This document shows, piece by piece, positions 1-64,000 of a DNA stretch of 64,000 bases. This DNA comes from Aminithiophilus ramosus (GTDB lineage: Bacteria > Synergistota > Synergistia > Synergistales > Aminithiophilaceae). The stretch is from the NCBI RefSeq assembly GCF_018069705.1, contig NZ_CP072943.1, forward strand, positions 186,001 through 250,000, read 5' to 3'. A model generated the notes under the pieces. The model was not told where the DNA came from. It ran no database searches and worked only from the letters and a program-made list of their open reading frames with translations. A program made the position numbers and the translations under genes. The first letter of the stretch is position 1, and every line of letters begins with the position of its first letter.

Positions 1-1953
1 GTGATCGACGGCCCGGGCCATCTCCTCGCTGGAGGCCGCCTGTTCCTGGGCGGCGGCGGCGATGGTCTCCATCAGGCCGTTGATCCGCTCCACGTCGGCC
101 AGGGTGCGGTTCAGCTTCTCCTGGGCCTCTCTGGCCCTGCCCACCGTCGAGGCCATCTTCTCTCCGGCCCGACGGGCCCCCTGGGCCGACGTCTCGGCGC
201 TCCCCTTGAGAGAGTCGATGAGATCGGCGACTTTGCGCGCGGCCTGGTTGGACTCCTCGGCCAGCTTGCGGACCTCTTCGGCGACGACGGCGAAGCCCCG
301 TCCCGCCTCTCCGGCCCGGGCCGCCTCGATGGCGGCGTTGAGGGCCAGAAGGTTCGTCTGGTCGGCGATGGCCGAGATGGTCGTCACGAATCCGGCGATG
401 GCCGAGACGGAACGGCTCAGATCCTCCATGCTCGTCAGCGAGGCGCTGCTCATCTGTCCCACGTCGGCCACGTCGGCGATGACGAGGCTGAAGGCGGCGA
501 CGGCCTCTTCCGTGGCGCGCCGCGTCATCCGCGAGGCCTCGGCGCCCTGGGCCGAGGACTGGGCGGCGCTCGTGGCCGACGAGGCGACCTCTTCGATGGA
601 GGCGTTCGTCTCCTCCAGGGCGGCGGCGTTGGTCTCGGCCAGATCGGCCACCTGCTCGACGACGTGCTTGATCTCCGCCGTCGAGGCGTTGGACTCCTCG
701 GCCAGGGCGGCGAGGGATTCGGCCAGACGGCCGTTCTGCTCGGCCTCGTCGAAGATGGAGGCGAGGGTCGCCCTCTGGGTGGCCACCATCCGGGCCAAAG
801 CGTCGGCCATCTGGCCCAGCTCGTCTTTGGCCGTGATGGCGAAGTCGTCGCGGCCGATGGTGAGGTCTCCCTCTCCGGCCCGCTGGGCCAGGGCGACGAC
901 GGTCTGGACGGGGCGGACGATGGAGCGGGTCAGAAAAAAGACGACGAGGGAGAGGAGAACCATGGCGACGACGCCGGAGGCGATGCCGGCGGCATTGATG
1001 GCGTGGACGCCGGCCAGGGCGCGGTCCATGGGAACGGCCACCATGAGGGCCCAGGGGCGGTCCGTCTGGCCCGGCGTGAAAGGCGTGATCCGCGTCAGGA
1101 CATCCGTCTTCATGGCCGGCGAGTAGGCCGTGAAGGTCATGGCCGTGCCTGACTCGATGTGGGCGAGGATGTCCCGCTCCAGGGACTTGTCGTCGTGGAA
1201 GTAGACCTTGCCCAGTCGCGAGGCGTCGGGGTAGGCCACGTAGGCGCCGTTGTTCGAGAAGAGGGCGGCGTAGCCCGTCTCGAAGGGCCTGATGGCGCCG
1301 ACGCTCTCCTGGAAGGAGTCGAGGCTGAGGTCGATGCCGACGACGCCGAGAAACTTCCCCTCGGCGACGATGGGGACGATGTACTCGGAGATCATGACCG
1401 ACTTCCCGCCGGCCTCCCAGACGGCGGGGTCGAGAAGGCGCGCCCGCCCGGCCTTTTTCGTCCCCAGATAGTAGTCCCCCTCGACGGGGTCGTCGTAGGC
1501 GATGCAGGGCTCAACCTCGATGGGGCCGTTGCTGCGGTGGAACCAGGGGATGTAGCGTCCCGTGCCGTCGTGGCCGGGCGCGCCGCCATGGAGGGCGTCC
1601 CGGCCGTCGAGGGCGTCGGGCTCCCAGACGGTGAAGGCGCCGAAAAACTGGGGATTTTCCTCGAGGACGCGGCGCAGCAGGCCGTCGAAGGCGGCCCTGT
1701 CGGCCTTGCCCTGTGTCCTGAGGACGGCGAAGGTCTCGGCGAGGAAGTGGGCGGCGTCGGCGGCGGCGTCGATCTCGGCCTTGACCCGGACGGAATGGTG
1801 GAGGACCATCTCCTGGGCCTCCCGGTACGTCGCCTCCGTCAGCAGATGACGTGCCCTGAAGGAGAGGTAGCCCAGGGCGGAGGCGAAGGTGACGGCGGCG
1901 ATGGTCAGGATGGGAAGAAGCATCTTCGTGCGCAGCCTCAGTCTTTTAAACAT
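1..1953 (-). CDS. Methyl-accepting chemotaxis protein (3' end outside window)
   Basis: The gene reads leftward and is open to base 1, giving 651 codons with the C-terminus missing. The start at 1953 begins [13 protein letters not shown] membrane helix at about residues 12-31, an extracellular dCache-like sensor at about 35-305 (it contains [18 protein letters not shown]), a second helix at about 316-337, a HAMP domain and the start of the signalling rod follow. The conserved receptor tip ([19 protein letters not shown]) lies at about residues 530-550, so the family call is firm. It should sense a small extracellular ligand and control CheA; dCache receptors often bind amino or organic acids, but the ligand cannot be read here. 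An IS5-family element sits only about 75 bp upstream of the start and has probably displaced or replaced its promoter. Confidence 0.93.
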
Positions 1954-2029
1954 GCAAATCCCCCCGTTCTCAGCTTGTGGAGGGGCGAATGCCCCGGTGC
2001 GTCGACCCATTTCCATCATAGGGCCCTAA

Positions 2030-3273
2030 GGAACCTCTGAAAAAAAGATCCGGCAAGCTCCAACAGTACCTCTTGGTGGCTGAATTCGTGCGCTGTGTGC
2101 CATTTCAGCCTGTCGTGTCAGGCAAGTTGCCTATGTGGAGCTATTCCCGGCTCTTTTTTGCCTTATGGTTGCCGTTCTGCCGGCTTTTGAAGACACTACG
2201 CCCTATCCATCTCCAATAAAAGCCTTCTCACCATGTACAGGTTGGACAGGGCAAAAATCACGTGGACATGGCTTGTGTTCTTCTTGAGCCCCTTGTAACG
2301 CACCTTGGTGAATCCGAAGACTCGCTTCGCGATCAAAAAGACATGCTCCACCTTTGCCCTCGTTTTGGACAGCATACGATTGTGAGACTGTTCTTCGTCG
2401 GTCAGTTTCCTGTTCCGTGACCCCCTTTTGTTGGTGTTGTCGACGGCATCGGGTGCCTTTTCCCGGATCGTCTCCGTCTTGCCTATGTAGGCCGAATCTC
2501 CCCAGACTCCCTTTTCCGCTCCGTGGAGAAGGTCTCCGACCATCCGGGAGTCGTGGACATTCGCCGCCGTGGTCGCGAGGCTGTGGACCAGCTTGCTGTC
2601 TTTGTCCACCCCGATGTGGACCTTCATGCCGAAGTAGTACTGGTTCCCTTTCTTTACCTGATGCATGTCGGGGTCTCGCTTCTTCTCCTTGTTCTTCGTC
2701 GACGAGGGCGCGGCGATGATGGTGGCGTCCATGATGGTTCCCTCGGCAAGACGCAGTCCTTTCGATTGCAGGTGAGCATCGACCTCACGGAAGATCCGTT
2801 TCCCCAGGTCGTGCGCTTCGAGAAGGTGGCGAAACTTGCAGATGGTCGTCTCGTCGGGGACAGGCTCGTTCCCGAGGTCGATGCCGACGAAGCGCCTCAT
2901 CGATTCCATGTCGTAGAGGGCTTCTTCCGCTGCCGGGTCGCTGAGGTTGAACCAGCACTGGAGAAAGTGGATTCGGAGCATCCGCTCCAATCCAACCGGT
3001 GGACGACCTCGTTCGGCCTTGGGATAGAAGGGAGCGATGAGCGCGCAGAGATCCTTCCAGGGGACCACAGCCTCCATTTCGGAGAGGAACTTCTCCCGCC
3101 GGGTAGGCTTCCTGTATCTCTCGAAGGTCTGGGCGTCGGCAAGGGTTTTCTGTCGCTCCATTTCGTCTCGCACTCCTTGAAAAGGGGATGAGGACATCGG
3201 CGCTACAGCTCTATTCTACCAATTACATCATCGCTGATGCGACTTCATGAAAGGCGCTTTTTTCAGAGGTTCC
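2030..3273 (-). mobile_element. Complete IS5-family insertion sequence, 1244 bp
   Basis: The ends are perfect 16-bp inverted repeats (GGAACCTCTGAAAAAA at 2030-2045 and its complement at 3258-3273). The element is flanked by a 4-bp direct duplication CTAA (2026-2029 and 3274-3277), which matches the YTAR target of IS5-family elements. It holds one intact transposase gene. Perfect ends, an intact gene and a clean duplication indicate recent insertion. It lies between the chemoreceptor start and the nuclease operon that diverges from it, so it separates both from their former shared upstream region. Confidence 0.95.
2196..3197 (-). CDS. IS5-family transposase
   Basis: This 333-residue protein carries the N-terminal DUF772-like region typical of IS5 transposases (GLERMLRIHFLQCWFNLSDP, about residues 69-88) and a DDE catalytic core: TIMDATIIAAPSS (first Asp, about residue 159), VWGDSAYIG (second Asp, about 232) and the C-terminal region with KTRAKVEHVF carrying the glutamate (about 288). 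It catalyses cut-and-paste movement of the surrounding element. Length is normal for the IS5 subgroup and there is no frameshift, so the enzyme is probably active. The start is the ATG at 3197, 76 bp inside the right end of the element. Confidence 0.95.
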   Translation of the reverse strand: MSSSPFQGVRDEMERQKTLADAQTFERYRKPTRREKFLSEMEAVVPWKDLCALIAPFYPKAERGRPPVGLERMLRIHFLQCWFNLSDPAAEEALYDMESMRRFVGIDLGNEPVPDETTICKFRHLLEAHDLGKRIFREVDAHLQSKGLRLAEGTIMDATIIAAPSSTKNKEKKRDPDMHQVKKGNQYYFGMKVHIGVDKDSKLVHSLATTAANVHDSRMVGDLLHGAEKGVWGDSAYIGKTETIREKAPDAVDNTNKRGSRNRKLTDEEQSHNRMLSKTRAKVEHVFLIAKRVFGFTKVRYKGLKKNTSHVHVIFALSNLYMVRRLLLEMDRA

Positions 3274-3525
3274 CTAAAGAAAGAAGCGCCATATTAAAAA
3301 GAAAGGATTGTAGTTGCTTTGCAATTGAACCGAATCGATGAATCGGTAAGGAGTTTAATTTTTTGAGGAAGGTCTGCCGGGACGGGGAGGCTCGACGCCG
3401 AAGGGGACGTTTTCGAGGCGATTTGCGGCGCCCTCTTGGGAGAGCGGGAGCAATGGGTTAAGATGGCGTTGATCCTTTCGCATGGCCGTCGTCCTCGGGA
3501 AAAGGGGCGACGGGAGGAGGTCCGC
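3274..3525. other. Upstream region of the nuclease operon
   Basis: Between the right end of the IS and the nuclease gene the first 90 bases are AT-rich (3280-3370), unlike the surrounding DNA, and probably carry promoters for the rightward nuclease operon and originally for the leftward chemoreceptor. No promoter could be assigned with confidence. A reading frame opens with TTG at 3436, but the strong ribosome site GGGAGGAGG at 3511-3519 belongs to the ATG at 3526. Confidence 0.4.
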
Positions 3526-4788
3526 ATGGCTCTGAAGGTGTTGGCTCTGGGCGATGTCCATCTGGGGCGGAGGCCCTCCCTTCCCGGGGGCGAGCTCGAT
3601 CCGGTCCGTCTCGGCCCCGCCGCGGCCTGGCTGCGTGCCGTCGACGAGGCCCTCGAGGCCTCTGTGGACGCCGTCCTCATGGCCGGAGACGTCGTCGAGA
3701 GGGAGGACGATTTTTTCGAGGCCTACCGCCTTCTCTCTGCGGGCGTGAGACGCCTCGTCGAGGCTGGCGTTGCCGTCGTCGCCGTCGCCGGCAATCACGA
3801 CGGCCGCGTCCTGCCCCGGCTCGCCTCCGAGATGGAGGGCTTCCGCCTCCTGGGGGCCGACGGGCGCTGGGAGGCGCTCCGCCTTCGCGGCGGAGGCGAG
3901 GAGGTGACCCTCTGGGGGCGGTCCATGACGGGCGGTTCCTGCCGCGTCAACCCCTTCGAGGGGGCGACCTTCGACGGCGAGGGGCTGCGTCTCGGGCTGC
4001 TTCACGGTCACCGGGACGGAGGGGAGAGTCCCTACGCCCCCTTCTCCCGCGGCGATCTGGAGCGCAGCGGCCTCGACGGCTGGCTTCTGGGCCACATCCA
4101 CCGCCCCGATGCCCTTTCGGTCGCCCGTCCCCTGGGCTATCTGGGCTCCCTGTCGGGTCTCGACGTGGGCGAAACGGGGGCTCACGGTCCCTGGTTCCTC
4201 TCCGTCGAGGGGGGGCGCCTTGCCGTCGTCGAACAGTGGCCTCTGGCGCCTCTGCGCTGGGAGCACGTCGATGTCGATCTCACGGGGCTCGTCGAGGCCG
4301 AAGAGGCCCGCAGCCGCCTCCTGGCCCGGATCGGTCGCCTCGACGCGGAGCTGGCCGTCTCCCGATGGGTCCCGGAGGCCCTGGGACTGCGCCTCCGTCT
4401 CGTGGGGGTCACGGCCCTGGGCGGCGCGGCCCGGTGTCTCCTGGCCTCCGACGAGGGGGAGATCCTCTCGACGGGGGCGGGAGGAACGGCTTATTTCCTC
4501 GAATCGGTGACGGCCCTCACCTGCCCCGAGCGCGATCTGGCCCGTCTGGCCCGTCTTCCCGATCTGCCGGGGCTTCTGGCCCGCCGCCTTCTGGCCCTCG
4601 ACGGCTCCGACGAGGGGCGCCGTCTCGTCGACGGTGCCCGTCTCCGCCTGGAAGGCCTCGTCGCGCGCGATCCCTGGGCGGCCCTCCAAGGTCCCCCCCT
4701 CGACGAGGTCTCTCTGGTCGAGGCCCTTCGCCGCGTCGGACTGAGCCTTCTGGAGGAGCTTCTCGCCCAGAAGGAGGCCTCGTCGTGA
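3526..4788 (+). CDS. Metallophosphoesterase of the SbcD/Mre11 (YhaO-like) family
   Basis: This 420-residue protein shows the calcineurin-type phosphoesterase motifs in order: GDVHLG (Asp10, His12), MAGDVVE (Asp55), AGNHDGR (Asn90, His91), LLHGHRD and LLGHIHRP. These are the metal ligands of SbcD/Mre11 nucleases. The protein would supply the Mn-dependent nuclease partner of the SMC-like ATPase encoded directly downstream, whose GTG overlaps this stop codon. The ATG at 3526 was chosen because GGGAGGAGG lies 6 bases upstream. The order and the partner resemble the YhaO-YhaN pair of Firmicutes more than E. coli SbcDC. Likely role: DNA end processing or repair; a defence role is possible given the third gene. 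Confidence 0.88.
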   Translation: MALKVLALGDVHLGRRPSLPGGELDPVRLGPAAAWLRAVDEALEASVDAVLMAGDVVEREDDFFEAYRLLSAGVRRLVEAGVAVVAVAGNHDGRVLPRLASEMEGFRLLGADGRWEALRLRGGGEEVTLWGRSMTGGSCRVNPFEGATFDGEGLRLGLLHGHRDGGESPYAPFSRGDLERSGLDGWLLGHIHRPDALSVARPLGYLGSLSGLDVGETGAHGPWFLSVEGGRLAVVEQWPLAPLRWEHVDVDLTGLVEAEEARSRLLARIGRLDAELAVSRWVPEALGLRLRLVGVTALGGAARCLLASDEGEILSTGAGGTAYFLESVTALTCPERDLARLARLPDLPGLLARRLLALDGSDEGRRLVDGARLRLEGLVARDPWAALQGPPLDEVSLVEALRRVGLSLLEELLAQKEASS

Positions 4789-7700
4789 ACCTCGTCCGTC
4801 TCGAGATCGGACGTCTCCCGGGCCTCTCCGGCCCTCTCGTCGTCGACGACATCGCCGAGGCCTGCAATCTCGTCGTCGGTCCCAACGGATCGGGCAAGAG
4901 CAGCCTCGTCCGGGCCCTGAGACTTCTCGTCGACGGCAACCTCGCCTCCGGAGCCGACGTGGAGATCCGAGGCTCCTTCCGTCAGGGCGATGCCCTCTGG
5001 CAGGCGACGCGCTCGGGCCCTCGCGTGATCTGGACCGTCGACGGCCGCCGGACCGATCGCCCCTCCCTTCCCGACGGCGATGACCTGCGCCCCTACCGCC
5101 TGGACCTGGCGAGCCTCATCGGCGCCGACGAGGACGAAAGACGTCTCCTGGCCGAACTGCGGCGAAGCCTTCGGGGCGGATGCGACCTGGAGGCCCTCAG
5201 GGCCCGCGATCCCTTCCTCCTCCGTCCCCGCGCGGGCCGGTCCGAGGCGAAGGCCCTCGGCTCTGCCCGAAGGCGTCTCCGGGAGGTGGAGAGGAGCCGG
5301 GCCGAACTGAGACGGAACGAGGCGCGCCTTCCCGACCTGGAGAGGACGGTGGCCTCGGCGCGCCGCGGCGCCGACGAGGTCCGCGATCTTCTGGCGGCCC
5401 TGGAACTTCTCGAGGCCTGCCGCGAGCTCCGCCAGGCCCGGACCCTCTTCGAGGCCTTCCCGCCCTCTCTGGAGCGTCTCTCCGGCGACGAGGGGGCCCG
5501 TCTGGCCGGGCTCGACGAGGAGGGAGATCGCCTCGGCCGCGAGTGGACCCGCGTCTCGGCCCTCGAGGAGGAGGCCGGGAGGCGCCTGGCCTCGACGGGC
5601 TTCGCCGAAGGGGGGCCCGATCCCGTCGGGCTTGTCGCCGCCTCTCGCGATCTCGTCGAGCTGGGCCGTCTCGACGGCGAGCTCGAACGTCTCCGCAGGG
5701 AGAGGGAGGCCGCGGCCCTGGCCGAGAGGGAGGCCCGCGCGGCCCTGGGAGAGGGGCCCCTGCCGCCCCGCCTCGACCCCCGCTCTCTCAGCGAGGCCGA
5801 GAAACTCGCCGGGGCGCTTCAGGCCCTGGAGACGGCCCGGCGCGACCGGGCCGCCCGTCTCGCCGAAGGGCCCGAGAGCCCCGAGCCGTCGGAGATCGAG
5901 GCCTGCGCCAGGGCCTCGGAGGCCCTGCGCCGGTGGCTCGCCGCAGACGGGGTCCGCAACCCCTGGCTGAGGCCCCTGCTGGTCCTCTCTGCGGCGGGCC
6001 TTCTGGTCCTGGCCTTCCTGGCCCACGGAAGAGGAGAGGGGCCTCTCGCGGGAGGGGCCGTCGCCGTCGCCCTCGTCCTCTCCGTCACGACTTTCCTCGC
6101 CCGCGACGACCGCAAGGGGGCGAGGGAGCGCTTCGGAAGGGCCTTCGAAGAGCCTCTCTGGCGACGTGACGCCGTCGCCCTGCGCCTGGAGGAGATCGAG
6201 GCCCGAGGCGCCGAGCTGGTGCGGCGGCGCGACGAGGCCCTTCGGGCCCGGGAGGGGCGGCGGGAGCTGGAGGTCCTCGACGGCGAGCTGGCCCTCCTGC
6301 GGCAGAGGAAGGAGGAACTGGCCCTGAGGCTGGGTTTCGATCCGGCCCTGACGGCCCTGGGTTTCCACGCCTTCGTCCGTCTCGTCGACGCCTATGCCGG
6401 GGCGCGACAGGCCCTGGCCCTGGCCGAGGCCGACGGGGAGGATCTTCTGGCCCGGCGCCGGGCCCTGCTCGACGGCCTGAGGGCCGTCGTCTCCCCCTGG
6501 GAGACGACGGGCGACGGAGGGCTCCATTCTCTCGAGGCCGCCCTCGAATCGCTTCAGGAGAGGCACCGCAGGGCCGATGAGGCCCGGCGTGCCTTGGCGG
6601 AGGCGGGACGGGAGCGAGAGAACCTGGAGACGGCCAAAGCCGGACGCGAGGAGAGGGAGAGGGCCCTCTTCGAAGCGGCAGGCCTGCCCCGAGACGAGAG
6701 GAACGAGCTCCTGCGCCGTCTGGAGCTCCTTCCCTCCTGGAGGGAGGCCCGCGACCGCCTGCTGACGGCCCGAAAGGGCGAGGCCCTGCTCCGTCGTCCC
6801 CTGGAGGGACGGCCGGATCTCCTGGAGGCGGCCGAGGCCCTCGACGAGGCCGAACTGCGCGGTCGGCTCGATCGGGCCCGGGAGAGGGCGGCCCTCCTGG
6901 AGCCGTCGGAGGCGGAGCTGGCCCGCATCCGGGCCGAACTGGCCGTCGCCGGCGAGGGGGCTCCTCTCGAAAGAGCCCTGGCCGACGTCGACGGGGCCCT
7001 GAGGGCCCTGGAGAAGAGGCGGGACCAGGCCCTCTTCGCCGAGCTGGCCTCTTTTCTCCTCGACGACATCGAGGCCGAGCACCGCGTCGAGAACGAGCCC
7101 GAGCTGATCCGATCGGGGCGGGATCTCTTCGGCCGCTTCACCGGTCACGCCTTCGAGCTCCGCGTCGACGACGGCGGCTTCCGCGCCCGCGACTGCGCCC
7201 TCGAGGTGGAGCGCGGCCTCGACGAGCTCTCTTCGGCGACGCGGATGCAGCTTCTTCTGGCCCTGCGTCTGGCCTGGATCGAGCGGATCGAGGCGGGAGG
7301 TCCCGCTCTGCCCCTCTTTTTCGACGAGGCCCTCACCAACAGCGACGTCGAACGCTTCGGCCAGGTGGCCCGCGCCCTCGACGAGCTGGCCCGGGAGGGG
7401 CGTCAGATCTTCTATCTCAGCGCCCGGACCTACGAGGAGCTTCTCTGGAAGGAGGCGACGGGACGGTGTCCCCACAAGATCGACCTTCCCTCCCTGAGAC
7501 GTCGGGCTCTTTCCCTGCCCGAGAGTTACGGCCTCGTCGAGAGGGCTCCCCTTCCCTCGCCCGAGGGGCACTCGCCCGAAAGCTATGCCGCCGCCCTAGC
7601 CGTGGCGCCCGTCGATCCCCGATGTCCCGGCTCCATCCCCCTGTTCCACCTCCTCCGGGACGACCTGGGCCTTCTCCACCGCCTCATGGAGGAGTGGCGT

Positions 7701-8204
7701 CTGACGGCCCTGGGGCCCCTCGAGGTCTTGCTCGGAGACAAAAGGGGCGCCGAGCGCCTCGGCGAGGCCTGGGGTAAGCTCCGCCGCCGCGCCTCTTTGG
7801 CCCGGCTCTGGTGCGACATTTGGAGAAGGGGGCGGGGAAGACCCGTCGACGGACCGGCTCTGGAGGCCTCGGGAGTCCTTTCGGCCACCTTCTTCGGCCG
7901 GGTTCTCTCCCTTGCCGAGGACTGCGGCGGCGACGGCGCGGCCCTGATCGCCGCCCTTCGCGAGGGACGGATCAGCCGCTTCCGGGCCGAGACCATCGAC
8001 CAGCTCGAAAGTCATCTCGCGGAAGAGGGGTACATCGACGAGGGGGAGCGCCTCGACGAGGCCGGGCGGCGGCGGGCCCTTCTCCTCGAAGGGGCCGCCG
8101 ATGCCGGGGAGATTCAGGCCGTCGTCGATTGGCTCGAGGCGGGCCTCCTCGTCGACGGAGGCCCCGCAGAAACGGAGAAAGGGCGGATATCCGCCGAGGA
8201 ATGA
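4785..8204 (+). CDS. SMC-like AAA ATPase of the SbcC/Rad50 (YhaN-like) family
   Basis: The 1139-residue product starts with GTG overlapping the upstream stop. A Walker A box GPNGSGKSS lies at residues 32-40, long Ala/Leu/Glu/Arg-rich coiled coils fill about 180-390 and 450-780, and two hydrophobic stretches at about 393-440 look like a membrane hairpin, as in YhaN-type proteins. Walker B with the catalytic glutamate (PLFFDEAL, about 845) and a D-loop-like segment (LTNSDVERF) complete the ATPase head. Unusually, about 250 more residues follow the head; their function is unknown, and a charged helical stretch (RISRFRAETIDQLESHLAEE) lies near the end. The protein should form an ATP-gated complex with the preceding nuclease, perhaps at the membrane. 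Confidence 0.85.
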   Translation: MNLVRLEIGRLPGLSGPLVVDDIAEACNLVVGPNGSGKSSLVRALRLLVDGNLASGADVEIRGSFRQGDALWQATRSGPRVIWTVDGRRTDRPSLPDGDDLRPYRLDLASLIGADEDERRLLAELRRSLRGGCDLEALRARDPFLLRPRAGRSEAKALGSARRRLREVERSRAELRRNEARLPDLERTVASARRGADEVRDLLAALELLEACRELRQARTLFEAFPPSLERLSGDEGARLAGLDEEGDRLGREWTRVSALEEEAGRRLASTGFAEGGPDPVGLVAASRDLVELGRLDGELERLRREREAAALAEREARAALGEGPLPPRLDPRSLSEAEKLAGALQALETARRDRAARLAEGPESPEPSEIEACARASEALRRWLAADGVRNPWLRPLLVLSAAGLLVLAFLAHGRGEGPLAGGAVAVALVLSVTTFLARDDRKGARERFGRAFEEPLWRRDAVALRLEEIEARGAELVRRRDEALRAREGRRELEVLDGELALLRQRKEELALRLGFDPALTALGFHAFVRLVDAYAGARQALALAEADGEDLLARRRALLDGLRAVVSPWETTGDGGLHSLEAALESLQERHRRADEARRALAEAGRERENLETAKAGREERERALFEAAGLPRDERNELLRRLELLPSWREARDRLLTARKGEALLRRPLEGRPDLLEAAEALDEAELRGRLDRARERAALLEPSEAELARIRAELAVAGEGAPLERALADVDGALRALEKRRDQALFAELASFLLDDIEAEHRVENEPELIRSGRDLFGRFTGHAFELRVDDGGFRARDCALEVERGLDELSSATRMQLLLALRLAWIERIEAGGPALPLFFDEALTNSDVERFGQVARALDELAREGRQIFYLSARTYEELLWKEATGRCPHKIDLPSLRRRALSLPESYGLVERAPLPSPEGHSPESYAAALAVAPVDPRCPGSIPLFHLLRDDLGLLHRLMEEWRLTALGPLEVLLGDKRGAERLGEAWGKLRRRASLARLWCDIWRRGRGRPVDGPALEASGVLSATFFGRVLSLAEDCGGDGAALIAALREGRISRFRAETIDQLESHLAEEGYIDEGERLDEAGRRRALLLEGAADAGEIQAVVDWLEAGLLVDGGPAETEKGRISAEE

Positions 8205-8214
8205 GGGATAGACC

Positions 8215-8802
8215 GTGAAGAGATTGGTCCTGGTGGACTACGAGAACATCAACCTCGACGCCGTCGGAGAGATCGACACGACGTCGACCCATCTGTGGAT
8301 CTTCGTCGGCCCCAATCAGAAGAACCTCCCCTTCGAGACCGTCACGGGCCTCCAGAAGCTGGGAGAGGCCTGTCGTTGGATCAAGATCGCCCGCCAGGGG
8401 AAGAACAGCCTCGACTTCCACATCTGCTTCGAGCTGGGCGTCATCAGCGCCGCCGACGACCGTCCCGAGGCCACCTTCATCCTCAGCAACGACAAGGGCT
8501 ACGACGCCGTCATCGACTACGCCAACGGCAAGGGGCTGAAGACGCAGCGCATCACCCACCTCTCGCAGCTTCCGTCGTCGACGGTGAGCAAGCCCCGGTC
8601 GAAATACACGGCGGCCATCATCGAGAACCTGAGCAAGATCCAGGCCCAGAAGAGACCTCGCAAGGTCAGCTCCCTCCGCTCTCATCTGGTCAACTGTTTC
8701 AAGAGCAGCATTCCCGAGGGGGAGATCGACACGGCCCTCGAAGAGCTTTTCGCCACCTGCAGGCTCTCGGAGGAGAAAGGTCACGTCAAGTACGAACTCT
8801 AG
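8215..8802 (+). CDS. NYN/PIN-like nuclease domain protein
   Basis: This 195-residue protein begins at a GTG 10 bases after the ATPase stop, so it is translationally linked to the two repair-type genes. The N-terminal half looks like a PIN/NYN nuclease fold: VDYENI (Asp8, Glu10), NSLDFHICFE (Asp67) and ILSNDKGYD (Asp93, Asp97) are the acidic residues expected to bind Mg. The C-terminal third (from about residue 135) is basic and helical and may bind nucleic acid in the manner of OST-HTH tails. It would be an RNase or structure-specific nuclease acting with the Mre11/Rad50-like pair. Its TAG stop lies inside the CTAG end of a MITE-like repeat. Confidence 0.7.
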   Translation: MKRLVLVDYENINLDAVGEIDTTSTHLWIFVGPNQKNLPFETVTGLQKLGEACRWIKIARQGKNSLDFHICFELGVISAADDRPEATFILSNDKGYDAVIDYANGKGLKTQRITHLSQLPSSTVSKPRSKYTAAIIENLSKIQAQKRPRKVSSLRSHLVNCFKSSIPEGEIDTALEELFATCRLSEEKGHVKYEL

Positions 8803-8946
8803 GCGTCCGTCGGACTTGGCCTGGTGATCGTTGGTCGATACCCTTTTATGCTATCCAAAAGGAATGATTTGCCATTGAAGCCGGGCTTTCAGTTCCATGG
8901 ATCAAGCCAAGTCAGACTTCTCCGGGCAATCCCGACAGGCGTCTAG
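8799..8946 (+). repeat. MITE-like element, copy A (CTAG ends)
   Basis: A 148-bp unit begins and ends with CTAG and has imperfect terminal inverted repeats (left GCGTCCGTCGGACTTGG, right complement ACGCCTGTCGGGATTG). Its interior, including ATGCTATCCAAAAG near 8852, aligns over its whole length with the complement of 60435-60580. The left CTAG contains the TAG stop of the nuclease gene. The simplest reading is insertion at CTAG with duplication of that tetranucleotide. No coding capacity. Confidence 0.75.
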
Positions 8947-9093
8947 GCGTCTGTCGGGATTGCCCGGAGAGCGGATTGGGCTTGAACGGTGAGACTGAAA
9001 ACAGGGCTTCGCAGGGTAAAAGATTTCTTTCGGATCGCCGCATGGCAGGGCATGGATCACCGGTCGTCGGGCCAGGTCCGACAGACCCCCAGG
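8943..9093 (-). repeat. MITE-like element, copy C, head-to-head with copy A
   Basis: This copy begins at the CTAG that ends copy A and runs in the opposite orientation. The junction is a near-perfect inverted repeat of about 50 bp centred on the shared CTAG (about 8920-8970, core GACAGGCGTCTAGGCGTCTGTC). The far end is degenerate (GTCCGACAGACCCCCAGG near 9076-9093). The interior matches the repeat at 60435 only in part, so this copy is older. The pair fills the space between two convergent genes and could act as a transcription terminator. Confidence 0.6.
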
Positions 9094-9128
9094 CCCATCG
9101 CCGCGGGCGGGGAGGTCTCTGAATTCCG

Positions 9129-10025
9129 TCAGGCCCCGAAGGCCCTCTCGACGTCGTCGCGGCGGGGAATGGCGGGGAGAGCCCCCAGTTTCGTGCAGGC
9201 CAGGCTTCCGGCCCGGACGGCGAATCGGATCGCCTCCGGGAGCTGTCGTCCCTCGGAGAGGGCCACGGCCAGGGCTCCCGTGAAGGTGTCGCCGGCTCCC
9301 GTGCTGTCGACGACGTCGACGGAGGGGGCCGGCACGTGGCCCGAGCGATGGGCCGAGGCGAAGTAGGCCCCTTCCGATCCGGCCGTCATGACGACGGCCC
9401 CCACTCCCAGGTCGAGGAGATGGGCGAAGGCCTTCTCCCTGTTGGCCGTTCCGGCGCACTGGCTCAGCTCGATGGCGTTGGGGACGAGGACGTCGACGAG
9501 GGCCAGCAGCTCCCGGGGCAGCTCCCTCCAGGGAGCCGGAGTCAGGATCGTCAGGGCCTCGTGGGTCTTGGCGAGGCGGAGCCCCTCGAGGACGGCGTCG
9601 AGGGGTACCTCGAGCTGGAAAAGAGCGGCGCGGGCCCCTTCGAAAAGGGTTTGAGAGGCCCTGACGTCCTCGGCCGAGAGGCATCCGTTGGCTCCGGGGG
9701 CGACGATGATGCTGTTGTCGCCTCCGGCGACGCAGATCTGGGCCACGCCGCTGCTCGTGCCGGTCGTGACGGTCACGCCCCGTCGGTCGATCCCTTCAGC
9801 GTCGAGAACGTCCAGCAGCTGCCGGCCGAAGCCGTCGTCGCCGACGCGGCCCAGGTGGGCCACCGCGGCGCCGAGGCGGGCGCAGGCCGCCGCCTGATTG
9901 GCCCCCTTGCCGCCGGGCGCCGTCGAGAAGGGACCTCCCAGAAGCGTCTCGCCCAGGACGGGAAGACGATCCGTCTCCATGATCAGGTCCATGTTGATCG
10001 ACCCGACGACGACGATCTTTCTCAT
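9129..10025 (-). CDS. rbsK: Ribokinase (PfkB family)
   Basis: The 298-residue product has the ribokinase signatures: an N-terminal VVGSINMDL strand, the substrate loop GGKGANQAAA, and the C-terminal ATP/anion-hole motif DSTGAGDTFTGAL with its catalytic Asp. It phosphorylates D-ribose to ribose 5-phosphate in the cytoplasm. MRKIVVVG at 10025 is preferred over the ATG at 10037 because the ribosome site GGAAGG abuts the latter. It diverges from the sugar transporter operon, and a nucleoside hydrolase that releases ribose lies 12 kb away in the same island. The shared intergenic region carries the LacI-type operator, so co-regulation is possible. Confidence 0.92.
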   Translation of the reverse strand: MRKIVVVGSINMDLIMETDRLPVLGETLLGGPFSTAPGGKGANQAAACARLGAAVAHLGRVGDDGFGRQLLDVLDAEGIDRRGVTVTTGTSSGVAQICVAGGDNSIIVAPGANGCLSAEDVRASQTLFEGARAALFQLEVPLDAVLEGLRLAKTHEALTILTPAPWRELPRELLALVDVLVPNAIELSQCAGTANREKAFAHLLDLGVGAVVMTAGSEGAYFASAHRSGHVPAPSVDVVDSTGAGDTFTGALAVALSEGRQLPEAIRFAVRAGSLACTKLGALPAIPRRDDVERAFGA

Positions 10026-10353
10026 CGCTACGCACATCCTTCCAAAAGAATTCTGTTCCGCCGGAGGCCGAGACGTCGGTTCCTCGCGGAAAAAGGGGTC
10101 TCTCTTCAGTTTCGGCGGGGCTGCAGGGCGACTCCAGAGAGGAGGTGCCCGGGGCCGGCGGGGCGATCCGGTTGTTCCGAATCCGCAGGCCGAAGAGGGA
10201 CAGGGACGCCGTCGGTCCGGCCGGGAAGCGGCCGGAGGCCCGAAGAAGCCGCCTCGAATCCGCGCGCGACGAGGTCCGTCGGAGCGGATCCCGAATCGGC
10301 GGACCCGACGGAATCGCCCGACGGGCCTGCGGGTTCGGGTTGTCGCCTTTCTC

Positions 10354-10417
10354 TTGACAAAGCCGTTACCTAGACCCTAGCATGAGGCAAAGGTTTGCGC
10401 AAACCTTTGCCTCATGC
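10354..10417 (+). promoter_or_regulatory. Sigma70 promoter with 38-bp palindromic LacI-type operator
   Basis: TTGACA (10354-10359), 18 bases and TAGCAT (10378-10383) form a promoter. A perfect 38-bp palindrome at 10380-10417 overlaps the -10 box and start point. Its core GGTTTGCGCAAACC has the central CG and symmetry of LacI-family operators. The LacI-type repressor encoded as the last gene of this operon (16506) is the natural ligand. The 330 bases upstream, towards the ribokinase start, show no other clear signal. Confidence 0.8.
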
Positions 10418-10489
10418 GCCCGATCCCTTGATTCTGCCTGGAGAAGACAGAGAGACTCCCGTCCGGCGACGGGAGGGCAGGAGGTGTCG

Positions 10490-11488
10490 ATGATGGGTCT
10501 CATGAAACGATTGACGGTGGCGGCGGTTTTTGCGGCGGCGGTTTTTGCCATGGCTTCCACGCCCGCCTCGGCGGAAAAGACGCGGATTGCCTTCATTCCT
10601 CAGCTGATCGGCATTCCCTATTTCTCGGCCATGGAGGCCGGAGGCAAGGCGGCGGCCGAGGCCTTCGACGTGGAGTTTCTCTACGTCGGCGCCCCGACGG
10701 CCAATGCCGCCGAGCAGGTGCGCCTCATGGAGAATCTGATCCAGCAGAAGGTCGAGGCCATCTCCATTTCCGTCCTCGACTCGGTCTCGCTCAACCCCGT
10801 CATCAAGCGTGCCCGTGAGGCCGGCATCGCCGTCTACACCTCCGACAGCGACAGCCCCACCAGCGAGCGCCAGCTTTACGTCGCCCAGGCCCTGGACAAG
10901 GAACTCGGCTACGTCCTCATCGACGAGCTCGTCGAGCAGTTCGACGGCAAGGGCCGGATCGCCATCGTCTCCGGCGAATCGACGGCGACGAACCTCAACG
11001 CCTGGATCGCCTTCATGCAGGAACGGGTGGCCCAGGCCTATCCCGACGTGGAGATCGTCGACATCCGCTACACCAGCGGCGGCAGCAGCGAGGACGCCCT
11101 CCGCCAGGCCGAAGAGCTCATGACCCGCTTCCCCGATCTGAAGGGTCTCGTGGCCGTCGCCTCGACGACCGTTCCCGGCGTGGCCCAGGCCGTCCAGCAG
11201 GCCGGGCTCGTCGGCGAGGTGGCCGTCATCGGCTACGGATCGCCCAACACGGTCCGTCCCTTCATCAAGAGCGGCGTCATGGCCAAGTCGATCCTCTGGG
11301 ATCCCTACCAGCTCGGCTACCTCACCGTCTGGGCCGGCAAGCAGCTCGTCGAGGGCAAACCCTTCGCCGCCGAGAACGACGTTCCCGGCATGGACGAGCC
11401 GGTCCGCTACTTCGAGGACGAGAAGATCCTTCTCCTCGGCGCTCCTCTGGTCATCACCGCCGAGAACGTCGACCGCTTCAATTTCTGA
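10490..11488 (+). CDS. Periplasmic sugar-binding protein (RbsB-type, Peripla_BP_4)
   Basis: The 332-residue protein has a Sec signal peptide (LTVAAVFAAAVFAMASTPASA, cut before EKTRIAF) and a type I periplasmic binding fold related to RbsB, LsrB and rhamnose-binding proteins (IPQLIGIPYFSAMEAGG at the N-terminus, GYLTVWAGKQL near the C-terminus). It should bind a pentose or related sugar and hand it to the ATPase and two permeases downstream. Two ATGs in tandem (10490, 10493) follow GGAGG at 10480. Ribose is likely from the neighbouring ribokinase; an AI-2 or deoxysugar ligand cannot be excluded because LsrB-type proteins look alike. Confidence 0.88.
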   Translation: MMGLMKRLTVAAVFAAAVFAMASTPASAEKTRIAFIPQLIGIPYFSAMEAGGKAAAEAFDVEFLYVGAPTANAAEQVRLMENLIQQKVEAISISVLDSVSLNPVIKRAREAGIAVYTSDSDSPTSERQLYVAQALDKELGYVLIDELVEQFDGKGRIAIVSGESTATNLNAWIAFMQERVAQAYPDVEIVDIRYTSGGSSEDALRQAEELMTRFPDLKGLVAVASTTVPGVAQAVQQAGLVGEVAVIGYGSPNTVRPFIKSGVMAKSILWDPYQLGYLTVWAGKQLVEGKPFAAENDVPGMDEPVRYFEDEKILLLGAPLVITAENVDRFNF

Positions 11489-11497
11489 TCCCTGCGA

Positions 11498-11531
11498 GGG
11501 GGGAGGCCCGGCGGGCGCTCCCCCCTTTTTT
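11498..11531 (+). terminator. Partial terminator after the sugar-binding protein gene
   Basis: GGGGGGAG (11498-11505) pairs with CTCCCCCC (11518-11525) and is followed by six T. It sits inside the operon between the binding-protein and ATPase genes, so it probably lets only part of transcription through and raises binding-protein dosage. Confidence 0.75.
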
Positions 11532-11555
11532 CAGGCGAACGGATGAGGTCATGCC

Positions 11556-13079
<1,524 letters not shown>

Positions 13080-13120
13080 CCCCGAAGGGGAAAAGTCGAA
13101 GAGGAAGGCAGGGAACAGCC

Positions 13121-14443
13121 ATGGCAAACATTTCACCTCAGGGAGCACGGGTCCTCTCCTGGATCGACGAACACCGGGAAGAGGTCATCGGCTTCCTTCA
13201 GGACCTGATCCGCATCCCCAGCGTCAACCCCTGGTTCACGACCGACGGAGAGATCTGCCGCGAAGGCGAGGCTCAGGCCCTGGTGGCGGAAAAGATGAAA
13301 GCTCTCGGCGCCGAGATCGACCTCTGGGAACCCGATCCCGCCGATCTTGCCCGCTACGAGGGCCATCCCGGCTATTACGCCGATCACCGCTTCGAGGGGC
13401 GGCCCAACCTGGCGGCCGTCGTCAGAGGCACCGGCGGAGGCCGGTCCCTGCTGCTGGCCGGACACATCGACGTCGTCCTTCCCGGCGAGGGGTGGACCCG
13501 TGATCCCTTCGGCGCCGAAAGGGCCGACGGGCGCATCTACGGCCGGGGGACGGTGGACATGAAGGGCGGTGTCGCGGCCATGATCATGGCCCTCGAGGCC
13601 GTCCTCCGTTCGGGCTTGCGGCCCAAAGGGGACGTGACGGTGGGCACCCTCGTCGACGAGGAGGCCGGCGGCATGGGCACTCTGGCCTTCGTCGACAGGG
13701 GCTACGGAGCCGACGGCTGCTTCATGACCGAACCGTCGGGACTCATGGTCAGCCCCCTCTGCCGGGGCATCCTCTGGGGCAAGCTCACCGTCCGGGGCAG
13801 AAGCGGCCACATCGAGATGCCCCAGGGCGACTGGCGCGACGGAGGGGCCGTCGACGCCATCGACAAGGCCCGCCTCTTCCTCGATCAGATCGACAGGCTG
13901 AACCGTGACTGGAAGGACCGCAAGACCCACCCCCTCCAGCCCACGCCCTGCCAGGTCTATGTCTCCCAGATCGCGGCCGGCGAGTACCCCACCTCCTTCG
14001 CCAACAGGGCCGAGATCCACTTCAACGCCCAGTACCTGCCCTCCGAAGCGGACGAGAAGGGGCGGGGGACGGCCGTCCAGGCCGAGATCGAGACCTTCTT
14101 CCGCCGCGTCGCCGAGACCGATCCCTGGCTCCGGGAGAATCCCCCCGAGGTGGAATGGCTCATCGACGCCGACTGCGGCGAGATTCCCGGCGACCATCCC
14201 TTCGTCACCCTCTGCGCCGAGAGCCTCCGCGCCCTGGGCGTCGATCCCGTCGTCCAGGGGAGTTCGTGCCATACCGACATGGGCTGGTTCATCCGCCGAG
14301 GAACGCCGACAGTCAACTTCGGCCCCGGCGACCCCCGCATCGCCCACCACACCGACGAGTTCGTCGAAGAAGAGGAGCTGCTGACGGCCACGAAGGCCAT
14401 GGCCCTGGCCCTCGTCGACTGGTGCGGCGTCGACGAGGCCTGA
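13121..14443 (+). CDS. M20-family metallohydrolase (ArgE/DapE type)
   Basis: The 440-residue protein has the M20 zinc-site pattern: LLLAGHIDVV (His, catalytic Asp), YGRGTVDMKGG (bridging Asp), LVDEEAGGMGT (Glu-Glu) and a C-terminal HHTDEF histidine. No signal peptide is seen, so it acts in the cytoplasm on an amide or peptide bond. It lies between the sugar transporter ATPase and permease genes, spaced 2 bases from the first permease, so it is part of that operon. This suggests that the transported sugar, or a partner molecule, carries an acyl or aminoacyl group, but the substrate is unknown. Confidence 0.85.
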   Translation: MANISPQGARVLSWIDEHREEVIGFLQDLIRIPSVNPWFTTDGEICREGEAQALVAEKMKALGAEIDLWEPDPADLARYEGHPGYYADHRFEGRPNLAAVVRGTGGGRSLLLAGHIDVVLPGEGWTRDPFGAERADGRIYGRGTVDMKGGVAAMIMALEAVLRSGLRPKGDVTVGTLVDEEAGGMGTLAFVDRGYGADGCFMTEPSGLMVSPLCRGILWGKLTVRGRSGHIEMPQGDWRDGGAVDAIDKARLFLDQIDRLNRDWKDRKTHPLQPTPCQVYVSQIAAGEYPTSFANRAEIHFNAQYLPSEADEKGRGTAVQAEIETFFRRVAETDPWLRENPPEVEWLIDADCGEIPGDHPFVTLCAESLRALGVDPVVQGSSCHTDMGWFIRRGTPTVNFGPGDPRIAHHTDEFVEEEELLTATKAMALALVDWCGVDEA

Positions 14444-14444
14444 C

Positions 14445-15497
14445 GTGACGCCTCAGGGAGTCCCTCAGAAGACCTTCGTTCCCCATATCGGGAGGAGGGA
14501 GTACTTCACGATCCTTCTGCTGGGACTGGAGATCCTCCTTTTCGCCCTGCTCTCGGAGCACTTCCTGAGCTGGCGCAACATCAACACGGTCCTGCGGAAC
14601 GCCACGGACCTGGCCATCGTCAGCATCGGCATGACGCTGGTCATGATTCTCTGCGGCATCGACCTCTCCGTGGGCTCCGCCCTGGGTGTCGTGGCCATCC
14701 TCGTGGGGTGGATGCTCGGCGCCCAGTGGAATCCCTGGGTGACCGCCCTGGCCGCCGTCGCCGCCGGAGCCCTGCTGGGCTCGGTGAACGGCGTCCTCAT
14801 CGCCCTCTTCAACGTCCCCGACATCATCGCCACCATCGGCACGTCGAGCATCCTCCGCGCCGCCGTCTTCATGATGCTCGGCGGCCAGTGGCTCACGGGG
14901 ATCGATCCCGTCTTCTCCGTCCTCACCCGGGGCCGTCTCTTCGGCCTTCCCCTCTCCCTGTTCATCGTCGGGGCCTTTTTCGCCGTCTTCTGGTATCTCA
15001 TGACTCATCGTCCCTTCGGCCGCCACGTCTACGCCATCGGCAACAACCTCCAGGCGGCGGCCCTGGCCGGAATCGACGCCAGACGCATCCGCATCGCCAG
15101 CTACGCCCTCGTCGGCGCCCTCGTCGGCGTGGCCTCCCTCTTCTACGTGGGACGGCTGGGAAGCGTCGAGATCACCGTCGGCAACGACCTGGCCCTGTCG
15201 GCCATCGCCGCCACCGTCATCGGAGGCACGGCCGTCACGGGCGGCCGGGGCTCCGTCGTCGGCACCCTGGCGGGCGTCCTCTTCATGGCCTTCATGAAAA
15301 ACGGCATCGTCCTCCTGGGCATTCCCTCTCTCTGGGAGCGGGCCGTCGTGGGCCTGCTGATCATCATTTCCGTCCGCATCGACCTCTGGCTGGAGAGGCG
15401 GGAGGAGAGACGGAAGAGGGAACAGCTCACGGCTCAGCGGCGGTTGGGCCGCCAGGCCGTTCCGGCGACCGTCGCCGGACAGGAGGTGACAGGATGA
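14445..15497 (+). CDS. Sugar ABC transporter permease (RbsC/LsrC-type)
   Basis: The 350-residue integral membrane protein has about nine hydrophobic segments and the BPD_transp_2 family hallmarks IDLSVGSALG (about residues 66-75) and AIAATVIGGTAVTGGRGS (about 251-268). It starts with GTG one base after the M20 stop and forms the channel with the second permease, with which it overlaps by four bases. The C-terminal 35 residues are charged and cytoplasmic. Confidence 0.9.
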   Translation: MTPQGVPQKTFVPHIGRREYFTILLLGLEILLFALLSEHFLSWRNINTVLRNATDLAIVSIGMTLVMILCGIDLSVGSALGVVAILVGWMLGAQWNPWVTALAAVAAGALLGSVNGVLIALFNVPDIIATIGTSSILRAAVFMMLGGQWLTGIDPVFSVLTRGRLFGLPLSLFIVGAFFAVFWYLMTHRPFGRHVYAIGNNLQAAALAGIDARRIRIASYALVGALVGVASLFYVGRLGSVEITVGNDLALSAIAATVIGGTAVTGGRGSVVGTLAGVLFMAFMKNGIVLLGIPSLWERAVVGLLIIISVRIDLWLERREERRKREQLTAQRRLGRQAVPATVAGQEVTG

Positions 15498-16459
15498 GCC
15501 GCCTTTCGCCCAGGACCTTCCTGGCCAACCGCGTCGCCTTTCTGCTCGTCCTCATGGCCATCGTCATGGTCGTCATGTCCCTGCTGAGCCCCTATTTCCT
15601 GAACGTCGACAATCTTCTGGGGATGACCCGCTTCGGCGCCGTCCTGGCTCTCATCGGAATCGGCCAGAGCCTGGTCATCCTCGCCGGAGGGGCCGGCATC
15701 GACATCTCCGTCGGCTCCATCATCAGCCTTTCGGGCGTCCTCTTCGGCCTCATGGTCAAGGCCGATGTCCCCCTCGCTCTGGCTCTTCCGGCCTGCGTCG
15801 TCGTCGGCGCCCTCCTGGGGGCCGTCAACGGCGTGACGGTGGCCCTCTGGGGCATGCCGCCCATGATCGGTACCTTCAGCACCATGTGGGCCTACGGGGC
15901 CCTGGCCCTCGTCCTGACCCGGGGTGTTCCCGTCTCGGGCTTTCCCGAGGTCTTCGGCTTCCTCGGCCAGGGCAAGATCCTGGGCATTCCCGCCCAGACC
16001 CTGCTCTTTGTCGTGCCCGCCTATTTCCTCTTCCACTTCATGCTCTCTTGGACCTCCTTCGGCCGCTCCATCTATCTCGTCGGCGTCAACGACGAGGCGG
16101 CCCGCTTCGCCGGGATCTCGCCCCGGAAGGTCCGCTTCGCCCTCTACACCCTGAGCGGGGCCTTGGCGGGCTGCGGCGCCCTCATCATGTCCTCCTGGCT
16201 CATGGCGGCCCGGGCCGACGTGGGCAACGGCATGGAGCTCCAGGCCATCACCGTGGCCGTCCTGGGGGGGGTCAACATCTTCGGCGGGTCGGGCAGCCTT
16301 CTGGGCACCCTCATGGCGGTGATGATCGTCACCATGGTCCAGACGGGCCTCCAGCTGGCCAACATCAACGCCATCTGGCAGCTTGCCCTGCTGGGGGCGA
16401 TCCTTCTCGGCGCCGTCGCCCTCAATCAGTCGGTCCTGAGGGAAAGGGTCCGCCGTTGA
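15494..16459 (+). CDS. Sugar ABC transporter permease (RbsC/LsrD-type)
   Basis: The 321-residue partner permease starts at an ATG that overlaps the preceding stop (ATGA). It has GIDISVGSIISLSG (about residues 67-80) and AVLGGVNIFGGSGS near the end, again the CUT2 permease pattern, with about nine membrane spans. Having two different permeases is typical of AI-2 and rhamnose systems; ribose systems usually use a homodimer, so the ligand may not be plain ribose. Confidence 0.9.
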   Translation: MSRLSPRTFLANRVAFLLVLMAIVMVVMSLLSPYFLNVDNLLGMTRFGAVLALIGIGQSLVILAGGAGIDISVGSIISLSGVLFGLMVKADVPLALALPACVVVGALLGAVNGVTVALWGMPPMIGTFSTMWAYGALALVLTRGVPVSGFPEVFGFLGQGKILGIPAQTLLFVVPAYFLFHFMLSWTSFGRSIYLVGVNDEAARFAGISPRKVRFALYTLSGALAGCGALIMSSWLMAARADVGNGMELQAITVAVLGGVNIFGGSGSLLGTLMAVMIVTMVQTGLQLANINAIWQLALLGAILLGAVALNQSVLRERVRR

Positions 16460-16505
16460 TCGCGGCGGCTCTTCCGACGCCGATTCCCTGGAGGCGAGGC
16501 GCTTC

Positions 16506-17531
16506 ATGGCGACGATGAAGGATGTGGCCGAACGTTCCGGCGTCTCGGTGACGACTGTCTCCCACGTCGTCAACGGCACCCGCCGCGTCAGCGACGAGGT
16601 CCGCCTCCGCGTCGAGGGGGTCATGGAGGAGATCGGCTACAGGCCCAACATCCTCGCCCGGGGGCTTCGCCGCGGCGAAGCGACGCTGCTGGGCCTGATC
16701 GTGCCCGACGCCACCAACCCCTATTTCGCCGAGATCGCCCGGGCCGTGGCCGACGCCTGTTCCGAAGAGGGCTATGCCGTCATCATCTGCAACTCCGACG
16801 GGCGGCGCGACAGGGAAAAGGAGGCCATCGAGGTGCTGGCGGCCAACCGCGTCGGCGGCATCTTCCTCGTCAACGTCGGCGTCACGGAGCGGGACGCCGC
16901 CCTCTTCGACGGCCTGTCCATTCCCCTCGTCATGCTGGATCGGGAGATTCCCGGCATTCCCGTCGATTCGATCCAGATCGACAACGTCCACGGGGGGCGC
17001 CAGGCCACGGACCACCTTCTCTCCCTGGGCCATCGGCGCATCGCCTGCATCGCCGGCCCCTCGCAGGTCTCGCCCAGCGGCGACCGCGTCACGGGTTACC
17101 GTCAGGCCCTGGAGGCCGCCGGCCTTCCCTTCGATCCCTCCCTGGTCCTGAGGGGCGACTTCACTCCCGCTTCGGGCCACGCCTGCGCCGGGATTCTCAT
17201 GGAGCGCGGCGAGAGGCCGACGGCCCTCTTCGCCTGCAACGATCTCATGGCCTTCGGCGCCGTCACGGCCCTGGCCGAGCGGGGCCTCGCCGTCCCCGGC
17301 GACGTCTCCGTCGTCGGCTTCGACGACATCCCCCTGGCGGCCTACTTCAACCCTCCTCTGACGACGGTGGCCCAACCCCGCCGCGAGATGGGGCGCCGGG
17401 CGGCCCGGATCCTTCTGGAGCGGATGAGGGACGGCACCCTGCCCCGCCGTCGCCCCGTCCTGATGAACACGACCCTGAAGGTGCGCCGTTCTTCGGGGCC
17501 CCCCGCGGGAGGTGATGGCCCGAGGTCCTGA
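16506..17531 (+). CDS. LacI-family transcriptional regulator
   Basis: The 341-residue protein has the N-terminal LacI HTH and hinge ([21 protein letters not shown], residues 4-24; hinge near [10 protein letters not shown]) followed by a Peripla_BP-type effector domain ([39 protein letters not shown]). It is the last gene of the sugar operon and should bind the 38-bp palindrome at 10380-10417, responding to the sugar or its phosphate. The ATG follows GGAGGCGAGG. It belongs to the RbsR/PurR-like branch by appearance. Confidence 0.92.
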
Positions 17532-17607
17532 CCGCCGTTTTTTCCGCCGTTCCGCTTCTTGTCTGTGGCGCCTTCAGGCGCCTCGATCTGGAAAGGGGAG
17601 ATAAACC

Positions 17608-18642
17608 ATGAAAGGCACGTCCCGCGTCCTCATCGCCCTCTGTCTCGTCGCCTCCTGCCTCTTCGCCCTGCCCGTCATGGCCGCCGAAAAGCCCGTCAAG
17701 GTGGCCCTCGTCCTCGCCGGGTTCCTCGGCGACAAGTCCTTCAACGACTCGGCCTATCAGGGGCTGGAGCGCGCCATGACCGATTTCGGCGTCGAGCTCA
17801 AGGTCATGGAGTCGAAAAATCCCGCCGACTGGGAGTCGAACCTGGTGGCCATGGCCGCCGCGGGATACGACCTCGTCCTGGCCTGCAGCACCCAGATCGC
17901 CGAGATCGTCGGCAGTCACGCCGCCGACTTCCCCGACGTGAAGTTCGGCGTCATCGACGGGGCCATCAAGGCCCCCAACGTCAAGTCCATCGTCTTCGCC
18001 CAGAACGAGGGCTCCTTCCTGGCCGGGGCCGCGGCGGCCCTCTTCACGGTCCGCTCCGAGATCGAAGGCGTCAACGACAAGAAGGTCATCGGCTGGGTCG
18101 GCGGCATGGACATCCCCGTCCTTCACGATTTCCTCGTCGGCTACGAGCAGGGCGCCAAGTTCATCGATCCCGAGGTGCGCGTCCTCGTCTCCTTCGCCGG
18201 GACCTTCAACGATCCTCTCAAGGGCAAGGAGCTCACCCTGGCCCAGTACGACCAGGGGGCCGACATCGTCATGAACGTCGCCTCCAACACGGGCAACGGC
18301 ATCCTCGAGGCCGCCAACGAGACGGGCAAGTTCGCCATCGGCGTCGACCTCGACCAGGACGGCATCTACCCCGGCCGCATCCTGACGTCCATGCTCAAGC
18401 GCGTCGACGTGGCCAGCTACGAGCTCGTCAAGGACGTCGTCGACGGCACCTTCAAGGGCGACACCGTCGTCGAGATGGGCATCGCCTCCGGCGGCGTGAG
18501 CCTCACCGACATGGCCGTCATGAAAGAGGCCCTGGGCGACAAATTCCCCCAGGAACTTCTCGAAAGGATTCAGGAACTGACGGAGCAGGTCCGAAGCGGC
18601 GCCATCAAGGTCGACGCCTACGAGGGCTTCAGGCGCAACTGA
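17608..18642 (+). CDS. BMP-family nucleoside-binding protein
   Basis: The 344-residue protein belongs to the basic membrane protein (PnrA/Med) family: LAGFLGDKSFNDSAYQGLER near the N-terminus, NEGSFLAGAAAALF and GWVGGMDIPVLHDF in the middle. BMP proteins bind purine or other nucleosides. The leader contains VASC (Cys17), a possible lipobox, but a signal peptidase I site (VMA-AEK) is also possible. It begins a five-gene nucleoside uptake set together with a nucleoside hydrolase. GGGGAG precedes the ATG. Confidence 0.9.
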   Translation: MKGTSRVLIALCLVASCLFALPVMAAEKPVKVALVLAGFLGDKSFNDSAYQGLERAMTDFGVELKVMESKNPADWESNLVAMAAAGYDLVLACSTQIAEIVGSHAADFPDVKFGVIDGAIKAPNVKSIVFAQNEGSFLAGAAAALFTVRSEIEGVNDKKVIGWVGGMDIPVLHDFLVGYEQGAKFIDPEVRVLVSFAGTFNDPLKGKELTLAQYDQGADIVMNVASNTGNGILEAANETGKFAIGVDLDQDGIYPGRILTSMLKRVDVASYELVKDVVDGTFKGDTVVEMGIASGGVSLTDMAVMKEALGDKFPQELLERIQELTEQVRSGAIKVDAYEGFRRN

Positions 18643-18655
18643 TTTTTTCACCAGA

Positions 18656-18693
18656 GGCAGGTCTTCCGGAAGGTCCCTTCCGGAGGACCTGCC
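18656..18693 (+). terminator. Hairpin after the nucleoside-binding protein gene
   Basis: GGCAGGTC..CCGGAAGG pairs with CCTTCCGG..GACCTGCC with one internal mismatch region; loop TC. It lies between the binding-protein and ATPase genes. No T-run follows, so it is more likely an RNA-stabilising or processing hairpin than a full terminator. Confidence 0.55.
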
Positions 18694-18719
18694 GTCGGGA
18701 GCGAAAGAGGTGAGTCGCC

Positions 18720-20240
18720 TTGAGCCAGCCGATCGTGGCTATGGAGGCCATCGTCAAGGACTTTCCCAACGTGCGCGCCGTCGACGGAGGCCGATTCGAC
18801 CTCCGGGCCGGTGAGGTCCATGCACTCATCGGCGAGAACGGCGCCGGCAAATCGACGATGATGAAGACCCTCTACGGCCTCTACGCGCCCGAGGAGGGAC
18901 GGATCGTCGTCAGGGGGCGCTCCTTCGAGGCCCTGACGCCCGCCGAGGCCATCGCCCTCGGCATCGGCATGGTCCATCAGGAGTTCATGCTCGTCCGGGA
19001 GCTGACGGTCCTGGAGAACATCATCCTCGGCTTCGAGCCCAGGAAAAGCGGGGGGCGCATCGACTTCGCCGAGGCCGAGGCGAGGGTGCGCCGCTTCGTC
19101 GACGACTACGGCCTTCACGTTCAACTCCACAAGAAGGTGAACGCCATCTCTGTGGGCGAGGCCCAGAGGGTGGAGATCATCAAGGCCCTCTATCGCGGGG
19201 CCGAGATCCTGATTCTCGACGAGCCCACGGCCGTCCTGACGCCTCAGGAGGCCTCCCGTCTCTTCGAGATCCTGAAGACGCTGACGGCATCGGGCAAGTC
19301 CGTCGTCTTCATCACCCACAAGCTCCGCGAGGTCATGGCCCTCTCCGACAGGGTGACGGTCATGCGCCAGGGGCGCCACGTCGCCACCGTCGACGTCTCG
19401 GCCACGTCCATTCCCGAGCTGGCCCGTCTCATGGTGGGGCGGGACGTCTTCCTCGGCGTCGATCGTTCGGGCCACGGCTCCGTCGGCGACGTGGCCCTTT
19501 CCGTCGAGGACGTCTTCGTTCCCGGCGACAAGGAGCTCTCCAAACTGCGGGGCGTCTCCTTCGAGCTCCGTCGGGGCGAGATTCTGGGTTTGGCCGGCAT
19601 CGACGGCAACGGCCAGAGCGAACTCGTCGAGGCCATCGCCGGTCTCCGGCCCGTCGAGCGGGGGAGGATCCGCCTCGGCGGACGGGAGATCCAGAACAGG
19701 AGGCCCCTCGAAGTCCGCGCCGCGGGCCTGGCCCACATCCCCGAGGACCGCAACTTCCGGGGCCTCAACCGGGCCATGTCCATCGAGGAGAACCTGGCCG
19801 GGATGGCCTTTCGCAGGGCGCCCCTGTCGCGGGGCCCTCTCCTCGTCGCCGGCGCCCTGCGCCGCTTCGCCCGCCGTCTCATCGAGACCTTCGACATCAG
19901 GCCCGCCCGGCCCGAGGCGGCGACGGCCCATCTCTCGGGCGGCAACGCCCAGAAGGTCGTCGTCGCCCGGGAGGTCGACGAGGAGGCTCAGGTCCTCCTG
20001 GCGGCCCAGCCGACGCGGGGCGTCGACGTGGGCTCCATCGAGAACATCCGCCGCGAGCTGATCCGCGCCCGGGACAGGGGGGCGGCCATCCTCCTCGTCT
20101 CGGCCGACCTGGAGGAGATTCTCTCCCTCTCGGACCGGATCGCCGTCATGTACGAGGGGCAGATCACGGGCCTTCTCGACGCCGAAGGGGCCGACGAGGA
20201 GAGCCTGGGCCTCCTCATGACGGGAGGTGCTCTGCCGTGA
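18720..20240 (+). CDS. Nucleoside ABC transporter ATPase, tandem NBD
   Basis: The 506-residue protein has two ATPase domains: Walker A GENGAGKST (about residue 40), VSVGEAQRVEIIKALYRGAEILILDEPTAVLTP, then the second domain with GIDGNGQSE, LSGGNAQKVVVAREV and LAAQPTRGVDVG, in which the usual DEP is replaced by AAQP, normal for this family. It energises the two permeases downstream (20237, 21266). The start is TTG at 18720, preceded by GAGGTGA; no ATG or GTG is near. The next gene starts within its last codons. Confidence 0.9.
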   Translation: MSQPIVAMEAIVKDFPNVRAVDGGRFDLRAGEVHALIGENGAGKSTMMKTLYGLYAPEEGRIVVRGRSFEALTPAEAIALGIGMVHQEFMLVRELTVLENIILGFEPRKSGGRIDFAEAEARVRRFVDDYGLHVQLHKKVNAISVGEAQRVEIIKALYRGAEILILDEPTAVLTPQEASRLFEILKTLTASGKSVVFITHKLREVMALSDRVTVMRQGRHVATVDVSATSIPELARLMVGRDVFLGVDRSGHGSVGDVALSVEDVFVPGDKELSKLRGVSFELRRGEILGLAGIDGNGQSELVEAIAGLRPVERGRIRLGGREIQNRRPLEVRAAGLAHIPEDRNFRGLNRAMSIEENLAGMAFRRAPLSRGPLLVAGALRRFARRLIETFDIRPARPEAATAHLSGGNAQKVVVAREVDEEAQVLLAAQPTRGVDVGSIENIRRELIRARDRGAAILLVSADLEEILSLSDRIAVMYEGQITGLLDAEGADEESLGLLMTGGALP

Positions 20241-21262
20241 ATAGAAGTTCGACTCTCAGCACTCTGGTCACCGTCGTCGTCTCCCTCCTTTTCGGCGCCG
20301 TCGTCGTCGCCCTCCTGGGCCACAGCCCCGTCGAGGCCTATCGGGAACTTCTCAAGGGGGCCTTCTGGGGGCGCTTCAACTTCGGCGGCACCCTGGAGCG
20401 CTTCGTCCCCCTCCTTCTGACGGCCCTGGCCTTCGCCGTCTCCTCCAAGGTGGCCGTCTTCAACGTCGGCGTCGAGGGCGAGCTCTATCTGGGGGCCATC
20501 GCCGCAGCCTGGGTCGGAGCGGCCCTCACGGGCGTTGCGGCCCCGATCCACATCGGCCTCTGCCTGCTGGCGGCCATGGCGGCCGGGGGGGCCTGGGCGG
20601 CCATTCCCGGCGCCCTCAAGGCCTACTGGCGCGTCAACGAAGTCTGCGTCACCATCCTGGCCAACTACGTGGCCATCTACATCACCTCCTACCTCGTGGG
20701 CTATCCCCTCTCGGCGGGGACGGGCGTCCCTCAGACGGCGGCCCTGGCCGCCACGGCCCGCCTGTCGCGCATTCTGCCGCCGAGCCGGGCCAACTCGGGA
20801 CTCTTCATCGCCCTCGCCGCCCTTTTCGTCACCTGGTGGGTCGTGCACCGCAGCACCTGGGGCTACAGGATGCGGGCCGTCGGCGAGAACGCCGGCTACG
20901 CCGAACACGTGGGCATCCGCTCCAGGGCGACGATGGTCTGGGGGATGGTCTTCAGCGGCGCCCTGGGCGGCATGGCCGGAGCCATCGAGGTCATGGGCCT
21001 CTACGGTTATTTTCTGGACAATTTCTCGCCCGGAATCGCCTTCGACGGCATGCTGGCGGCCCTCATCGCCCGCAACGACATCCGCCTCGTCCCCGTCCTG
21101 GCCTTCTTCCTGGCCGCCCTCAAGGCGGGAGCCCTCGGCATGGAGCGCTTCACGGGAATTCCAAAGTCCCTCGTCGACGCCATCATCGCCATGTTCATCC
21201 TCCTGGCCGCCATGGAGGGCCTTTTCCTCCTCCGCCGCCGAGCCAAGGGGAAGGAGGCCTAG
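20237..21262 (+). CDS. Nucleoside ABC transporter permease 1
   Basis: The 341-residue membrane protein is of the BPD_transp_2 family associated with BMP transporters (YufP/NupP-like). It starts with GTG overlapping the ATPase stop. Hallmarks are FNVGVEGELYLGAI (about residues 75-88) and RAVGENAGYAEHVGIRS (about 214-230). About eight to nine hydrophobic helices are visible. It pairs with the following permease as a heterodimeric channel for nucleosides. Confidence 0.9.
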   Translation: MNRSSTLSTLVTVVVSLLFGAVVVALLGHSPVEAYRELLKGAFWGRFNFGGTLERFVPLLLTALAFAVSSKVAVFNVGVEGELYLGAIAAAWVGAALTGVAAPIHIGLCLLAAMAAGGAWAAIPGALKAYWRVNEVCVTILANYVAIYITSYLVGYPLSAGTGVPQTAALAATARLSRILPPSRANSGLFIALAALFVTWWVVHRSTWGYRMRAVGENAGYAEHVGIRSRATMVWGMVFSGALGGMAGAIEVMGLYGYFLDNFSPGIAFDGMLAALIARNDIRLVPVLAFFLAALKAGALGMERFTGIPKSLVDAIIAMFILLAAMEGLFLLRRRAKGKEA

Positions 21263-21265
21263 GCC

Positions 21266-22198
21266 ATGTTCGACGATCTCTCCCTCGTCTTCAACTACAC
21301 CCTTTTTCGCGCCACCCTGCGGGCCTCGACGCCCATTCTCTACGCCACGTTGACCTGCATCCTGACCCAGCAGGCCGACATCCTCAACGTGGGCGTCGAG
21401 GGCATCATGCTCTGCGGGGCCTTCACGGCCGTCGCCGTGAGCTACTTCACCGGGAGCTGGCTCCTGGCCCTTCTGGCGGCCGTCGCCGTCGGGACCGTCA
21501 TCGCCGCCGTCATGGCCCTGGCCCACCTCCGCTACAAGGCCGACATCTTCGTCGTCGGCATGGCCATCAACATGCTGGCCCTGGCCGTGACGCGCTTCCT
21601 CCTCCAGAAGGTGCTGGGGACGTCGGGCTCCTTCTACGACAGGGCCATCGTCCCCCTGCCCCGGATCCACCTGGCCCTCCTCGACGGCAACGAGGTCCTT
21701 CGGAGCCTCTTCAACGACTACTCCCTCTTCGAGCCCCTGGGGATCCTCCTCGTCTTCTTCCTCTCCTGGCTCCTCTACCGCACCGTCTGGGGGCTGAGGC
21801 TGCGCAGCGTGGGGCTCAATCCCCTGGCGGCGGAGACGGCGGGCATCCCCGTCTTCCGGCGCAAGTTCGAGGTCATGCTCTACTCGGGCGTCGTCGGCGG
21901 CATGGCCGGGGCCTACCTCTCCCTGGGCTACTCCCGTCTTTTTGCCGAGAACATGACCAACGGGCGGGGCTTCATGGGCGTGGCGGCCATGTTCTTCGGC
22001 GGCGGCGATCCGATCAGGAGCTGGATCGGCTGCCTCATCTTCGGCTTCACCGACTCCGTCGGCTCCCGCCTCCAGTCCCTGGGGCTGCCGCCCCAGTTCA
22101 TCCTCATGATTCCCTATGTGGCGACCGTTTCGATCCTGGCCCTGGCCATGGGACGGAAGATGGCCGCCCAGCGCCGGGCCCGCAGCGCCCTCAAGTGA
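21266..22198 (+). CDS. Nucleoside ABC transporter permease 2
   Basis: The 310-residue permease starts 3 bases after the first. It contains ILNVGVEGIMLCGAF (about residues 41-55), RSVGLNPLAAETAGIPV (about 178-194) and a FFGGGDPIRSW loop near the end, as in YufQ/NupQ-like permeases. It completes the transporter: binding protein, tandem ATPase and two permeases. The nucleoside hydrolase follows after 28 bases. Confidence 0.9.
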   Translation: MFDDLSLVFNYTLFRATLRASTPILYATLTCILTQQADILNVGVEGIMLCGAFTAVAVSYFTGSWLLALLAAVAVGTVIAAVMALAHLRYKADIFVVGMAINMLALAVTRFLLQKVLGTSGSFYDRAIVPLPRIHLALLDGNEVLRSLFNDYSLFEPLGILLVFFLSWLLYRTVWGLRLRSVGLNPLAAETAGIPVFRRKFEVMLYSGVVGGMAGAYLSLGYSRLFAENMTNGRGFMGVAAMFFGGGDPIRSWIGCLIFGFTDSVGSRLQSLGLPPQFILMIPYVATVSILALAMGRKMAAQRRARSALK

Positions 22199-22226
22199 CG
22201 CTTCGCCCGAAAGGAGACCCGTTTCC

Positions 22227-23168
22227 ATGACAGCAGCGCCGAAAAAGATCATCCTCGACGTCGACCCCGGTCACGACGATGCCGTGGCCATGATGATGGC
22301 CCGCATTCATCCGGCCATCGACCTTCGGGCCGTCACCGTCGTCGCCGGAAACCAGACCCTGGCCAAGACGGCCCGCAACGCCCTTCTCGTCGCCGAGGCC
22401 ATCGGCCTCGCCTGCCCCGTGGCGGCCGGCATGGCCCGCCCCATGGTGCGCGAGCCGATCCTCGCCGGAGACATTCACGGCGCCTCGGGCCTCGACGGAC
22501 CCGTCTTCGGCGAGCCGGCCCTGGCCCTCGACGGACGCCACGCCGTCGACCTTCTCATCGAGACCCTCCTCGCTTCCGACGGCGACATCGCCGTCGTCCC
22601 CACAGGCCCCCTGACGAACGTGGCCATGGCCATGCGCAAGGAGCCGGCCATCGTCGAGAAGATCGAAAGGATCGTCCTCATGGGCGGATCCTACCAGCTG
22701 GGCAACGTGACGCCCGCCGCCGAGTTCAACATCTGTGCCGACGCCGAGGCGGCTCACGTCGTCTTCTCCTCGGGGCGGCCCCTGGTCATGATGGGTCTCG
22801 ATCTGACCCGTCAGGCCCTCTGCGGCGCCGACGTCGTCGAGCGGGCCCGGAGGCTGGACAACTCCGTGGCGACGCTCTTCGTCGAGCTGATGGAGTTCTT
22901 CACGAAGACGCAGAGGGAGGTCTTCGGCTGGACGGCTCCCCCCCTTCACGACCCGACGACGGTGGCCTGGCTCATCGACCCGACCCTCTTCGAGACGAAG
23001 GCCATGCGCGTCGACGTCGAACTCCGAGGCGAGCACACCTACGGCCGGACCTGCTGCGACTACTTCGGCGTCACCGGCAGGGAGCCCAACGCCGAAGTGG
23101 CCGTCGGCCTCGACGTCCCCCGCTTCTGGGATCTCCTCATCGACTGTCTGGCCCTCTACGGCCGGTGA
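22227..23168 (+). CDS. Nucleoside hydrolase (IunH family)
   Basis: The 313-residue enzyme carries the family signature DVDPGHDDAVAMM (about residues 10-22), whose aspartates bind Ca and ribose, plus VPTGPLTNVA, MGGSY.LGNVTPAAEFNICADAEAA and a C-terminal HDPTTVAWL segment. It hydrolyses the N-glycosidic bond of imported nucleosides to base and ribose, giving the substrate of the ribokinase at 9129. It is embedded in the transporter operon and overlaps the next gene. Specificity (purine or pyrimidine) is not evident. Confidence 0.93.
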   Translation: MTAAPKKIILDVDPGHDDAVAMMMARIHPAIDLRAVTVVAGNQTLAKTARNALLVAEAIGLACPVAAGMARPMVREPILAGDIHGASGLDGPVFGEPALALDGRHAVDLLIETLLASDGDIAVVPTGPLTNVAMAMRKEPAIVEKIERIVLMGGSYQLGNVTPAAEFNICADAEAAHVVFSSGRPLVMMGLDLTRQALCGADVVERARRLDNSVATLFVELMEFFTKTQREVFGWTAPPLHDPTTVAWLIDPTLFETKAMRVDVELRGEHTYGRTCCDYFGVTGREPNAEVAVGLDVPRFWDLLIDCLALYGR

Positions 23169-24445
23169 CGACGATGGAATCCCGGCTCCGCCAGACCCTC
23201 GACGCCGACAGGGAGAGCTATCTCCGGCCCCTGCTGGAGCTGATCGCCATCGATACCCAGGTCCTGGGCCACGGCATCGACGGAGGAAGAGAGGCCCAGG
23301 GCCAGGTCTACATCGAAAAGCTCCTGCGCTCCCTCGGCGCCGACGTGAGGCGTCTGCCCATGACGGAAGAGGCCGTCGCCGAGGCGATCGCCCTCTGGGG
23401 AGAGGGAAACGCCGGTCACGTCTACGACGGCCGCTGGAACGTCCTGGGCCGCTTCGGCGGACGGGGCGGCCCCTCTCTCCTTTTCGACGGCCACGTCGAC
23501 ACCATGCCTCCGGGAGAGAGGGCCGACTGGTCCTTCGACCCCCACGGGGCACATGTCCGTGACGGTCGCGTCTGGGGGCTGGGCGCCAACGACATGAAAG
23601 GAGGGCTCATGGCGGCCCTGATGGCGCCTCGGCTCGTCAGGGAGGCCGGCTTCCCTCTGCCGGGCGACGTGACGGTCCTCTCCGTCGTCGACGAAGAGGG
23701 AGGCGGCAACGGAACCCTGGGCGCCCTGATGGAGGGCGTGACGGCCGACGGCGCCGTCGTCTGCGAGCCCACCTCCCTGGCCGTGACGGGGGCCCATATG
23801 GGATTTCTCTTCTTCCGCGTCGACGTGACGGGTCGGGCCCTTCATTCGGGGAGCAAATGGCTCGGCGTCAACGCCATCGAGAAGGCCATGCTCCTCATCG
23901 AGGCCCTTCAGGACCTGGAGCACCGCTGGCTCATGGAGTTCCGTCACCCCCTTCTGCCCCCTCCGACGATCAACGTGGGCGTCATCGAGGGGGGAACGGC
24001 GGGCTCGACCGTTCCCGACCGCTGCACCTTCAAGCTCTGTCTCCACTACCTTCCGTCGATGGAGCGCGACAAAGTCGTGGCCGACGTCGAGGAGGCGATC
24101 CGTCTCCGGTCCCGCGGCGACGCCTGGCTCGCCGAAAACCCGCCACGGACGGCCATCTACCAGGAGGGCCGTCCCTTCGAGATGGACCTGTCCCATCCTT
24201 TCGTCGAGACCGTCCGAGGCTGCGTCGAGGCGGCGACGCAAAAAACGGTCGTCGTCAACGGCTCTCCCGCCGGCAACGACGCCCGCCTTCTGCGCAACAT
24301 CGGCAAGATGCCGACGGTCATCGTCGGTCCCGGCCCTCTCGCCAACTGTCACAGGCCCGACGAGTGGCTGCCGCTGGAGGAATACTTTCAGAGCATCGTC
24401 GCCTACGCGATGCTGATTCTCGAATGGGGAGGTCGAAAAAAATGA
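23165..24445 (+). CDS. M20-family hydrolase (deacylase/desuccinylase-like)
   Basis: The 426-residue product starts at GTG overlapping the nucleoside hydrolase stop (an ATG lies 9 bases later). Metal-site motifs are LLFDGHVDTMPPGE, WGLGANDMKGG and VVDEEGGGNG, with a dimerisation domain between (HSGSKWLGVNAIEKAM). It is a cytoplasmic zinc or manganese amidohydrolase related to ArgE/DapE/YgeY. Position in a nucleoside salvage operon suggests a role in base catabolism or removal of an acyl group, but no substrate can be named. Confidence 0.82.
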   Translation: MTTMESRLRQTLDADRESYLRPLLELIAIDTQVLGHGIDGGREAQGQVYIEKLLRSLGADVRRLPMTEEAVAEAIALWGEGNAGHVYDGRWNVLGRFGGRGGPSLLFDGHVDTMPPGERADWSFDPHGAHVRDGRVWGLGANDMKGGLMAALMAPRLVREAGFPLPGDVTVLSVVDEEGGGNGTLGALMEGVTADGAVVCEPTSLAVTGAHMGFLFFRVDVTGRALHSGSKWLGVNAIEKAMLLIEALQDLEHRWLMEFRHPLLPPPTINVGVIEGGTAGSTVPDRCTFKLCLHYLPSMERDKVVADVEEAIRLRSRGDAWLAENPPRTAIYQEGRPFEMDLSHPFVETVRGCVEAATQKTVVVNGSPAGNDARLLRNIGKMPTVIVGPGPLANCHRPDEWLPLEEYFQSIVAYAMLILEWGGRKK

Positions 24446-25185
24446 AAAAAAGAGTTCTTCTCGCCGGAGAGTCGTGGATGAAGCACACGATCCACGTCAA
24501 AGGCTTCGACAGTTTCACCACCAGCGAGTACGAGGAGGGGGCCGGAGAGCTCATCGCCGCCCTCGAGGAGGGCGGCCACGACGTGACCTTCCTCCCCAAC
24601 CACCTGGCCTCGGAGCAGTTCCCCTCGACGGAGGCCGATCTGGCCCGCTACGACGTGGTCTTCCTCTCCGACATCGGCTCCAACACCCTTCTCCTGGCCC
24701 CGGACACCTTCAACCGCAGCAGGAGGACGGTCGATCGGACGGCCCTTCTGGCCCGGTGGGTCTCGGGAGGCGGTGCCCTGGCCATGATCGGCGGCTACAT
24801 GACCTTCTCGGGCATCGACGGCAAGGGCCGTTGGGGGAAGACGGCCCTCGCTCCCGTCCTGCCCGTGCGCTGCCTCGACGGAGACGACCGCGTCGAGATT
24901 CCCCACGGCGTCGTTCCCGACGTCCTCGAGGGGAGCCATCCCCTCTTCGACGGCATCGGTCCGTGGCCCTTCTTCCTGGGCTACAACAGGACGGAACTCG
25001 TCGACGGAGCCCTTCTGGCGGCCACGATCAACGGCGATCCCTTCATCGCCCTCCGTCAGGTCGGGAAGGGGCGGACGGCGGCCTTCGCCTCCGACTGCGC
25101 CCCTCACTGGGGGCCTCCCGAGTTCCTCCGCTGGGAGGGCTACCGTCCCTTCTGGAACAACCTCGTCGCCTGGCTGACGGCCTGA
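24442..25185 (+). CDS. GATase1-like protein (DUF1355 family)
   Basis: The 247-residue protein overlaps the upstream M20 stop by four bases (ATGA). The N-terminus (VLLAGESWMKHTIHVKGFD, then TSEYEEGAGELIAALEEGGH) matches the glutamine-amidotransferase-like family PF07090, a ThuA-like flavodoxin fold. No clear Cys nucleophile of a true amidotransferase is visible, so catalysis is uncertain. Its operon partners suggest a role in purine nucleoside or sugar catabolism. Function unknown. Confidence 0.7.
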   Translation: MKKRVLLAGESWMKHTIHVKGFDSFTTSEYEEGAGELIAALEEGGHDVTFLPNHLASEQFPSTEADLARYDVVFLSDIGSNTLLLAPDTFNRSRRTVDRTALLARWVSGGGALAMIGGYMTFSGIDGKGRWGKTALAPVLPVRCLDGDDRVEIPHGVVPDVLEGSHPLFDGIGPWPFFLGYNRTELVDGALLAATINGDPFIALRQVGKGRTAAFASDCAPHWGPPEFLRWEGYRPFWNNLVAWLTA

Positions 25186-25235
25186 GGCCTTCGGCGAGGG
25201 GCCGCCCCCGAACGATGAGAGAGGAAGCTGAGGCA

Positions 25236-26393
25236 ATGAATCAGAGAGCGAAGGCGGCGAAAGGGCTTCAGCCACGGCTCGTCCGGTGGCGCCGGGAGCT
25301 TCACGGCCTGGCCGAAGTGGGCCTCGACCTGCCGAGGACGACGGCCTACCTGTCGCGGGAGCTGGAGAAACTGGGCCTCGATCCCCGCCCCCTCGGGCCC
25401 GGGATCGTCGCCGACCTGATCGGTTTTCCGTCGGGGCCGACGCTCCTTCTGCGCTCCGACATGGACGCCCTCCCCATCAAGGAGGAGACGGGCCTTCCCT
25501 TCGCCGCTTCCGGCACGGCCATGCACGCCTGCGGCCACGACGGCCACATGGCCATGCTCCTCGGCGCGGCGGCCCTTCTCGTCGAGGACCGGGAGGCGCT
25601 GGGAGGGACCGTCAGGTTCCTCTTCCAGCCCGGCGAGGAGATCGCCAAGGGGGCCCTTCCCCTCATCGCCGCAGGGGCCCTCGACGGCGTCGACGCCGTC
25701 TGCGGTCTCCACATCGGCCGCCTCTTCGACGAACTGGCCACGGGACAGGTCGGCTACAGGCCGGGACCGGCCATGGCCAGCATGGACCGTTTCACCGTTA
25801 CCTTCCGGGGCCGTGGGGCCCATGGCGCCCTGCCTCACAGGGCCATCGATCCCATCGTCATGGCCGGAGAGTACATCGGCGTCCTCCAGACCCTGGTGAG
25901 CCGCGAAATGCCCGCCTTGAGGCCCACCGTCGTCTCCCTGGGGAGAATCGAGGGGGGCCGGGCCTTCAACGTCATCCCCGACGAGGTGTATCTCGAGGGG
26001 ACCTTCCGGGCCCTCTCCGCCGAGGATCGAGACCACCTGGGGCGTCGCGTCCAGGAGCTGGCCCGGGGAGTGGCGGCCCTTCACGGAGGCGAGGCCCTTG
26101 CCTTCTGGGACAGGGGCGCTCCTCCCGTCGTCAACGACGGGGCCTTCACGGAGTTTTTCCGCCAGTCGGCCCTGAAAGTCCTTCCGGCCCGGGATCTCGT
26201 GGAACTGCAAAGCCCCGTCATGGTCGGCGAGGACATGGCCTTCTACCTCCAGGAGAGGCCGGGGACCTTTTTCTTCCTCGGCGGCGGCCCCGGAGAGGCG
26301 CACCACCACGCCCGATTCGACTTCGACGAAGGCGTCCTCTGGCGCGGATCGGCCCTTTTCGCCCAGCTCGCCGTCGATTTCCGCGCCCGATAG
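25236..26393 (+). CDS. M20D amidohydrolase (HipO/AbgB-like)
   Basis: The 385-residue enzyme has the M20D pattern: LLLRSDMDALPIKEE, MHACGHDGHMAMLLGAA (metal Cys-His-Asp), FQPGEEIAKGA (Glu-Glu) and a C-terminal GEDMAFY. Members cleave N-acyl amino acids, hippurate or aminobenzoyl-glutamate. The start at 25236 (MNQRAKAAK) is favoured by an upstream GAGAGGAAG; a start at 25215 lacks a ribosome site. It ends the rightward island and is followed by a strong terminator. Confidence 0.87.
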   Translation: MNQRAKAAKGLQPRLVRWRRELHGLAEVGLDLPRTTAYLSRELEKLGLDPRPLGPGIVADLIGFPSGPTLLLRSDMDALPIKEETGLPFAASGTAMHACGHDGHMAMLLGAAALLVEDREALGGTVRFLFQPGEEIAKGALPLIAAGALDGVDAVCGLHIGRLFDELATGQVGYRPGPAMASMDRFTVTFRGRGAHGALPHRAIDPIVMAGEYIGVLQTLVSREMPALRPTVVSLGRIEGGRAFNVIPDEVYLEGTFRALSAEDRDHLGRRVQELARGVAALHGGEALAFWDRGAPPVVNDGAFTEFFRQSALKVLPARDLVELQSPVMVGEDMAFYLQERPGTFFFLGGGPGEAHHHARFDFDEGVLWRGSALFAQLAVDFRAR

Positions 26394-26405
26394 AGGGCTG
26401 CGGCG

Positions 26406-26456
26406 CCGGACGCAACAGGAAGGCCCTCCGTCGGAGGGCCTTCCTGTTGCGTCCGG
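26406..26456. terminator. Bidirectional terminator between convergent genes
   Basis: A perfect 24-bp stem with the loop GTC (arms beginning CCGGACGCAACAGG) lies between the stop of the M20D gene at 26393 and the stop of the leftward surface-protein gene at 26473. No T-run follows on either strand, but the stem length and position support a terminator for both. Confidence 0.8.
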
Positions 26457-26472
26457 TTGTGACTGTGGCGAT

Positions 26473-28863
26473 CTACCGCTCTTTCCTGACGGCCAGAAGG
26501 AGGGGCAGGGCGAGAAGGAGCAGGGCGGGATCGAAGCCCGAGGCCAGACTGCACCCTCCAGAGCCTCCGCCGGTGGCGGGGTCGTCGGTGCCTCCCGTGC
26601 CCGCGGCGGCGCTGATCAGGTAGAGGTTGGCCTGGACTCCGGCCTCGTCCCTGTTGAAATCGAAGCGGCCGTTCTCCGTCAGCGTCGCTCCGAGAGTCGC
26701 CGCGGCGGCGGCGAGTTTCCCTTCGGCGACGACGGCGACGTCGCCCGAGGCGGTCCGGCCCAGAAGGACGTGGAGGCTCTCGCCGTCGACGGCGACGGAG
26801 AAAGCGACTTCGCTCTCGTCACTGTCGAGGCCGTAGTGGAGCCTGCGCCGGATTTCGCCGTAGCCGTCGCCGAGGGTCTCGGCCAGCTTGGCGTCGCTCA
26901 GGTCGGCGGGCATCGTCGTGTCGGGCAGGAGCGGGGCGCCTCCGGCATCGGCGACGGGAAGGGGCGCGGCGTAGGCGATGTCCTCGGAGACGACGAAGAA
27001 GCCGACGAGGGGCGTCTCGAGGAGGTCCTCGGCCATGGCGGCCCGGATCAGCTGCATGCGGGCCTTCTCGGCGTTCGTCGACGTTCCCTTCTTGTTCTTG
27101 GCCCGGAGGTCGAGGAAGTTGCTCCGGTAGAAGAGGTCGGTGGCGCGGAAGAGGAAGCTCTCTCCCGTCGACTTGAGGGTCACCCGGTACCAGGCGTCGT
27201 CGCGGGTCAGATCCTCCACGGCCGTGGCGTCCCGAGCGAGGGTGAGGTCACCGGCGGCGAGGCCCAGCTGGTCGACCCAGAATTCCTCCGGTCCCTCCGT
27301 GTTCCATCCCGTCTCGATGGTCACGTCTTCGGGGTGGAAGAGGCCGTCGGACCAGACGGGGGCCATCATCTGGGAGATGCGGAAGGCCGCCGACTGGCAG
27401 AGGCAGATCTTGCCGTCGGCCTCCAGAACGGACGTGGCCATGTCGAGGCTGGCGACCTTGCCCGAGCCGTCGAGGTAGTCGAGCACGTCGGAGTAGAGGA
27501 CCGTCTCGGCGCGGAGGGGCTTCGTCCCCTCCTGGATGTAGAAGCGTCCCGTGAAGGGAAGGGCCTTGGCCTTCTCGACGAGGTCGGCCTTCATGGTCTT
27601 CAGCTCGGCCTTCTCCTCGGCCGTGGCCGTTCCCTTCTTGTTCTTGCTCCGCAGCTCGAGGAACTCCTCGCTGAGGTAGTTGTCGCGGGCCACGAAGGTG
27701 ACGCTTTCGCCCGTCGACAGGACGGTGACGCGGTACCAGGCGTCGTCGAGGGTCAGCTCCTCCAGGGCCGTGGCCGAGCCGCCGATGCCGTAGGAGAAGT
27801 TCTCCACGCCCATCTCGTCGACGAGCAGCCCCTCGGGGCCGTCGGTGTTCCAGCCCGTCTCGACGGTCACGTCCCAGGAGCGGAAGACGCCGTCCTCCCA
27901 GAGGCCCGAGGCCATCTGGGCGACGCGGTAGGCCGTGGCCCGGCAGAGGCAGAAGGCGGTGGCGCCGTTCTCCTCCTCCATGCAGGCCTCCTCCATGTCG
28001 AGAGTCTCGATGGCGCCGTCCTTGACCTCCTGGAAGCGGAGGGCCAGAGAGTCGAGGAAGGGGAAGACCTTGTTGGCGACGGCGGTGGCGTGGTCGACGA
28101 CGACGAGGTTCTCGCCGCCGGCGATCAGATTGTCGAGGGCCTGATCGTAGAGCTCGAGGTAACGGTCATAGACGGCCTGCTGTTCGTCGTTGAGATTGCT
28201 CAGGCCGGGATCGGAGGCGAGGGCGAGGACCTGGCTGCGGACGTCGAAGTAGTCGTCGGGGAAGGCGCTGTCGGCGAGATGGAGGTCGAAGACGTCGCCT
28301 GTCGACAGGATCTTCGCCCGGATCGAGTAGTAGGAGCCGTCCTCCATGGCCGAGGGGAGGGTGGCGGCGTAGAAGTAATCCTCCATGTGGAAGGGACCCT
28401 CGCGGACGACGCGGTTGCCCTCGCCGTCGACGACGTAGGTGTAGCCTCCCAGAGTCTCGTCCCAGGTGTAGGGGTTGTAGCCGTCGTAGAGCCTGACGGA
28501 ACAGCCGAAGACCCATCCCATCTCGAGCTGCACGTCGTAGGGGCGCAGGACGCCATCCTCCCAGTAGTCCGCCAGGGCTTCCATGAAGCGGAAGGAGGTC
28601 CCGCGGTTGAAGCATGTTCCCTCTCCGTCTCCGTCGGGACCGAAGCTGTCGACCCAGAAGGAGCCCTGGGCGATGTCGCCGAAGGCGTACTCGTTGACCG
28701 TTTCGCCGGGGTGGGTCTGGACCTGGACGTCTTCGGCCGTTCCGGTGGCCGCCGACAGGACGTCGACGCCCGATGCCGTCGCCGATGCCGCCAGTGCGAA
28801 GGCGAAGGCGAGACATAGGGCACCCTTAAGGAAACCGTTGCGGAAGAACGATACCATTCTCAT
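26473..28863 (-). CDS. Synergist-CTERM surface protein with three FmdE-like repeats
   Basis: The 796-residue protein has a signal peptide (about residues 10-31, ending SATASG) and a C-terminal sorting signal: Gly-rich GGGSGGCS, hydrophobic LLLLALPLLLA and tail RKER. This matches the Synergist-CTERM layout and predicts processing near the Cys and surface anchoring. Between them are three related repeats starting at about residues 84, 302 and 484, with CFNRGTSFRF, CLCRATAYRV and CLCQSAAFRI respectively, then DV.(V/L)E(T/M)GW, a stretch ending in STG(E/D), and NKKGT in repeats 2 and 3. The repeats resemble FmdE-type metal-binding domains, but that match is by eye. The promoter carries the operator shared with the nik operon, so a role in metal handling at the cell surface is plausible. 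Start at ATG 28863; MVSFF at 28857 is an alternative. Confidence 0.75.
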   Translation of the reverse strand: MRMVSFFRNGFLKGALCLAFAFALAASATASGVDVLSAATGTAEDVQVQTHPGETVNEYAFGDIAQGSFWVDSFGPDGDGEGTCFNRGTSFRFMEALADYWEDGVLRPYDVQLEMGWVFGCSVRLYDGYNPYTWDETLGGYTYVVDGEGNRVVREGPFHMEDYFYAATLPSAMEDGSYYSIRAKILSTGDVFDLHLADSAFPDDYFDVRSQVLALASDPGLSNLNDEQQAVYDRYLELYDQALDNLIAGGENLVVVDHATAVANKVFPFLDSLALRFQEVKDGAIETLDMEEACMEEENGATAFCLCRATAYRVAQMASGLWEDGVFRSWDVTVETGWNTDGPEGLLVDEMGVENFSYGIGGSATALEELTLDDAWYRVTVLSTGESVTFVARDNYLSEEFLELRSKNKKGTATAEEKAELKTMKADLVEKAKALPFTGRFYIQEGTKPLRAETVLYSDVLDYLDGSGKVASLDMATSVLEADGKICLCQSAAFRISQMMAPVWSDGLFHPEDVTIETGWNTEGPEEFWVDQLGLAAGDLTLARDATAVEDLTRDDAWYRVTLKSTGESFLFRATDLFYRSNFLDLRAKNKKGTSTNAEKARMQLIRAAMAEDLLETPLVGFFVVSEDIAYAAPLPVADAGGAPLLPDTTMPADLSDAKLAETLGDGYGEIRRRLHYGLDSDESEVAFSVAVDGESLHVLLGRTASGDVAVVAEGKLAAAAATLGATLTENGRFDFNRDEAGVQANLYLISAAAGTGGTDDPATGGGSGGCSLASGFDPALLLLALPLLLAVRKER

Positions 28864-28997
28864 GAGCGACAAAACTCCTCTCCAAAATAGCAAACTCCAA
28901 CAGCAGACGCGCAAGAAAGCGACCCAAGCACAACCGAACGGAGGAGCCGAACGACACTCCCGGCGGAGGGGCGGCCGTCCCCTCCGAAGACATCGGC

Positions 28998-29053
28998 TTA
29001 GTTCGATGAATCAAACTGAGCCGATGATAAACAAAAAAGAGAATCATTGTCAA
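28998..29053 (-). promoter_or_regulatory. Promoter and operator of the surface-protein gene
   Basis: On the minus strand TTGACA (29053-29048), 18 bases and TATCAT (29029-29024) are followed at once by the operator at 28998-29019 (core TTTGATTCATCGAA). The dyad extends to 28991-29026 as 17-bp arms with two mismatches around the central TC. The same operator occurs at three other leftward promoters in the window. Confidence 0.75.
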
Positions 29054-29099
29054 ATCTAACTTGGAGTTCCATCCGATCCCCCGCGGCCTGCCTCCCTTC

Positions 29100-29879
29100 T
29101 CAGAGGGGCGTCGCCGCATCGAGGAGACGCCTCGAATGGATGTCGCCGACGGCGTGGAGGCGGGACAGGTCGTCGACCCTTTCGACGATGCGGCCGTCGT
29201 TCATGAAGAGGACGGCGTCGCAGAGGTAGGTCACGGCCGTCAGGTCGTGAGTGATGAAGAGAAGGGAGAGCCCCTCGTCGCGGCGGAGCTCCGCCAGAAG
29301 GTCCATGACCTGGACCTGGACGGAGACGTCGAGGGAACTCGTGGCCTCGTCGAGAAGGATGAAGCGGGGGCGGGAGGCGACGGCCCGGGCGATGCAGATC
29401 CTCTGGAGCTGACCGCCGCTGAGCTGATGGGGACGGCGGCGGAGAAGATCGCTCGAGAGTCCCACCTTCTCCAGAAGGGCGAGAACCCGCTCCTTCCTGT
29501 CTCTTGCGCCGTCGCGGCCTTTTCTCAGCGGCTCGGCGATGATCTCCTCGACGGAGAAGCGGGGGTTGACGGAGGTGACGTAATCCTGGAAGACGACGCT
29601 GCAGGGGTGGAAGGAGGCCCCTCGCCCGGTGCCGTAGAGGTTCTTCCCGTCGACGGCGACCTCACCTCTGTCGGGTCGAAGGAGGCCGACGAGGACCCGC
29701 CCCAAGGTGCTTTTCCCGCTTCCGCTCTCGCCGACGATTCCCAGGCAGCATCCCTCTTCGAGGGTCATGGAGAGGCCCTGGAGGACGGGGTGCTGGCGGC
29801 GGTGGAGAAGCCCTCCCCTGCGGAAGGCGACGTGGATGTCAGAAGCCCGTAGCAGCGGGGGCGAGGAGGGGTTCCTCAT
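29100..29879 (-). CDS. nikE: Nickel ABC transporter ATPase NikE
   Basis: The 259-residue ATPase has Walker [10 protein letters not shown] (about residue 51), signature LSGGQLQRICIARA and Walker B FILLDEATSSLD with the switch ITHDLTAV. It belongs to the oligopeptide/nickel ATPase family and is the last gene of a nikABCDE set. It overlaps nikD by about 40 bases. Specificity is inferred from the NikA-like binding protein; the ATPases alone resemble DppF/OppF. Confidence 0.85.
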   Translation of the reverse strand: MRNPSSPPLLRASDIHVAFRRGGLLHRRQHPVLQGLSMTLEEGCCLGIVGESGSGKSTLGRVLVGLLRPDRGEVAVDGKNLYGTGRGASFHPCSVVFQDYVTSVNPRFSVEEIIAEPLRKGRDGARDRKERVLALLEKVGLSSDLLRRRPHQLSGGQLQRICIARAVASRPRFILLDEATSSLDVSVQVQVMDLLAELRRDEGLSLLFITHDLTAVTYLCDAVLFMNDGRIVERVDDLSRLHAVGDIHSRRLLDAATPL

Positions 29880-30708
29880 GGCGCGATCGCTCCTCTCGGG
29901 GGGTCGTCGCCTTTCTGAAGGCGTCGAGCAGCATGAGACGGGTGTCGAAAAGATGGCCGGTCCTCCGCGACCTGGGGGCGGAACAGATCCGCCTCAGGTC
30001 TCCCTGTTCGATGACCTCGCCCCTGTCCATGACGAGCAGGTCGTCGGCGATGCGGGCCAGGACGCCCAGGTCATGGGAGATGAAGAGGACCGAACAGCGC
30101 CGTTCCCTTCGGACTCGGTCGAACTCCTTGAGGATCTCGTCCTGCGTCACCGTGTCGAGGGCCGTCGTCGGCTCGTCGGCGATGATCAGGTCCGGACCGA
30201 GGAGGAGGGCCAGGCCGATCATGACGCGCTGGAGCATGCCGCCGCTCAGCTGGTGAGCGTACTGCCTGAAGACGTCGTCGGGATGGCGGAGACCCATGAG
30301 AGTCAGGGCGTCGAGACTGCGTCGTCGTGCCTCGGCAGGGGAGAAGGGGCCGTGCTGGCGGACCGTTTCGACCATCTGGGAGCCGATGGAGAGGAGGGGG
30401 TCAAAGGCCGTCATGGGGTTCTGGAGGATCATGGCGATTCCCGATCCCCGGAGCGCGCGCATCTCCTCCCGTCGCAGCGACAGGAGATCGCGGCCCTTGT
30501 AGGCGACCGTTCCGCTGACGCGGTACTCCGGGCCGAGAAGGCCCATGACGCTCTTGCAGGTCAGGCTTTTGCCGCTCCCGCTCTCCCCGAGGATCCCCAG
30601 GCAGGATCCCTTTCGGAGTTCGAAGGAGACGTCCCGGAGCAGCCTTTTTCCCTCAGTGCCGGAGCGGACCTCGACGGAGAGATTCTTGACGGCAAGCAGC
30701 GTTTCCAT
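29839..30708 (-). CDS. nikD: Nickel ABC transporter ATPase NikD
   Basis: The 289-residue ATPase has Walker [10 protein letters not shown] (about residue 40), LSGGMLQRVMIGLALL and [16 protein letters not shown], followed by FISHDLGVLARIAD. It forms the asymmetric ATPase pair with NikE. The start at 30708 lies 12 bases after the nikC stop region, with AGGAGA upstream. The C-terminal 30 residues (from SRRTGHLFDTRL) are variable. Confidence 0.85.
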   Translation of the reverse strand: METLLAVKNLSVEVRSGTEGKRLLRDVSFELRKGSCLGILGESGSGKSLTCKSVMGLLGPEYRVSGTVAYKGRDLLSLRREEMRALRGSGIAMILQNPMTAFDPLLSIGSQMVETVRQHGPFSPAEARRRSLDALTLMGLRHPDDVFRQYAHQLSGGMLQRVMIGLALLLGPDLIIADEPTTALDTVTQDEILKEFDRVRRERRCSVLFISHDLGVLARIADDLLVMDRGEVIEQGDLRRICSAPRSRRTGHLFDTRLMLLDAFRKATTPREERSRHEEPLLAPAATGF

Positions 30709-30720
30709 GGCAGTCTCCTT

Positions 30721-31539
30721 TCATGCCCTCTTGGGGTCCAGGATGTCTCTCAGGCTGTCGCCCAGGAAGTTGAAGGCCGAGACGACGGCCAGGATGGCCA
30801 AGCCCGGGGCGATCATCAGAGAGGGGGCCTGCATCATGACGTTCTTGGCCTCGTTCAGAATGGCGCCCCATTCGGCCGTCGGGGCCTGGACGCCGAGGCC
30901 CAGGAAGGAGAGGGTCGAGATGTTCAGGATGACCCAGCCCGTGTCGAGAGAGGCGAGGACGAGGACTTCCGTGGCGACGGCCGGCAGGAGATGGCGGAAG
31001 AGGATGAAGGCCGTTCCCGTGCCGACCGTCCTTGAGTAGGCCACGTAGCCCCTGTCGACGTACTGAAGGACCGATCCCCGGATCATGCGGGCGTACCAGG
31101 CCCATTTGACGAGGATGTTGGCGATGATGACGTTGGACATGCCCGGCCCCAGCATGCCGACGACGGCGAGAATCATCACCTGGCTGGGAAAGGAGAGCAT
31201 GACGTCGCAGAGTCGCATGAGGAGCTCGTCGACGGGGCCCTTGGCGTAGCCCGAGAAGAGGCCGATGGAGATGCCCAGCCCCAGGGTGCAGGCCATGGTC
31301 ACAAGGGAGAGGAGGACCGTGGGGCGGATGCCGTGGATCAGCCGGGAGAGGACGCAGCGTCCCAGGTGGTCCGTCCCGAAGGGGTAGGCGGCGCTGGGGC
31401 CCTTGAGCTTGGCCAGGATGTTGACCTTGTTGGGGTCGTTGAGGGGGAGCAGGTCGGCACCGAGCCCCAGGAGGATGACGGCGGCGATGAGGAAGAGGGC
31501 GATGGCGGCCGTCCTGTCGCGCAGAAGTTCCCGCACCAT
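30721..31539 (-). CDS. nikC: Nickel ABC transporter permease NikC
   Basis: The 272-residue permease has an N-terminal helix, the PFGTDHLGRCVLSRLIHG segment characteristic of DppC/NikC permeases, and the EAA-type loop region (GYVAYSRTVGTGTAFILFRHLLP). About six membrane spans are visible. The ATG at 31539 is preceded by GGAGGACC on the minus strand. It forms the channel with NikB, whose stop lies 2 bases upstream. Confidence 0.87.
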   Translation of the reverse strand: MVRELLRDRTAAIALFLIAAVILLGLGADLLPLNDPNKVNILAKLKGPSAAYPFGTDHLGRCVLSRLIHGIRPTVLLSLVTMACTLGLGISIGLFSGYAKGPVDELLMRLCDVMLSFPSQVMILAVVGMLGPGMSNVIIANILVKWAWYARMIRGSVLQYVDRGYVAYSRTVGTGTAFILFRHLLPAVATEVLVLASLDTGWVILNISTLSFLGLGVQAPTAEWGAILNEAKNVMMQAPSLMIAPGLAILAVVSAFNFLGDSLRDILDPKRA

Positions 31540-31541
31540 GA

Positions 31542-32474
31542 TCAGGTCCTCCTCAGTCGGGGATCGAGATAGCCCTGGAGAAGGTCCACGGCGAGGTTGC
31601 AGAAGACGAAAAGGAATCCCATGATCAGGATATAGGCCTGAATGACGGGGTAGTCGCGGTTGAAGATGGCCGAGATGCAGAGCCTTCCGATGCCGGGCCA
31701 GGCGAAGATGCTTTCGACGAGATAGGTCCCGGCGATGAGCTGGGGGACGCTCATGCCCAGGGCCGTCAGACAGGCGTGAAGCGAGTTGCGGAAGACGTGC
31801 CTCAGCAGGATGGCCGATTCGGAGAGGCCTCGGGCCCGGGCGTAGAAGACGTAGTCCTCGCCCATGTTCTCGACCATCTTGTTGCGGATGAGCCTGATGT
31901 AGGTCGATATGTAGGTCATGGAGAGGGTCAGGGCGGGCAGAATCAGGCTCTGCCAGGAGTCGCGGCCGCTCGTGGGCAGGATGTCGAGCTTGAGGGCGAA
32001 AAGCCACATGAGAAGCAGCCCCAGCCAGTAGTTGGGCATGGCCGTGCCGATGAAGACGAAAAGGCGCAGAGCCCGGTCGAGAGGGCCCTGGGGGCGCAGG
32101 GCGCAGACGATGCCCAGGGGAAAGCTGACGAGCAGGACGAGGGCCAGAGAGGCGGCGGCCAGTTCGAGCGTCGCCGGGAGGGCCCGGAGGATCTCGCCGC
32201 CGACGGTCCTGTTGTCGTTGGTGAAGGTGTTGCCGAAATCGAGGTGGAGGCTTCTCCATAGCCATCGGACGTAGCGGAGGAGGAAAGGATCGTCGAGGCC
32301 CAGCTCGGCCCGCATCCCCTCGACGGCCTCCTCGGTGGGCACGATGTCGTTGATCCTCAGGATGACTTCGGCCGGATCGGAGGGAATGAGAGCGACGAGG
32401 CAGAAGGCGAAGAAGGAGACGCCCAGAAGGAGAGGGACGGCCAGCAGAAGACGTTTCAGGAAATAGCTTCGCAT
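31542..32474 (-). CDS. nikB: Nickel ABC transporter permease NikB
   Basis: The 310-residue permease begins MRSYFLKRLLLAVPLLLGVS, a typical first helix of DppB/NikB permeases, and has the EAA loop (YARARGLSESAILLRHVFRNSLHA). Six membrane spans are expected. It is separated from nikA by a 67-base spacer that holds a hairpin, which fits lower expression than the binding protein. Confidence 0.87.
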   Translation of the reverse strand: MRSYFLKRLLLAVPLLLGVSFFAFCLVALIPSDPAEVILRINDIVPTEEAVEGMRAELGLDDPFLLRYVRWLWRSLHLDFGNTFTNDNRTVGGEILRALPATLELAAASLALVLLVSFPLGIVCALRPQGPLDRALRLFVFIGTAMPNYWLGLLLMWLFALKLDILPTSGRDSWQSLILPALTLSMTYISTYIRLIRNKMVENMGEDYVFYARARGLSESAILLRHVFRNSLHACLTALGMSVPQLIAGTYLVESIFAWPGIGRLCISAIFNRDYPVIQAYILIMGFLFVFCNLAVDLLQGYLDPRLRRT

Positions 32475-32489
32475 CGGAAAACTCCTCCC

Positions 32490-32523
32490 CTCTTCCCCCC
32501 CTCGCGACGGAGGAGGGGAAGAG
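32490..32523 (-). terminator. Hairpin between nikA and nikB
   Basis: CTCTTCCCC (32490-32498) is complementary to GGGGAAGAG (32515-32523), a perfect 9-bp stem. It lies directly after the nikA stop on the transcribed strand and has no T-run; a role in 3'-end protection of the nikA message or partial termination is likely. Confidence 0.55.
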
Positions 32524-32541
32524 ACGGACGGTCCCGGGCCG

Positions 32542-34122
32542 CTAGTCGGCCAGGGACATCTTCTCGAAGGGAACCTCGAACTGCGAGGGATTGTAGGTGA
32601 CGCCGAGGACCCGGTCGCTGAAGATGGCCCTGTTGCGCTCGTAGGTCAGGGGCAGGTAGACGGCCTCTTCATGGAGCGTCGTCAGGATGGAGGTGAAGAG
32701 CTCCTGACGCCTGTCCGCGTCGGTGGTGACGAGGACCCTGGCGATCCGGTCGTCGAGGTCGGCCTTGCAGGCCAGCCCCTGCTGGGCGGCGTAGTCGCCG
32801 TAGACGACGGTTCTCATGGCGCTGAGGAAGGACTGGGGATCGTAGGGCGTCCCCCAGGAGATGTTGAAGACGATGTCGAAGTCGCCCGCCTTCTGGCGGT
32901 CGCGGTAGGACTGCTCCTCTTCGCCGAGGATCTTCAAGTCGACGCCCAGCTCGGCCCAGAGGCTCTGGAAGTATTCGGAGAGGGTCTTCTCGGAGACGCT
33001 GTTGCTGTTGTAGAGGAGCGTCATCTGGAGCGTCTCGCCCTGGCGGCTGCGGAAGGGCCGGCCCGCCTCGCGGACCCAACCGGCCTCGTCCAGGAGCCGT
33101 CCTGCCGCCTCGAGATCGAAGGCGTAGGACTTGAGGTCGACGTCGCAGTAGGGGACGGTGCGGGCAAGAACGGTGTCGGCGGGGCTTTCGATGCCGTTGA
33201 AGATCCCCTCGGAGAGGGCCTTCTTGTCGACGGCGTGCTGAAGGGCCTGGCGGACCTCTCGCTGGGTGAGGGCTCCCTTCGTCGTGTTGAGAAGGAGCAT
33301 GCGCGTCGAAACGGGATCGGAGAGAGAGGTGACGAAGCCCTTCTTTCCCCGGAAGCGCTCCAGCGTGTCGGCGTCGATCATGTTCTTGCCGTAGATCAGG
33401 TCGATCTCGCCCTTCTCGAGGGCCAGAACGCGCGTCTGGTTGTCGGGAATGACGCGGACCTTGATGGTCCTGATGGAAGGTTTCTCACCCCAGTAGTTCT
33501 CGTTGCGGACGAAGGTCGCCTGCTGATCGACGACGTTCTCGGCCAGGACGTAGGGGCCCGTGCCGATGTGGCCCGTCACGCCTTTTTTCGTCGTCCCCTC
33601 CTTCATGCACCGGGGAGAGATGAAACGCATGGGGCGGGTGACGCCCAGCTCGGTGAGCATGGGGAAGTAGGGCTCCTTGAGGCGGATCCGGAGGGTGTGG
33701 TCGTCGACGGCGTCGACGCCCTCCATGAGACGGACCATTTCCAGCCAGCCGTGGCGTTCGATGTTGTCCAGGACGGCGTCGAAATTGGCCTTGGCCGCCG
33801 CGGCGTCGAAGGGCTCTCCGTCGGAGAAGGCGACGTCCCGGCGGAGATGGAAGGTGTAGACCCGTCCGTCGTCGGAGATCTCCCAGCTCTCGGCGAGCCA
33901 GGGCTCGATGCCGTCAGGGGTGATCTTCACCAGGGACTCGTAGAGAAGGTTCTGGGCGTAGAGCTCGCCGCCGTAGAGGTGGGGGTTCAGGTCGCGGATG
34001 TCGCGGAAGTTGACGTAGACGAGGGTCTCCTTTTCCGAGGCGGAAGAGGGAGCGGCCAGGGAGAGAACTCCCAGGAAGAGCGATGCCAGGACGAGCGACA
34101 GGGCGAGACAGACCTTCTTCAA
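32542..34122 (-). CDS. nikA: Nickel-binding periplasmic protein NikA
   Basis: The 526-residue protein has a signal peptide (LALSLVLASLFLGVLSLAAPSSA) and is recognisably NikA: RDLNPHLYGGELYAQ-like start (IRDLNPHLYGGELYAQN), FVRNENYWGEKPSIRTI, DLIYGKNMI, LLNTTKGA and WGTPYDPQSFLSAMR all parallel E. coli NikA. It should bind nickel held by small organic ligands in the periplasm. In E. coli NikA the metal complex is contacted by His416 and aromatic residues; the corresponding segment here keeps W-G-x-P-Y-D-P but not the exact His, so the bound complex may differ. A short GCCCCC-GAA-GGGGGC hairpin (34149-34163) precedes the gene. Confidence 0.88.
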   Translation of the reverse strand: MKKVCLALSLVLASLFLGVLSLAAPSSASEKETLVYVNFRDIRDLNPHLYGGELYAQNLLYESLVKITPDGIEPWLAESWEISDDGRVYTFHLRRDVAFSDGEPFDAAAAKANFDAVLDNIERHGWLEMVRLMEGVDAVDDHTLRIRLKEPYFPMLTELGVTRPMRFISPRCMKEGTTKKGVTGHIGTGPYVLAENVVDQQATFVRNENYWGEKPSIRTIKVRVIPDNQTRVLALEKGEIDLIYGKNMIDADTLERFRGKKGFVTSLSDPVSTRMLLLNTTKGALTQREVRQALQHAVDKKALSEGIFNGIESPADTVLARTVPYCDVDLKSYAFDLEAAGRLLDEAGWVREAGRPFRSRQGETLQMTLLYNSNSVSEKTLSEYFQSLWAELGVDLKILGEEEQSYRDRQKAGDFDIVFNISWGTPYDPQSFLSAMRTVVYGDYAAQQGLACKADLDDRIARVLVTTDADRRQELFTSILTTLHEEAVYLPLTYERNRAIFSDRVLGVTYNPSQFEVPFEKMSLAD

Positions 34123-34200
34123 ATAAAACGACCTCCTCGATCGATTCTGCCCCCGAAGGGGGCGCGTTCTCCTCTTTTCCGACTTTTAAAAAAGAGGGAA

Positions 34201-35415
34201 TCAGGCTGGGGATTGAGGGACGACGCTCCTCCGGTTCGCTCTCTCCGACGTCGCCGCGTGGCGGCCGAGGAGCGCGGCGGCCATCAGCCCGACGAGGGTG
34301 AGACCGCCGATGAGCGAAAGGGGATGGAGCTCCCAGAGCCAGGCCGTCAGGGCCCCTCCCGAGGCGCCGGCGACGCCGGCGAAGAGGTAGAAGACGCCGA
34401 AGCAGACGCCCTGGCGCCGCTCGCCTCCCATTTCGGGGATCATGCTCAGGGCCGGCGGAAAGACGGTCATCATGCCCAGCGTCAGCAGCGTCGTCGTGAC
34501 GAGGGTGTTGACGGAGACGGGTCCGACGGATCCGACCCGCAGAAGCAGGAAGGGAAAGGCCAGGGCCATGAGGCCCATGCCCGCCGCCAGGCGCAGGGGG
34601 CGTGAAAAACGCCCCACGACGAAGCGGGAGAGAGGCATCTGGAGCGCGACGCTCAGAAGGGCCGAGAGGGTGAACAGGGCCGCCACGGAGCCGTCGTTGG
34701 GGGAGCTTAGGGGCAGCAGAAGGTAGAGCTGGTTGAACATCAGATAGTAGGCCGACATGAGAAGGCAGAAGATCAGGAAGTCCCTTCGCCGGAAGACGGC
34801 GACCCAGTCGGTCAGAACGGGAAGGGAGGAGTTCCTCTCCGTCCCCTCCAGGCGGGGGAGGTGGAACCACTGGAGGAGGAGAAGAAGAAAAAAGACGGCG
34901 GCGGCGACGGCGCAGAGAGTGGAAAATCCGTATCGGAGCAGGGCGAGGCCGCAGAGGGGCCCCGCAAGGGCGCCGGCCTGGCTGGTCACGTTCTGGAGGG
35001 CGTAGACGCTCTCCCTCTCGGGGTGATCCTCGGTCAGCCTGGCCAGAAAGGCCTGGTAGGCGGGAGAGAAGAGGGCTCCGGCCAATCCCGTGAGAAAGGC
35101 GGCGCCGACGACGGCCCAGGGACGGAGGGCGACGCCGAAGAGGCCGAAGCCCAGGACCCTCAGGGCGCAGCCGGCGAGGATGACCGTCTGGTAGTTGAAA
35201 CGGTCGGCCAAGGTTCCGCCGACCAGGAAGAGCCCCTGCTGGCTCAGCATGCGAAAGCCCATGACGAAACCGGCGAAGGCGGCCGACAGCCCCAGATCCT
35301 CGGTGAGATGGCGCGTCAGGTAGGGCAGAAGCATGTAGAAGCCGACGTTGAAGCCCAGATTGTTGACGAGAAGGACCTTGACGGGAAGGGGGAGGCTCAG
35401 GGCGAAGGAGAACAT
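34201..35415 (-). CDS. MFS transporter
   Basis: The 404-residue protein has twelve probable membrane helices and the MFS loop signature GGTLADRFNYQTVI (about residues 67-80). Its start at 35415 lies within the end of the ATP-grasp gene (19-base overlap) with GGAAAGG upstream, so the two are translationally coupled. Directly downstream is nikA, 79 bases away. In this setting it most likely exports, or imports, the product of the ATP-grasp ligase. The direction is inference. Confidence 0.85.
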   Translation of the reverse strand: MFSFALSLPLPVKVLLVNNLGFNVGFYMLLPYLTRHLTEDLGLSAAFAGFVMGFRMLSQQGLFLVGGTLADRFNYQTVILAGCALRVLGFGLFGVALRPWAVVGAAFLTGLAGALFSPAYQAFLARLTEDHPERESVYALQNVTSQAGALAGPLCGLALLRYGFSTLCAVAAAVFFLLLLLQWFHLPRLEGTERNSSLPVLTDWVAVFRRRDFLIFCLLMSAYYLMFNQLYLLLPLSSPNDGSVAALFTLSALLSVALQMPLSRFVVGRFSRPLRLAAGMGLMALAFPFLLLRVGSVGPVSVNTLVTTTLLTLGMMTVFPPALSMIPEMGGERRQGVCFGVFYLFAGVAGASGGALTAWLWELHPLSLIGGLTLVGLMAAALLGRHAATSERANRRSVVPQSPA

Positions 35416-36707
35416 GACGACCTTTCCGACGCGCCGCCGCACCCGCAGGATCGGGGGCGGATGAGGGCCGTCAGGCGGGAGAGGGCCTCCTCGGCCATCC
35501 TCCCCGCGCCCAGGCCTTCCCGATCTTCGGCGAGGACATGGCCCAGGTAGCAGTCGTTGTCGTCCGGCCGGAGGACTTCCGTCCCCGGCGCAGAGAGAGA
35601 GCAGCGGACCACGCCGGGGCTGGCTTTCGCCTCCGCCTCGCCCCGAAAGCCGGCGAGAATCCCCTCGGAGGAGGGAAGAAGGAAGGCCACGGCGGCGCTC
35701 TTCGGCCGCTCCGCCTCGACCGCTTCTCTCGGCTCCTCTCCCAGGGCGACCTCGACCATCTGCGTCAGGGGGTTCAGCCCCGTCACCCGCTCGACCAGCT
35801 CGGAGATGTAGTTGCCGCCGATGCGGGGATTCATCTCGATGATGCGCGGTCCCGACGACGTCATGCGGATCTCGACGTGGGCCGTTCCCTCGACGTAGCC
35901 CATGGCCGAAAGAGCTTCGGCGGCGTGGGCCCCGATGGCTCGGGCCGATTCGGCGGGGAGGTCGGCGGGGAACATGTGTCCCCGCTCGACGAAGCCCCCC
36001 TCGCCGCCCAGCCTCTTGTCGGTGATGCCCGACAGGAAGATCTCCCCCCGACGGGCGCAGCATTCGACGCTGAACTCCTCGCCGGAGAGGTACGATTCGA
36101 CGAGGGCGCCCGAGGCTCTCTTTCTCCCCCTCGGGTTGGCGGGGTGAGAGAGGACGGCCCCGATGGCCCTTCGCATCTGATCGACGGAGTGGACCTTGCG
36201 GACGAGGGTGCTGCCGCTCATGTCCAGAGGTTTGACGATGGCGGGCAGACCCGTCGCTCCGGCGGCCGCCTCGGCCTCCTCTTCCGACAGGGCAAGGAAG
36301 AAGGAGGGGCCGGGCAGTCCCTTACGGCGGAGGGCCTGGCGCATGAGGTGTTTGTCCGTCATCGAGGCGAGGACCTCGGCGGGGGAGGAGGGGAGGCGGA
36401 ACCTCTCGGCGACGGCGGCGACGAGGGGGAGATAGCCGTCGCAGCTGCTGATCACGCCCGAGATCGCCTCGTCGCGGAAAAGCCCCTCGCAGAGGGAAAG
36501 GAAGGAGGCCTCGTCGCGGGTATCGCAGCGCAAGACGCGATCGGCCAGGGCCACGACGGGGTGGAGGCCTCCGTCGGGACTGTAGCGGTTATAGAAATCG
36601 GGGTCGTCTGTCGCCAGAATGAAGCGGTGACCGAGCTCCCTGATCTTGCGGGGCAGCAGGATCCCCGAGGCGAAACGCCAACTTTCGATCATCAGCAGCG
36701 TCTTCAG
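35397..36707 (-). CDS. ATP-grasp carboxylate-amine ligase
   Basis: The 431-residue frame from ATG 36692 starts MIESWRFASG. A better start is a CTG at 36707, five codons earlier (CTG-K-T-L-L-M-I-E), which completes the first beta strand and has AAGGAGG exactly 8 bases upstream. The protein has the pre-ATP-grasp fold, then LPAIVKPLDMSGSTLVRKV (ATP-binding loop, about residue 155), VESYLSGEEFSVEC, and the Mg/ATP site AHVEIRMTSSGPRIIEMNPRIGG. Such enzymes join a carboxylate to an amine through an acyl phosphate and include L-amino-acid ligases and siderophore synthetases. Position at the head of the MFS-nikABCDE run suggests it makes a small peptide-like metal chelator. Confidence 0.82.
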   Translation of the reverse strand: MKTLLMIESWRFASGILLPRKIRELGHRFILATDDPDFYNRYSPDGGLHPVVALADRVLRCDTRDEASFLSLCEGLFRDEAISGVISSCDGYLPLVAAVAERFRLPSSPAEVLASMTDKHLMRQALRRKGLPGPSFFLALSEEEAEAAAGATGLPAIVKPLDMSGSTLVRKVHSVDQMRRAIGAVLSHPANPRGRKRASGALVESYLSGEEFSVECCARRGEIFLSGITDKRLGGEGGFVERGHMFPADLPAESARAIGAHAAEALSAMGYVEGTAHVEIRMTSSGPRIIEMNPRIGGNYISELVERVTGLNPLTQMVEVALGEEPREAVEAERPKSAAVAFLLPSSEGILAGFRGEAEAKASPGVVRCSLSAPGTEVLRPDDNDCYLGHVLAEDREGLGAGRMAEEALSRLTALIRPRSCGCGGASERSSCSPSP

Positions 36708-36778
36708 CGCGAGAACCTCCTTTTCGGGGGAGAGGGCCCGTCGGCTCCGATGGCGGGGCGTGAAGGCCGAAGGCGTCC

Positions 36779-36838
36779 TTAGTTTGATGAATCAAACCGA
36801 GGAGCACAAGAGTAACGGTTGCTGCTGTGACTTGTCAA
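36779..36838 (-). promoter_or_regulatory. Promoter and operator of the ATP-grasp/MFS/nik operon
   Basis: Minus-strand TTGACA (36838-36833), 18 bases, TACTCT (36814-36809), then the operator at 36779-36800 (core TTTGATTCATCAAA). The operator occupies the expected start point and early transcribed region, so a repressor bound there would block initiation. This is the only clear promoter found upstream of the seven-gene run. Confidence 0.78.
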
Positions 36839-36902
36839 GTCGCTACTTTGTTCCCGCATCCGCAGGCCCTTCAGGACAAACGCCCCCGGCTCCACCGATT
36901 CA

Positions 36903-37001
36903 AGGCCCGTCCCGATCGTCTCGCCGATGCGGGGTCGAGGCAACCGCCGTCTTCCTGTCGGACCCGATGGAGGCGTCCCTCCCGTTTTGCCTGTGGATCG
37001 G
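36903..37001 (+). repeat. Dispersed intergenic repeat, copy Y
   Basis: This stretch of about 100 bp aligns with 55397-55506. Shared blocks include TCGAGGC.ACCG, CGGAC..GATGGA and the identical GTTTTGCCTGTGGATCGG. Neither copy is coding. It lies between the ATP-grasp promoter and the small-RNA-like units. Confidence 0.6.
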
Positions 37002-37082
37002 AGTTCTTGCCGTGACATTCCGCTCGCCGAGAGGAGGGGGTCGTTTCCTCGTGGCCGACCGCGACGGGGCTCTCTCCGCGTA

Positions 37083-37222
37083 AAGTAATGGGGCCTCGCG
37101 AGAGGCCCCATTACTTCTTCGGGGGGGGGTGGTGATGGGAACATTCTGTCTTTCCTGCATGGGCAGAAGGAAAGAGGCAGAAAAGGAGGAAGGGATGGAA
37201 TCTTTGTTTGATCTCTCAAACT
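37083..37222 (-). ncRNA. Putative structured small RNA, copy 1
   Basis: A transcript from the promoter at 37257-37229 would run about 140 nt leftward and end in a perfect 15-bp stem with a four-base loop (37083-37116). It also contains a CTTTCCT/AGGAAAG hairpin (about 37150-37173), a run of nine C, and CCTCCTTTTC (37189-37180), complementary to a Shine-Dalgarno region. A second copy lies 440 bp away. Three base pairs of the terminal stem differ between copies by compensatory changes, which supports a folded RNA. No convincing reading frame with a ribosome site is present. Confidence 0.6.
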
Positions 37223-37257
37223 AAGGAGAGTATAGAAGCCCTTCTCTTTCCTGTCAA
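37203..37257 (-). promoter_or_regulatory. Promoter and operator of small RNA copy 1
   Basis: TTGACA (37257-37252), 17 bases, TATACT (37234-37229) on the minus strand, a near-consensus sigma70 promoter, followed directly by the operator at 37203-37224 (core TTTGAGAGATCAAA). The same arrangement is found at 28998, 36779 and 37650. Confidence 0.8.
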
Positions 37258-37275
37258 GCCCCTTTAGACATAAAG

Positions 37276-37300
37276 CGGACCAGATTCGTCCGGTTTTCTT
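37276..37300. terminator. Hairpin between the two small-RNA units
   Basis: CGGAC (37276-37280) pairs with GTCCG (37288-37292), followed on the plus strand by GTTTTCTTT. It separates the promoter of copy 1 from DNA upstream and has a counterpart upstream of copy 2. Confidence 0.5.
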
Positions 37301-37528
37301 TCGCCGCGAAAAACCTCCTGTCCTCCCGTAGGAGCCTCTACCTTTTCGGCCGGAGCGGGAAGGCTCCGGCCCGGAGGAGCCGAGGGTCCCGGCGCCTTCG
37401 CCGAGGGAGCCGGTGACGGCGGGTTTCGGGAAAGAGACGTCCCGGAGGCCGCCGGTGCGACGGACGGCTTCGAAAAGAGAAGCGATTGTCCCTTCTCGGT
37501 GACAGCGATCGTTTTTTCCAGGTCACAT

Positions 37529-37669
37529 AGAAGTGACAGGGCCTCGCGGGAGGCCCTGTCACTTCTTCGGGGGGGGGTGGTGATGGGAACGTTCTGCCTT
37601 TCCTGCATGGGCAGAAGGAAAGAGGCAGAAAAGGAGGAGGGGACGGGATTTTGTTTGATCTCTCAAACT
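37529..37669 (-). ncRNA. Putative structured small RNA, copy 2
   Basis: This is a paralogue of copy 1 with the same order of elements: operator, CCTCCTTTTC (37637-37628), CTTTCCT/AGGAAAG hairpin, nine C, and a terminal 17-bp stem (37529-37566). Relative to copy 1 the stem carries A-T to G-C, T-A to C-G and G-C to A-T replacements that all keep pairing. The identical C-run and anti-Shine-Dalgarno segment suggest these are the active parts. Alternatively the units are duplicated attenuators. Confidence 0.6.
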
Positions 37670-37705
37670 AAGGAGAGTATAAAAGCCTCTCCCCCTTTCT
37701 GTCAA
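37650..37705 (-). promoter_or_regulatory. Promoter and operator of small RNA copy 2
   Basis: TTGACA (37705-37700), 18 bases, TATACT (37681-37676), then the operator at 37650-37671, identical in sequence to the one at 37203-37224. Confidence 0.8.
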
Positions 37706-37720
37706 GCCCCTTCCGACATG

Positions 37721-37748
37721 AAAACGGACCGAGTCGGTCCGGTTTTTC
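37721..37748. terminator. Bidirectional terminator upstream of small RNA copy 2
   Basis: CGGACC-GAGTC-GGTCCG (37725-37741) is flanked by AAAA on the left and GTTTTT on the right, so it can terminate transcription on both strands. It isolates the small-RNA promoter from the peptide-transporter region to its right. Confidence 0.7.
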
Positions 37749-38133
37749 TCCCGCTTTCGCAAAGAGAAAGAGGTGCGGCCCTTTCCTCCCGCCTCCCGGG
37801 AGGAGGTCCTGCCTGTGTCTTCTTCATAGGATGATGAAATTGCCTTTGAGACGATGATGAGGTAGAGTGAAAGCCCGGTCCCGAAATGTTGTGCATGTGA
37901 TAATGTTGTTCCGAATGAGGCGACGGAGGGGCGGAGATGGCCTTTCTCCGCGGGAGGACGCCTTCTCCCCGGCGGTTTTCGCGGCGAGTGGGGCCTCGCA
38001 AAAGAATCGAAGGTGCCTCGGACGGCGGAGGCGGGAGAGGAAGGGGGGCGACAAACGCTCGGAAGAAGAGGAGACGGACGCGCGTTGGCATCGGCACCGG
38101 AACGTTTTGCCTTTTTGCAGGGAGGGAATTGTC
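37749..38133. other. Upstream region of the oligopeptide transporter operon
   Basis: About 385 bases without a convincing gene. A weak promoter candidate (TTGCCT at 37840, 17 bases, TAGAGT at 37863) points towards the binding-protein gene. Otherwise nothing recognisable is seen. Confidence 0.3.
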
Positions 38134-39729
38134 ATGAAACGATCTGTCGTCCTGCTGCTTCTCGTCGCCCTTGTGGCTTTTGCCGTCTCGGCCCTTCCCG
38201 CGGCCGCGGCGGAGCAGGTCCTGACCTATAATCTGGCTCGGGAGCCCAAGACACTCAGCCCCATCATGAATGGCGATCTGATCGGCGGTTTTGTCATCGA
38301 GCACTGTTTCGAGGGGCTGCTCCGGGACCGCAACGGCGAGCTCGTTCCCGGCATCGCCCAGTCCTGGACCCTCTCGGAGGACGGCAAGACCTACACCTTC
38401 AAGCTCCGCGACGCCAAGTGGTCCGACGGCAAGCCCGTCCGCGCCCAGGACTTCGAATATTCCTGGCGGAAATCGCTCGACCCAGCAGTGGGCTCGGGGT
38501 ATGCCTTCATCTTCTACTACATCAAGGGCGGCGAGGCCTACTACAAGGGGGAGGGCAAGGCCGAGGACATCGCCATCTCCTGCCCCGACGACAAGACCCT
38601 CGTCGTGACCCTCGAGAATCCCACGCCCTACTTCCTCAATCTGGCGGCCTTCATGGTCTTCATGCCCGTCCGGGAGGACATCGTCGAGAAGGCCCCCGAC
38701 AACTGGGCCCGCTCCGTCGAGACCTACATCTGCAACGGCCCCTACAAGATGACCACCTTCAGGCCCGACCTCGTCGTCCTCGAGAAGAATCCCGAGTACT
38801 GGGACGCCGCCAACGTCAAGCTGTCGCGCATCGACGCCGTCGTCATCCCCGAGCACTCGACGGAGCTGACGGCCTTCGAAAACGGCGAGCTCGACATCAT
38901 GGAGAACATTCCCCTCCAGGAGCTGCCCCGCGTCTCCAAGATGGAGGGCTACGTGGCCTATCCGCGGATCGTCTCCTTCTTCTACACGGTCAACACGGAG
39001 CGCAAGCCCTTCGACGACGTGCGCGTCCGCAAGGCCCTGGCCCTGGCCATCGACCGCAAGGCCATCGTCGAGAAGGTGCGCCAGAGCTCGGAAATCCCGG
39101 CCTGCGGCCTCGTCCCCGAGGGGTTGAAGGACAGCACGGGCGCCGATTTCAGCCGCAAAGCGGGTGACTTCGGCCTCGATCCCGAGGGGAAGGCCAAACC
39201 GGAGGAGGCCCGGAAGCTTCTGGCCGAGGCGGGCTATCCCGAGGGAAAGGGCTTCCCCAAGTTCACCCTCCTCTACAACACGGCCGACGACCACAAGGCC
39301 CTGGCCGAGGCCGTCCAGGAGATGTGGCGGAAGACGCTCGGCATCGACGTGGAGCTGGGCAACCAGGAGTGGCAGGTCTACGCCAGCACGCGCCGCGAAG
39401 GGAACTACGACGTGGGGCGGGGCAACTGGTGGGGCGACTACCCCGATCCCATGACCTTCCTCGAAATGTTCACCACCGGCGCCGGGACGAACTGGCCCCG
39501 CTGGAACAACGCCGAGTACGACGACCTGATCCAGCAGGTCCGCCGGCTCTCGGGAACGGCCCGCGACGAGGCCATGTACAAGGCCTACGCGCTCTTCATG
39601 GAGGACATGCCCATTCTGCCCCTCTTCTATCCCGTCGACGACAGCGTCATCCCTCCCTACGTGAAGGGCCTGGAGCGGACCATGATGGGCAGCTGGTACA
39701 TGGGGAACATCGTCATCGACGATCATTGA
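38134..39729 (+). CDS. Oligopeptide-binding protein (SBP_bac_5, OppA/MppA-like)
   Basis: The 531-residue protein has a signal peptide (VVLLLLVALVAFAVSALPAAAA) and the OppA pattern: LREPKTLSPI-like start (LAREPKTLSPIMNGD), CFEGLLRDRNGELVPGIAQSW, FEYSWRKSLDP, ICNGPYKM, RKALALAIDRKAIVEKV and WWGDYPDPMTFLEMF. It binds peptides in the periplasm. The genes that follow all act on murein peptides, so the ligand may be L-Ala-D-Glu-containing peptides, as for MppA, but this is inferred from context. Confidence 0.9.
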   Translation: MKRSVVLLLLVALVAFAVSALPAAAAEQVLTYNLAREPKTLSPIMNGDLIGGFVIEHCFEGLLRDRNGELVPGIAQSWTLSEDGKTYTFKLRDAKWSDGKPVRAQDFEYSWRKSLDPAVGSGYAFIFYYIKGGEAYYKGEGKAEDIAISCPDDKTLVVTLENPTPYFLNLAAFMVFMPVREDIVEKAPDNWARSVETYICNGPYKMTTFRPDLVVLEKNPEYWDAANVKLSRIDAVVIPEHSTELTAFENGELDIMENIPLQELPRVSKMEGYVAYPRIVSFFYTVNTERKPFDDVRVRKALALAIDRKAIVEKVRQSSEIPACGLVPEGLKDSTGADFSRKAGDFGLDPEGKAKPEEARKLLAEAGYPEGKGFPKFTLLYNTADDHKALAEAVQEMWRKTLGIDVELGNQEWQVYASTRREGNYDVGRGNWWGDYPDPMTFLEMFTTGAGTNWPRWNNAEYDDLIQQVRRLSGTARDEAMYKAYALFMEDMPILPLFYPVDDSVIPPYVKGLERTMMGSWYMGNIVIDDH

Positions 39730-39751
39730 ACGCTCTCGGTCGGGCTCTTCG

Positions 39752-39792
39752 CCCGTCCCCTCCCCCTCCGAGCCGGAGGGGGAGGGGACGGG
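39752..39792 (+). terminator. Hairpin after the oligopeptide-binding protein gene
   Basis: A 19-bp GC-rich stem (arm beginning CCCGTCCCC) with loop AGC lies 23 bases after the stop codon. A weak T-run (CCTTTTCC) follows 9 bases later. It probably stops or pauses part of the transcription before the permease genes. Confidence 0.7.
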
Positions 39793-39860
39793 CACCCGGC
39801 CTTTTCCCTGATCTGTCCGGGCGGAGCCCCCGACGCTTCCGCCGAGGAGGAGGGACTGCC

Positions 39861-40781
39861 GTGACGCGCTTTCTGTTCAATCGCTTGATTTCCGTTCTGC
39901 TCACCATCTGGGCCGTAGTGACCGTGACCTTTCTCATGATGCATGCCGTGCCGGGCGGTCCCTTCCAGCAGGAGAGGCAGCTCCCCGACGCCGTGATCCG
40001 GGCCCTGGAGGCCAAGTATCATCTCGACGATCCCCTGCCGAAGCAGTATCTGGACTACCTCAAGGGGATCGTGACCTGGGATCTGGGCCCCTCCTTCCAG
40101 AAGGTGGGCGTCTCCGTCGAGGAGATGATCGGTCAGAGTTTTCCCGTCTCCATGAGGCTGGGTCTCCTCGCCGTGGCCGGCGTTCTCCTCCTGGGCGTCC
40201 CCCTGGGCGTCCTCGCCGCCGTGCGCAGCGGAAGGGCCTCCGATCAGTTCATCCGCTTCCTGGCCACCTTGGGCCAGACCATCCCCAGCTTCGTCCTGGC
40301 CACCCTCCTCATCTACGTCTTCAGCGCCAGGCTGAGGTGGTTTCCCTCCTTCGGCCTGCGCACCTGGAAACACTATGTCCTTCCCGTTGTGGCCCTCGGG
40401 GGCTACTCCCTCTCCTTCGTCCTCCGCCTCACCCGGTCGAGCATGCTCGAGGTGCTCCAGCAGGACTACATCCGGACGGCCCGGGCCAAGGGCGTCTCGG
40501 AAGGCTCCGTCGTCTTCCGCCATGCCCTCCGGAACGCCCTCATCCCCGTCGTCACCTATATCGGCCCCCTCATCGCCTCGGTCATCACCGGCTCTTTCGT
40601 CGTCGAGAAGATCTTCGCCATTCCCGGAATGGGCAAGTTCTTCGTCGAAAGCGTCACCGATCGGGACTACACGGTCCTCATGGGGCTCACTCTCTTTCAG
40701 TCCATCCTTCTCTGCGCCGCCATTCTCGCCGTCGATCTCCTCTACGGCTTCCTCGATCCCCGGATCAAGGTCGGAAAGTGA
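39861..40781 (+). CDS. Peptide ABC transporter permease (OppB/DppB-type)
   Basis: The 306-residue permease starts with GTG at 39861 (MTRFLFNRLISVLLTIWAVV) after GAGGAGGAGG. It has six probable membrane spans, the periplasmic loop typical of OppB and the EAA loop (IRTARAKGVSEGSVVFRHALRNALIP). It pairs with the next permease. Confidence 0.9.
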   Translation: MTRFLFNRLISVLLTIWAVVTVTFLMMHAVPGGPFQQERQLPDAVIRALEAKYHLDDPLPKQYLDYLKGIVTWDLGPSFQKVGVSVEEMIGQSFPVSMRLGLLAVAGVLLLGVPLGVLAAVRSGRASDQFIRFLATLGQTIPSFVLATLLIYVFSARLRWFPSFGLRTWKHYVLPVVALGGYSLSFVLRLTRSSMLEVLQQDYIRTARAKGVSEGSVVFRHALRNALIPVVTYIGPLIASVITGSFVVEKIFAIPGMGKFFVESVTDRDYTVLMGLTLFQSILLCAAILAVDLLYGFLDPRIKVGK

Positions 40782-40795
40782 GGCGATTCCCACTC

Positions 40796-41755
40796 ATGAC
40801 CTCCCCGTCCCCTTTCTGCCGGCCTGCGGAAGCTTCCGACGGAAGGATCTCCTCCTCCCTCTGGGAGCCCCTTCCCGCCTCGGAACAGCAGGGAGAGCGC
40901 ATCGGACGTCCCAGTCTCACCTACCTTCAGGACGCCTGGCGGCGTTTCCGCCGCAACCCGACGGCCCTCTTCGGCCTCGTGCTGCTGGCCCTCGTTTTCT
41001 CCTTTTCCCTTCTCGGGCCTCTCCTGTCGAACCACTCCTACCGGGAGCAGGATCTGGACCGGGCCTACGAGTTCCCCAGCGCCGAACACTGGTTCGGAAC
41101 GGACGCCCACGGCCGAGACCTCTTCGTCCGCGTCATGATGGGCGGACGGATCTCCCTCCTCGTCGGCATCATCGCCACGGCGACGAGCTGCGTCATCGGC
41201 GTCCTCTACGGAGGCTTTTCGGGTTTCATGGGGGGACGCTGGGACAATCTGCTCATGCGCATCGTCGACGTGGCCTCGACCATTCCCCTCATGCTCTATT
41301 CGATTCTGCTCATGGTCCTTCTCGGCACGGGGCTTCACAACATCCTCATCGCCCTGGGGCTCGTCTACTGGGTCGGCATGGTCCGCATCGTCCGCGGTCA
41401 GGTCCTCTCCCTGAAGGAACAGGAGTTTGTCCTCGCCGCCCGCGTCCTGGGTGCCGGGCAATGGCGTCTTCTCACGCGCCATCTCATCCCCAACGCCATG
41501 GGGCCCATCCTGGTGACGGCCACGATGATGATTCCCGGCGCCATCTTCACCGAGTCCTTCCTGAGCTTCATCGGCATCGGCATCTCGGCGCCCATGGCCT
41601 CCTGGGGCTCCCTCTGCTCCGACGCCCTGGGAGGACTCCGCTCCTACCCCTACCAGCTCTTCTTCCCGGCGGCGTCGATCTGCGTCACCATGCTGGGCTT
41701 CAACTTCGTCGGCGACGGCCTCCGGGACGCCCTCGACCCGCGGCTGCGCAAGTGA
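40796..41755 (+). CDS. Peptide ABC transporter permease (OppC/DppC-type)
   Basis: The 319-residue permease has a long cytoplasmic N-terminus with the OppC motif SLTYLQDAWRRFRRNP, the segment FGTDAHGRDLFVRVMMGGR, and an EAA loop (LAARVLGAGQWRLLTRHLIPN). Start at ATG 40796, 14 bases after the preceding stop. About six membrane spans. Confidence 0.9.
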   Translation: MTSPSPFCRPAEASDGRISSSLWEPLPASEQQGERIGRPSLTYLQDAWRRFRRNPTALFGLVLLALVFSFSLLGPLLSNHSYREQDLDRAYEFPSAEHWFGTDAHGRDLFVRVMMGGRISLLVGIIATATSCVIGVLYGGFSGFMGGRWDNLLMRIVDVASTIPLMLYSILLMVLLGTGLHNILIALGLVYWVGMVRIVRGQVLSLKEQEFVLAARVLGAGQWRLLTRHLIPNAMGPILVTATMMIPGAIFTESFLSFIGIGISAPMASWGSLCSDALGGLRSYPYQLFFPAASICVTMLGFNFVGDGLRDALDPRLRK

Positions 41756-41768
41756 GGAGGGAGAGCCG

Positions 41769-42887
41769 ATGACGGACGTCGATGCAGGACGGGCGATACG
41801 GTCTCTCCCTTCGGACGAGGCCTCTCTTTCGGGAGGCGCGGCGCCCGAGCTCCTGCGCCTCGAAGATCTCCACACCTCCTTTTTTACCCACGTGGGGGAG
41901 GTGAAGGCCCTGCGGGGCATCGACTTCTCCCTCCGCGAGGGAGAGGCCTTCGGCATCGTGGGCGAGTCGGGCAGCGGCAAAAGCGTCACCTCCCTCTCCA
42001 TCCTCCGCCTCCTTCCCTACCCGGGGCGGGTCACGAAGGGACGGCTCCTCTTCCGAGGCGAAGATCTTCTCGCCAAGAGCGAAAGGGAGATGCGCTCCCT
42101 CCGGGGCGACGACCTGACCATGATCTTTCAGGATCCCATGACCTCTCTCAATCCCGTCTTCACCGTAGGGGAACAGATCGTCGAGGTCCTGCGCCTCCAC
42201 AGGAAGATCTCGAAGAAAGAGGCCTGGGACAGGGCCGTCGAGGGACTTCGCCTCGTGGGGATTCCCTCCCCGGAAAAACGCGTTCGCCATTACCCCCATC
42301 AGTTCAGCGGCGGCATGCGCCAGAGGGTCATGATCGCCATGGCCCTTGCCTGCGAGCCGGCCCTCCTCATCGCCGACGAGCCGACGACGGCCCTGGACGT
42401 GACCATCCAGGCCCAGATGCTGGACCTCATGAACGACCTCCGCGCGAAGATCGGAACGGCCATCATCCTCATAACCCACGATCTGGCCGTCGTCTCCGAG
42501 GTCTGCTCGCGCATTCTCGTCATGTACGGCGGCCAGGTCATGGAGGAGGCCTCGGCCGACGAGCTCTTCGCCGAGCCTCTCCATCCCTACACGATCGGAC
42601 TCCTCCGGGCCATTCCGGGCTCGGGCCGGGGAGCGGGGCACCGGCTGGTCCCCATTCCGGGCACGCCGCCCGACCTCCTTCTTCCCCCTCGGGGCTGTCC
42701 CTTCGTCGAGCGCTGTCCTCTGGCCCTGCGCATCTGCCGCGAGCGGCCGCCGCGGCTTTACCTGCCCAAAGAAGGACGAAGGGTGGCCTGCTGGCTTCAC
42801 GACGAAGGCGCATCGGACGGGGCCCGGTCGAGGCTGGCGGCCGCGCGTGACGGAGCGGCCCTGACGCCGGAGGAGGTGATCCGATGA
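41769..42887 (+). CDS. Peptide ABC transporter ATPase (OppD/DppD-type)
   Basis: The 372-residue ATPase has Walker [10 protein letters not shown] (about residue 64), [31 protein letters not shown] and the C-terminal oligo_HPY region with cysteines ([15 protein letters not shown]), which in this family can bind an Fe-S cluster. It ends by overlapping the start of the next ATPase (ATGA). Confidence 0.92.
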
Positions 42888-43927
42888 ACTCGACCGAGAC
42901 GTTCCGGAGCAGCGAGGTCGGCTCCCCGGTCACGGACGGAAGAGGGATTGGGGGGGAGCGCCCTCTTCTGGAGGTAAAGGGGCTGACGAAGCACTTCAGC
43001 GTCGAGCGCGAGGGGTGGTTCGCCCGGCCCCGCACCCTTCGGGCCGTCGACGGCGTCACTTTCTTCATCCGCCGAGGCGAGACGCTGGGCCTCGTGGGCG
43101 AGTCGGGCTGCGGCAAGTCGACGACGGGTCGCGTCATCGTCCGCCTCTACGACGCCACGGCCGGCGAAGTCCGCTTCGACGGCGTCGACGTGACGGCCCT
43201 CTCCGAGGGGGCCTTCAAGCCCTACAGGCGCCGGATGCAGATGATCTTTCAGGATCCCTACGCCTCCCTCAACCCCCGCATGACCGTCGGCGACATCATC
43301 GGCGAGCCTCTCGACATCCACGATCTGGCAAGAGGAAGGGAGCGTCTCGATCGCGTCCACGATCTTCTCGACCGGGTGGGGCTCAACCCCGACCACGCCA
43401 TGCGTTACCCTCACGAGTTCAGCGGAGGCCAGCGCCAGCGCATCGGCATCGCTCGGGCCCTCGCCGTCGATCCCCAGTTCATCGTCTGCGACGAGCCCAT
43501 CTCGGCCCTGGACGTCTCCATTCAGGCCCAGGTGGTCAACATGCTCGAGGACCTGCGGGAGCAGTTCGGCCTGACCTACCTTTTCATCGCCCACGATCTC
43601 TCCATGGTCCGCCATCTGGCCGACCGGGTGGGCGTCATGTACCTGGGACGCCTCGTCGAGGTGGCCCGGAAGGAGGAACTCTACAGCAACCCCCAGCACC
43701 CCTACACCCAGGCCCTTCTCTCGGCCATTCCCGCCATAGGGGGCAGACGGAGAGGGGGGAGCCGGATCGTCCTCGAAGGGGACGTGCCCAGCCCTCTCGA
43801 TCCTCCCTCGGGGTGCGCCTTCCGGACACGGTGTCGCCATGCCAGTCCCCGCTGCGCCGAAAGGTCGCCGGGGCTGGCCGAAATTGCCTCACTGCACTAC
43901 GTCGCCTGCTGGCTTCATGAGACCTAG
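42884..43927 (+). CDS. Peptide ABC transporter ATPase (OppF/DppF-type)
   Basis: The 347-residue ATPase has Walker [10 protein letters not shown] (about residue 75), [30 protein letters not shown] and a C-terminal oligo_HPY segment ([15 protein letters not shown]). Together with the previous gene it drives the transporter. A 174-base gap follows before the murein-peptide enzymes. Confidence 0.92.
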
Positions 43928-44101
43928 GCGGGGCGATCCGCTGCGGGGCCGGAGCGTCGCCGCCAGGTCGCGGCGACCCTTCGGCTGTCGGAGGGGATCT
44001 GCCCCGGCACGACGGCAGAGGCCGGAAAAAAGGGGCGTCCTCTTTTGCGTCCGTCAGAGAGGCCCGGTTTTCCCGAGGATCGGGACAAAGGAGAGGAAAC
44101 G

Positions 44102-44935
44102 ATGGACGGGAGATGGATCGAGGAGAGATGTGCCGCCTGCGGAGGCACGACGGCGGTGTTGTTGCGGAACGTGAAGGAGGGCAGAACGCTTTTCGGCCGT
44201 AACGCCCACAGGGAAATGGCGGCGGCGAGCACGATCAAGGTTCTCCTGCTGGAGGCGCTCCTGGAGGAGAAGGTCTCCTGGCGGGAGACGATCGCTCCCC
44301 GCGCGGAGGAGAAGGTCCCCTACAGCCTGGTCTCGCTTCTGGACAATCCCCTCTGGTCCGTCGGCGACCTGGCCCGCCTCATGATCCTCGACAGCGACAA
44401 CACGGCCACGAACCTTCTCGTCGACCGCCTGGGCATGGAGAGGATCAACGGGGCGGCCGTCTCCCTGGGGCTCGAGGGCACCCGTTTCCGCCGGAAAATG
44501 ATGGATCTCGACGCCGCCCGGGCCGGAAGGGAGAACGTCACGACCCTCTCCGACCAGGCCCGCCTCTACGAAAGCCTCTATGCCCTTTCGCGGGGTCTTC
44601 CCTTCGAGGCCGCCGACGGGGAGAGGACGACGACGGCCGAGCCCTGGGGAGGGAGAGAGGGGGCCTGCCGGGCCCTCGACATCCTCCTCCACGTTCGGGC
44701 CAACGCCATGCTTCTGCGTTATTTCACCGAAGAGGAGTGCCCCCTGGCCCACAAGCCCGGCGGCCTTCCCTACGCCCAGCACGAGGCGGGTATTTTCTTC
44801 CCCGACCCCCCCGACGGGGTGCCCTATTTCTTCGGCGTCTTCACCACCGGTCTTCCCGAGCCGGAGGCGAAGGAGCTCATCGGGCGCCTGTCGCGTTACG
44901 TCTACGAGACGAGAAAGGAGTGGCTCCATGACTGA
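44102..44935 (+). CDS. Class A beta-lactamase-fold serine hydrolase
   Basis: The 277-residue protein has the SxxK motif STIK (about residues 43-46), the SDN motif (LILDSDNTATNLLVDRLG, about 99-101) and a third-box equivalent HKPGG, with no signal peptide. It is therefore a cytoplasmic penicillin-binding-type hydrolase, not an exported beta-lactamase. In an operon with an NlpC/P60 peptidase and a dipeptide epimerase it is likely to cleave D-amino-acid bonds of imported murein peptides, in the place usually held by an LD-carboxypeptidase. Start ATG 44102 follows GGAGAGG. Confidence 0.8.
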   Translation: MDGRWIEERCAACGGTTAVLLRNVKEGRTLFGRNAHREMAAASTIKVLLLEALLEEKVSWRETIAPRAEEKVPYSLVSLLDNPLWSVGDLARLMILDSDNTATNLLVDRLGMERINGAAVSLGLEGTRFRRKMMDLDAARAGRENVTTLSDQARLYESLYALSRGLPFEAADGERTTTAEPWGGREGACRALDILLHVRANAMLLRYFTEEECPLAHKPGGLPYAQHEAGIFFPDPPDGVPYFFGVFTTGLPEPEAKELIGRLSRYVYETRKEWLHD

Positions 44936-45731
44936 CGCCGTCATCGGTCTTCCCCTCTGCACCCTCTATGTCGAGGCCCGGGAGGGGAGCGAGGTGGCCG
45001 ACGAAGTCCTCCACGGCATGAGCGTCACCGTTCTTGGCTCGGAGGAAGAGTGGCTTCACCTTCGCACGTCCTACCGCTACGAGGGATTCGCCCGCCGCGA
45101 GGCTGTCCTGAAACCCTCTCCCGACGGATGGGCCGAAAGGGCCCGCTCCGTCGTCATCGCCCCCTTCGCCGACGTCATGGACGGCCCCGCCTACAGGAAC
45201 ACGATCGTGACGACTCTCCCCCGAGGGGCCCGGCTCCTTCAGGGGGCTGCCGTCGAGGCCGACGGTCAGTGGTCTCCCGTCGCTCTGGCCGACGGAAGGG
45301 AGGGCTTCGTCCGCTCCACCTCCCTCCGTTCCCTGCGGACCTGGAACGAAGTCGACGAAGAGCGGACGCGGGAGCGCCTCGTCGAGGACGCCCTTCTCTA
45401 TCGAGGCACCCAGTACCGGTGGGGAGGCAAGACGCCTCAGGGCATCGACTGCTCGGGCCTCTGCTCCATGGCCTACCTCCTCAACGGCCTGGCCATCTAC
45501 CGCGACGCCGCCATCAGGGAGGGCTTTCCCGTCAGGCCCGTCGCCGCCGAAAAAGCGCGCAGGGGCGATCTGATCTTCTGGCCCGGCCATGTGGGCCTCT
45601 ACCTCGGCGAGGGGCGGTACGTCCACTCGACGGGCTTTTCCGGCGCCGTCGTCGAAAACTCTCTCCTCCCCGGCGACGGGTACCGCGACGACCTGGCCCG
45701 CTCCGTCTCGGCCTGGGGAAGCGTCTTCTGA
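44928..45731 (+). CDS. NlpC/P60 peptidase with SH3 domains (YkfC-like)
   Basis: The 267-residue protein overlaps the previous gene by 8 bases. Two SH3b-like segments fill about residues 1-140, followed by the NlpC/P60 core: YRGTQYRWGGKTPQGIDCSGLCSM (catalytic Cys about 181), GDLIFWPGHVGLYLG (His) and YVHST. This family includes YkfC, a gamma-D-glutamyl-L-diamino acid endopeptidase that releases L-Ala-D-Glu. No signal peptide is seen, in agreement with cytoplasmic recycling. Confidence 0.9.
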   Translation: MTDAVIGLPLCTLYVEAREGSEVADEVLHGMSVTVLGSEEEWLHLRTSYRYEGFARREAVLKPSPDGWAERARSVVIAPFADVMDGPAYRNTIVTTLPRGARLLQGAAVEADGQWSPVALADGREGFVRSTSLRSLRTWNEVDEERTRERLVEDALLYRGTQYRWGGKTPQGIDCSGLCSMAYLLNGLAIYRDAAIREGFPVRPVAAEKARRGDLIFWPGHVGLYLGEGRYVHSTGFSGAVVENSLLPGDGYRDDLARSVSAWGSVF

Positions 45732-45853
45732 TCCGATCGGGGTTTTTCCCCTCGGCCACAAGAGACCTTCCGCAGGGCTCTTCCCCGCCGGGTCTTCCGA
45801 CGGCGGAGAAGGGCCGACGAAGCAGCAAAAGACACATGAAGGAGGGTCGCGCC

Positions 45854-46942
45854 ATGAAAATAAGGAACCTGCGTCTTCTTCCCCTCTCCGTCCCGCTGCG
45901 CCGCGCCTTCAAGACGGCCCGGCGTTCCGTCGATCACCTCGACGACCTCGTCCTCTTCGTCGAGACCGACGGGGCGATCGAGGGACTGGGAGCGGCCCCC
46001 CCCACGGGGCTCGTCACGGGCGACACGGCGGGTGCCATCGCCGGAGCCCTGACGGATCACATCGCTCCGGCCCTCGTCGGCCGCGACGCCGAGGATCTCG
46101 AGGGCAACCTGGCCGTTCTGGAGGCCTCCATCGTGGGCAACGGCAGCGCCAAGGCCGCCGCCGACATCGCCCTCCACGACCTCTGGGCCAAGGTGCTGGG
46201 CCAGCCTCTCTGGGCCCTCTTCGGCGGCGGGGGCGCGCCGATCTTCACCGACATCACCATCAGCGTCAACGATCCCGACGAGATGGCCCGCGACGCCGTC
46301 GACGCCGTCGGCAGGGGGTACCGGACGCTGAAGATCAAGGTGGGCAAGGAGAGAAAGCGCGACTTCGAGAGGATCGCCGCCATCCGGTCGGCCGTCGGAT
46401 CGGGGCCGGCCCTGCGCCTCGACGCCAACCAGGGGTGGAAGCCCGGCGAGGCCGTGCGCCTTCTCGAGGCCATGGAGGAGGCCTCTTTCGCCATCGAACT
46501 GGTGGAGCAGCCCGTCGCCGCCCACGACCTGGAGGGCATGGCCCACGTCACGGCCCACAGCCCCGTTCCCGTCGTGGCCGACGAAAGCGTCCGCACCTCC
46601 AGCGACGCCCTGAGGATCTTTCAGCTCAGGGCCGCTCACATGATCAACATCAAACTCATGAAGTGCGGCGGCCTGGGGGAGGCCCGCCGCCTCATCGCCC
46701 TGGCCGAGACCTTCGGCGCCGGAGTCATGTTCGGTTCCATGCTCGAGGGCAAAATCAGCGCCGCCGCCGCCGTCCACCTCGCCTCGGCCCGGAGGGCCGT
46801 CGGGGCCATCGACATCGACGGCCCCCTCCTCTGCGCCGACGATCCCTACCTGGGCGGGCCCCAGTTCCTCGGCCCCGAAATCGTCCTCTCCCGCGAGCCC
46901 GGACTGGGCGTCCGCGGTCTGCGGGATTCCGCCCTGCCCTGA
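45854..46942 (+). CDS. Dipeptide epimerase (L-Ala-D/L-Glu epimerase, enolase superfamily)
   Basis: The 362-residue enzyme has the muconate-lactonising subgroup pattern: TLKIKVGKE (KxK catalytic lysine), LRLDANQGW (Asp), ELVEQPV (Glu), VVADESV (Asp) and NIKLMKCGG (second lysine). This matches L-Ala-D/L-Glu epimerases, which convert L-Ala-D-Glu from murein into L-Ala-L-Glu for ordinary peptidases. The ATG at 45854 follows GGAGGG. Gene order with the peptide transporter, the hydrolase and the P60 peptidase parallels the ykfABCD operon of Bacillus. Confidence 0.9.
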   Translation: MKIRNLRLLPLSVPLRRAFKTARRSVDHLDDLVLFVETDGAIEGLGAAPPTGLVTGDTAGAIAGALTDHIAPALVGRDAEDLEGNLAVLEASIVGNGSAKAAADIALHDLWAKVLGQPLWALFGGGGAPIFTDITISVNDPDEMARDAVDAVGRGYRTLKIKVGKERKRDFERIAAIRSAVGSGPALRLDANQGWKPGEAVRLLEAMEEASFAIELVEQPVAAHDLEGMAHVTAHSPVPVVADESVRTSSDALRIFQLRAAHMINIKLMKCGGLGEARRLIALAETFGAGVMFGSMLEGKISAAAAVHLASARRAVGAIDIDGPLLCADDPYLGGPQFLGPEIVLSREPGLGVRGLRDSALP

Positions 46943-46958
46943 ATCGGGGCCTTCGGAA

Positions 46959-47858
46959 TCAGAGCGAGATGCTGCCGAAGCCGAGTTCGGCCTCCACGAC
47001 GAAGGCGCGGAACCGCTCGGCGGCGGGAGGAAGGGCGCGCCCCTCCTTCCAGAGAAGACTGATGTCGCGGAAAAGGGGCGGAGAGGAGAGCTTCAGGGCC
47101 GCAACGGGGTAGGTGTCGAGAAGGGGGATCCTGGGCATGATGGTCACGCCCTGGCGGGAGCTGACGAAGGCGGCCATGGCGTTGCACTCCTCCGCCTCGA
47201 AGACGACTTTGGGCGTCCAGCCCGCCGATCGGAAGAGGGCGTCGACGAAGACGCGGAGCCCGCTTCCCCGGTTGGCGATGATGAAGGGATCGTCCCTGAA
47301 GTCTTCGAGGTGTACCTCTTTCGCGTTTCGCAGGGGGTGTTCGTCGGGGACGACAAGAAACAGCTCCTGAGAGAATATGGGATAGGATTGGATAGGTTTT
47401 TCGTGATATTCGCTGGAAAAGGCCAGGTCTATCGTTTCTGTCTTTAATTTATCGATGATTTGGTTTTTCATTCCCTGATAAAAATTAAAATAAACTATAT
47501 TATTTAATTCCTCTTTTTGGAATTCGCTGATGATCTTGGGCAGAAAATCGAAACTCACGCTGTAGATGTAGCCCAGGTTGATGGTTTCCCTGTCGAGAGA
47601 GAGCATGGCGGCCAGCGTCTTCTGTCCCTCTTCTATGGCCTCGAGGGATCGGCTGGCATAGGGGAGAAAGGCCGCTCCGAAGGAGGTCAGGGTCGTCTTG
47701 CTCCCCCGTTTTTCGAAGAGGGGCACGCCCAGCTCCCTTTGCAGCTCCGCGATGGCGTAGCTGAGCGTCGGTTGGGCGATGTGCAGGGCGGCGGCGGCCT
47801 TCGTGTAGTGCAAGATGTCCGCCAGGGTGCAGAAACAGACCAGCTGTTGGAGCGTCAC
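46959..47858 (-). CDS. LysR-family transcriptional regulator
   Basis: The 299-residue protein has the LysR HTH (LADILHYTKAAAALHIAQPTLSYAIAELQRELG) and an effector domain. The GTG start at 47858 (MTLQQLVCF) is preferred because GAGAGG lies 5 bases before it. The middle of the gene (about 47380-47530) is distinctly AT-rich. It diverges from the lyase/dehydrogenase operon and converges on the epimerase gene, so the catabolic operon to its right is the expected target. Confidence 0.9.
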   Translation of the reverse strand: MTLQQLVCFCTLADILHYTKAAAALHIAQPTLSYAIAELQRELGVPLFEKRGSKTTLTSFGAAFLPYASRSLEAIEEGQKTLAAMLSLDRETINLGYIYSVSFDFLPKIISEFQKEELNNIVYFNFYQGMKNQIIDKLKTETIDLAFSSEYHEKPIQSYPIFSQELFLVVPDEHPLRNAKEVHLEDFRDDPFIIANRGSGLRVFVDALFRSAGWTPKVVFEAEECNAMAAFVSSRQGVTIMPRIPLLDTYPVAALKLSSPPLFRDISLLWKEGRALPPAAERFRAFVVEAELGFGSISL

Positions 47859-48297
47859 CTGAACCTCTCTCCTCTCCGTTCGGCTTTCTCGAAAGATCAC
47901 CGGGTCGCCTTTCTCCGGCGCCGTCTCCCCAGCCTAGGCTGGCGGGGCGGCGCCTCTCCTTTCGCCCCGGTCCCGAAGGCGCCGAGGAGGCGCCGGTCGG
48001 GGCGCCCTTTCCCGTCCCGCGAGTCCGACCCTGCCGAACGCGTTGTTTTCGTCGACGGGAAGGGCGTCGCGGTGTACTCGTCGATAGATGTGCTCTATCG
48101 GGGCCATTGAAAAGGACCATTGGGATTTTCTTTACGATACCGTTATGATTGACACAAGGCAAGAAAACAAAAGACATTGCCATATCTGATCGAACGGGTC
48201 TTGCTGTTTTGTCCTTTGGATAAAACGGTCATCTCGGCGCATATTCCATTTTTGCGTAAAATATTGTTTTAAATAGCAATTTTGGGGGGAATAAATA
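47859..48297. promoter_or_regulatory. Divergent regulatory region, LysR gene / lyase operon
   Basis: The left half is GC-rich with the dyad CCAGCCTAGGCTGG (47929-47942). The right half (48100-48297) is AT-rich and contains TTGACA at 48150 and T-rich/A-rich dyads around 48250-48290 that could bind the LysR protein. The ribosome site GGGGGGAA and TTG start of the lyase lie at its right edge. A -10 element could not be assigned with confidence. Confidence 0.45.
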
Positions 48298-49230
48298 TTG
48301 AAAATACCACAAAAAATATCAGTTTGCGAAGTGGGACCAAGGGATGGACTTCAGAACGAAAAAACACTACTTGACGTGGATAAAAAAGTTAAATTTATAG
48401 ATAACATCCAGAATGCAGGAATAAAGATAATTGAGGTGGGGTCCTTCGTCAATCCCAAGGCCGTTCCCCAGATGGCCGATACGGAAGAAGTTTTTAGTAA
48501 AACGAAGAAGATGGATGGCGTGGAGTATCGCGCTCTTGTGCTGAACGCCAGGGGTTTGGACAGGGCACTCCAGTGTGGAATCAAGAAAGTCAAGTTCACT
48601 CTTTCGGCCAGCAGGTCCCATCAGATTGAAAACGCAAATCATGCTGTCGAGGACATCTTCAAAAAGCTATCGGAGCTGTCGGACATCGCCTCACAAAATC
48701 ATGTCGTGCTTTCGGGCGCGGTCTCGACGGCCTTCGGGTGTCCCTTCGAGGGAGTGGTATCGCTGGAAAAGATCCTTTCCGTCGTCGAGCGGTTCGTCGA
48801 GGCGGGAATCACCGAAATTTCCCTTTCGGACACGACGGGGATGGCAAATCCGAGACAGGTCCACCGGACCTGCCTGGAGATGAGGGAAAGGTTCCCCTCC
48901 GTGCTCTGGAGCCTTCATTTTCACAACACGCGGGGCATGGGGCTCGCGAACGTCCTCGCCGGAATGGAGGCGGGCGTGACGCGCTTCGACGCCAGCCTGG
49001 GCGGGTTGGGCGGCTGTCCCTTCGCCCCGGGGGCCACGGGCAACATCGCCACGGAAGATCTGCTCCATATGTGCGAGGAAATGGGCATCGAAACGGGCGT
49101 CGATCTGGACCGGGTCATCGCCGCGGCACGTTCGCTGGGGGACTGGGTTGGCCACGAATTGCCCGGCGCCGTTCTGAAGGCGGGGAAGACCGGCGATCTC
49201 CATCGTCGCTGCGCGAAAAATCCACGGTAG
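48298..49230 (+). CDS. Hydroxymethylglutaryl-CoA lyase-type enzyme
   Basis: The 310-residue TIM-barrel enzyme has the HMG-CoA lyase hallmarks: GPRDGLQNE (Arg15-Asp16), VEVGSFVNPKAVPQMAD-like (IEVGSFVNPKAVPQMAD), LHFHNTRG (metal His pair) and the active-site signature LGGLGGCPFAPGATGNIATED with its Cys. It should split 3-hydroxy-3-methylglutaryl-CoA to acetyl-CoA and acetoacetate. It starts at TTG 48298 after GGGGGGAA. The first 390 bases are AT-rich and the rest GC-rich. First gene of a five-gene catabolic operon. Confidence 0.88.
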   Translation: MKIPQKISVCEVGPRDGLQNEKTLLDVDKKVKFIDNIQNAGIKIIEVGSFVNPKAVPQMADTEEVFSKTKKMDGVEYRALVLNARGLDRALQCGIKKVKFTLSASRSHQIENANHAVEDIFKKLSELSDIASQNHVVLSGAVSTAFGCPFEGVVSLEKILSVVERFVEAGITEISLSDTTGMANPRQVHRTCLEMRERFPSVLWSLHFHNTRGMGLANVLAGMEAGVTRFDASLGGLGGCPFAPGATGNIATEDLLHMCEEMGIETGVDLDRVIAAARSLGDWVGHELPGAVLKAGKTGDLHRRCAKNPR

Positions 49231-49249
49231 AAAAGGAGAGGACCTCGAA

Positions 49250-50662
49250 ATGGCCAGGGAAATCACGGAAGAACAGCTGCAGGAACTCGATGGGCTCATC
49301 GCGAAGGCGAGGGCCGCTCAGAAGGTCATCGAGACCTACGATCAGGCGCGAGTGGATCGTCTCTGCCAGGCCGTGGCCTGGGCGATCTCCAACAAGAGGA
49401 CCTTCCTTGCCCTCGTCGAACAGGGCATCGAGGAGAGCGGCCTGGGCGATCCTCTTTCCCGTCAGGGCAAGCGCTTCAAAATCCGGGGCATCCTCCGCGA
49501 CGCCCTCAGGCAGAAGAGCGTGGGGATCATCGAAGAGCTTCCCGAGAAGGGCATCGTGAAGTACGCCAAGCCGGCCGGCCTCATCGCCTCTCTCGTCCCC
49601 ACGACAAACCCCGACCTCACGCCGGGAGGGCAGGCCGTCTACGCCATCAAGGCCCGCGATGTGGTGATCTTCTCCCCTCACCCCCGGTCGAAGAGGACGA
49701 CCTTCGAGAGCGTCCGCATCATGAGGGAGGCTCTGGAGCGGGAGGGTGCCCCCGCCGATATTCTCCAGTGTATCACGTTGCCTTCCATTCCCATGACTCA
49801 GGAGCTCATGGCCCGGGCCGATCTGGTGATCGCCACGGGCGGACGTCCCATGGTCAAGTCGGCCTACAGTTCGGGCACGCCCGCCTACGGCTCCGGCGCC
49901 GGCAACTCGACGATGATTTACGATGAGACGGCCGACGTGATCGAGGCCTGTCACAACACGATGCTGAGCAAGACCTCCGACTACGGATCGGGATGTTCCG
50001 CCGACGGCAATCTCATCGTCTCCGACAAAATCTACGAGGCCGTCCTGAAACAGCTCGAGGTGGAAGGCGGCTATTTCGCCTCTTCCGAGGAGCGGGAGAG
50101 GCTCCGACAGGTCATGTGGGACAATGAGGGACATCGTCTGGCCGACACGGTCGCCATCTCGCCCCAGAGGCTGGCCGAGGCCGCCGGTTTCTCCATCGCC
50201 GAGGACAGGAAGTTCATCTTCGTCCTGGGAGACGGCATCGGCAAAGAGCATTTCTTCTCGGGCGAAAAGCTGACGACCCTCCTGGCCGTGCACCGCTACG
50301 AGGGCGAGTTCGAGAACGCCCTGGACATGATGCGCGGGATCTACGAGGTGGGCGGGAAGGGCCATTCCTGCGGGATCTACTCCTTCGACGACGATCACAT
50401 CCACCGCCTCGCCATGGCCGCTCCCGTGAGCCGGATCATGGTGCGGCAGCCTCAGTCCAAGGCCAACGCCGGATCGGCCAACAACGGGATGCCCATGACG
50501 TCCAGCCTGGGTTGCGGGACCTGGGGCGGCAACATCATCTCCGAAAACATCTGTCTCAAACATTACATGAACACGACCTGGGTCGCCCATCCCATTCCGG
50601 CCGACATGCCCTCTCCCGAGGAGCTGTTCGGCGAATTCTACGATCCCGAGATGGATCGGTGA
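49250..50662 (+). CDS. CoA-acylating aldehyde dehydrogenase (SauS/EutE-like)
   Basis: The 470-residue enzyme belongs to the CoA-acylating branch of aldehyde dehydrogenases: VPTTNPDLTPGGQAVYAIKARDVVIFSPHP is the cofactor region and KTSDYGSGCSADGN carries the catalytic Cys. The overall pattern resembles sulfoacetaldehyde and EutE-type dehydrogenases. It would oxidise an aldehyde to an acyl-CoA with NAD(P). Located 19 bases after the HMG-CoA lyase gene, it could produce HMG-CoA from mevaldate for that enzyme. Sulfoacetaldehyde is an alternative substrate by similarity alone. Confidence 0.82.
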   Translation: MAREITEEQLQELDGLIAKARAAQKVIETYDQARVDRLCQAVAWAISNKRTFLALVEQGIEESGLGDPLSRQGKRFKIRGILRDALRQKSVGIIEELPEKGIVKYAKPAGLIASLVPTTNPDLTPGGQAVYAIKARDVVIFSPHPRSKRTTFESVRIMREALEREGAPADILQCITLPSIPMTQELMARADLVIATGGRPMVKSAYSSGTPAYGSGAGNSTMIYDETADVIEACHNTMLSKTSDYGSGCSADGNLIVSDKIYEAVLKQLEVEGGYFASSEERERLRQVMWDNEGHRLADTVAISPQRLAEAAGFSIAEDRKFIFVLGDGIGKEHFFSGEKLTTLLAVHRYEGEFENALDMMRGIYEVGGKGHSCGIYSFDDDHIHRLAMAAPVSRIMVRQPQSKANAGSANNGMPMTSSLGCGTWGGNIISENICLKHYMNTTWVAHPIPADMPSPEELFGEFYDPEMDR

Positions 50663-50747
50663 GGGGGGTTTTCTCTAAGCCGTCGCGTCGAGGTCCGCTG
50701 GCGGGATGTCCGCACGGGGCATCCCCGACAGGAAGGGAGGTCTTCTG

Positions 50748-51734
50748 ATGAAAAAGATGCGTCGTATCGTCGGTCTCGCGCTGGTGTTCGGCTGTGTCGC
50801 CGCAGGAAGCGCTTCGGCCGAAAAACTCAATCTCATGTGGGGCTCGACGAGCGCCTCTTCGGGGCTCTACCCCATGAACGTCGCCATGGCCGACGTCGTC
50901 AACCGGGTCCTCGACGACGTTCACGTCACCGTCGTCGAGACGGGAGGAACGGGAGACAACTTCAAAGGAATGGAGCGGGGCGAGCTCCAGTTCGGCCAGG
51001 CCTCGGACTGCAACATCCACATGGCCCAGACGGGCACGGGCATCTACGAGAACCGCCTGATGAAGGAGCCTCGCATGCTCTTCGTGGCTCATCCTCTGGC
51101 CTATGTCGTCGCCGTCACGGAGGAGAGCGGCATCAAAGACCTGTCCGGCCTCGACGGCAAGCCCTTCAGTCCCGGACTGAAGGGGAGCGTTTCCGAAATC
51201 CTCTACTACAGGGCCCTCCCCGCCTTTGGAATCAGGCCCCAGTTCGTCCCCTCCAGCACCGGAGACGCCGTGGAGGCGATGAAGGATCGGCGCATCGTCG
51301 GTTTCTCCAAGGCCACGGCGACGACCGTCCCCGATTCGGCCATTCAGGATGTCGCCACGTCCCGTCCCGTCCGCATTCTCGGTTTCAACGAGGAGGAGAA
51401 GAAGGTCTTCAAGGAACTCTTCCCCGCCTACGGCTTCTTCACCGTACCGGCCTCCGTCTATGCCCAGGAGGGGGATGTCTCCGTCGTCGGCGAGCGTTTC
51501 GGCGTAAGCGTTGCGGCCAGTCTGCCCGAAGAGGTCGTCTACCGCATTTTCAAGGCCCTCTACGAGAACAGGGAGCAGATCGCGGCCACCTATGCCGGCA
51601 TCAGAGGCCACGACGTGCTCGATCTGACGGCTGACTCCGTCTGCTGGCTCCACCCCGGAGTGATCCGCTATTTCCGGGAGATCGGCATCGAACCTCGCCC
51701 GGAGCAGATCCCTCCCGAGTACAAGGCGAACTGA
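50748..51734 (+). CDS. TAXI-family TRAP transporter solute-binding protein
   Basis: The 328-residue protein has a signal peptide (IVGLALVFGCVAAGSASA) and the TAXI fold: MWGSTSASSGLYPMNVAMADVVN, ETGGTGDNFKGMERGE and a C-terminal HPGVIRYFRE. TAXI proteins deliver small organic acids, such as carboxylates, to a fused TRAP permease, here the gene at 52054. Start ATG 50748 is preceded by GAAGGGAGG. Confidence 0.9.
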   Translation: MKKMRRIVGLALVFGCVAAGSASAEKLNLMWGSTSASSGLYPMNVAMADVVNRVLDDVHVTVVETGGTGDNFKGMERGELQFGQASDCNIHMAQTGTGIYENRLMKEPRMLFVAHPLAYVVAVTEESGIKDLSGLDGKPFSPGLKGSVSEILYYRALPAFGIRPQFVPSSTGDAVEAMKDRRIVGFSKATATTVPDSAIQDVATSRPVRILGFNEEEKKVFKELFPAYGFFTVPASVYAQEGDVSVVGERFGVSVAASLPEEVVYRIFKALYENREQIAATYAGIRGHDVLDLTADSVCWLHPGVIRYFREIGIEPRPEQIPPEYKAN

Positions 51735-52053
51735 CGCGACGGCCACCCTATCGAGCCGTCGGGAAAGGCCCGAGGGAAAAAGAGGGCTCTTCGTGTCCCA
51801 CAGGAAGAGCCCTCTCCGCCCGCAGGGGACCGGCCGCGAGGTGAGGGGCAGAGCCGCGATGAAGGTCTGCCGCGCCTCTCGGCCGATTTCCCTCCCGAGG
51901 CGCCGCGCCCTTTCTTCCCGACGCCTCCCCTGGAGCTTCGCGATGCCCGAAAGCGCCCTTTCGTGCCGGCACCATCTCCGCGACGGATAGCCCGATGGGT
52001 TAGGAAGAGGGGATCTGCCTGCCTTCGACAGACCACATTGAGGGGGAGAGAAC
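51735..52053 (+). other. Spacer between TAXI protein and TRAP permease genes
   Basis: The 319-base gap contains the hairpin at 51782-51816 and otherwise GC-rich sequence with no supported gene. GGGGGAGAG just before 52054 is the ribosome site of the permease. An additional promoter here is possible but not visible. Confidence 0.4.
51782..51816 (+). terminator. Hairpin after the TAXI binding-protein gene
   Basis: AGAGGGCTCTTC (51782-51793) pairs perfectly with GAAGAGCCCTCT (51805-51816). There is no T-run. Like the hairpins after the other four binding-protein genes, it probably sets a higher message level for the binding protein. Confidence 0.65.
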
Positions 52054-53958
52054 GTGAGAAAAGAGGGTCACTGGACGGGGTTCAATTTGATTATCCAGAT
52101 TTTCGCGATAGCTTTTGCCTGTTTTCATCTGTATACGGGTATCTTTGGGGTCTTTCAAAACATCATACAGAGATCCATCCATGTCGGCGGAGGCGTAGTT
52201 CTCTTTTCGTTGCTTTCCATAAGTAAGAAAATTAATTCAGAAAAAATCTCAACCAGGACAAAGATGTCTATCATTGTTGACGTTGCTATGGCTCTTTTTT
52301 CTGTTTTTGCTGTTGTCTATTTGACGTCAAGTTTCGATAGAATCATGGATCCCTTGTTTGAAATAACCAATAAAGACATTTATGTGGCGCTATTATTTAC
52401 TTTAGTTATTCTAAATATAACAAGAAAACTTATTGGATGGGCTATCCCTGTTATGGCTCTTTTTTTCGTGTTTTATGCGCTATATGGTAAATATTTTCCT
52501 GGGATATGGCGTCATAACGGAATCAGTTTGGAATATGTCGCTGAAATTCTTTTTTATTCGGACAGGGGATTGTGGGGTCTCGTGACCGGTATCTCGGCTT
52601 CGATCATCGCCATTTTCATGATTTTCGGCGCCGTGCTGTTCGCGACGGGCGGAGGGAAGGCCTTCATGGACATCGCCTGTTGGTCCACCGGCTCCTCCTT
52701 CGGCGGGGCGGCGAAGCTGGCCACCGTATCGAGCGGCCTTTTCGGCATGATCTCGGGGAGCGCCGCCGCCAACGTGGCGACGACGGGAGCCTTCACCATC
52801 CCTTTGATGAAGCGCCTGGGCTACGCTCCCGAATTTGCCGGAGGCGTCGAATCGTCGGCGTCGTCGGGAGGGCAGATCATGCCGCCCATCATGGGGGCGG
52901 CGGCCTTCATCATGGCCGAGACCCTCGGCATGTCCTACAGCAAGCTCGCTCTGGCGGCCATCATCCCTTCGGCCCTCTTCTACTTCGGCGTCCTGGCTTC
53001 CATCCACTATGAATCCAAAAGGATGGGGTACAGAGGGCTTCCCGAAAGCGAAATCCCCCATATACGGGACATCCTCCACTACAAGAACTCCGCCCCCATC
53101 TTTCTGCCGATCTTCGTCCTCATCTACTATTTCTTCGCCGGCTACACGCCGTCGACCTGCGCGCTGCGAGCCCTCGCGGCGGCCGTCGTCCTCTATCTCC
53201 TCTCCGAGCCCCGAGAGGCTCCGACGAGGGTCCGGGTCCTCCTGGAGGGGCTGGCCGACGCCTCCCGGGACATGCTCCCCGTCCTGGCCCTCATCGCCTG
53301 CGCTCAGGTGCTGCTGGCCATGATCGGCCTGACGGGAGTCGGCATCAAGTTCACCAACATCATCGTGGCCCTGGGGCGCAACAACATCCTCCTTTCGGGC
53401 CTCTGTGCCATGATCGGCACCATGTTCCTCGGCATGGGGCTTCCTACAGTGGCGGCCTACCTCGTCTCCTCGGCCGTCATGGCTCCCGCCCTTGTGGCCG
53501 TGGGCGTCTCCCCCATCGCCGCCCACTTCTTCATCTTCTACTACTCGATCTTCGCCGGCATCACGCCGCCGGTCTGCGGGACCGTCTACATCGGCGCCGC
53601 CATCGCCGGGGCGAACTGGCTCAAAACGGCCTGGGTCGCCATGCGGCTGAGCGTTGGGGCCTATCTCGTCCCCTTCATGTTCCTTTTCTCCCCGGCCCTG
53701 CTTCTGGTCGGAACGCCCGAGGAGATCGTCGTCCTTTCCGTTACATCGGCCGTCGGCATTTTCGCCCTGGCCGTAGGGGGCATGGGCTATTTCCTCCTGC
53801 CGGCCACGGCAGTCGAGAGGATCCTCTTCTCTCTGGGAGGTCTCTGTCTCGTCAATCCCGGAGCTCTGACGGACGGCATCGGCATCGGTTCGGCCCTCGT
53901 CGCCGTCGCGATGCAGGTCTACCGGAGAAAGAGTCGAAGGGCCCAGGCCCTGAGCTAG
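52054..53958 (+). CDS. TRAP transporter permease, 4TM/12TM fusion
   Basis: The 634-residue membrane protein fuses a small DctQ-like unit (about residues 1-110) with the large DctM-like unit. Typical DctM features are GGAAKLATVSSGLFGMISGSAAANVATTG (about 215-243) and GMGLPTVAAYLVSSAV. It takes up the ligand of the TAXI protein using an ion gradient. The GTG start follows GGGGGAGAG. The first 500 bases are AT-rich with codons unlike the remainder, so the gene looks like a mosaic. Confidence 0.9.
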   Translation: MRKEGHWTGFNLIIQIFAIAFACFHLYTGIFGVFQNIIQRSIHVGGGVVLFSLLSISKKINSEKISTRTKMSIIVDVAMALFSVFAVVYLTSSFDRIMDPLFEITNKDIYVALLFTLVILNITRKLIGWAIPVMALFFVFYALYGKYFPGIWRHNGISLEYVAEILFYSDRGLWGLVTGISASIIAIFMIFGAVLFATGGGKAFMDIACWSTGSSFGGAAKLATVSSGLFGMISGSAAANVATTGAFTIPLMKRLGYAPEFAGGVESSASSGGQIMPPIMGAAAFIMAETLGMSYSKLALAAIIPSALFYFGVLASIHYESKRMGYRGLPESEIPHIRDILHYKNSAPIFLPIFVLIYYFFAGYTPSTCALRALAAAVVLYLLSEPREAPTRVRVLLEGLADASRDMLPVLALIACAQVLLAMIGLTGVGIKFTNIIVALGRNNILLSGLCAMIGTMFLGMGLPTVAAYLVSSAVMAPALVAVGVSPIAAHFFIFYYSIFAGITPPVCGTVYIGAAIAGANWLKTAWVAMRLSVGAYLVPFMFLFSPALLLVGTPEEIVVLSVTSAVGIFALAVGGMGYFLLPATAVERILFSLGGLCLVNPGALTDGIGIGSALVAVAMQVYRRKSRRAQALS

Positions 53959-53980
53959 ACGGAGAAAGGAGCCATCGATC

Positions 53981-55156
53981 ATGTTGCAGACCCATCTTCC
54001 CAGAAAGATCCTTTTCGGAGAGGATTCGCTGGATTTTCTCGCCTCTCTCGACGTGCGGAGGGTCGTGACCTTCGTCGACGAAATTTTCGACCGCTGCAAC
54101 CCGGACCTCATGGAGCGCATGGAGAGCCTCTGGAAGGAGAAGGGGGTCCAGTGCTGGCGCTATTTCGGGGAGGGCAAAGAGCCGACTCTGGCCTTCGTGA
54201 AAGATAGGGCCCGCTGCCTCATCGAACACGAGCCCGATCTGATCGTCGCCGTCGGCGGCGGTTCGGTGATCGACGCCGTCAAGGTCATGGAGGTCTACTA
54301 CGAGCACCCTCACATCACCGACGCCGAGCTTTTCGACCGCTTCAACCTGCCCCCTTTGCGCCGCAAGGCCCGTTTCGTCGCCATCCCCACCACGAGCGGC
54401 ACCGGCTCGGAGGTGACGCCCATCGGCGTCCTCTGCGTCCCGTCGGAAGATCCCCGGACGCCTCTGGTGAAAAGGGGCATCGCCGATTACCAGCTGATCC
54501 CCGACTACGTCCTTCTCGATCCCCGTTTCACCCTCTCCATGCCTCCGTCGGTGACGGTCTCCACGGCCATCGACGCCTTCGTCCACGCGATGGAAGCCTA
54601 CGTCTGCGCCAGGCCGAAGAACGCCTTCACCGATCCCTTCGCCCTCGAAGGCATGAGGAAGGTCCTGTCCTATCTTCCCAAAGTCATGGAAGACCCGGGC
54701 GACCTGCGCTACCGGGGAGAGCTGCAGATCGCGGCCACCCTGGGCGGCCTGGCCCTCGCCGGCCGGGGATCGGGCGCCTCCCACGGCGTGGGGAAACAGC
54801 TCTCCTCTCTGGGCCCCGTCGCCCACGGCGTTTCCGTCGCCGTCATGCTCGAAGCCGTCATCAGGCTCAACGCCGGGGCGCGCCTCGCCGAATACGCCGA
54901 AATCGCCCGTTATCTGGGCCTGGCGGCCGTCAGCGACGAGGGGGCCCTGGAGGGGCTGATCGCCCTCTGGAGGGAGCTGCTCGATCGTCTCGGGCTGCCG
55001 AGGACGATCGAGCAGCTGGGAATGGACCGCGCCCTCTTCATGGAAAAACTCGACAGCATGACGAAGAACGCCATGAGCGACGCGGCGATGAGGTCCAATC
55101 CCGTCACGCCCTCGTACGACGAGGTCCGGAGGATCTTCCTGACCCTGGCTCCCTGA
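53981..55156 (+). CDS. Iron-containing alcohol dehydrogenase
   Basis: The 391-residue enzyme has GGGSVIDAVK (NAD(P) site, about residues 90-99), IPTTSGTGSEVTPIGV, and the metal-site sequence DAFVHAMEAY (Asp, His), followed by GASHGVGKQ and PVAHGVS (two further His). It oxidises or reduces a primary alcohol or aldehyde. As the last gene of the operon it fits oxidation of a hydroxy acid such as mevalonate to the aldehyde used by the acylating dehydrogenase. AGGAG precedes the ATG. Confidence 0.9.
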   Translation: MLQTHLPRKILFGEDSLDFLASLDVRRVVTFVDEIFDRCNPDLMERMESLWKEKGVQCWRYFGEGKEPTLAFVKDRARCLIEHEPDLIVAVGGGSVIDAVKVMEVYYEHPHITDAELFDRFNLPPLRRKARFVAIPTTSGTGSEVTPIGVLCVPSEDPRTPLVKRGIADYQLIPDYVLLDPRFTLSMPPSVTVSTAIDAFVHAMEAYVCARPKNAFTDPFALEGMRKVLSYLPKVMEDPGDLRYRGELQIAATLGGLALAGRGSGASHGVGKQLSSLGPVAHGVSVAVMLEAVIRLNAGARLAEYAEIARYLGLAAVSDEGALEGLIALWRELLDRLGLPRTIEQLGMDRALFMEKLDSMTKNAMSDAAMRSNPVTPSYDEVRRIFLTLAP

Positions 55157-55285
55157 GGCAACGCCGGGGTCGGGTCCTCCAGGGAGCCTCAGGCCCAGAT
55201 CCTGCCGGGGGCTCTGTCGGGAGGTGCTCCTTCGCTCTCTTCCCTCGTCGCGACGGACAGGCCTTTCGGAAAGGAACTCTTTTTT

Positions 55286-55333
55286 CGACGGAGCGAGCCG
55301 AAACCCCCCCTGGGGTTTCGGCTCGCTCCGTCG
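55286..55333. terminator. Long perfect hairpin after the alcohol dehydrogenase operon
   Basis: A perfect 22-bp stem with loop CCCT (arms starting CGACGGAGCGAGCC) lies 130 bases after the last gene of the operon. A T-run precedes it but none follows on the plus strand, so it may be a Rho-assisted or processing structure. Confidence 0.55.
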
Positions 55334-55396
55334 GAGGGGAAGCAAACCCGAATCAGCAGGTCTTTCAAGACGAACTCCGTCGGATCCGCGGATGGG

Positions 55397-55506
55397 AGGT
55401 CCGTTCAAATCCCCTCGCAGGTGCGGGTTCGAGGCGACCGTTTCGCCTTACAGACCCCTCCTGGCCGGACCGATGGACGTCCATCCTGGTTTTGCCTGTG
55501 GATCGG
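55397..55506 (+). repeat. Dispersed intergenic repeat, copy X
   Basis: It aligns with 36903-37001 over about 100 bp (GGTTCGAGGCGACCG, CGGACCGATGGA, and the 18-base identity GTTTTGCCTGTGGATCGG). It lies immediately upstream of the TetR promoter, as the other copy lies beside a regulated promoter. No open reading frame is supported. Confidence 0.6.
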
Positions 55507-55521
55507 GGCAAAACAGGCCAC

Positions 55522-55566
55522 TTGACTAAAGCAGGCCGATCGGATAGATTTAGTCAAACGACTAAA
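55522..55566 (+). promoter_or_regulatory. Promoter with TetR-type operators
   Basis: TTGACT (55522-55527), 17 bases, TAGATT (55545-55550). The palindrome TTTAGTC-AAAC-GACTAAA (55549-55566) covers the -10 box and start point, and an additional GACTAAA half-site (55524-55530) overlaps the -35 box. The TetR-family protein encoded next is the obvious ligand. Confidence 0.75.
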
Positions 55567-55582
55567 AATGGAGGTTTTACCC

Positions 55583-56248
55583 ATGACGACCTATTCGACG
55601 GGGGAGGGGACGCGGCGGGCTCTCATCGAGGCGGCAGGGGAGCTCGCCGCCGAGGTGGGCTTCTCCAGCGTCTCGACGCGGGCCGTCGCCACGAGGGCCG
55701 GGGAGAACGCCGGGAGCATCCACTACCACTTCGGCGGCAAGGGGAACCTCTTCGAGGCTGTCCTCCTCGAGGCGACGAAGCCCATGAGGGAGGAGGTCCT
55801 CGCCGACGTCGTGGCCGTCTACGAGCCCCTCCTCGCCACGGCCGCGGGGAGGGCCCGGGCCCTGCGGATCTTCGTCCATGCCATGATCGAGGCCCTTTTC
55901 CGCGACGGCGAGCCGGCCTGGGCCTGTCGGGTCGTCTACCAGGTCCTGCGCAAGGCCGGCCCTCTCCGGGACTTCGTCGTCGAGAAGGTCGTCGATCCCT
56001 GGCTGTGTGCCGCAGAAGGCCTCTTCCGGGCCATCGATCCCGGCCTGACGGAGGAAGAGCCCCTTCTCCATTCCTTTCTCGTCGCCATGCCCATCTATTT
56101 CCACGCCGACTACATGGACGTCATTCTCGATCGGATGGGCCTCGACGGCTACGGAACGGCCTACCTGGCCAAGCTGGAGGACCGGATCGTCTGGCAGACG
56201 CAGCGTTATTTCGGGCTGCCCTGCGACGGAGGCGAAAGGAACCGATGA
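55583..56248 (+). CDS. TetR/AcrR-family repressor
   Basis: The 221-residue protein has the TetR HTH (ALIEAAGELAAEVGFSSVSTRAVATRAGENAGSIHYHFGGKGNLF, about residues 13-57) and a ligand domain with a DUF1956/CecR-like flavour. The ATG at 55583 is used because GGAGG lies 8 bases before it; the ATG at 55568 overlaps that site. It leads the efflux operon, overlapping the adaptor gene (ATGA), and should repress it from the operators just upstream until a toxic ligand binds. Confidence 0.9.
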   Translation: MTTYSTGEGTRRALIEAAGELAAEVGFSSVSTRAVATRAGENAGSIHYHFGGKGNLFEAVLLEATKPMREEVLADVVAVYEPLLATAAGRARALRIFVHAMIEALFRDGEPAWACRVVYQVLRKAGPLRDFVVEKVVDPWLCAAEGLFRAIDPGLTEEEPLLHSFLVAMPIYFHADYMDVILDRMGLDGYGTAYLAKLEDRIVWQTQRYFGLPCDGGERNR

Positions 56249-57381
56249 AGATGGCAAAAGGACTGAAACTCCTGTTCCTTATCGTGGTCCTCGTTCTGGC
56301 TGCCGTGGCCTTCTTTCTGGTGGTGCGCCGGGTCGGTTCGGCCGCTGGAGGGGCCGAGGCCGAGCTGAGGGCCCTTGCCGCCGAGCCCCGTCCCGCGGCG
56401 ATCGAGGCGGTCCGCGGGGCCTCGTCGGGAGGTCGGCGCTACCCGGCCACGGTCCGGGCCTCCAAGGAGGCCCCCCTCTCCTTCCGCGTCGCCGGTCCCC
56501 TCGTGGCCGTTCCCGTACAGCCCGGCGACCGGGTCCGCCGCGGCGATCTTCTCATGGAGATCGACCGCCGCGACTACGACGACGCCATCCGCGTCCTCGA
56601 GGCTCAGCTCGCGGGCGCCAGGGCGGCCCTCGAAAAGGCCCGTCTCGACCTGGATCGGGCCAGGCCCCTTCTGGCCGAGGGGGTCATCGCCCAGGCCGCC
56701 TTCGACGGGGCCGTCAGCGCCCACGATACGTCCGCCGCCTCGGTCCGGGACATCGAGAGCCGCCTCCGCATCGCCCGTCACCAGCTCGCCGACGTCCGTC
56801 TCCTGGCCCCCTTCGACGGCATCGTCGCCGCGAAGACCGTCGACAACCACGAGATGGTCGCCGCCGGCCAGGTCGTCCTCACCCTGCTCGACATCTCCAG
56901 CCTCGACGTCAGGGCCGAAGTGCCCGAGGACGAGATGGTCCGCAAGGACCTCGTCCCGGGACGGGAGGCCCTCGTCGAGTTCTCGGCCCTCCCGGGCCGG
57001 GCCTTCACGGCCCGGCTCAAGGAATGGAGCGCCGCCCCCGACAGGGTGACGCGGACCTACGCCGTCACCTTCTCCCTGGCCGCCCCCAGCGAGGGACAGG
57101 TCCTGCCGGGGATGACGGGAGAGCTTCTCTGGCAGGCGGCAGGCGACGACCGTCTTTCCGTCCCCGTGGGCGCCCTCTTCTCCGACGAGGAGGGGCGAGA
57201 GGCCCTCTGGGTCTTCGATGACCGGACGTCGACGGCGTCGAAGCGCGTCGTCGAGACGGGCGGGCTCGTCGGCCGGGACCGGGTCTCCGTCGTGAAGGGT
57301 CTCTCCGGAAACGAGCGGGTCGTGGCGGCCGGACCGGCCTTCATCGTCGAGGGCATGAAACTTCGCCCCCTCTCGCGCTGA
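56245..57381 (+). CDS. RND efflux periplasmic adaptor (membrane fusion protein)
   Basis: The 378-residue protein has an N-terminal membrane anchor (LLFLIVVLVLAAVAFFLVV), a lipoyl half-motif (FRVAGPLVAVPVQPGDRVRRGDLL), an alpha-helical hairpin (about 110-175) and a second lipoyl half (RLLAPFDGIVAAKTVDNHEMV), then beta-barrel and membrane-proximal domains. It links the pump encoded 9 bases downstream to an outer-membrane channel. No TolC-like gene is nearby. It is the intact paralogue of the broken adaptor at 62490. Confidence 0.92.
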   Translation: MKMAKGLKLLFLIVVLVLAAVAFFLVVRRVGSAAGGAEAELRALAAEPRPAAIEAVRGASSGGRRYPATVRASKEAPLSFRVAGPLVAVPVQPGDRVRRGDLLMEIDRRDYDDAIRVLEAQLAGARAALEKARLDLDRARPLLAEGVIAQAAFDGAVSAHDTSAASVRDIESRLRIARHQLADVRLLAPFDGIVAAKTVDNHEMVAAGQVVLTLLDISSLDVRAEVPEDEMVRKDLVPGREALVEFSALPGRAFTARLKEWSAAPDRVTRTYAVTFSLAAPSEGQVLPGMTGELLWQAAGDDRLSVPVGALFSDEEGREALWVFDDRTSTASKRVVETGGLVGRDRVSVVKGLSGNERVVAAGPAFIVEGMKLRPLSR

Positions 57382-57390
57382 GGCCGGGCC

Positions 57391-60300
57391 ATGTCCTTCA
57401 ACCCCGCCGTCTTCGCGCTGAAAAGGAGGACGACCATGATCGTCCTCACCCTGCTCCTCGTCGGGGCGGGAATCGCCTCCTACCGGGGGCTGGGCCGCCT
57501 GGAATACCCCGCCTTCACCATCAAGACGGCCATGGTCCTGACGACCTATCCCGGCGCCTCGCCTCAGGAGGTGGAAGAGGAGGTCTCCGACGTCGTCGAG
57601 GAGGCCATCCAGTCCATGGAGCAGGTCAAACGGGTCTATTCCACCTCTCAGGAGGGGCTCTCCGTCGTCTTCGTCGACATGAAGGATCGCTACGAGGCGT
57701 CGGCTCTTCCTCAGGTCTGGGACGAGCTGCGCCGCAAGGTGGGTGACGCCCAGGTCACGCTTCCTCCCGGCGCCGGTCCCTCGCAGGTCTACGACGATTT
57801 CGGCGACGTCTACGGCCTTCTTTTCGCCGTCACCGGCGAGGGGTACAGCTACGCCCAGCTCAAGGACTACGCCGAGGAGCTGAAAAAGGAGCTCCTCCTC
57901 TGCCGCGACGTGGCCAAGATCGATTTCTGGGGCACCCAGCAGGAGCGCCTCTACGTCGAGTTCCGCCGCTCCCGCCTGGCCGAGCTGGGCCTCTCGCCCG
58001 ACCGGATCGGCCAGATCCTGTCGTCGCAGAACCTGGTCCGCGAGAGCGGCAACGTCGACTTGGGCGATCTTCGCACCCGCGTCACGCCGACGGGCGACTT
58101 CGCCGCCGAGGAGGCCGTCGGCGACATCCTCATCGGCGGCGAAGGGGGGCTCGTCCGCCTCGGCGACGTGGCGACCCTCTCTCGGGGCTACGTCGATCCC
58201 CCCAGGAACCTGATGCGCTTCGACGGAAGGCCCGCCATCGGCCTGGGCATCTCCACCGTCGCCGGCGGCAACGTCGTCGAGATGGGCAAGGCCGTCAGGG
58301 AGAGGCTCGCCGAGCTGGAGGCTTCCCGCCCCGTCGGCATGGAGCTCGTTCCCGTCTACTACCAGAGCGACATGGTCGTCCGGTCCGTCAATCAGTTCAT
58401 CGTCAATCTCCTCGAATCGGTGGCCATCGTCGTGGGGCTTCTCATGCTCTTCATGGGCTGGCAGAGCGGCCTCCTCATCGGCTTCATCCTCATCCTCACC
58501 ATCCTGACGACTCTCGTCGGCATGTTCCTCATGGGCATCGAGCTCCAGAAGGTCTCCCTTGGGGCCCTCGTCCTGGCCCTGGGCATGCTCGTCGACAACG
58601 CCATCGTCGTCGCCGACGGCATCCTCGTCCGCGTCGAGCGGGGCCAGAGCCGCGAGGCTGCGGCCTGCGACGTCGTCAAAGAGACCCAGTGGCCCCTCCT
58701 GGGCGCGACGGCCGTGGCCATCCTCGCCTTCGGCTCCGTCGGCTTCGCTCCGGGAGACGTGGGCGAGTTCTGCCGCTCTCTCTTTCATGTCATGGCCCTC
58801 TCCCTCTCCTTCAGCTGGGTTCTGGCCGTGACGGCGACGCCTCTCCTCTGCGTGCTCTTCCTCAAAGTCCCCGACAGAGAGGGGACGGTCGATCCCTACG
58901 ACAGGCCCTTCTACCGGATCTACCGGCGCCTCGTCCATCTCTGCCTGAAGAGGGCGCCCCTGTCCGTGGCCGTCATCGTCGTCCTTTTCGTCCTCTCCGT
59001 CGTCGCCTTCGGCACGATACCCCTCTCGTTCTTCCCCCCCTCGACGCAGCCCTATTTCTACGTCAACGTCTGGAAACCCCAGGGGACGACCATCGAGGCC
59101 ACGTCGCGGACCATGGAGGAGCTCGAGTCCTTCGTCCTCGGCCTCGACGGGGTGCGCAACGTCGCCACCTTCGTCGGCGAAGGCTCTCTCCGCTACGTCC
59201 TGACCTACAACTACGAAAGCCCCAACGCCAGCTACGGCCAGCTTCTCGTCGAAGCCGACGACTACCGTCGGATCGACGAGCTCGTCCTCGCCGTCGAAAG
59301 ACAGATCAAAGGCTCCTTCCCCGGCGAAGCGATCTACTGCAGCCGCATCATGACGGGCCCCTCGAAACCCTACACGGTGGAGGTCCGCTTCAGGGGGCCC
59401 GACGCGGCGGTCCTCAAGGATCTGGCCCGCCGTGGCGAGGCCGTCATGCGCTCCCACGGAGGTGCCCGCGACATCCGGACCGACTGGCGTCACCCCCTCT
59501 TCGTCGTCAGGCCCCAGTTCTCCGAGAGTCGGGCCCGCAGGGCCGGAACGAGCCGCTATGACCTGGCGGGGGCCCTTCAGTGGACCTTCAACGGCACCGT
59601 CGCCGGAATCTACCGGGAGGGGACGGAGCTGATCCCCATCGTGGCCCGTCCCGTCGAGGAGGAGCGTCTATCGGCGGAGCAGATCGAGGACGTCCAGGTC
59701 TGGAGCGGCGCGGCGGGGGCCTATGTCCCCCTAGGGCAGGTCGTCTCCTCCGTCGAAAGGGTCTGGGAAGATCCTCTCGTCAAGCGTCGCAACAGGCAGA
59801 GGACCGTCACCCTTCAGGCCAATCCCGTCGTCGGCCTCGCCGAGCCTTTGCGCCGCGAGCTGAGGGAGGCCATCGAGGCGATCCCTATCCCTCCGGGCTA
59901 CTCCATGGAGTGGGCCGGCGAGTATGCCGACTCGCAGGATGCCCAGAGGCCTCTGATGAAATCCTTCCCCTTCTTCCTGGGCGCCATGTTCTTCATCCTC
60001 ATCGTCCTTTTCGACTCCGTCCGCCGTCCCCTCATCGTCTTCCTCACCGTCCCCCTCTCGACCATCGGCGTCGTCGTCGCCTTCCTCCTCACGGGGCAGC
60101 CCTTCGGCTTCATCGCCATCGTCGGTTTTCTCGGCCTTTCGGGCATGCTCATCAAAAACGCCATCGTCCTCATCGACCAGATCGAGCTGGACCGGGCCGA
60201 GGGGAAGGCCCCCTACGGGGCCATTCTCGACTCGGCCGTGAGCCGTCTCCGTCCCGTCACCATGGCCGCCGGGACGACGATCCTGGGCGTGATCCCCCTC

Positions 60301-60438
60301 CTCACCGATCCCCTCTATGCCGGAATGGCCGTGACCATCATGGGCGGCCTCTTCGGGGGCACCTTCCTCACCCTCATCGTCGTCCCCGTCCTCTACCGCC
60401 TCGCCTTCCGCGTCGCCGTCGACGACTCGGCCCTCTAG
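57391..60438 (+). CDS. RND efflux pump, inner-membrane transporter
   Basis: The 1015-residue protein has the AcrB-like layout: first helix (TMIVLTLLLVGAGIASYRG), porter domain, helices 2-6 with motif A-type GALVLALGMLVDNAIVVADGI (Asp pair in helix 4), a second periplasmic domain and helices 8-12. It exports lipophilic compounds with the proton motive force. The sequence is close to the fragment at 63550-64000. Its TAG stop lies in the CTAG end of a MITE-like repeat. Confidence 0.93.
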   Translation: MSFNPAVFALKRRTTMIVLTLLLVGAGIASYRGLGRLEYPAFTIKTAMVLTTYPGASPQEVEEEVSDVVEEAIQSMEQVKRVYSTSQEGLSVVFVDMKDRYEASALPQVWDELRRKVGDAQVTLPPGAGPSQVYDDFGDVYGLLFAVTGEGYSYAQLKDYAEELKKELLLCRDVAKIDFWGTQQERLYVEFRRSRLAELGLSPDRIGQILSSQNLVRESGNVDLGDLRTRVTPTGDFAAEEAVGDILIGGEGGLVRLGDVATLSRGYVDPPRNLMRFDGRPAIGLGISTVAGGNVVEMGKAVRERLAELEASRPVGMELVPVYYQSDMVVRSVNQFIVNLLESVAIVVGLLMLFMGWQSGLLIGFILILTILTTLVGMFLMGIELQKVSLGALVLALGMLVDNAIVVADGILVRVERGQSREAAACDVVKETQWPLLGATAVAILAFGSVGFAPGDVGEFCRSLFHVMALSLSFSWVLAVTATPLLCVLFLKVPDREGTVDPYDRPFYRIYRRLVHLCLKRAPLSVAVIVVLFVLSVVAFGTIPLSFFPPSTQPYFYVNVWKPQGTTIEATSRTMEELESFVLGLDGVRNVATFVGEGSLRYVLTYNYESPNASYGQLLVEADDYRRIDELVLAVERQIKGSFPGEAIYCSRIMTGPSKPYTVEVRFRGPDAAVLKDLARRGEAVMRSHGGARDIRTDWRHPLFVVRPQFSESRARRAGTSRYDLAGALQWTFNGTVAGIYREGTELIPIVARPVEEERLSAEQIEDVQVWSGAAGAYVPLGQVVSSVERVWEDPLVKRRNRQRTVTLQANPVVGLAEPLRRELREAIEAIPIPPGYSMEWAGEYADSQDAQRPLMKSFPFFLGAMFFILIVLFDSVRRPLIVFLTVPLSTIGVVVAFLLTGQPFGFIAIVGFLGLSGMLIKNAIVLIDQIELDRAEGKAPYGAILDSAVSRLRPVTMAAGTTILGVIPLLTDPLYAGMAVTIMGGLFGGTFLTLIVVPVLYRLAFRVAVDDSAL

Positions 60439-60580
60439 GCGTCTGTCGGGCTTGTCTGCAAAAAGGTTGATTCGGCCGGACCCATGAGACTTAAAGCCTG
60501 GCTTCAAGAGCAAGGAATCTCTTTTGGATAGCATGACGGCTGTTGATCGACGAGTCAGTCCAAGCCCGACGGATTCCTAG
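60435..60580 (-). repeat. MITE-like element, copy B (CTAG ends)
   Basis: A 146-bp unit bounded by CTAG on both sides, with end sequences GCGTCTGTCGGGCTTG and (complement) ATCCGTCGGGCTTGG. Read on the minus strand it matches 8799-8946 along its entire length, including ATGCTATCCAAAAG and GAAGCC.GGCTTT. As at 8799, the left CTAG includes the TAG stop of the upstream gene. Confidence 0.78.
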
Positions 60581-60586
60581 ACGAAG

Positions 60587-60659
60587 CGCCGCAAGGGGCC
60601 CTTTCCCGCCGCAAGGGGGCGAAAACCGTCAGGAGAGAGGTTGTTCTCCCCTTGCGGCG
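60587..60659 (+). repeat. Two direct and one inverted CGCCGCAAGGGG
   Basis: CGCCGCAAGGGG occurs at 60587-60598 and 60607-60618, and its complement at 60648-60659. Either direct copy can pair with the inverted copy, giving two mutually exclusive 12-bp hairpins in a transcript. The rest of 60660-60899 shows no supported gene. Confidence 0.6.
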
Positions 60660-60899
60660 AAGGTCGGCACAGCCGCCGATCGTATGGGGAAAGCCACCGG
60701 CGCCGGAAAGAGCCCCTGTGTTCCGGAAGCCTTACGGCCCGGGAGGCCTCGCCTCTTCGCGGGGCTCGCGACCGCTTCCGGCCGCGAGCGGCAAGGGAGC
60801 GAACTCCGGCAGACAGCAGAAGCGGCTGGGGGAGGACGGTTCCCGCTCGGAGCCACGCCGAGGCGGACGTTGGCGCCGAGAGACGTTTGTCGCGGAGGC

Positions 60900-60926
60900 T
60901 TGACGAAAGCGTATAGGGGCTATACT
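60900..60926 (+). promoter_or_regulatory. marR-type promoter with operator GTATAG-GGG-CTATAC
   Basis: TTGACG (60900-60905), 15 bases, TATACT (60921-60926). The palindrome GTATAG-GGG-CTATAC (60911-60925) overlaps the -10 box. The initiation point is expected at about 60933-60935, practically at the ATG of the regulator gene, so the message is probably leaderless. Confidence 0.7.
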
Positions 60927-60934
60927 ATTGCGCC

Positions 60935-61405
60935 ATGAAAATAACGCCGAACTCCCAGACGAGAATCAGCTACGGCCTTCTTTTCGTCATCGTCCGCCTC
61001 CAGGAGCTGGAGCGGAAGACCCACACCTACGGGACGGACGAGCCCCTTTTCATCGCCGAAATCCACATGGTCAAGGCCATCAGGGAACATCCGGAGGCCC
61101 ACCTCACGGCCCTGGCCGACAGGCTGGGCGTGACGAAGGGGGCCGTCTCCCAGCTCGTCAAGAAGCTGGAGGAGAAGGGGATGATCGTCAAGGACCGCGA
61201 TCCCGCCAACCGGGCCCGCGTCGTCCTCTCCCTGACGGCCAAGGGGGAGAAGGCCTACGCCCTCCACGAGAGGGCTCACCGCGACTTCGACGACCTCGTC
61301 GAAGGCCTTCTGCAGGAGGCCACGGCCGAGGAGCGGGCCTTCCTGCAGGATTTCATCTCGAGGCTGACGCGTGCCCTGGACAGATTTTCGACCGTGAAGG
61401 AGTGA
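60935..61405 (+). CDS. MarR-family regulator
   Basis: The 156-residue protein has the winged-helix core LTALADRLGVTKGAVSQLVKKLEEKGMIVKDRDPANRARVVLSLT-type sequence (HTH about residues 57-77, wing about 84-95). No ribosome site precedes the ATG and the -10 box ends 8 bases before it. It likely represses itself and the methyltransferase and RND genes to its right, which have matching operator motifs. Confidence 0.9.
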   Translation: MKITPNSQTRISYGLLFVIVRLQELERKTHTYGTDEPLFIAEIHMVKAIREHPEAHLTALADRLGVTKGAVSQLVKKLEEKGMIVKDRDPANRARVVLSLTAKGEKAYALHERAHRDFDDLVEGLLQEATAEERAFLQDFISRLTRALDRFSTVKE

Positions 61406-61420
61406 TCTTTTTGTCGATCC

Positions 61421-61435
61421 ATATAGTTGCTAAAC
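61421..61435 (+). promoter_or_regulatory. MarR operator-like site upstream of methyltransferase
   Basis: ATATAG-TTG-CTAAAC has the same 6-3-6 structure as the sites at 60911 and 62371, and a further GTATAG half-site follows directly (61436-61441). It lies 47 bases upstream of the methyltransferase ATG. Confidence 0.55.
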
Positions 61436-61481
61436 GTATAGCCTCTGAACTTCCCGTGCCGAAAGAAGAGGGGAGGAGGCC

Positions 61482-62209
61482 ATGAGCGGCAAGGGACGGG
61501 CCTTCACGGGATTTTTCGGGGGGGCCCGCTACGATCGGTTCGCGGCCCTTTTCGGCATGAAGGCTCCCTTCTACAGAAAGGCCCTGGGACCGCTGGCCCT
61601 CGGGGCGGGGGAGAGGGCCCTCGACCTGGGCTGCGGCCCGGGACCCATGACGGTCCTTCTGGCCTCCCGAGCCCACGGGGAGGCCCGGATCTGGGGCATC
61701 GACCTTTCCGAGGAGCAGCTGGCCCATGGCCGGACGAAAGTCGATCCCTCGACCTGTCCGGTGACCTTTCTCCAGGGCTCCATGGACGAGCTGCCCTTTC
61801 CCGACGGCCACTTCGATCTCGTCATGACCTCCATGGCCCTTCACGAGACGCCGCCTCCGGTCCGCCGGGGAACCGTCGCCGAGGTGGCCCGGGTCCTGAA
61901 AGAGGGGGGCTCTTCCTTCTCGTCGACTGGAGCCGGCCCCGCCTGGGGTTCTGGGGCGTCGTCTGGTTTCCCCTCTGCTGCTGGGGTGAGAGGAACAAAG
62001 ACAACTGGAACAACGTCTACCCCCGACTCTGTCGCGAACAGGGACTTCTTCCCGAGGAGGACGGCTACATCAATTCCATAGCCCGCCGCCAGCTCTTCCG
62101 CAAAGGTCCCCTACCCTTTCACCCCTCGCCGTCCGGGAGGCATCCCTCTTCGCCACGGCGGCCCCCGGAGGGGATCGGAGGGCGTAACGGGGCTCCGGAG
62201 CCTCGGTGA
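61482..62209 (+). pseudogene. SAM-dependent methyltransferase, frameshifted
   Basis: The N-terminal 140 codons encode a class I methyltransferase (ALDLGCGPGPMTVLLAS, SAM site; GIDLSEEQLAHGR; SMDELPFPDGHFDLVMTSMALHE). At the six-G run 61904-61909 the frame is lost: frame 0 continues as low-complexity Ser/Gly/Thr to a stop at 62081, while the frame one base over continues sensibly (GLFLLVDWSRP, DNWNNVYPRL, EDGYINSIARRQLF) to 62209. One G too few in the run explains this. It may be a mutation, a phase-variable switch or a sequencing error. Confidence 0.8.
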
Positions 62210-62370
62210 TTCCGGTCGCCGAAGGTTTTTCGGAACGGGTCCTCCCCGTCTTGCGGCCCCTGCCGCTCGGGACGGTTTTTTCCTGAAATCCGGCCTTGGC
62301 CGACGGTCTGCATGGAGATCTCCTCGCCGCTTGAGGCGACGAGGGGCAGGAGGTCTTTGTCCCTTCAAAG

Positions 62371-62385
62371 GTATAGCGGCTAAAC
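62371..62385 (+). promoter_or_regulatory. MarR operator-like site upstream of second RND adaptor
   Basis: GTATAG-CGG-CTAAAC, 105 bases upstream of the adaptor ATG, matches the 6-3-6 motif at 60911 and 61421. Confidence 0.6.
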
Positions 62386-62489
62386 GGATTCGGCCCTTCT
62401 CTCCCGACGGCGCTTTTCGGGCAGGGCAAAAGGTGTCGGAACCCCTTTCGCCGGAGCGCGGATCTTTCAGGAAGGCCGCGGAAAGGAAG

Positions 62490-64000
62490 ATGAAGATGGC
62501 AAAGAAGACGAGAAGGGTCGTGGCCTTTTGCTGCGTCGCCGCGATCGCGGCGGCTGTCGCTTTTTTGTGTCTCGATCGACAGATCGTGGCCGTCGAGGGA
62601 GAGACCTCCTCGGTCTGGTCCAGGCCCGTCGGGATCGAAGAGGTCCGGTCCTCGCGGGAGGAAAGCCCCAACCGCTATCCCGTCGCGGTCCTGGCCTCGA
62701 AGGAGATTCCCCTCTCCTTCCGCGTCGGCGGTCCCCTGTCGGCCGTTTCCGTCCAGCCCGGCGACGCGGTCCGCCGGGGAGAGGTGCTCCTCGAGATCGA
62801 CGGCCGCGATTTCGACGATGCCCTGAGGACTCTGGAGGCCGAGAGGGAGGGGGCCTCCGCCGCCCTCGATCAGGCCCGCCTCGATCTGGATCGGGCCCGT
62901 CCTCTTCTGGCCGAGGGGGTCATCGCCCAGGCGGGTTTCGACAGCGCCCAGAACGCCTACAACCGGGCCTCCGTCGCCCTGCGCGGCGCCGAGAGCCGTC
63001 TTGCCGGGGCCCGGCACAGCCGGGAGGACTGCCGTCTCCGCGCCCCCTTCGACGGCGTCGTGGCGACGCGGGACGTCGACGTCCACCAGATGGTCTCGGC
63101 GGGGCAGACGGTTCTCACCCTTCTCGATCTCTCCCGCGTCGACGTCAGGGCCGACATCCCCGAAGGCGAGGTCGCCGGTCGGTTCCTGGCGGGAGGCGAG
63201 GAGGCCCTCGTCATCTTCATACTCCCTCCCCGATCGGGTCTTCCCCGTCTCCCTGAAGGAGTGGAACGCCGCGCCGGACAGGGCGACGGGAACCTACGGC
63301 GTGACCTTCACCCTCTCCCCTCCTCCGGCGCTGCGTCTTTTGCCGGGGATGACGGGAGAGCTGGCCTGGACCGAGGATAGGGGGAGGGGCGATCTGACCG
63401 TTCCCGCCGATGCCGTCGTCGCCGACGACGGGGGAGTTCCGACGGTCTTCGTCTTCGATCCGGCGACGTCGACGGTGTCGCGACGTCCCATCGACGTGGG
63501 GCCCTGCGGCGGTCCCGATCGCCTCGTCGTCCGAGGCGGCCTGGCCGAGCTGGAGGGGCTCCGTCCCCTCGGAATGGAGCTGGAGCCGATCTACGGTCAG
63601 AACGAGATCGTCGTGGCCTCCATCGGCCAGTTCGTCGTCAACCTTCTCCAGTCCCTGGCCATCGTCATCGGCCTTCTGCTGCTTTTCATGGGGTGGAGAA
63701 GCGGTCTTCTCATCGGCTTCTCGCTCCTGCTCACCCTTCTGGGCACCTTCATCGGCATGTTCCTCATGGGCGTGACGCTCCAGAAGGTCTCTCTGGGCGC
63801 CCTGATCCTCGCCCTGGGCATGCTCGTCGATAACGCCATCGTCGTCGTCGACGGCATGCTCGTCCGCATGGCGAGGGGAGAGGGACCTGAAGAGGCGGCC
63901 TGCTCCGTCGCGGCGGCGACGCAATGGCCCCTTCTGGGGGCGACGGCCGTGGCGATCCTGGCCTTTGCCTCCATCGGCCTGGCGCCGGGCAACGTGGGCG
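62490..64000 (+). pseudogene. Second RND adaptor, frameshifted and fused to a truncated RND pump
   Basis: The reading frame from ATG 62490 gives an adaptor (MKMAKKTRRVV anchor, FRVGGPLSAVSVQPGDAVRRGE, LRAPFDGVVATRDVD) closely related to the one at 56245. Near 63195-63225 the frame shifts by one; the original frame stops at 63380, while the other frame resumes adaptor sequence (LKEWNAAPDRATGTYGVTF, PGMTGEL). At about 63540-63556 this frame passes directly into RND pump sequence (LAELEGLRPLGMELEPIY) that corresponds to about residue 305 of the intact pump at 57391, and continues to the window edge. About 20 adaptor and 305 pump residues are missing, so a roughly 1-kb deletion is inferred. The product cannot work as adaptor or pump. 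Confidence 0.85.

Follow-up and report, generated by a model that had tools for sequence, protein, structure and literature searches.

A palindromic operator shared by promoters of Aminithiophilus ramosus suggests an iron-starvation regulon under a FeoA-bearing DtxR-family repressor

Introduction

In Aminithiophilus ramosus, four minus-strand promoters carry the same 22-bp dyad, which raises the question of which genes this element controls, which metal it answers to and which regulator reads it. An earlier note on this locus, made from the sequence alone, proposed a regulon of four units under a metal-sensing repressor, with nickel as the metal. The window analysed here is the 64,000-nt stretch from 186,001 to 250,000 of contig NZ_CP072943.1 (GCF_018069705.1); coordinates are those of the window unless marked as genome coordinates. 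A literature search found no described iron regulon for Synergistota, and the regulon predicted here is, as far as we could find, the first such regulon for this group, for which it provides a candidate regulator, an operator code and a testable list of targets.

Results

The dyad recurs at promoters across the genome

Pattern searches confirmed the 22-bp dyad at all four positions (Table 1). As the earlier note had suggested, the whole genome and relatives were scanned for the dyad and the genes were listed. A search of all 3.1 Mb of the genome detected six sites that match TTAGTTTGA-N4-TCAAACTAA with up to three mismatches (0.042 expected by composition), and the reversed-pattern control of the 22-bp dyad gave no site genome-wide at the same threshold. 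Four of these sites are the window dyads, and the other two belong to genes for a ZinT-like lipoprotein and for a flavodoxin. Each of the six is located at a promoter, and random occurrence away from promoters was not observed for the strong sites. Moreover, the 16-bp core GTTTGANNNNTCAAAC has five exact copies (control, none), and the 14-bp core gave eight strand matches with up to three mismatches in the window, where 1.1 were expected.

The regulon list was built from pattern searches and targeted stretches. Three feoAB operons and a second nik-type operon have weaker copies of the dyad upstream, as does the dtxR gene. At two mismatches, core matches numbered 26 as opposed to 10 in the control, i.e. 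chance matches are frequent; because of this, the third feoAB site and the site at a HydG-linked ABC transporter are weaker claims. The single shared palindromic operator proposed earlier is supported, and the regulon is larger than the four units.

At three of the four window promoters, which match the sigma-70 consensus at 11 of 12 positions and have spacers of 17-18 bp, the dyad starts 4 bp past the -10 box. The description of the dyad as lying immediately after the -10 box is therefore accurate for these three and loose at 36779, where a perfect TTGACA is followed by a weak -10 (TACTCT) and a gap of 8 bp. At most regulon promoters, the dyad starts 0-8 bp after the predicted -10 box or overlaps it, a position that supports the proposed geometry of a repressor that would block initiation.

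Table 1. Predicted operators, promoters, genes and small RNAs in the window
Feature	Position	Strand	Evidence and remarks
Operator 1, TCAGTTTGATTCATCGAACTAA	28998-29019	-	Upstream of surface-protein gene; 2 mismatches to TTAGTTTGANNNNTCAAACTAA; conserved in strain G001
Promoter 1, TTGACA-18-TATCAT	29024-29053	-	4 bp before operator 1; 11/12
Operator 2, TCGGTTTGATTCATCAAACTAA	36779-36800	-	Upstream of ATP-grasp/MFS/nik operon; core exact, 22-mer with 2 mismatches
Promoter 2, TTGACA-18-TACTCT	36809-36838	-	Weak -10; 8 bp before operator 2; absent from stricter promoter scan
Operator 3, TTAGTTTGAGAGATCAAACAAA	37203-37224	-	At sRNA unit 1; 1 mismatch
Promoter 3, TTGACA-17-TATACT	37229-37257	-	Promoter scan
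Operator 4, TTAGTTTGAGAGATCAAACAAA	37650-37671	-	At sRNA unit 2; 1 mismatch
Promoter 4, TTGACA-18-TATACT	37676-37705	-	Promoter scan
Secreted/surface protein, predicted, 794 aa	26473-28857	-	FmdE-like repeats; C-terminal Synerg-CTERM-like sorting signal
ABC ATPases NikD (29839-30708), NikE (29100-29879)	29100-30708	-	ORF prediction and position
ABC permeases NikB (31542-32474), NikC (30721-31539)	30721-32474	-	ORF prediction and position
NikA/CntA-type substrate-binding protein	32542-34122	-	TIGR02294 nikA 615 bits (cut-off 393)
MFS exporter	34201-35442	-	Pfam MFS_1 4e-36; MdtH-like
ATP-grasp ligase, L-amino-acid-ligase-like	35397-36692	-	Pfam ATP-grasp_4 9e-21, LAL_C2 1e-13
Predicted sRNA 1, ~140 nt	37076-37222	-	Two stem-loops, C-rich single strands; 5' end inferred; fold z = -5.45
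Predicted sRNA 2, ~140 nt, paralog of sRNA 1	37524-37669	-	5' end inferred; fold z = -6.54

The operator co-varies with the recognition helix of a DtxR-family repressor

The operator is conserved in other families. A letter-blind search for palindromic motifs upstream of dtxR and feoAB returned aaaGTTTgA-N4 and TttGTTTgA-N4 (LLR 78.7 and 68.9; at most 39.5 in shuffled controls). When the upstream regions of DtxR orthologs and feoAB were divided by the recognition helix of the regulator, the K-G helix was associated with GTTTgA-N4-TcAAAC (LLR 128.6) and the K-A helix with GTTAGA-N4-TCTAAC (LLR 133.0), with shuffles reaching at most 18 in both cases. At operator base 3, the T/A counts were 40/0 for K-G and 7/37 for K-A (Fisher 4.5e-17, relatedness ignored); the best tree has three changes between K-G and K-A, of which well-supported branches force only one. 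Among individual genes, the 22-mer occurs with one mismatch upstream of feoA-feoB beside dtxR in G030, the ZinT lipoprotein ortholog of G123 (53% identical) has a similar site, and the flavodoxin ortholog of G003 has the exact core. The DtxR family is said to depend on indirect readout, and the co-variation of helix residue and operator base lends itself to testing how its members recognize DNA.

A feo-linked DtxR-family protein is the candidate regulator

In agreement with the earlier note, the window contains no DtxR-family gene; the nearest lies 11.5 kb beyond the right-hand border, whereas the gene of the most plausible regulator is 2.7 Mb away. The latter (genome 2,939,970-2,940,656) lies beside feoA-feoB and encodes a DtxR-family repressor with PF01325 (Fe_dep_repress, 39.5 bits; cut-off 26), PF02742 (Fe_dep_repr_C, 40.5 bits; cut-off 27) and FeoA domains. 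By alignment, its metal site has Asp, Cys, Glu and His at the positions of Met10, Cys102, Glu105 and His106, i.e. it shares Cys with the IdeR/DtxR iron site at Cys102 and has, in place of the Met10 of iron regulators, the Asp of manganese regulators. In A. ramosus, its own feo and dtxR operators are weak (two core mismatches). Because the dyad lies upstream of feoAB, the feo-linked dtxR gene and flavodoxin, it points to iron and a DtxR-family repressor rather than NikR. Judged from sequence, we consider it probable that a FeoA-type DtxR repressor that senses iron uses the dyads as its operators and governs an iron-starvation regulon, and we assign this role with good confidence to the feo-linked protein.

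The guess of a metal sensor is thereby supported, but nickel as its metal is not. NikR-like control by nickel could draw on the NikA-type binding protein, which is above the TIGR02294 cut-off; however, we consider it very improbable given the dyads at feoAB, dtxR and flavodoxin and the co-variation with DtxR, and the dyad is unlike the GTATGA-type NikR box. Manganese is another candidate metal: the same repressor on the same operator might have manganese, or either metal, as co-repressor, so that the regulon would answer the Mn/Fe balance. The mixed Asp/Cys metal site would fit this, as would the best partial NCBIfam matches of the regulator, which are MntR models far under cut-off, and the FeoA-bearing PgMntR is a precedent for a response to manganese. 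By contrast, the targets feoAB and flavodoxin are classic iron-limitation genes and no manganese transporter was found among the targets, and we therefore regard control by manganese as unlikely. PgMntR of Porphyromonas gingivalis shares the FeoA extension and the Asp/Cys site and binds DNA better with manganese and worse with iron (PMC4805248), but it has two FeoA domains, controls a manganese transporter and shows no binding at the promoter of the iron transporter, whereas here feoAB itself carries the operator.

Another possible occupant of the window sites is a second DtxR-family protein (genome 261,501-262,160; 38% identical), the family member closest to the window, which adjoins a second FeoA-FeoB operon with dyads. 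That this paralog represses the window sites appears quite unlikely, because its recognition helix is different (VSKPSVV) and because, across families, the dyad goes with DtxR1, the feo-linked protein, and with the helix of that protein; still, it could share or own some dyad sites.

The predicted targets include a candidate metallophore operon

The ATP-grasp, MFS and NikABCDE genes form one operon, for which metallophore-type uptake would be no worse a fit than simple import of nickel, and the ligase is possibly a metallophore or dipeptide synthetase. Its orthologs are 55% identical in G039 and G042 and 38% in G109, and orthologous operons in G020, G039 and G042, which have K-A regulators, carry GTTAGA-type operators. 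As in the staphylopine system (CntA-F importer, CntE MFS exporter), a biosynthetic enzyme is combined with an MFS exporter and a NikA/CntA-type ABC importer. Unlike in that system, the operon has no nicotianamine-synthase-like or opine dehydrogenase gene, the ATP-grasp ligase taking the place of such enzymes, and the binding protein clears the NikA cut-off and not that of CntA (536 bits; cut-off 800). The surface protein scored just under the cut-offs of Pfam FmdE (20.2 bits; 22.9) and NCBIfam Synergist_CTERM (20.6 bits; 22.5), and its repeats are visible in the sequence itself.

Two paralogous units are predicted C-rich small RNAs

The two units described earlier as small-RNA-like are borne out by folding and compensatory changes as paralogous, predicted C-rich RNAs of about 140 nt. 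They are 93% identical, the compensatory changes lie in the 3' stem, and both promoters have an iron-repressor-type site by sequence. For sRNA 2, no Rfam match was found on the same strand up to E = 1. In an RNA model search of 188 genomes, full-length copies were found only in this species, and matches outside it were mostly to the 3' hairpin or marginal.

Alternatively, the units might encode a short peptide (MQERQNVPITTPPRRS...) instead of a regulatory RNA: an ATG frame is common to both, the two differences in its first 16 codons are synonymous, and a poly-C tract differs between strains by 6 nt, in frame. We nonetheless think that a peptide is improbable, since the frame has no Shine-Dalgarno sequence, folding is strong and the similarity stops at the 3' hairpin, the stem of which has compensatory changes. 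As regulatory RNAs, they would probably silence iron-using mRNAs, by analogy with FsrA of Bacillus and IsrR of Staphylococcus, both Fur-controlled, and the IdeR-linked MrsI of Mycobacterium, which likewise are small RNAs under an iron repressor; FsrA and IsrR also have C-rich single-stranded regions. They differ from these RNAs in being two tandem, species-restricted paralogs without an Rfam match and in having a FeoA-type DtxR as the predicted controller.

Discussion

In the mechanism that we propose, one dimer of DtxR loaded with ferrous iron would bind TTTGA-N4-TCAAA across the start site, just past the -10 box, and block initiation. During iron starvation, DtxR would leave the operator and thereby switch on the three feoAB operons for ferrous iron import, the ATP-grasp/MFS/NikABCDE operon, which would probably export and re-import a small metallophore, and the second nik-type operon, the ZinT-type metal-binding lipoprotein and the surface protein. 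Flavodoxin would be made in place of ferredoxin, and the two C-rich RNAs would be produced. More tentatively, we suggest that Synergistota in general respond to iron through FeoA-bearing DtxR, that a one-residue switch in the recognition helix (K-G to K-A) rewired the operators from TTTGA to TTAGA regulon-wide, and that this lineage gained the tandem pair of iron-sparing small RNAs and the ATP-grasp metallophore system. The two predicted RNAs and the candidate metallophore operon acquire a concrete hypothesis.

The regulon resembles the IdeR/DtxR iron regulon of Actinobacteria in its DtxR-family repressor, its control of iron uptake, an operator over the -10 box or predicted start and a 5-N4-5 architecture. 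The published single-dimer IdeR site TTAGGNNNNCCTAA (TTAGG-N4-CCTAA) has the same half-site spacing as TTTGA-N4-TCAAA, and IdeR boxes overlap the -10 box or the start site (PMC8464063, PMC10317159). The half-site is TTTGA here and TTAGA in relatives with the K-A helix, i.e. TTAGG/CCTAA was found in neither, and because of this variant half-site we do not classify the regulon as canonical IdeR. Two further differences are that single-dimer-type sites are the rule rather than the 19-bp double site and that the regulator has a C-terminal FeoA domain and Asp for Met10.

Other regulators fit less well. The Fur box is a 7-1-7 element, TGATAATNATTATCA, from which the dyad differs in core and spacing. 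Four Fur-family genes are present in the genome, one of them beside znuCB-like genes; Fur and Zur were rejected as regulators, as the dyad tracks DtxR instead. The FNR half-sites TTGAT...ATCAA are similar to those of the dyad, but the spacing differs and the targets do not fit. Zinc, first suggested by ZinT, was overruled by flavodoxin and feoAB. Further matches of the 22-mer in the phylum (L032, L035, L036, L037 and L039) have no iron gene nearby and are probably due to chance, as probably are most of the exact matches in unrelated phyla, which come from usually AT-rich taxa. A core match at genome position 126,321 was left out of the count because it is the site of a TetR gene; it belongs to this autoregulated gene and a conserved neighbour in G003.

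A shared predicted operator in the window and genome

Inspection of the window sequence bore out the positions that the earlier note had given for four copies of a 22-bp palindromic predicted operator (dyad). In the whole Aminithiophilus ramosus genome (G000; 3.108 Mb, one contig; window at C1:186001-250000, GC ~66%), a pattern search for the 22-bp form TTAGTTTGA-N4-TCAAACTAA with ≤3 mismatches found exactly six sites, i.e. the four in the window and those at the ZinT lipoprotein and flavodoxin promoters; the reversed control pattern gave 0 sites genome-wide at this threshold, and the composition-based expectation is 0.04. All of these, and a seventh site whose core is also good, are kept in G001, another strain of the species; G001 is probably the record CP074691.1 ('Synergistota bacterium strain L-13') because their ZinT sites are identical. 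With 2 core mismatches allowed, 26 sites were found vs 10 in the control; true sites here blend with chance matches, which leaves the limits of the regulon uncertain. An autoregulated TetR gene (G000:C1:126321) has its own conserved palindrome, GTTTTATATGTCAAAC, a chance mimic of the dyad also present in the congeneric genome G003. At G042:C55:44169 in a relative, -10-like boxes flank each side of a 58-bp near-perfect palindrome (centre TTAGTTAGATAAATCTAACTAA).

Predicted operator sites and associated loci in A. ramosus
Feature	Position	Context	Remark
Four window dyads	window 28998-29019, 36779-36800, 37203-37224, 37650-37671	Synerg-CTERM-like surface protein, ATP-grasp/MFS/nikABCDE operon, predicted sRNA units 1 and 2	
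Dyad	2,662,171	before tandem ZinT-domain lipoprotein	Pfam ZinT 6e-22
Dyad	2,709,431	before flavodoxin	TIGR01752, above cut-off
Seventh site	2,167,580	directly after TTGACA-18-TAGAAT, before SAM-methyltransferase + SBP_bac_5 operon	good core, GTTTGATTTATCGAAC
dtxR1	2,939,970-2,940,656	beside feoAB	DtxR family, FeoA domain
Second feoAB operon	261-269 kb		two dyads; arrangement recurs in G003
Third FeoA-FeoB	1.25 Mb		site with 2 mismatches
sRNA unit 1	window 37076-37216		poly-C run

Three window promoters match sigma-70 at 11/12 positions with spacers of 17-18 bp, and their dyads start 4 bp past the -10; the ATP-grasp operon promoter has TTGACA, a weak -10 and a gap of 8 bp to the dyad. The dyads thus cover the expected start site, which is the geometry of repression, and this predicted placement supports the repressor-type arrangement proposed earlier.

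The operator points to a probable DtxR-family regulator

In G123, from another family, the ZinT lipoprotein ortholog (53% identical) has a dyad at its promoter in the order TTGTCA-17-TATACT, 5 bp, TTAGTTTGGGACCTCAAACTAG, and the flavodoxin ortholog of G003 has the exact core. In the relative G030, a 22-mer with 1 mismatch precedes feoA-feoB adjoining a DtxR-family gene; the A. ramosus ortholog of this cluster is dtxR-feoA-feoB at 2.94 Mb, which holds the proposed repressor gene dtxR1. We gathered dtxR-cluster loci from relatives and searched the regions before dtxR and before feoAB separately for any palindrome, blind to its letters, with half-length and spacing fixed from the window motif. 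The resulting motifs, aaaGTTTgA-N4 before dtxR and TttGTTTgA-N4 before feoAB, are the same dyad (log-likelihood ratios 78.7 and 68.9, respectively, vs ≤39.5 in dinucleotide shuffles).

In a second search, spacing was left open and loci were split by the regulator's recognition helix; K-G helices gave GTTTgA-N4-TcAAAC and K-A helices GTTAGA-N4-TCTAAC. With six-base halves, spacing 4 was best for K-A loci (133.0) and scored 128.6 for K-G loci, within 4% of the best (spacing 6, 133.5), which is the identical site moved one base; mononucleotide shuffles reached ≤18 in both classes. Counted with a pattern neutral for T vs A, half-site base 3 is 40 T / 0 A in K-G and 7 T / 37 A in K-A loci (Fisher 4.5e-17, a P that overstates independence because the loci are related). 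The best tree needs three helix-class switches, and well-supported branches force one. ATP-grasp operons in three relatives with K-A regulators (G020, G039, G042) have GTTAGA-type dyads over the -10, and the A. ramosus operon (K-G regulator) has a GTTTGA-type dyad. Operator class tracks the regulator at these operons too, which links the window operon to the proposed dtxR1 repressor. Published work has redefined the IdeR single-dimer site as TTAGGNNNNCCTAA and finds that IdeR boxes cover the -10 or the transcription start (PMC8464063, PMC10317159); TTTGA-N4-TCAAA and TTAGA-N4-TCTAA have equal architecture with changed letters.

The window operon brings together a ligase of the ATP-grasp type, whose C-terminal domain is that of L-amino-acid ligases, with an MFS-class exporter and an ABC importer of NikA type. 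It has the make-export-import layout of staphylopine systems but a different enzyme, and its product may be a metallophore.

The proposed co-repressor metal

The dyad-linked targets include the feoAB genes beside dtxR1, the second and third feoAB loci of the table and the flavodoxin, and they make iron the best reading of the co-repressor metal. This reading is probable rather than certain because the metal site, predicted by alignment as Asp-Cys-Glu-His vs Met-Cys-Glu-His in iron regulators, is mixed. PgMntR, a manganese-responsive regulator with two FeoA domains, has the identical mix (PMC4805248).

In the second FeoA-FeoB cluster (G000:C1:257000-275000, starting 11 kb beyond the window's right end), feoAB is accompanied by another DtxR-family gene, an HD-domain protein gene and genes for two DUF4198 proteins. 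One dyad-like site precedes feoA and another lies between the two DUF4198 genes, with a similar picture in G003. At G000:C1:50840, a degenerate dyad lies at the promoter of a NitT/TauT-type ABC transporter that follows a HydG-like gene, likewise in G002 and G003 (1-2 core mismatches in all three). At G003:C66:118807, a TTGACC/TAGAAT promoter followed by a dyad with one mismatch lies upstream of nitrogenase-like NifH and component-1 genes. At G000:C1:2978677-2979426, three identical tandem 63-aa ORFs resemble gas-vesicle protein GvpA.

Two predicted small RNAs

Units 1 and 2 share 93% identity across 140 nt, a likeness that ends at the 3' hairpin, and full-length copies occur in this species only among 188 genomes. 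Both fold far more stably than shuffles (z -5.45 and -6.54, respectively), and pairing in the 3' stem is kept despite two-sided changes (GTAATGG/CCATTAC vs GTGACAG/CTGTCAC). Their 3' ends are uncertain because neither hairpin has a clear U-tract. An Rfam search of the units' strand matched no family. A less likely alternative is that the units encode a short peptide. As predicted small RNAs, they have two unpaired C-rich stretches, UCCCCUCCUCCUUUU and UUCCCAUCACCACCCCCCCCC, near-identical in both, and base pairing of UCCCCUCCUCCUUUU with Shine-Dalgarno sequences would be possible. C-rich RNAs under iron repression have been described in Staphylococcus (IsrR) and Bacillus (FsrA), and IdeR is the predicted regulator of MrsI in Mycobacterium (PMC9410917); these are analogs, not relatives, of units 1 and 2. 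The poly-C run of unit 1 is C9 in the strain of the window and C15 in G001, a disparity that may reflect a slippage tract or a sequencing difference.

Follow-up and report, generated by a model that had tools for sequence, protein, structure and literature searches.

The window analysed here, 64,000 nt of the Aminithiophilus ramosus contig NZ_CP072943.1, carries an intact operon of seven minus-strand genes in the order ATP-grasp ligase, MFS, NikA, NikB, NikC, NikD and NikE, which probably encodes a metallophore cycle (making, export and re-import) under iron-type control and, as part of the same explanation, belongs to a metallophore-type family that extends to other phyla and of which it is the branch in Synergistota. 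Iron is the most likely metal, and zinc, nickel or a broad range are possible. The genes are as follows:

35397..36710 (or 36692), minus strand: L-amino acid ligase (LAL)-type ATP-grasp enzyme, from Pfam domains, fold and homologue starts
about 34201..35424, minus strand: predicted MFS exporter (MFS_1 125 bits), reading frame overlapping the ligase
32542..34122, minus strand: NikA-type substrate-binding protein with Tyr for His416 (TIGR02294 615 bits; alignment column)
31542..32474, minus strand: NikB-type permease (NF045469 Opp1B 453, cut-off 380; TIGR02789 431.9, just under 447)
30721..31539, minus strand: NikC-type permease (NF045473 Opp1C 372.7, cut-off 350)
29839..30708, minus strand: NikD-type ATPase (best model CntF of staphylopine uptake, under cut-off)
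29100..29879, minus strand: NikE-type ATPase (TIGR02769 256.5, under cut-off 332.55)

The layout described in the earlier note, a ligase gene overlapping an MFS gene and followed by nikABCDE in one direction, was confirmed; the reading frames of NikD and NikE overlap as well, and gaps of 78 nt and 67 nt lie upstream of NikA and NikB, respectively. All seven genes occur in the same order in genome G040, and the order is the same up to the contig end in G037; therefore, the arrangement is not a product of chance. The ligase matched both ATP-grasp_4 (74.5 bits, cut-off 27) and LAL_C2 (51.3 bits, cut-off 29.4), so that the ATP-grasp and LAL C-terminal domains are both present and its domain make-up is that of a LAL. 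Translation probably begins at a CTG at 36710, in the context AAGGAGG, 8 nt, CTG AAG; the first ATG (36692) follows 18 nt later, and where the window has CTG, the two nearest homologues carry TTG. The predicted model (pLDDT 91) has 3vot, BacD and RizA as its nearest solved folds; compared with the LALs BL00235, BacD and RizA it shares the C-terminal LAL domain and reaches a TM-score of 0.70-0.81 (by query length), whereas identity is about 15-23%, and we know of no metal role for these three enzymes. Residues E280, E292, N294 and R296 were invariant in all 35 of the 35 aligned homologues, and ATP-dependent amide bond formation is predicted from the chemistry of the family. Ligase matches were detected in only 7 of 185 Synergistota genomes, two of them weak or fragmentary, and the Synergistota ligases formed a clade of their own in a tree from which L096 and L130 (internal stops) and L071 (a near-copy of the window) were left out. 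For the MFS protein, MdtH was the closest curated model, under its cut-off, and identity to the best MFS matches adjoining the ligase in other phyla was 42-47%.

Just 3' of the -10 element of the ligase promoter lies a palindrome, TTAGTTTGA-N4-TCAAACTAA in the window genome, which recurs in front of further features of the window:

36781..36798, no strand: predicted DtxR-type operator of the ligase operon
29000..29017, no strand: same palindrome, before the FmdE-like surface protein gene
37652..37669, no strand: same palindrome, before candidate small RNA A
37205..37222, no strand: same palindrome, before candidate small RNA B
26473..28863, minus strand: secreted protein with FmdE-like repeats (FmdE 20.1 bits, cut-off 22.9) and a Synerg-CTERM anchor (Synergist_CTERM 20.5, cut-off 22.5)
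37529..37655, minus strand: candidate small RNA A, about 125 nt, with a 17-bp GC-rich terminal hairpin (fold z -7.6)
37083..37208, minus strand: candidate small RNA B, with a perfect 15-nt inverted repeat (fold z -7.0)

The interval covered by the earlier note, ending at 36838, takes in the promoter and the palindrome, the latter left unmentioned there. With up to 2 mismatches, AGTTTGA-N4-TCAAACT was found at 11 places in the window genome (reversed control, 0), including the promoters that serve the ligase operon, the FmdE-like gene, both RNAs, a flavodoxin, a double-ZinT lipoprotein, a methyltransferase-ABC operon and dtxR-feoAB, whose own site has 2 mismatches; the operator is common to dtxR-feoAB and an iron-sparing gene. 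Other Synergistota yielded 32 operator places, of which 29 were inspected (all except the ones in G173 and G174 and a single one in G162); seven of these precede dtxR or feoA (in G029, G030 twice, G035, G151, G153 and G154), and one, in G037, precedes the ligase. DtxR proteins adjoining the operator carry Cys-x-x-Glu-His, a pattern of the iron type. Since the operator is common to dtxR-feoAB and the flavodoxin, and precedes dtxR and feoAB in relatives, the palindrome is predicted to define an iron-type DtxR regulon, the operator being linked to DtxR by position. The second ABC operon with an operator encodes a methyltransferase, and a kinship of this protein with a Streptomyces-cluster methyltransferase was considered and dropped, the similarity being weak and generic.

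The FmdE-like protein is a candidate co-regulated metal-binding surface protein. RNA A contains a perfect 17-nt inverted repeat and is an 89% repeat with RNA B, in whose terminal hairpin stem both arms are changed relative to A with pairing retained. An Rfam scan of the twin RNAs gave no match above any gathering score, and they were present in only 2 of 185 Synergistota genomes, both of one species.

The specificity of the importer bears on the metal. NikA passed the TIGR02294 nickel equivalog model (615 vs 393), a score that still marks it as a nickel protein and counts against our main reading, and the permeases NikB and NikC exceeded the Ni/Co Opp1B and Opp1C cut-offs, while NikD (269.6, cut-off 318.7) and NikE remained below those of their equivalog models. 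According to PMC11091072, nickel in E. coli NikA has His416 as its axial ligand, and binding by NikA-type proteins extends to Fe-EDTA and Ni-aspergillomarasmine. The operon's NikA has Tyr in the aligned His416 column, and this nickel ligand is thus lost. Among 17 NikA places found (the column was left unread in G026, which is partial, and was taken from a separate contig piece in G037), Tyr occurred in five genomes (G000, G021, G037, the ligase copy of G040, and G091), and His416 was kept at 10 places belonging to other or second systems in the phylum. Because G091 has Tyr yet no ligase match, the substitution does not strictly go together with the ligase. Nickel, the metal proposed in the earlier note, was therefore disfavoured by the loss of His416, by the DtxR/feoAB-type regulon with its flavodoxin, and by the lack of an E. 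coli-type NikR box upstream of the ligase, where the best candidate had 4 of 12 positions wrong, although the host's NikR, an orphan, may recognise a box of another type. Nickel control thus found no support in the search for E. coli-type boxes, none of which lies by the ligase. That the ligase makes a nickel chelator, which the MFS protein exports and NikABCDE recovers for nickel enzymes, is unlikely on balance: the nickel-type scores of NikA, NikB and NikC, the LarB and LarC homologues encoded near another operator-bearing operon and the presence of NikR speak for it, but they have to be set against the features just listed and against the non-nickel and chelate cargo of NikA-type proteins.

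Of 252 confirmed relatives of the ligase, the best 80 were used to count neighbours. Some gene calls in this analysis came from simple callers of our own; the neighbour counts were repeated by tblastn, independent of gene calls. Near the ligase were found DUF364 ("heavy-metal chelation") at 77/80 of these loci, an SbnA-like PLP enzyme at 76/80, an MFS protein at 74/80, a family-5 binding protein at 54/80 (52/80 together with MFS) and a TonB receptor at 16/80. The only receptor tested, that of L084, passed the TonB-siderophore model (287 vs cut-off 223.5), and the only PLP enzyme tested, that of L074, was closest to SbnA (235 bits, under the cut-off of 350). With a ligase, an exporter and a NikA-type importer in the operon and metallophore-type genes as family neighbours, the metallophore reading is strongly supported by its context, and with it the make, export and recover scheme of the earlier note. 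Whether the ligase/MFS pair is commonly found without nik genes received a split answer in these 80 loci, as the 52 with both a family-5 binding protein and MFS side with the note and the 16 with a TonB receptor do not; this distribution suggests that the uptake module is exchangeable. The family neighbours, metal-type genes under metal-type boxes, also bear on a secreted dipeptide or antibiotic-like product, with the Nik-type genes as a separate importer that follows by chance. BacD and similar LALs produce an antibiotic dipeptide and are accompanied by MFS exporters, but a single operator heads the whole gene set and the gene order holds in G040 and in the visible part of G037, and we regard this explanation as very unlikely.

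A Zur-like box was present within 400 nt upstream in 55/79 loci, as compared with 3/79 for an equal-length intragenic stretch (best 80 of 252, without L075, whose contig ends at the ligase). The 24 loci without it comprised 2 from Synergistota, 17 from Pseudomonadota or Acidobacteriota, whose promoters may be more distant on the upstream side, and 5 from actinobacteria. When iron boxes of the IdeR type and nickel boxes of the Nur type were sought in front of the relatives, they did no better than shuffled sequence; only Zur/Fur-like boxes exceeded it. Actinobacterial ligase promoters carry Zur-like zinc boxes, distinct from the palindrome of the window promoter, and the Zur-like box fits the S. 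coelicolor and actinobacterial Zur motifs given in a passage of PMC5472717. These boxes and the ZinT lipoprotein of the regulon point to zinc besides iron. If the product and metal were those presumed for the Zur-boxed actinobacterial relatives, the Synergistota DtxR would sense zinc or several metals; the 55/79 boxed relatives and the lipoprotein with two ZinT stretches would fit, yet flavodoxin and feoAB belong to the regulon, the genome's Fur-family regulators, one of them beside ABC transporter genes, could serve zinc, and the Synergistota ligases are a separate clade whose loci lack the DUF364 and SbnA-like partners, all of which makes a zinc chelator improbable here.

The Synergistota ligase loci, together with G107, have no DUF364 and no PLP enzyme nearby, so the product might differ from that of the relatives. 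In the window genome, DUF364 occurs at five other places, none at an operator place by coordinate, and a genome-wide search for an SbnA-type gene found none above the SbnA cut-off. A single biosynthetic enzyme, as proposed in the earlier note, fits the Synergistota members and does not fit the other loci, in which DUF364 and SbnA-like enzymes prevail. With these partners missing nearby, a one-enzyme pathway is possible in Synergistota, and partner genes may lie elsewhere in the genome. We offer as a tentative idea that a widespread metallophore-type family (ligase, DUF364 and SbnA-like enzyme) has been pared down in Synergistota to a branch that makes a one-enzyme siderophore, in which a single LAL-type enzyme would build an amide chelator from ordinary metabolites, a His-less nickel importer would carry the saturated iron complex, and one DtxR regulon with twin RNAs would govern the system. 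A full-text search of open-licence papers found no description of the ligase, DUF364 and SbnA-like gene set.

Among known systems, the staphylopine system (CntKLM-CntE-CntABCDF) serves a small metallophore with an MFS exporter and an ABC importer of the NikA/Opp type. The window operon shares the exporter and importer types, its NikD scoring best against CntF and its NikA reaching 536 bits against CntA (cut-off 800, unmet), but its seven genes include an ATP-grasp ligase instead of a nicotianamine-synthase-like (CntL) or opine dehydrogenase (CntM) gene. It resembles the NikABCDE nickel importer in gene order and NikA family and departs from it in the Tyr for His416, the iron-type operator and the ligase and exporter at its head. 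SbnA-type aminopolycarboxylate metallophores include staphyloferrin B, EDDS and EDHA; relatives of the window ligase adjoin SbnA-like enzymes, whereas the window operon has no such gene. In the vibrioferrin pathway, PvsA is an ATP-grasp ligase and PvsC an MFS exporter, and NIS synthetases are used too, unlike in the window operon; the likeness in ligase and exporter is one of described roles. PMC4431377 cites vibrioferrin for a siderophore whose synthesis involves a peptide ligase of the ATP-grasp type.

In the metallophore cycle that we favour, metal scarcity would cause a DtxR-family repressor to leave the promoter operator, as its position and regulon suggest, and the seven genes would be transcribed. 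The LAL-type ATP-grasp enzyme would then couple two small carboxylate or amine metabolites into an amide-linked chelator, which the MFS protein would export and which would capture metal outside the cell; NikA would presumably bind the loaded, coordinatively saturated complex without a histidine ligand and pass it to NikBCDE for import.

If true, this would add a class of metallophore systems that centre on a single ATP-grasp ligase, are spread over several phyla and answer to metal regulators of two unrelated kinds, would show a NikA importer that has shifted from coordinating nickel directly, and would advise caution in annotating NikABCDE as nickel-specific in genomes. The ligase, DUF364 and the SbnA-like enzyme would also make up a defined gene set, and strains of Streptomyces or Lysobacter that can be cultured could serve as the source for isolating its product.

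The seven genes listed in the earlier note, for an ATP-grasp ligase, an MFS transporter, NikA, NikB, NikC, NikD and NikE, are all intact and share one direction: the operon occupies 36710 to 29100 of the window, minus strand, on a 3.1 Mb Synergistota chromosome with the Synerg-CTERM signal. The ligase probably starts at a CTG codon (36710), 18 nt before the first ATG; homologues have TTG at the same codon. It combines an ATP-grasp domain with a C-terminal L-amino acid ligase domain, and the structures nearest to its predicted model (mean pLDDT 91.2, 35-sequence alignment) were the L-amino acid ligases 3vot, BacD and RizA. E280, E292, N294 and R296, which we take to be metal-binding and catalytic residues of the ATP-grasp/LAL fold, were invariant in 35/35 aligned homologues.

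The ligase-operon promoter carries a palindrome of 16-18 bp directly 3' of the -10 element. This operator, AGTTTGA-N4-TCAAACT, was observed at 4 sites in the window (0.01 expected) and, with up to 2 mismatches, at 11 places genome-wide (reversed control, 0), including eight promoter regions:

36781: operator, promoter region of the ligase operon
29000: operator, promoter region of the FmdE-like surface protein gene
37205 and 37652: operators, promoter regions of two tandem candidate RNAs
outside the window: operator, promoter region of a flavodoxin gene
outside the window: operator, promoter region of a double-ZinT lipoprotein gene
locus L026: operator, promoter region of a methyltransferase-NikA-like ABC operon
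43 nt before dtxR: operator with 2 mismatches, the organism's own dtxR-feoA-feoB operon

In six of the eight, a TTGAC-type -35 element is followed by a -10 element with the operator directly after it, a layout not clearly visible at the flavodoxin and dtxR places; the three further places, 126320, 264458 and 1385587, are less certain. The product of the FmdE-like gene (26473-28863, operator 5' of the gene) is secreted, has a Synerg-CTERM signal and about three repeats resembling FmdE, and may be a metal-binding surface protein. The lipoprotein with two ZinT-type stretches (L024:5974-7137) shares its regulon with flavodoxin and feoAB. The methyltransferase and NikA-like ABC operon (L026:196-7486, chromosome about 2160195-2167485) is split by a transposase-like gene and has LarB/LarC homologues just upstream. 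The region L066:6499-12999 groups a second DtxR-family gene with a nearby FeoB-like gene and two small proteins of periplasmic type; the 2-mismatch operator at 264458 falls inside this group.

In other Synergistota 32 operator places were found, 29 of them inspected: seven directly precede dtxR or feoA, among them both of those in genome G030, and one, in G037, precedes the ligase. Because the reversed control matches many genomes too, most 1-mismatch matches there probably arose by chance. The DtxR proteins beside the operator have AC-x-x-EH, which corresponds to the Cys-Glu-His metal site found in DtxR proteins of the iron type; their metal is likely iron, though not certainly, because an aspartate near the N-terminus is MntR-like.

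The window NikA is a clear NikA-family member. In E. coli NikA the axial nickel ligand is His416, which the hexadentate chelate Fe-EDTA does not engage (PMC11091072). When the window protein is aligned with the E. coli one, with Trp398 and Tyr402 of that paper as reference points for the numbering, this column has a Tyr; Trp100, Arg137, Trp398 and Tyr402 are retained. Among 17 NikA places in the phylum (column unreadable in G026), Tyr occurs in the ligase-linked NikA of G000 (the window genome), G021, G037 and G040, and also in G091, an exception whose genome gave no ligase match; ten others have His, including the second NikA of G040. No ligase or MFS match was found near His-type NikA in six systems (G018, G036, G040, G105, G107, G109; stretches of 8.6 to 15 kb). 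The Tyr type fits uptake of a saturated chelate and does not point to a particular metal. The nickel assignment of the earlier note is not supported, the operator being common to dtxR-feoAB and flavodoxin and His416 being lost; despite the family membership of NikA, we consider nickel an unlikely true target.

Ligase matches occurred in 7 of the 185 Synergistota genomes: two of the same species, G037 and G040 (55% identical), G107 (38%), and G133 and G017 (weak or fragmentary). All seven genes recur in G040, and in G037 the ligase, MFS and NikA can be followed as far as the contig end. G107 combines the ligase and MFS with a family-5 ABC importer, and the binding protein of that importer shares just 25% identity with the window NikA. 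G017 keeps a decayed copy (L012:8089-10112), a ligase remnant of ~70 residues followed by nikD/nikE pieces.

One scan of genome contigs outside the phylum gave 252 confirmed ligase relatives. In the best 80, tblastn within 9 kb of the ligase detected DUF364 at 77 loci, an SbnA-like PLP enzyme at 76, MFS at 74, a family-5 binding protein at 54 and a TonB receptor at 16; neither uptake module was found at 10/80 (7 on cut contigs). DUF364 and the PLP enzyme were both absent at 3/80, two Synergistota and one Kiloniellales whose contig stops at the ligase, and likewise near the ligases of G040 and G107. In the ligase tree the Synergistota and Kiloniellales ligases form a separate clade (100/98) and G107 groups with Pseudomonadota and Bacillota, placements made unsure by long branches. 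In three Massilia genomes (L084, L088, L093) a single 686-residue reading frame covers both the ligase and the DUF364 match, which points to joint action of the two. DUF364 has been proposed, on structure and genome context, to take part in metal chelation (PMC2954201). We regard a non-metal metabolite as a very improbable product of the window ligase.

Zur-like boxes (at most 4 mismatches of 15) lay upstream of the ligase at 55/79 loci versus 3/79 for an intragenic stretch, and their consensus, TAnCGATAATCnTTTTCATTG, fits both the Streptomyces (tGaNNatSatNNtCa) and actinobacterial (taaTGaNAANNNTTNtCANta) Zur motifs in PMC5472717. IdeR and Nur boxes showed no such enrichment before the relatives' ligase genes. 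Taken together, this suggests that in actinobacteria the cluster serves a metallophore and responds to zinc. The window promoter has the palindrome instead; zinc, like nickel, is an unlikely true target here.

The stretch that separates the ligase promoter from the following gene contains two candidate small RNAs (37083-37669, operators included), a tandem pair of 122-nt repeats with 89% identity, each with TTGACA-N17-TATACT and the ligase-operon operator upstream. Both fold much more stably than shuffled sequence (z -7.6 and -7.0) and finish with a GC-rich hairpin; its stem varies from one copy to the other, yet pairing is kept. Their unpaired C-rich, CCUCC-type runs could pair with ribosome-binding sites. 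Possible analogues are iron-controlled small RNAs such as PrrF (tandem) and FsrA (C-rich). The twins occur in 2/185 genomes, of one species.

The gene architecture and the core proposal of the earlier note, that a metallophore is made, exported and recovered, hold up on gene set and family context. DtxR would repress the operon, and the ligase would make a chelator that is exported and then re-imported, with iron as the probable metal of the cycle. That one enzyme suffices, as the earlier note proposed, is a hypothesis prompted by the lack of the usual partners, DUF364 and the SbnA-like enzyme, near the ligase. Gene set, gene order, operator sharing, His416 loss and family context, all read from sequence, lead us to favor, with modest confidence, a metallophore cycle under iron-type control.

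Follow-up and report, generated by a model that had tools for sequence, protein, structure and literature searches.

Iron-sparing small RNAs recur across bacteria without a common sequence. RyhB is controlled by Fur, and IdeR is a DtxR-family protein. RyhB of enteric bacteria is described as an Hfq-dependent small RNA of iron starvation, and ryhB is duplicated in some species (PMC9410917). In Pseudomonas aeruginosa, PrrF1 and PrrF2 are reported as the products of two similar tandem iron-responsive small RNA genes that stem from duplication and are controlled by Fur (PMC7948967), and both are described as Hfq-dependent (PMC9410917). FsrA of Bacillus and IsrR of Staphylococcus, which are also under Fur, carry unpaired C-rich stretches that bind Shine-Dalgarno regions; in the account of IsrR, a hairpin directly adjoins one of the C-rich regions, and the length of another differs from species to species (PMC9410917). 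MrsI of Mycobacterium tuberculosis is presented in the same paper as a small RNA with an iron-sparing role and with IdeR as its predicted repressor (PMC9410917). For the Synergistota, the table of a 2022 review gives one annotated small RNA (PMC9029176), and no iron small RNA of this phylum was found in the literature searched, at the level of titles and abstract openings.

Two units on the minus strand of the 64 kb stretch analysed here (the window) can be compared with these systems. With a probability of roughly two in three, they are tandem duplicated genes for small regulatory RNAs under an iron-sensing repressor, most likely a DtxR-family protein with a FeoA domain, to judge from the sequence features set out below. 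The sequence-only reading of this DNA had proposed two paralogous units lying 440 bp apart, and these were borne out, copy A at 37083-37240 and copy B at 37531-37687, with a start-to-start distance of 448 bp. The copies share 89% identity over 122 nt and 97% over 38 nt (about 90%), and over the alignment that runs from the -35 box through the terminal stem, 157 of 176 columns are identical. Upstream of the units a weak likeness reaches a small hairpin (37272-37297 in A, 37721-37746 in B) and then ends; 36 of the 45 aligned columns agree in this stretch, the hairpin included. Each unit has the same order of elements, namely a promoter, a palindrome, a C/U-rich stretch, a central hairpin, a run of nine C residues and a perfect stem of 15-17 bp. 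The promoters are sigma70-like, TTGACA-17-TATACT in A (37229-37257, minus strand) and TTGACA-18-TATACT in B (37676-37705, minus strand); each agrees with the consensus at 11 of 12 positions, and two such promoters were found where 0.2 would be expected from shuffled sequence. The predicted transcripts measure about 140 nt in A (37083-37222, with the start placed from the -10 box) and about 139 nt in B (37531-37669), with folding z-scores of -7.0 and -8.5, respectively. What stands of the proposed tandem small RNAs is a pair of paralogous, separately promoted, operator-controlled non-coding units with small-RNA-like anatomy, and what is weakened is the use of stem changes as proof of a special fold. 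A plus-strand reading, in which a Shine-Dalgarno-like GAAAAGGAGG is followed by an ATG in A, was rejected, as its frame has only 9 codons and copy B lacks the ATG.

The palindrome, GTTTGA-N4-TCAAAC, lies just past the -10 box in both units, and its core begins 7 bp past the box in each; the operator sequence, TTTGTTTGATCTCTCAAACTAA, is the same in A (37203-37224) and B (37650-37671). The regulon of this operator, which the sequence-only reading missed, points to function. Within the window a third operator (36779-36800) lies upstream of a group of ATP-grasp, MFS and nickel-type ABC genes, and a fourth (28998-29019) lies upstream of the gene for an 813-residue protein (26473-28914, minus strand). 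This protein has no clear Pfam domain and gives weak matches to a Synerg-CTERM sorting signal and to FmdE. The metal-transport group (29100-36692, a putative operon) encodes, all on the minus strand, an ATP-grasp ligase with an L-amino acid ligase domain (35397-36692), an MFS exporter (34201-35445), a NikA/CntA-type binding protein (32542-34122), a NikB-like permease (31542-32474) and two ABC ATPases (29839-30708 and 29100-29879). The group resembles a metallophore system of the opine or dipeptide type, with an ABC transporter of the nickel/staphylopine type.

As both units share the strand and the operator of this operon and lie directly upstream of it, they might be leader segments of the operon, with read-through via the terminal stem acting as an attenuator. 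This is unlikely, given that the operon has an operator of its own at 36779 near its first gene (with a perfect TTGACA upstream and a weak -10 box), that each unit closes with a complete hairpin of the gene-end type, and that two successive complete units would be odd for a single leader.

The reading as separate small RNA genes gains from the wider distribution of the operator. The extended palindrome, with up to three mismatches, was found six times in the own genome (G000) and not once in the reversed control. Operator places in this genome belong to both RNAs, the ATP-grasp/MFS/nickel-type ABC group, the 813-residue protein, a two-domain ZinT-like lipoprotein and a flavodoxin, and four further one-mismatch places have no evident iron link. 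The operator core, with at most one mismatch, was counted 10 times against 0 in the reversed control in the own genome, 10 against 1 in the other genome of the species, 9 against 0 in the congener G001 and 5 against 0 in G072; counts were near or less clear of the control in G052 (4 against 3) and G041 (10 against 4), and G002 had only 1 against 0. In G001 the operators precede a flavodoxin gene, feoAB, a DUF4198 gene and a feoB that follows a DtxR-family gene. The G041 sites lie before two feoA/feoB pairs and the DtxR-family gene, those of G072 before a feo locus and a gene resembling the one beside feoB in G001, and G052 shares with the own genome a site before the gene of the ZinT-like lipoprotein. 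The distance of 7-8 bp from the -10 box to the core is also found at the ZinT genes of G000 and G052, at feoAB of G041 and at one G072 site.

An operator matrix, trained on 18 sites and tested on stretches outside the training set, gave scores of 20.9 and 12.4 at the own dtxR-feoA-feoB locus, 18.7 and 16.6 at the own feoAB, 15.8 at the own DUF4198 gene, and 17.5 and 11.3 at the feo locus of G002; the best non-operator score in the 64 kb of the window was 10.3. By the same matrix no site was detected at the second DtxR gene of G002 (L195), and two of the four FeoB loci of the own genome are without a clear operator (best scores 10.4 and 4.3). The four FeoB-like proteins of this 3.1 Mb genome are encoded at C1:2938011, 1251741, 266691 and 2512537. 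A combined pattern of -10 box and operator, with at most two mismatches, was found in 32 of 185 genomes, the control also giving many matches, and only places with 0-1 mismatch were used (G000, G066, G041, G071 and G072). The exact operator pattern was found in 51 stretches of the named genome collection, from which records near the window were possibly excluded; two come from one Synergistota record (CP074691.1, strain L-13), and the 49 elsewhere are taken as chance.

The two RNAs thus have, over their promoters, a putative repressor site that they share with iron-uptake genes, as would be expected of iron-responsive small RNAs. The operator set would represent an iron-type regulon with a repressor that covers the start site, and since the same switch precedes iron-uptake genes, the RNAs are probably made when iron is short. 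The likeliest repressor is the DtxR-family protein encoded with feoB (C1:2939967-2940656 of the own genome), which has a FeoA domain at its C-terminus, as gene order and the sites before its own gene suggest. The best NCBIfam matches of this regulator are to MntR models, far below cut-off, and the own genome also encodes four Fur-family proteins; for these reasons we can only infer the identity of the metal and of the repressor. The nearness to MntR models, together with the ZinT-like gene and the nickel/staphylopine-type ABC group under the same operator, would suit RNAs that are made in answer to another metal (manganese, zinc or nickel) and have their targets in the use of that metal. We consider this improbable, as the operator is common to feoAB in several species and to flavodoxin in two. 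The replacement of ferredoxin by flavodoxin is a standard response to iron starvation.

Several observations were made at other places with operators or FeoB-like genes. A gene for an Rrf2/IscR-type regulator adjoins the operator-controlled flavodoxin gene in G000 (L132, C1:2704000-2716000) and in G001 (L134), and an IscU-like gene, recognised by eye, lies nearby at the G000 locus. In a genome of another family (G014, C3:202793, L026), a three-mismatch operator is found directly upstream of a cobalt transporter gene that by eye is CbiM-like. At C66:8887 of G001 (L138), an ABC permease-like gene is preceded by a one-mismatch operator and a -10 box, and the gene on the far side of this operator resembles the gene that follows the hydrogenase genes in G000. 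Near one FeoB-like gene of G000 (C1:2509586-2511839, L191) there are repeats of a few hundred bp with a repeated VGNPPPLRGGRGQDAHAPRKNQ-like frame.

The RNAs themselves are narrowly distributed. A DNA search of 61 genomes for homologues returned the own genome only. The covariance search that the sequence-only reading had suggested was run on 185 Synergistota genomes and recovered full-length homologues in two (G000 and G066); as both belong to one species and have unchanged stems, the search adds no new covariation and no refutation. Neither of the two congeners (G001, G002) nor any further species among the 185 genomes yielded a full-length homologue, and conservation thus amounts to retention in two genomes of one species. 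At E values up to 0.1 there were matches in 11 genomes. Those of G041, G072, G052 and L058 of the own genome were rejected as homologues, since they match almost wholly via the terminator-like hairpin, and the remaining weak matches (E 0.006-0.1, including L049, L052 and L054) are read as chance; the hairpin is palindromic, which accounts for its matches on the plus strand. PrrF and FsrA have Rfam families, and RyhB is also among the Rfam families. In the window there was no Rfam match at gathering level and, at E up to 5, only chance matches of microRNA or snoRNA type, so that the covariance models do not place the RNAs in the PrrF, RyhB or FsrA family.

The terminal stems are perfect helices with loops of 4 nt, of 15 bp in A (37083-37116, minus strand) and 17 bp in B (37529-37566, minus strand), the former being terminator-like without a U tract. 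Three compensated pairs distinguish B from A (A-U/G-C, U-A/C-G and G-C/A-U), as had been reported from the sequence; in the 15-pair helix three pairs change on both sides and 12 are invariant. The further claim that this is direct covariation evidence for selection on an RNA fold is weakened, as the comparison covers one duplication (n = 2), the stem looks like a gene-end hairpin, 59 of 500 shuffles scored at least as high in the covariation control, and template switching is possible. Slid versions of the comparison gave 0 compensated pairs, and the chance of three matched complementary pairs from six changes placed at random over 30 arm positions is about 3e-5, a figure that assumes independent mutations and ignores hairpin-templated correction. 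With two sequences only, the statistical weight of the covariation is small, as the shuffles indicate. Paired changes also arise without selection, by template switching within a perfect palindrome, and the compensation may mean that the hairpin has been kept or that it corrects itself in this way; alone it is no proof of a special regulatory fold. The transcript closes with the covarying stem, for which a terminator or 3′ stabiliser is the simplest reading, and this stem is the weakest part of the small-RNA case.

Hairpins of this kind are frequent in the window. Stems of at least 11 bp (with at most one mismatch) number 20, and three first-order Markov controls had 5, 4 and 7. Eleven stems reach at least 14 bp; two of them are those of the units, seven of the other nine lie 14-128 nt past a predicted gene end (at 117, 14, 17, 19, 22, 47 and 128 nt), and the remaining two are not at gene ends. 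A T-run is absent after all seven. Likewise, both terminal stems of the units are missing from the terminator prediction: the stem of an intrinsic terminator is present and the T-run that should follow its G+C-rich helix is absent. The U tract is the terminator feature of Hfq-dependent small RNAs. Given these gene-end hairpins, and given that the covariance-model matches in other Synergistota are mostly to such hairpins, the best reading of the terminal stem is a 3′ end of the kind usual in this DNA. Very long gene-end hairpins of 16-24 bp, perfect or nearly so and without a U tract, are seen at 8919-8970, 18656-18693, 26406-26456, 39751-39793, 51781-51815 and 55284-55335, and the lineage may have an unusual way of ending or stabilising its transcripts.

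The unpaired C-rich stretches were named as conserved single-stranded parts by the sequence-only reading, and they need some revision. Within CCTCCTTTTC, the CCUCCUU is clearly unpaired in prediction (in copy A its first C only about half the time), whereas the last three bases, UUC, pair in a central hairpin that was absent from that reading. The anti-Shine-Dalgarno-like motif CCUCCUUUUC, to which this CCUCCUU belongs, is located at 37180-37189 in A and 37628-37637 in B, and the central hairpin of 12 bp at 37144-37182 in A, with a CC bulge, and at 37592-37630 in B, all on the minus strand. The run of nine C residues (37121-37129 in A, 37569-37577 in B, minus strand) is present and predicted to be unpaired in both copies, but its length is not fixed, as copy A of the same-species genome G066 has C15. 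The six extra C residues (L056) may reflect slippage or an assembly artefact. Both CCUCCUU and the C run are complementary to Shine-Dalgarno sequences. That the units instead encode a small protein, in a common minus-strand frame from an ATG in the loop of the central hairpin (MQERQNVPITTPPRRS), is very unlikely, although the first 16 residues are identical between copies with both changes there synonymous, and C15 keeps the frame. The ATG lacks a Shine-Dalgarno sequence, with pyrimidines prevailing in the 30 nt before it, whereas purine-rich sites are easily found at this genome's genes, and beyond the terminal stem, which both frames cross, they part and reach lengths of 86 and 114 residues.

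As regulatory RNAs, the transcripts probably act in the manner of FsrA, IsrR and PrrF, with the CCUCCUU and the C run masking ribosome-binding sites. When iron is scarce, the repressor would leave the operator over the predicted start site, and both RNAs would be made, ending at the terminal stem. The CCUCCUU beside the central hairpin and the C run could then pair with the Shine-Dalgarno regions of mRNAs for iron-rich proteins, lowering their translation and sparing iron; the mRNA of the HydC-B-A [FeFe]-hydrogenase would be one candidate target.

A search of the own genome for GAHAAGGAGG followed by ATG produced 22 candidate target sites; the variable base is A in 14 of them and C in 8. The 14 GAAAAGGAGG-ATG sites include the antisense strand of RNA A, and iron proteins are not visibly enriched among the others. 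The hydC operon comprises genes for HydC, for a HydB that resembles NuoF and for an NADH-dependent [FeFe] hydrogenase of group A6. At the Shine-Dalgarno sequence of hydC, a predicted duplex of 16 bp with one bulge forms with RNA A (-25.7 kcal/mol; -22.7 for RNA B). The genome contains a single exact copy of GAAAAGGAGGNAAGGGA, which is complementary to RNA A but for one bulge, and this copy lies at the hydC start; relaxing the pattern adds no place with one mismatch and 17 with two, and the total at up to two mismatches (18) equals that of the control (18). Among 313 start sites (duplicates included) from the window and 10 own-genome stretches, 15 bind RNA A and 68 bind RNA B at least as well as hydC does, and the best site of this set for the 5′ parts of both RNAs is at the neighbouring NikB-like permease gene. 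In G001 the hydC start region was not found in the one stretch looked at. The hydC mRNA is thus a fitting iron-sparing candidate that was found post hoc and is no outlier in the background, and its pairing with RNA A would require partial opening of the central hairpin.

A more specific proposal, which we regard as tentative and rather doubtful, is that a DtxR-type iron repressor controls a duplicated Synergistota RNA that masks the ribosome-binding site of HydC-B-A and arose independently of the Fur-linked RyhB, PrrF, FsrA and IsrR. If this were true, a fermenter would shed one of its largest iron sinks and re-route its electrons at low iron, with flavodoxin made in parallel, and a testable link would be drawn between iron status and hydrogen metabolism. 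The operator offers a concrete iron-type motif for the Synergistota with named genes behind it, and a pair of RNAs under such a DtxR-like operator would be another independent origin of iron-sparing small RNAs.

Compared with the known systems, the Synergistota pair differs from PrrF1/PrrF2 in its probable DtxR-type repressor, and it gave no Rfam match to PrrF or to RyhB; FsrA and IsrR showed no sequence relation in the Rfam search, in which IsrR is possibly without a model. MrsI comes from a different phylum and is likened here by type of control, not by sequence. With RyhB the pair would share a role in iron starvation and the duplication of the gene, and with IsrR a C-rich region that abuts a hairpin and another of variable length. 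By analogy, then, the two RNAs resemble PrrF1/PrrF2 in their tandem, duplicated arrangement, FsrA and IsrR in unpaired C-rich stretches suited to Shine-Dalgarno binding, and MrsI in what would be control by a DtxR-type repressor.

Follow-up and report, generated by a model that had tools for sequence, protein, structure and literature searches.

In a six-gene locus of the Synergistales bacterium Aminithiophilus ramosus we see what has, in our estimate, an even chance of being an alcohol-fed version of a catabolic back end that elsewhere ends ring fission and consists of a CoA-acylating aldehyde dehydrogenase (ALDH) and, after it, an acyl-CoA lyase. The locus lies within a 64,000-nucleotide stretch of contig NZ_CP072943.1 (positions 186,001 to 250,000; hereafter the window). 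As judged from trees, the operon shares orthologous ALDH and lyase genes with clusters that encode ThDP-dependent ring-fission enzymes, and carries an iron-type alcohol dehydrogenase (Fe-ADH) in a genome that lacks those enzymes.

Operon architecture and conservation

A sequence-only reading of the window had described five co-directional genes and a divergent LysR gene, and both their coordinates and their families are borne out by gene calls and profile searches. In the order LysR, lyase, ALDH, TAXI protein, fused TRAP permease and Fe-ADH, the features are as follows (window positions, strand, evidence):

46959..47900, minus strand: LysR-type regulator, divergent from the operon (Pfam HTH_1/LysR_substrate)
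48298..49230, plus strand: HMGL-family acyl-CoA lyase (NF004283, PDB alignments, residue map, tree)
49250..50662, plus strand: CoA-acylating aldehyde dehydrogenase, ALDH (profile search, alignments, tree)
50748..51734, plus strand: TAXI-family TRAP solute-binding protein (TIGR02122, solved homologues)
51781..51815, plus strand: strong hairpin with a 12-bp stem and no T-run, between the genes for binding protein and permease (RNA fold)
52054..53958, plus strand: fused TRAP transporter permease, GTG start (TIGR02123, PF06808)
53981..55156, plus strand: iron-type alcohol dehydrogenase, Fe-ADH (PF00465/PF25137, alignment)

The TAXI protein passes TIGR02122 (160 bits, cut-off 84), is homologous to solved TAXI proteins and has an N-terminal signal peptide as judged by eye, while the permease matches PF06808 and passes the TRAP_fused model TIGR02123 (567 bits, cut-off 321). 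Between the two genes, positions 51765-51835 are predicted to fold at -40 kcal/mol (z -3.7), and the hairpin is a probable mRNA processing or stability element. The genome itself (G000) is a single 3.1-Mb contig from an anaerobe.

As seen in tblastn contexts, the full six-gene order is shared by four Synergistales genomes, the window's included. It is identical in a second strain of the species (L146/G069; 96-100% protein identity), in G024 (L033; 67-90%) and in the uncultured Synergistales MAG CALCQG010000074.1 (L057/L150, G080; 57-86%), and this recurrence argues against a chance arrangement. G069 and G024, which have the complete order, are both without HMG-CoA reductase. The lyase gene, whose loss from conserved copies would have spoken against the sequence-only reading, is present in every complete copy of the operon. 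In L057 a transketolase half gene lies 85 bp past the Fe-ADH gene and may point to a further pathway step.

Outside the Synergistales, a Rhodoplanes MAG (L128) encodes ALDH (65%), Fe-ADH (53%) and lyase (41%) consecutively; next to them lie genes for an IclR regulator and a TctCBA transporter, with LysR, a DRL-domain oxidoreductase and CitMHS further on. The recurrence of the three enzymes beside another transporter indicates a functional set independent of the importer, and upholds the earlier view of the Fe-ADH as a true operon member; unusual substitutions in the Rhodoplanes ALDH and lyase suggest that this set may act on a different substrate. A search of 188 Synergistota and 385 Alphaproteobacteria genomes for additional Fe-ADH-type operons returned only the known ones. 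Fe-ADH homologues at 43-56% occur in G078 and G130 in different contexts, and operon-level similarity is confined to these operons save for a 56% homologue in G145 that is partial and lies at the end of a contig. Among plasmid records we found no close Fe-ADH, and all ALDH matches were below 60% identity.

A lyase set apart from canonical HMG-CoA lyases

The first gene of the operon, with a TTG start preceded by a GGGGGG ribosome-binding stretch, encodes a protein that scores 345 bits against NF004283, the NCBIfam subfamily model for HMG-CoA lyase, and so passes it (cut-off 246). In human HMG-CoA lyase the most critical residues are Arg41, Glu72, Tyr167 and Cys266, and metal is bound by Asp42, Asn275, His233 and His235 (PMC6941031). 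Structure-based alignments and a residue map show that the window lyase keeps the catalytic Arg15, Glu46 and Cys240 (human Arg41, Glu72 and Cys266) as well as the metal ligands Asp16, His207, His209 and Asn249 (human Asp42, His233, His235 and Asn275), but has Ala141 in place of Tyr167, so that the earlier description of an enzyme with all hallmark residues has to be withdrawn. Compared with the HMG-CoA lyase structures 2cw6, 1ydo and 2ftp, the protein shares the fold, the metal ligands and the Arg41/Glu72/Cys266 equivalents, yet differs in the Tyr167 position, in HxHN for HxHD, in Ser for Gly203 and in its genomic partners.

A 50-row tree unites the window lyase, together with its two operon orthologues, with the lyase of L059, which belongs to a lyase–ALDH–ThDP cluster (support 96/87). 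All of these fall within a clade of 33 rows (96/99) whose lyases come from ALDH-type clusters, most of them ThDP clusters. At the Tyr167 position, every one of the 33 rows of that clade has Ala or Ser and the remaining cluster lyases have Gly or Ser, whereas the HMG-CoA lyases of human, P. aeruginosa and B. subtilis have Tyr and form a clade of their own (99/97); the backbone joining the two clades is weak, and the tree is read here for their separateness. The annotation of these genes as 'HMG-CoA lyase' is probably wrong in substrate.

The aldehyde dehydrogenase and its ring-type relatives

Among NCBIfam models the ALDH matches its general family and passes no equivalog. It is 90% identical to that of G024 and up to 83% identical to the ALDHs of other clusters, lies on a short stem deep within the tree of ThDP-cluster ALDHs (100/97 with L058 and L059), and, where 85% or more of 85 ring-type ALDHs share a residue, deviates uniformly at two positions only, both conservatively. 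Such close resemblance suggests that the aldehyde handled is probably of the same kind as in the ring clusters.

Scanned against 85,000 species genomes, the ALDH has at least 556 relatives, the best 80 of which were analysed as loci; a gene counted as present or absent by tblastn within ~10 kb, and many loci are contig fragments. The ALDH-bearing gene set spans Bacillota, Pseudomonadota, Actinomycetota, Chloroflexota, Acidobacteriota and Synergistota. Within these best 80 loci, a ThDP enzyme of acetolactate-synthase/IolD type accompanies the ALDH in 62, an Fe-ADH in 2, and both in none. The ring-type clusters commonly add an AroE-like (quinate/shikimate) dehydrogenase, a type I dehydroquinase, a xylose-isomerase-fold (XylI-like) protein and TRAP or TctABC transporters, and some also a Gfo/Idh oxidoreductase; in several, the LysR gene adjoining the ALDH is ~38-45% related to that of the window.

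The enzymes IolG, IolE and IolD degrade myo-inositol, IolE dehydrating inosose, and the ring clusters place an analogous set of dehydrogenase, xylose-isomerase-fold protein and ThDP enzyme before the acylating aldehyde dehydrogenase. A plausible route, drawn from enzyme families, would oxidize quinate or shikimate to 3-dehydroquinate, which an IolE-like dehydration would convert to a 3,4-diketone; ThDP cleavage would then plausibly yield homocitrate semialdehyde, oxidized to homocitryl-CoA and split to acetyl-CoA and 2-oxoglutarate. This putative ring-opening pathway is widespread and apparently so far undescribed; our literature search on homocitryl-CoA and quinate returned nothing relevant among the papers covered.

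The identity of the last step is further suggested by a second enzyme. Loci lacking the HMGL-type lyase often encode a citrate-synthase-fold protein near the ALDH (in Betaproteobacteria, Actinomycetota, Chloroflexota and Brevibacillus), and the three examples tested pass the citryl-CoA lyase equivalog NF004864 (430-446 bits, cut-off 261), a fold unrelated to the HMGL type. The 80 loci include 33 with the HMGL-type lyase, 22 with the citrate-synthase-fold protein and none with both (naive P 5e-7, inflated by shared ancestry). Even allowing for that ancestry, the pattern looks like non-orthologous replacement of the same step, in which citryl-CoA lyase, the companion of this ALDH in Pseudomonadota and Actinomycetota clusters, probably catalyzes the same reaction. 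As the two lyases never occur together in the 80 loci, the step is probably a citryl-CoA-type cleavage to acetyl-CoA and a 2-oxo acid, with a carboxylate on the carbinol carbon, and the shared ALDH argues, together with this swap, for a 3-carboxy-3-hydroxyacyl-CoA rather than HMG-CoA as the lyase substrate.

An alcohol dehydrogenase as proposed substitute for the ring-fission front end

The Fe-ADH likewise matches its general family and passes no NCBIfam equivalog; its nearest resemblance is to the AdhE C-terminal domain. Asp198, His202, His268 and His282, which we take to be the Fe ligands, are invariant in the four Fe-ADH-type operons aligned. Searches of the Fe-ADH-type genomes for the ThDP enzyme and the XylI-like protein found neither, the best ThDP matches being at the level of ordinary acetolactate synthases (30-37%), whereas the ring-type genomes G063 and G047 contain both. 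In comparison with the iol-like arrangement, the window's genome lacks the ThDP and XylI-like genes, and the Fe-ADH would take the place of the front end. Absence of the ring-fission enzymes, combined with an operon-specific Fe-ADH, points to the latter as a substitute source of the aldehyde and hence to a primary alcohol as substrate.

Proposed pathway and alternative explanations

Reaction order, substrate class and the side group R are here drawn from gene families, neighbours and residues, and the ring-cluster chemistry on which the alcohol-fed reading leans is likewise deduced from families. The TAXI-TRAP system would import a small carboxylic acid HOCH2-CH2-C(OH)(COO-)R, in which a tertiary (or secondary) alcohol carbon bears a 2-hydroxyethyl group; the Fe-ADH would oxidize its primary alcohol to the aldehyde, the ALDH would convert this to a 3-carboxy-3-hydroxyacyl-CoA, and the lyase would release acetyl-CoA and the 2-oxo acid R-CO-COO- by retro-Claisen cleavage, with the LysR protein presumably sensing the substrate or an intermediate. 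If R and specificity are as in the ring clusters, homocitryl-CoA would give 2-oxoglutarate; with smaller R groups, citramalyl-CoA (R = CH3) would give pyruvate and malyl-CoA (R = H) glyoxylate. An alcohol exactly of the homocitryl type is not known to us from nature, so either R differs from that of the ring pathway or the substrate is an obscure one.

The sequence-only reading had instead proposed mevalonate catabolism without HMG-CoA reductase, in which the Fe-ADH forms mevaldate and the ALDH HMG-CoA, which feeds the lyase; the lyase would give acetoacetate and acetyl-CoA, to be finished by CoA-transferase and thiolase. The known bacterial route, that of the Pseudomonas mevalonii mvaAB genes, uses a class II HMG-CoA reductase. 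It resembles the operon in an imported hydroxy acid, an HMGL-family lyase as the last carbon-splitting step and no isoprenoid role, but differs in that the window has a two-step oxidation by Fe-ADH and ALDH in place of the reductase, and a lyase without Tyr167 that falls outside the canonical clade. The reductase missing from the window is indeed absent genome-wide: searches with PF00368, in which positive controls worked, found none in this genome (nor in G069, G024 or G061) or in any of the 60 relatives searched, although the Rhodoplanes genome with the three-gene set encodes one elsewhere. Every lyase residue checked other than Tyr167 is kept, and the window's genome has one CoA-transferase pair adjoining its single thiolase, while G024 and G061 encode both enzymes as well. 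As an indicator of acetoacetate this set was discarded as nondiscriminating, since it occurs in all genomes checked, including the ring-type G047. Mevalonate places a methyl group at the carboxylate position of the general formula and CH2COO- as R, and its use in the alcohol-fed scheme, while possible, would need relaxed specificity. What survives of the proposal is the order from alcohol through aldehyde and acyl-CoA to lyase; mevalonate as the substrate is weakened by the loss of Tyr167, the clade of the lyase and an ALDH shared with ring-fission clusters, in many of which citryl-CoA lyase stands in for the lyase. We consider it unlikely, and retain it because, among natural compounds carrying the HOCH2-CH2-C(OH) motif, mevalonate is the commonest and, to our knowledge, the sole abundant one. 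A literature search on mevaldate-based bacterial catabolism returned nothing relevant among the papers covered.

The same enzymes could in principle form a fermentative sink, the lyase acting on an acyl-CoA made elsewhere while ALDH and Fe-ADH, each resembling one half of AdhE, reduce acyl-CoA to alcohol as a split AdhE. This seems quite improbable: the two proteins score 351 and 254 bits against the AdhE model (cut-off 951), each covering only half of it, the operon encodes its own importer, and orthologues of the ALDH are encoded alongside ThDP ring-fission enzymes and a lyase, a setting that fits oxidation ahead of cleavage. Slighter still is the prospect of an isethionate/sulfoacetaldehyde route with a SauS-type dehydrogenase, which we regard as very improbable. 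SauS (NF047625) is the best NCBIfam model of the ALDH, but its score of 448 bits stays below the cut-off of 600, as does that of the Fe-ADH against SarD (124 bits, cut-off 700), and on these scores we reject the route, in agreement with the earlier reading; furthermore, the ALDH has different partners, none of the six conserved genes is sulfonate-specific, and the conserved lyase would be left unexplained.

Implications

The alcohol-fed reading links a small operon of an anaerobe to a gene set of six phyla that resembles a non-aromatizing route for two acids abundant in plants, quinate and shikimate. More broadly, and more tentatively, it may reflect a modular catabolism in which ALDH and a citryl-CoA-type lyase form a shared back end, usually fed by non-aromatizing quinate/shikimate ring fission and here, through the Fe-ADH, by an imported branched diol acid; we know of no description of such a logic. 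Should mevalonate prove to be the substrate after all, the operon would instead provide a route to HMG-CoA free of HMG-CoA reductase. If the ring-fission scheme is true, quinate and shikimate degradation by fermenting bacteria would become testable with a handful of enzymes.

Base composition and strain divergence across the operon

Against a surrounding gene region of ~65% GC, the operon contains patches of low GC (31–49%), and its identity to G069, the second strain of the species, changes sharply from 99.5% to 94.1%:

window 47400-47550, AT-rich patch, interior of LysR
window 48250-48700, AT-rich patch, 5' end of the lyase gene
window 52200-52550, AT-rich patch, 5' end of the permease gene
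window 51837-51858, identity change to G069 (94.1% beyond), gap between the TAXI and TRAP genes

The identity change looks like a recombination boundary. The low-GC 5' end of the lyase gene recurs in G069, whereas the lyase and permease genes of G024, another Synergistales genome, have an even GC of ~60%; lyase conservation is 55–63% in the AT-rich part, as against 77–89%. By eye, an efflux set (TetR–membrane fusion–RND; window 55568-60438) follows the operon, and an enolase-superfamily gene (window 45765-46942 region) lies upstream of it; neither was seen adjoining the operon in G024 or the MAG locus L057.

Lyase and possible ThDP variants among related loci

Relatives of the CoA-acylating aldehyde dehydrogenase (ALDH) mark loci of varied content:

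L071:11454-12305, L066:11411-12265 and L106:11431-12312, citryl-CoA lyase family protein adjoining ALDH, replacing the HMGL-type lyase
L094:11533-13325 and L114, split transketolase genes adjoining ALDH, ThDP enzyme missing
L119, split transketolase genes adjoining ALDH, ThDP enzyme also present
L057 from 15764, single transketolase half gene, 85 bp 3' of Fe-ADH

The two lyase types are mutually exclusive across the 80 ALDH loci, and the transketolase genes possibly represent alternative ThDP chemistry. The Rhodoplanes MAG has an HMG-CoA reductase gene, L151 (G062:C1:23791-24840); no HMGL-type lyase was found in the 20 kb surrounding it.

Clusters combining ThDP, AroE, AroD, XylI-like, ALDH and lyase genes (L057-L136, L033-L052) are widespread, occupying ~62 of the 80 loci that represent the best 80 of at least 556 relatives in the ALDH scan. 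These clusters resemble a non-aromatising quinate/shikimate degradation pathway; our literature search found no description of it.
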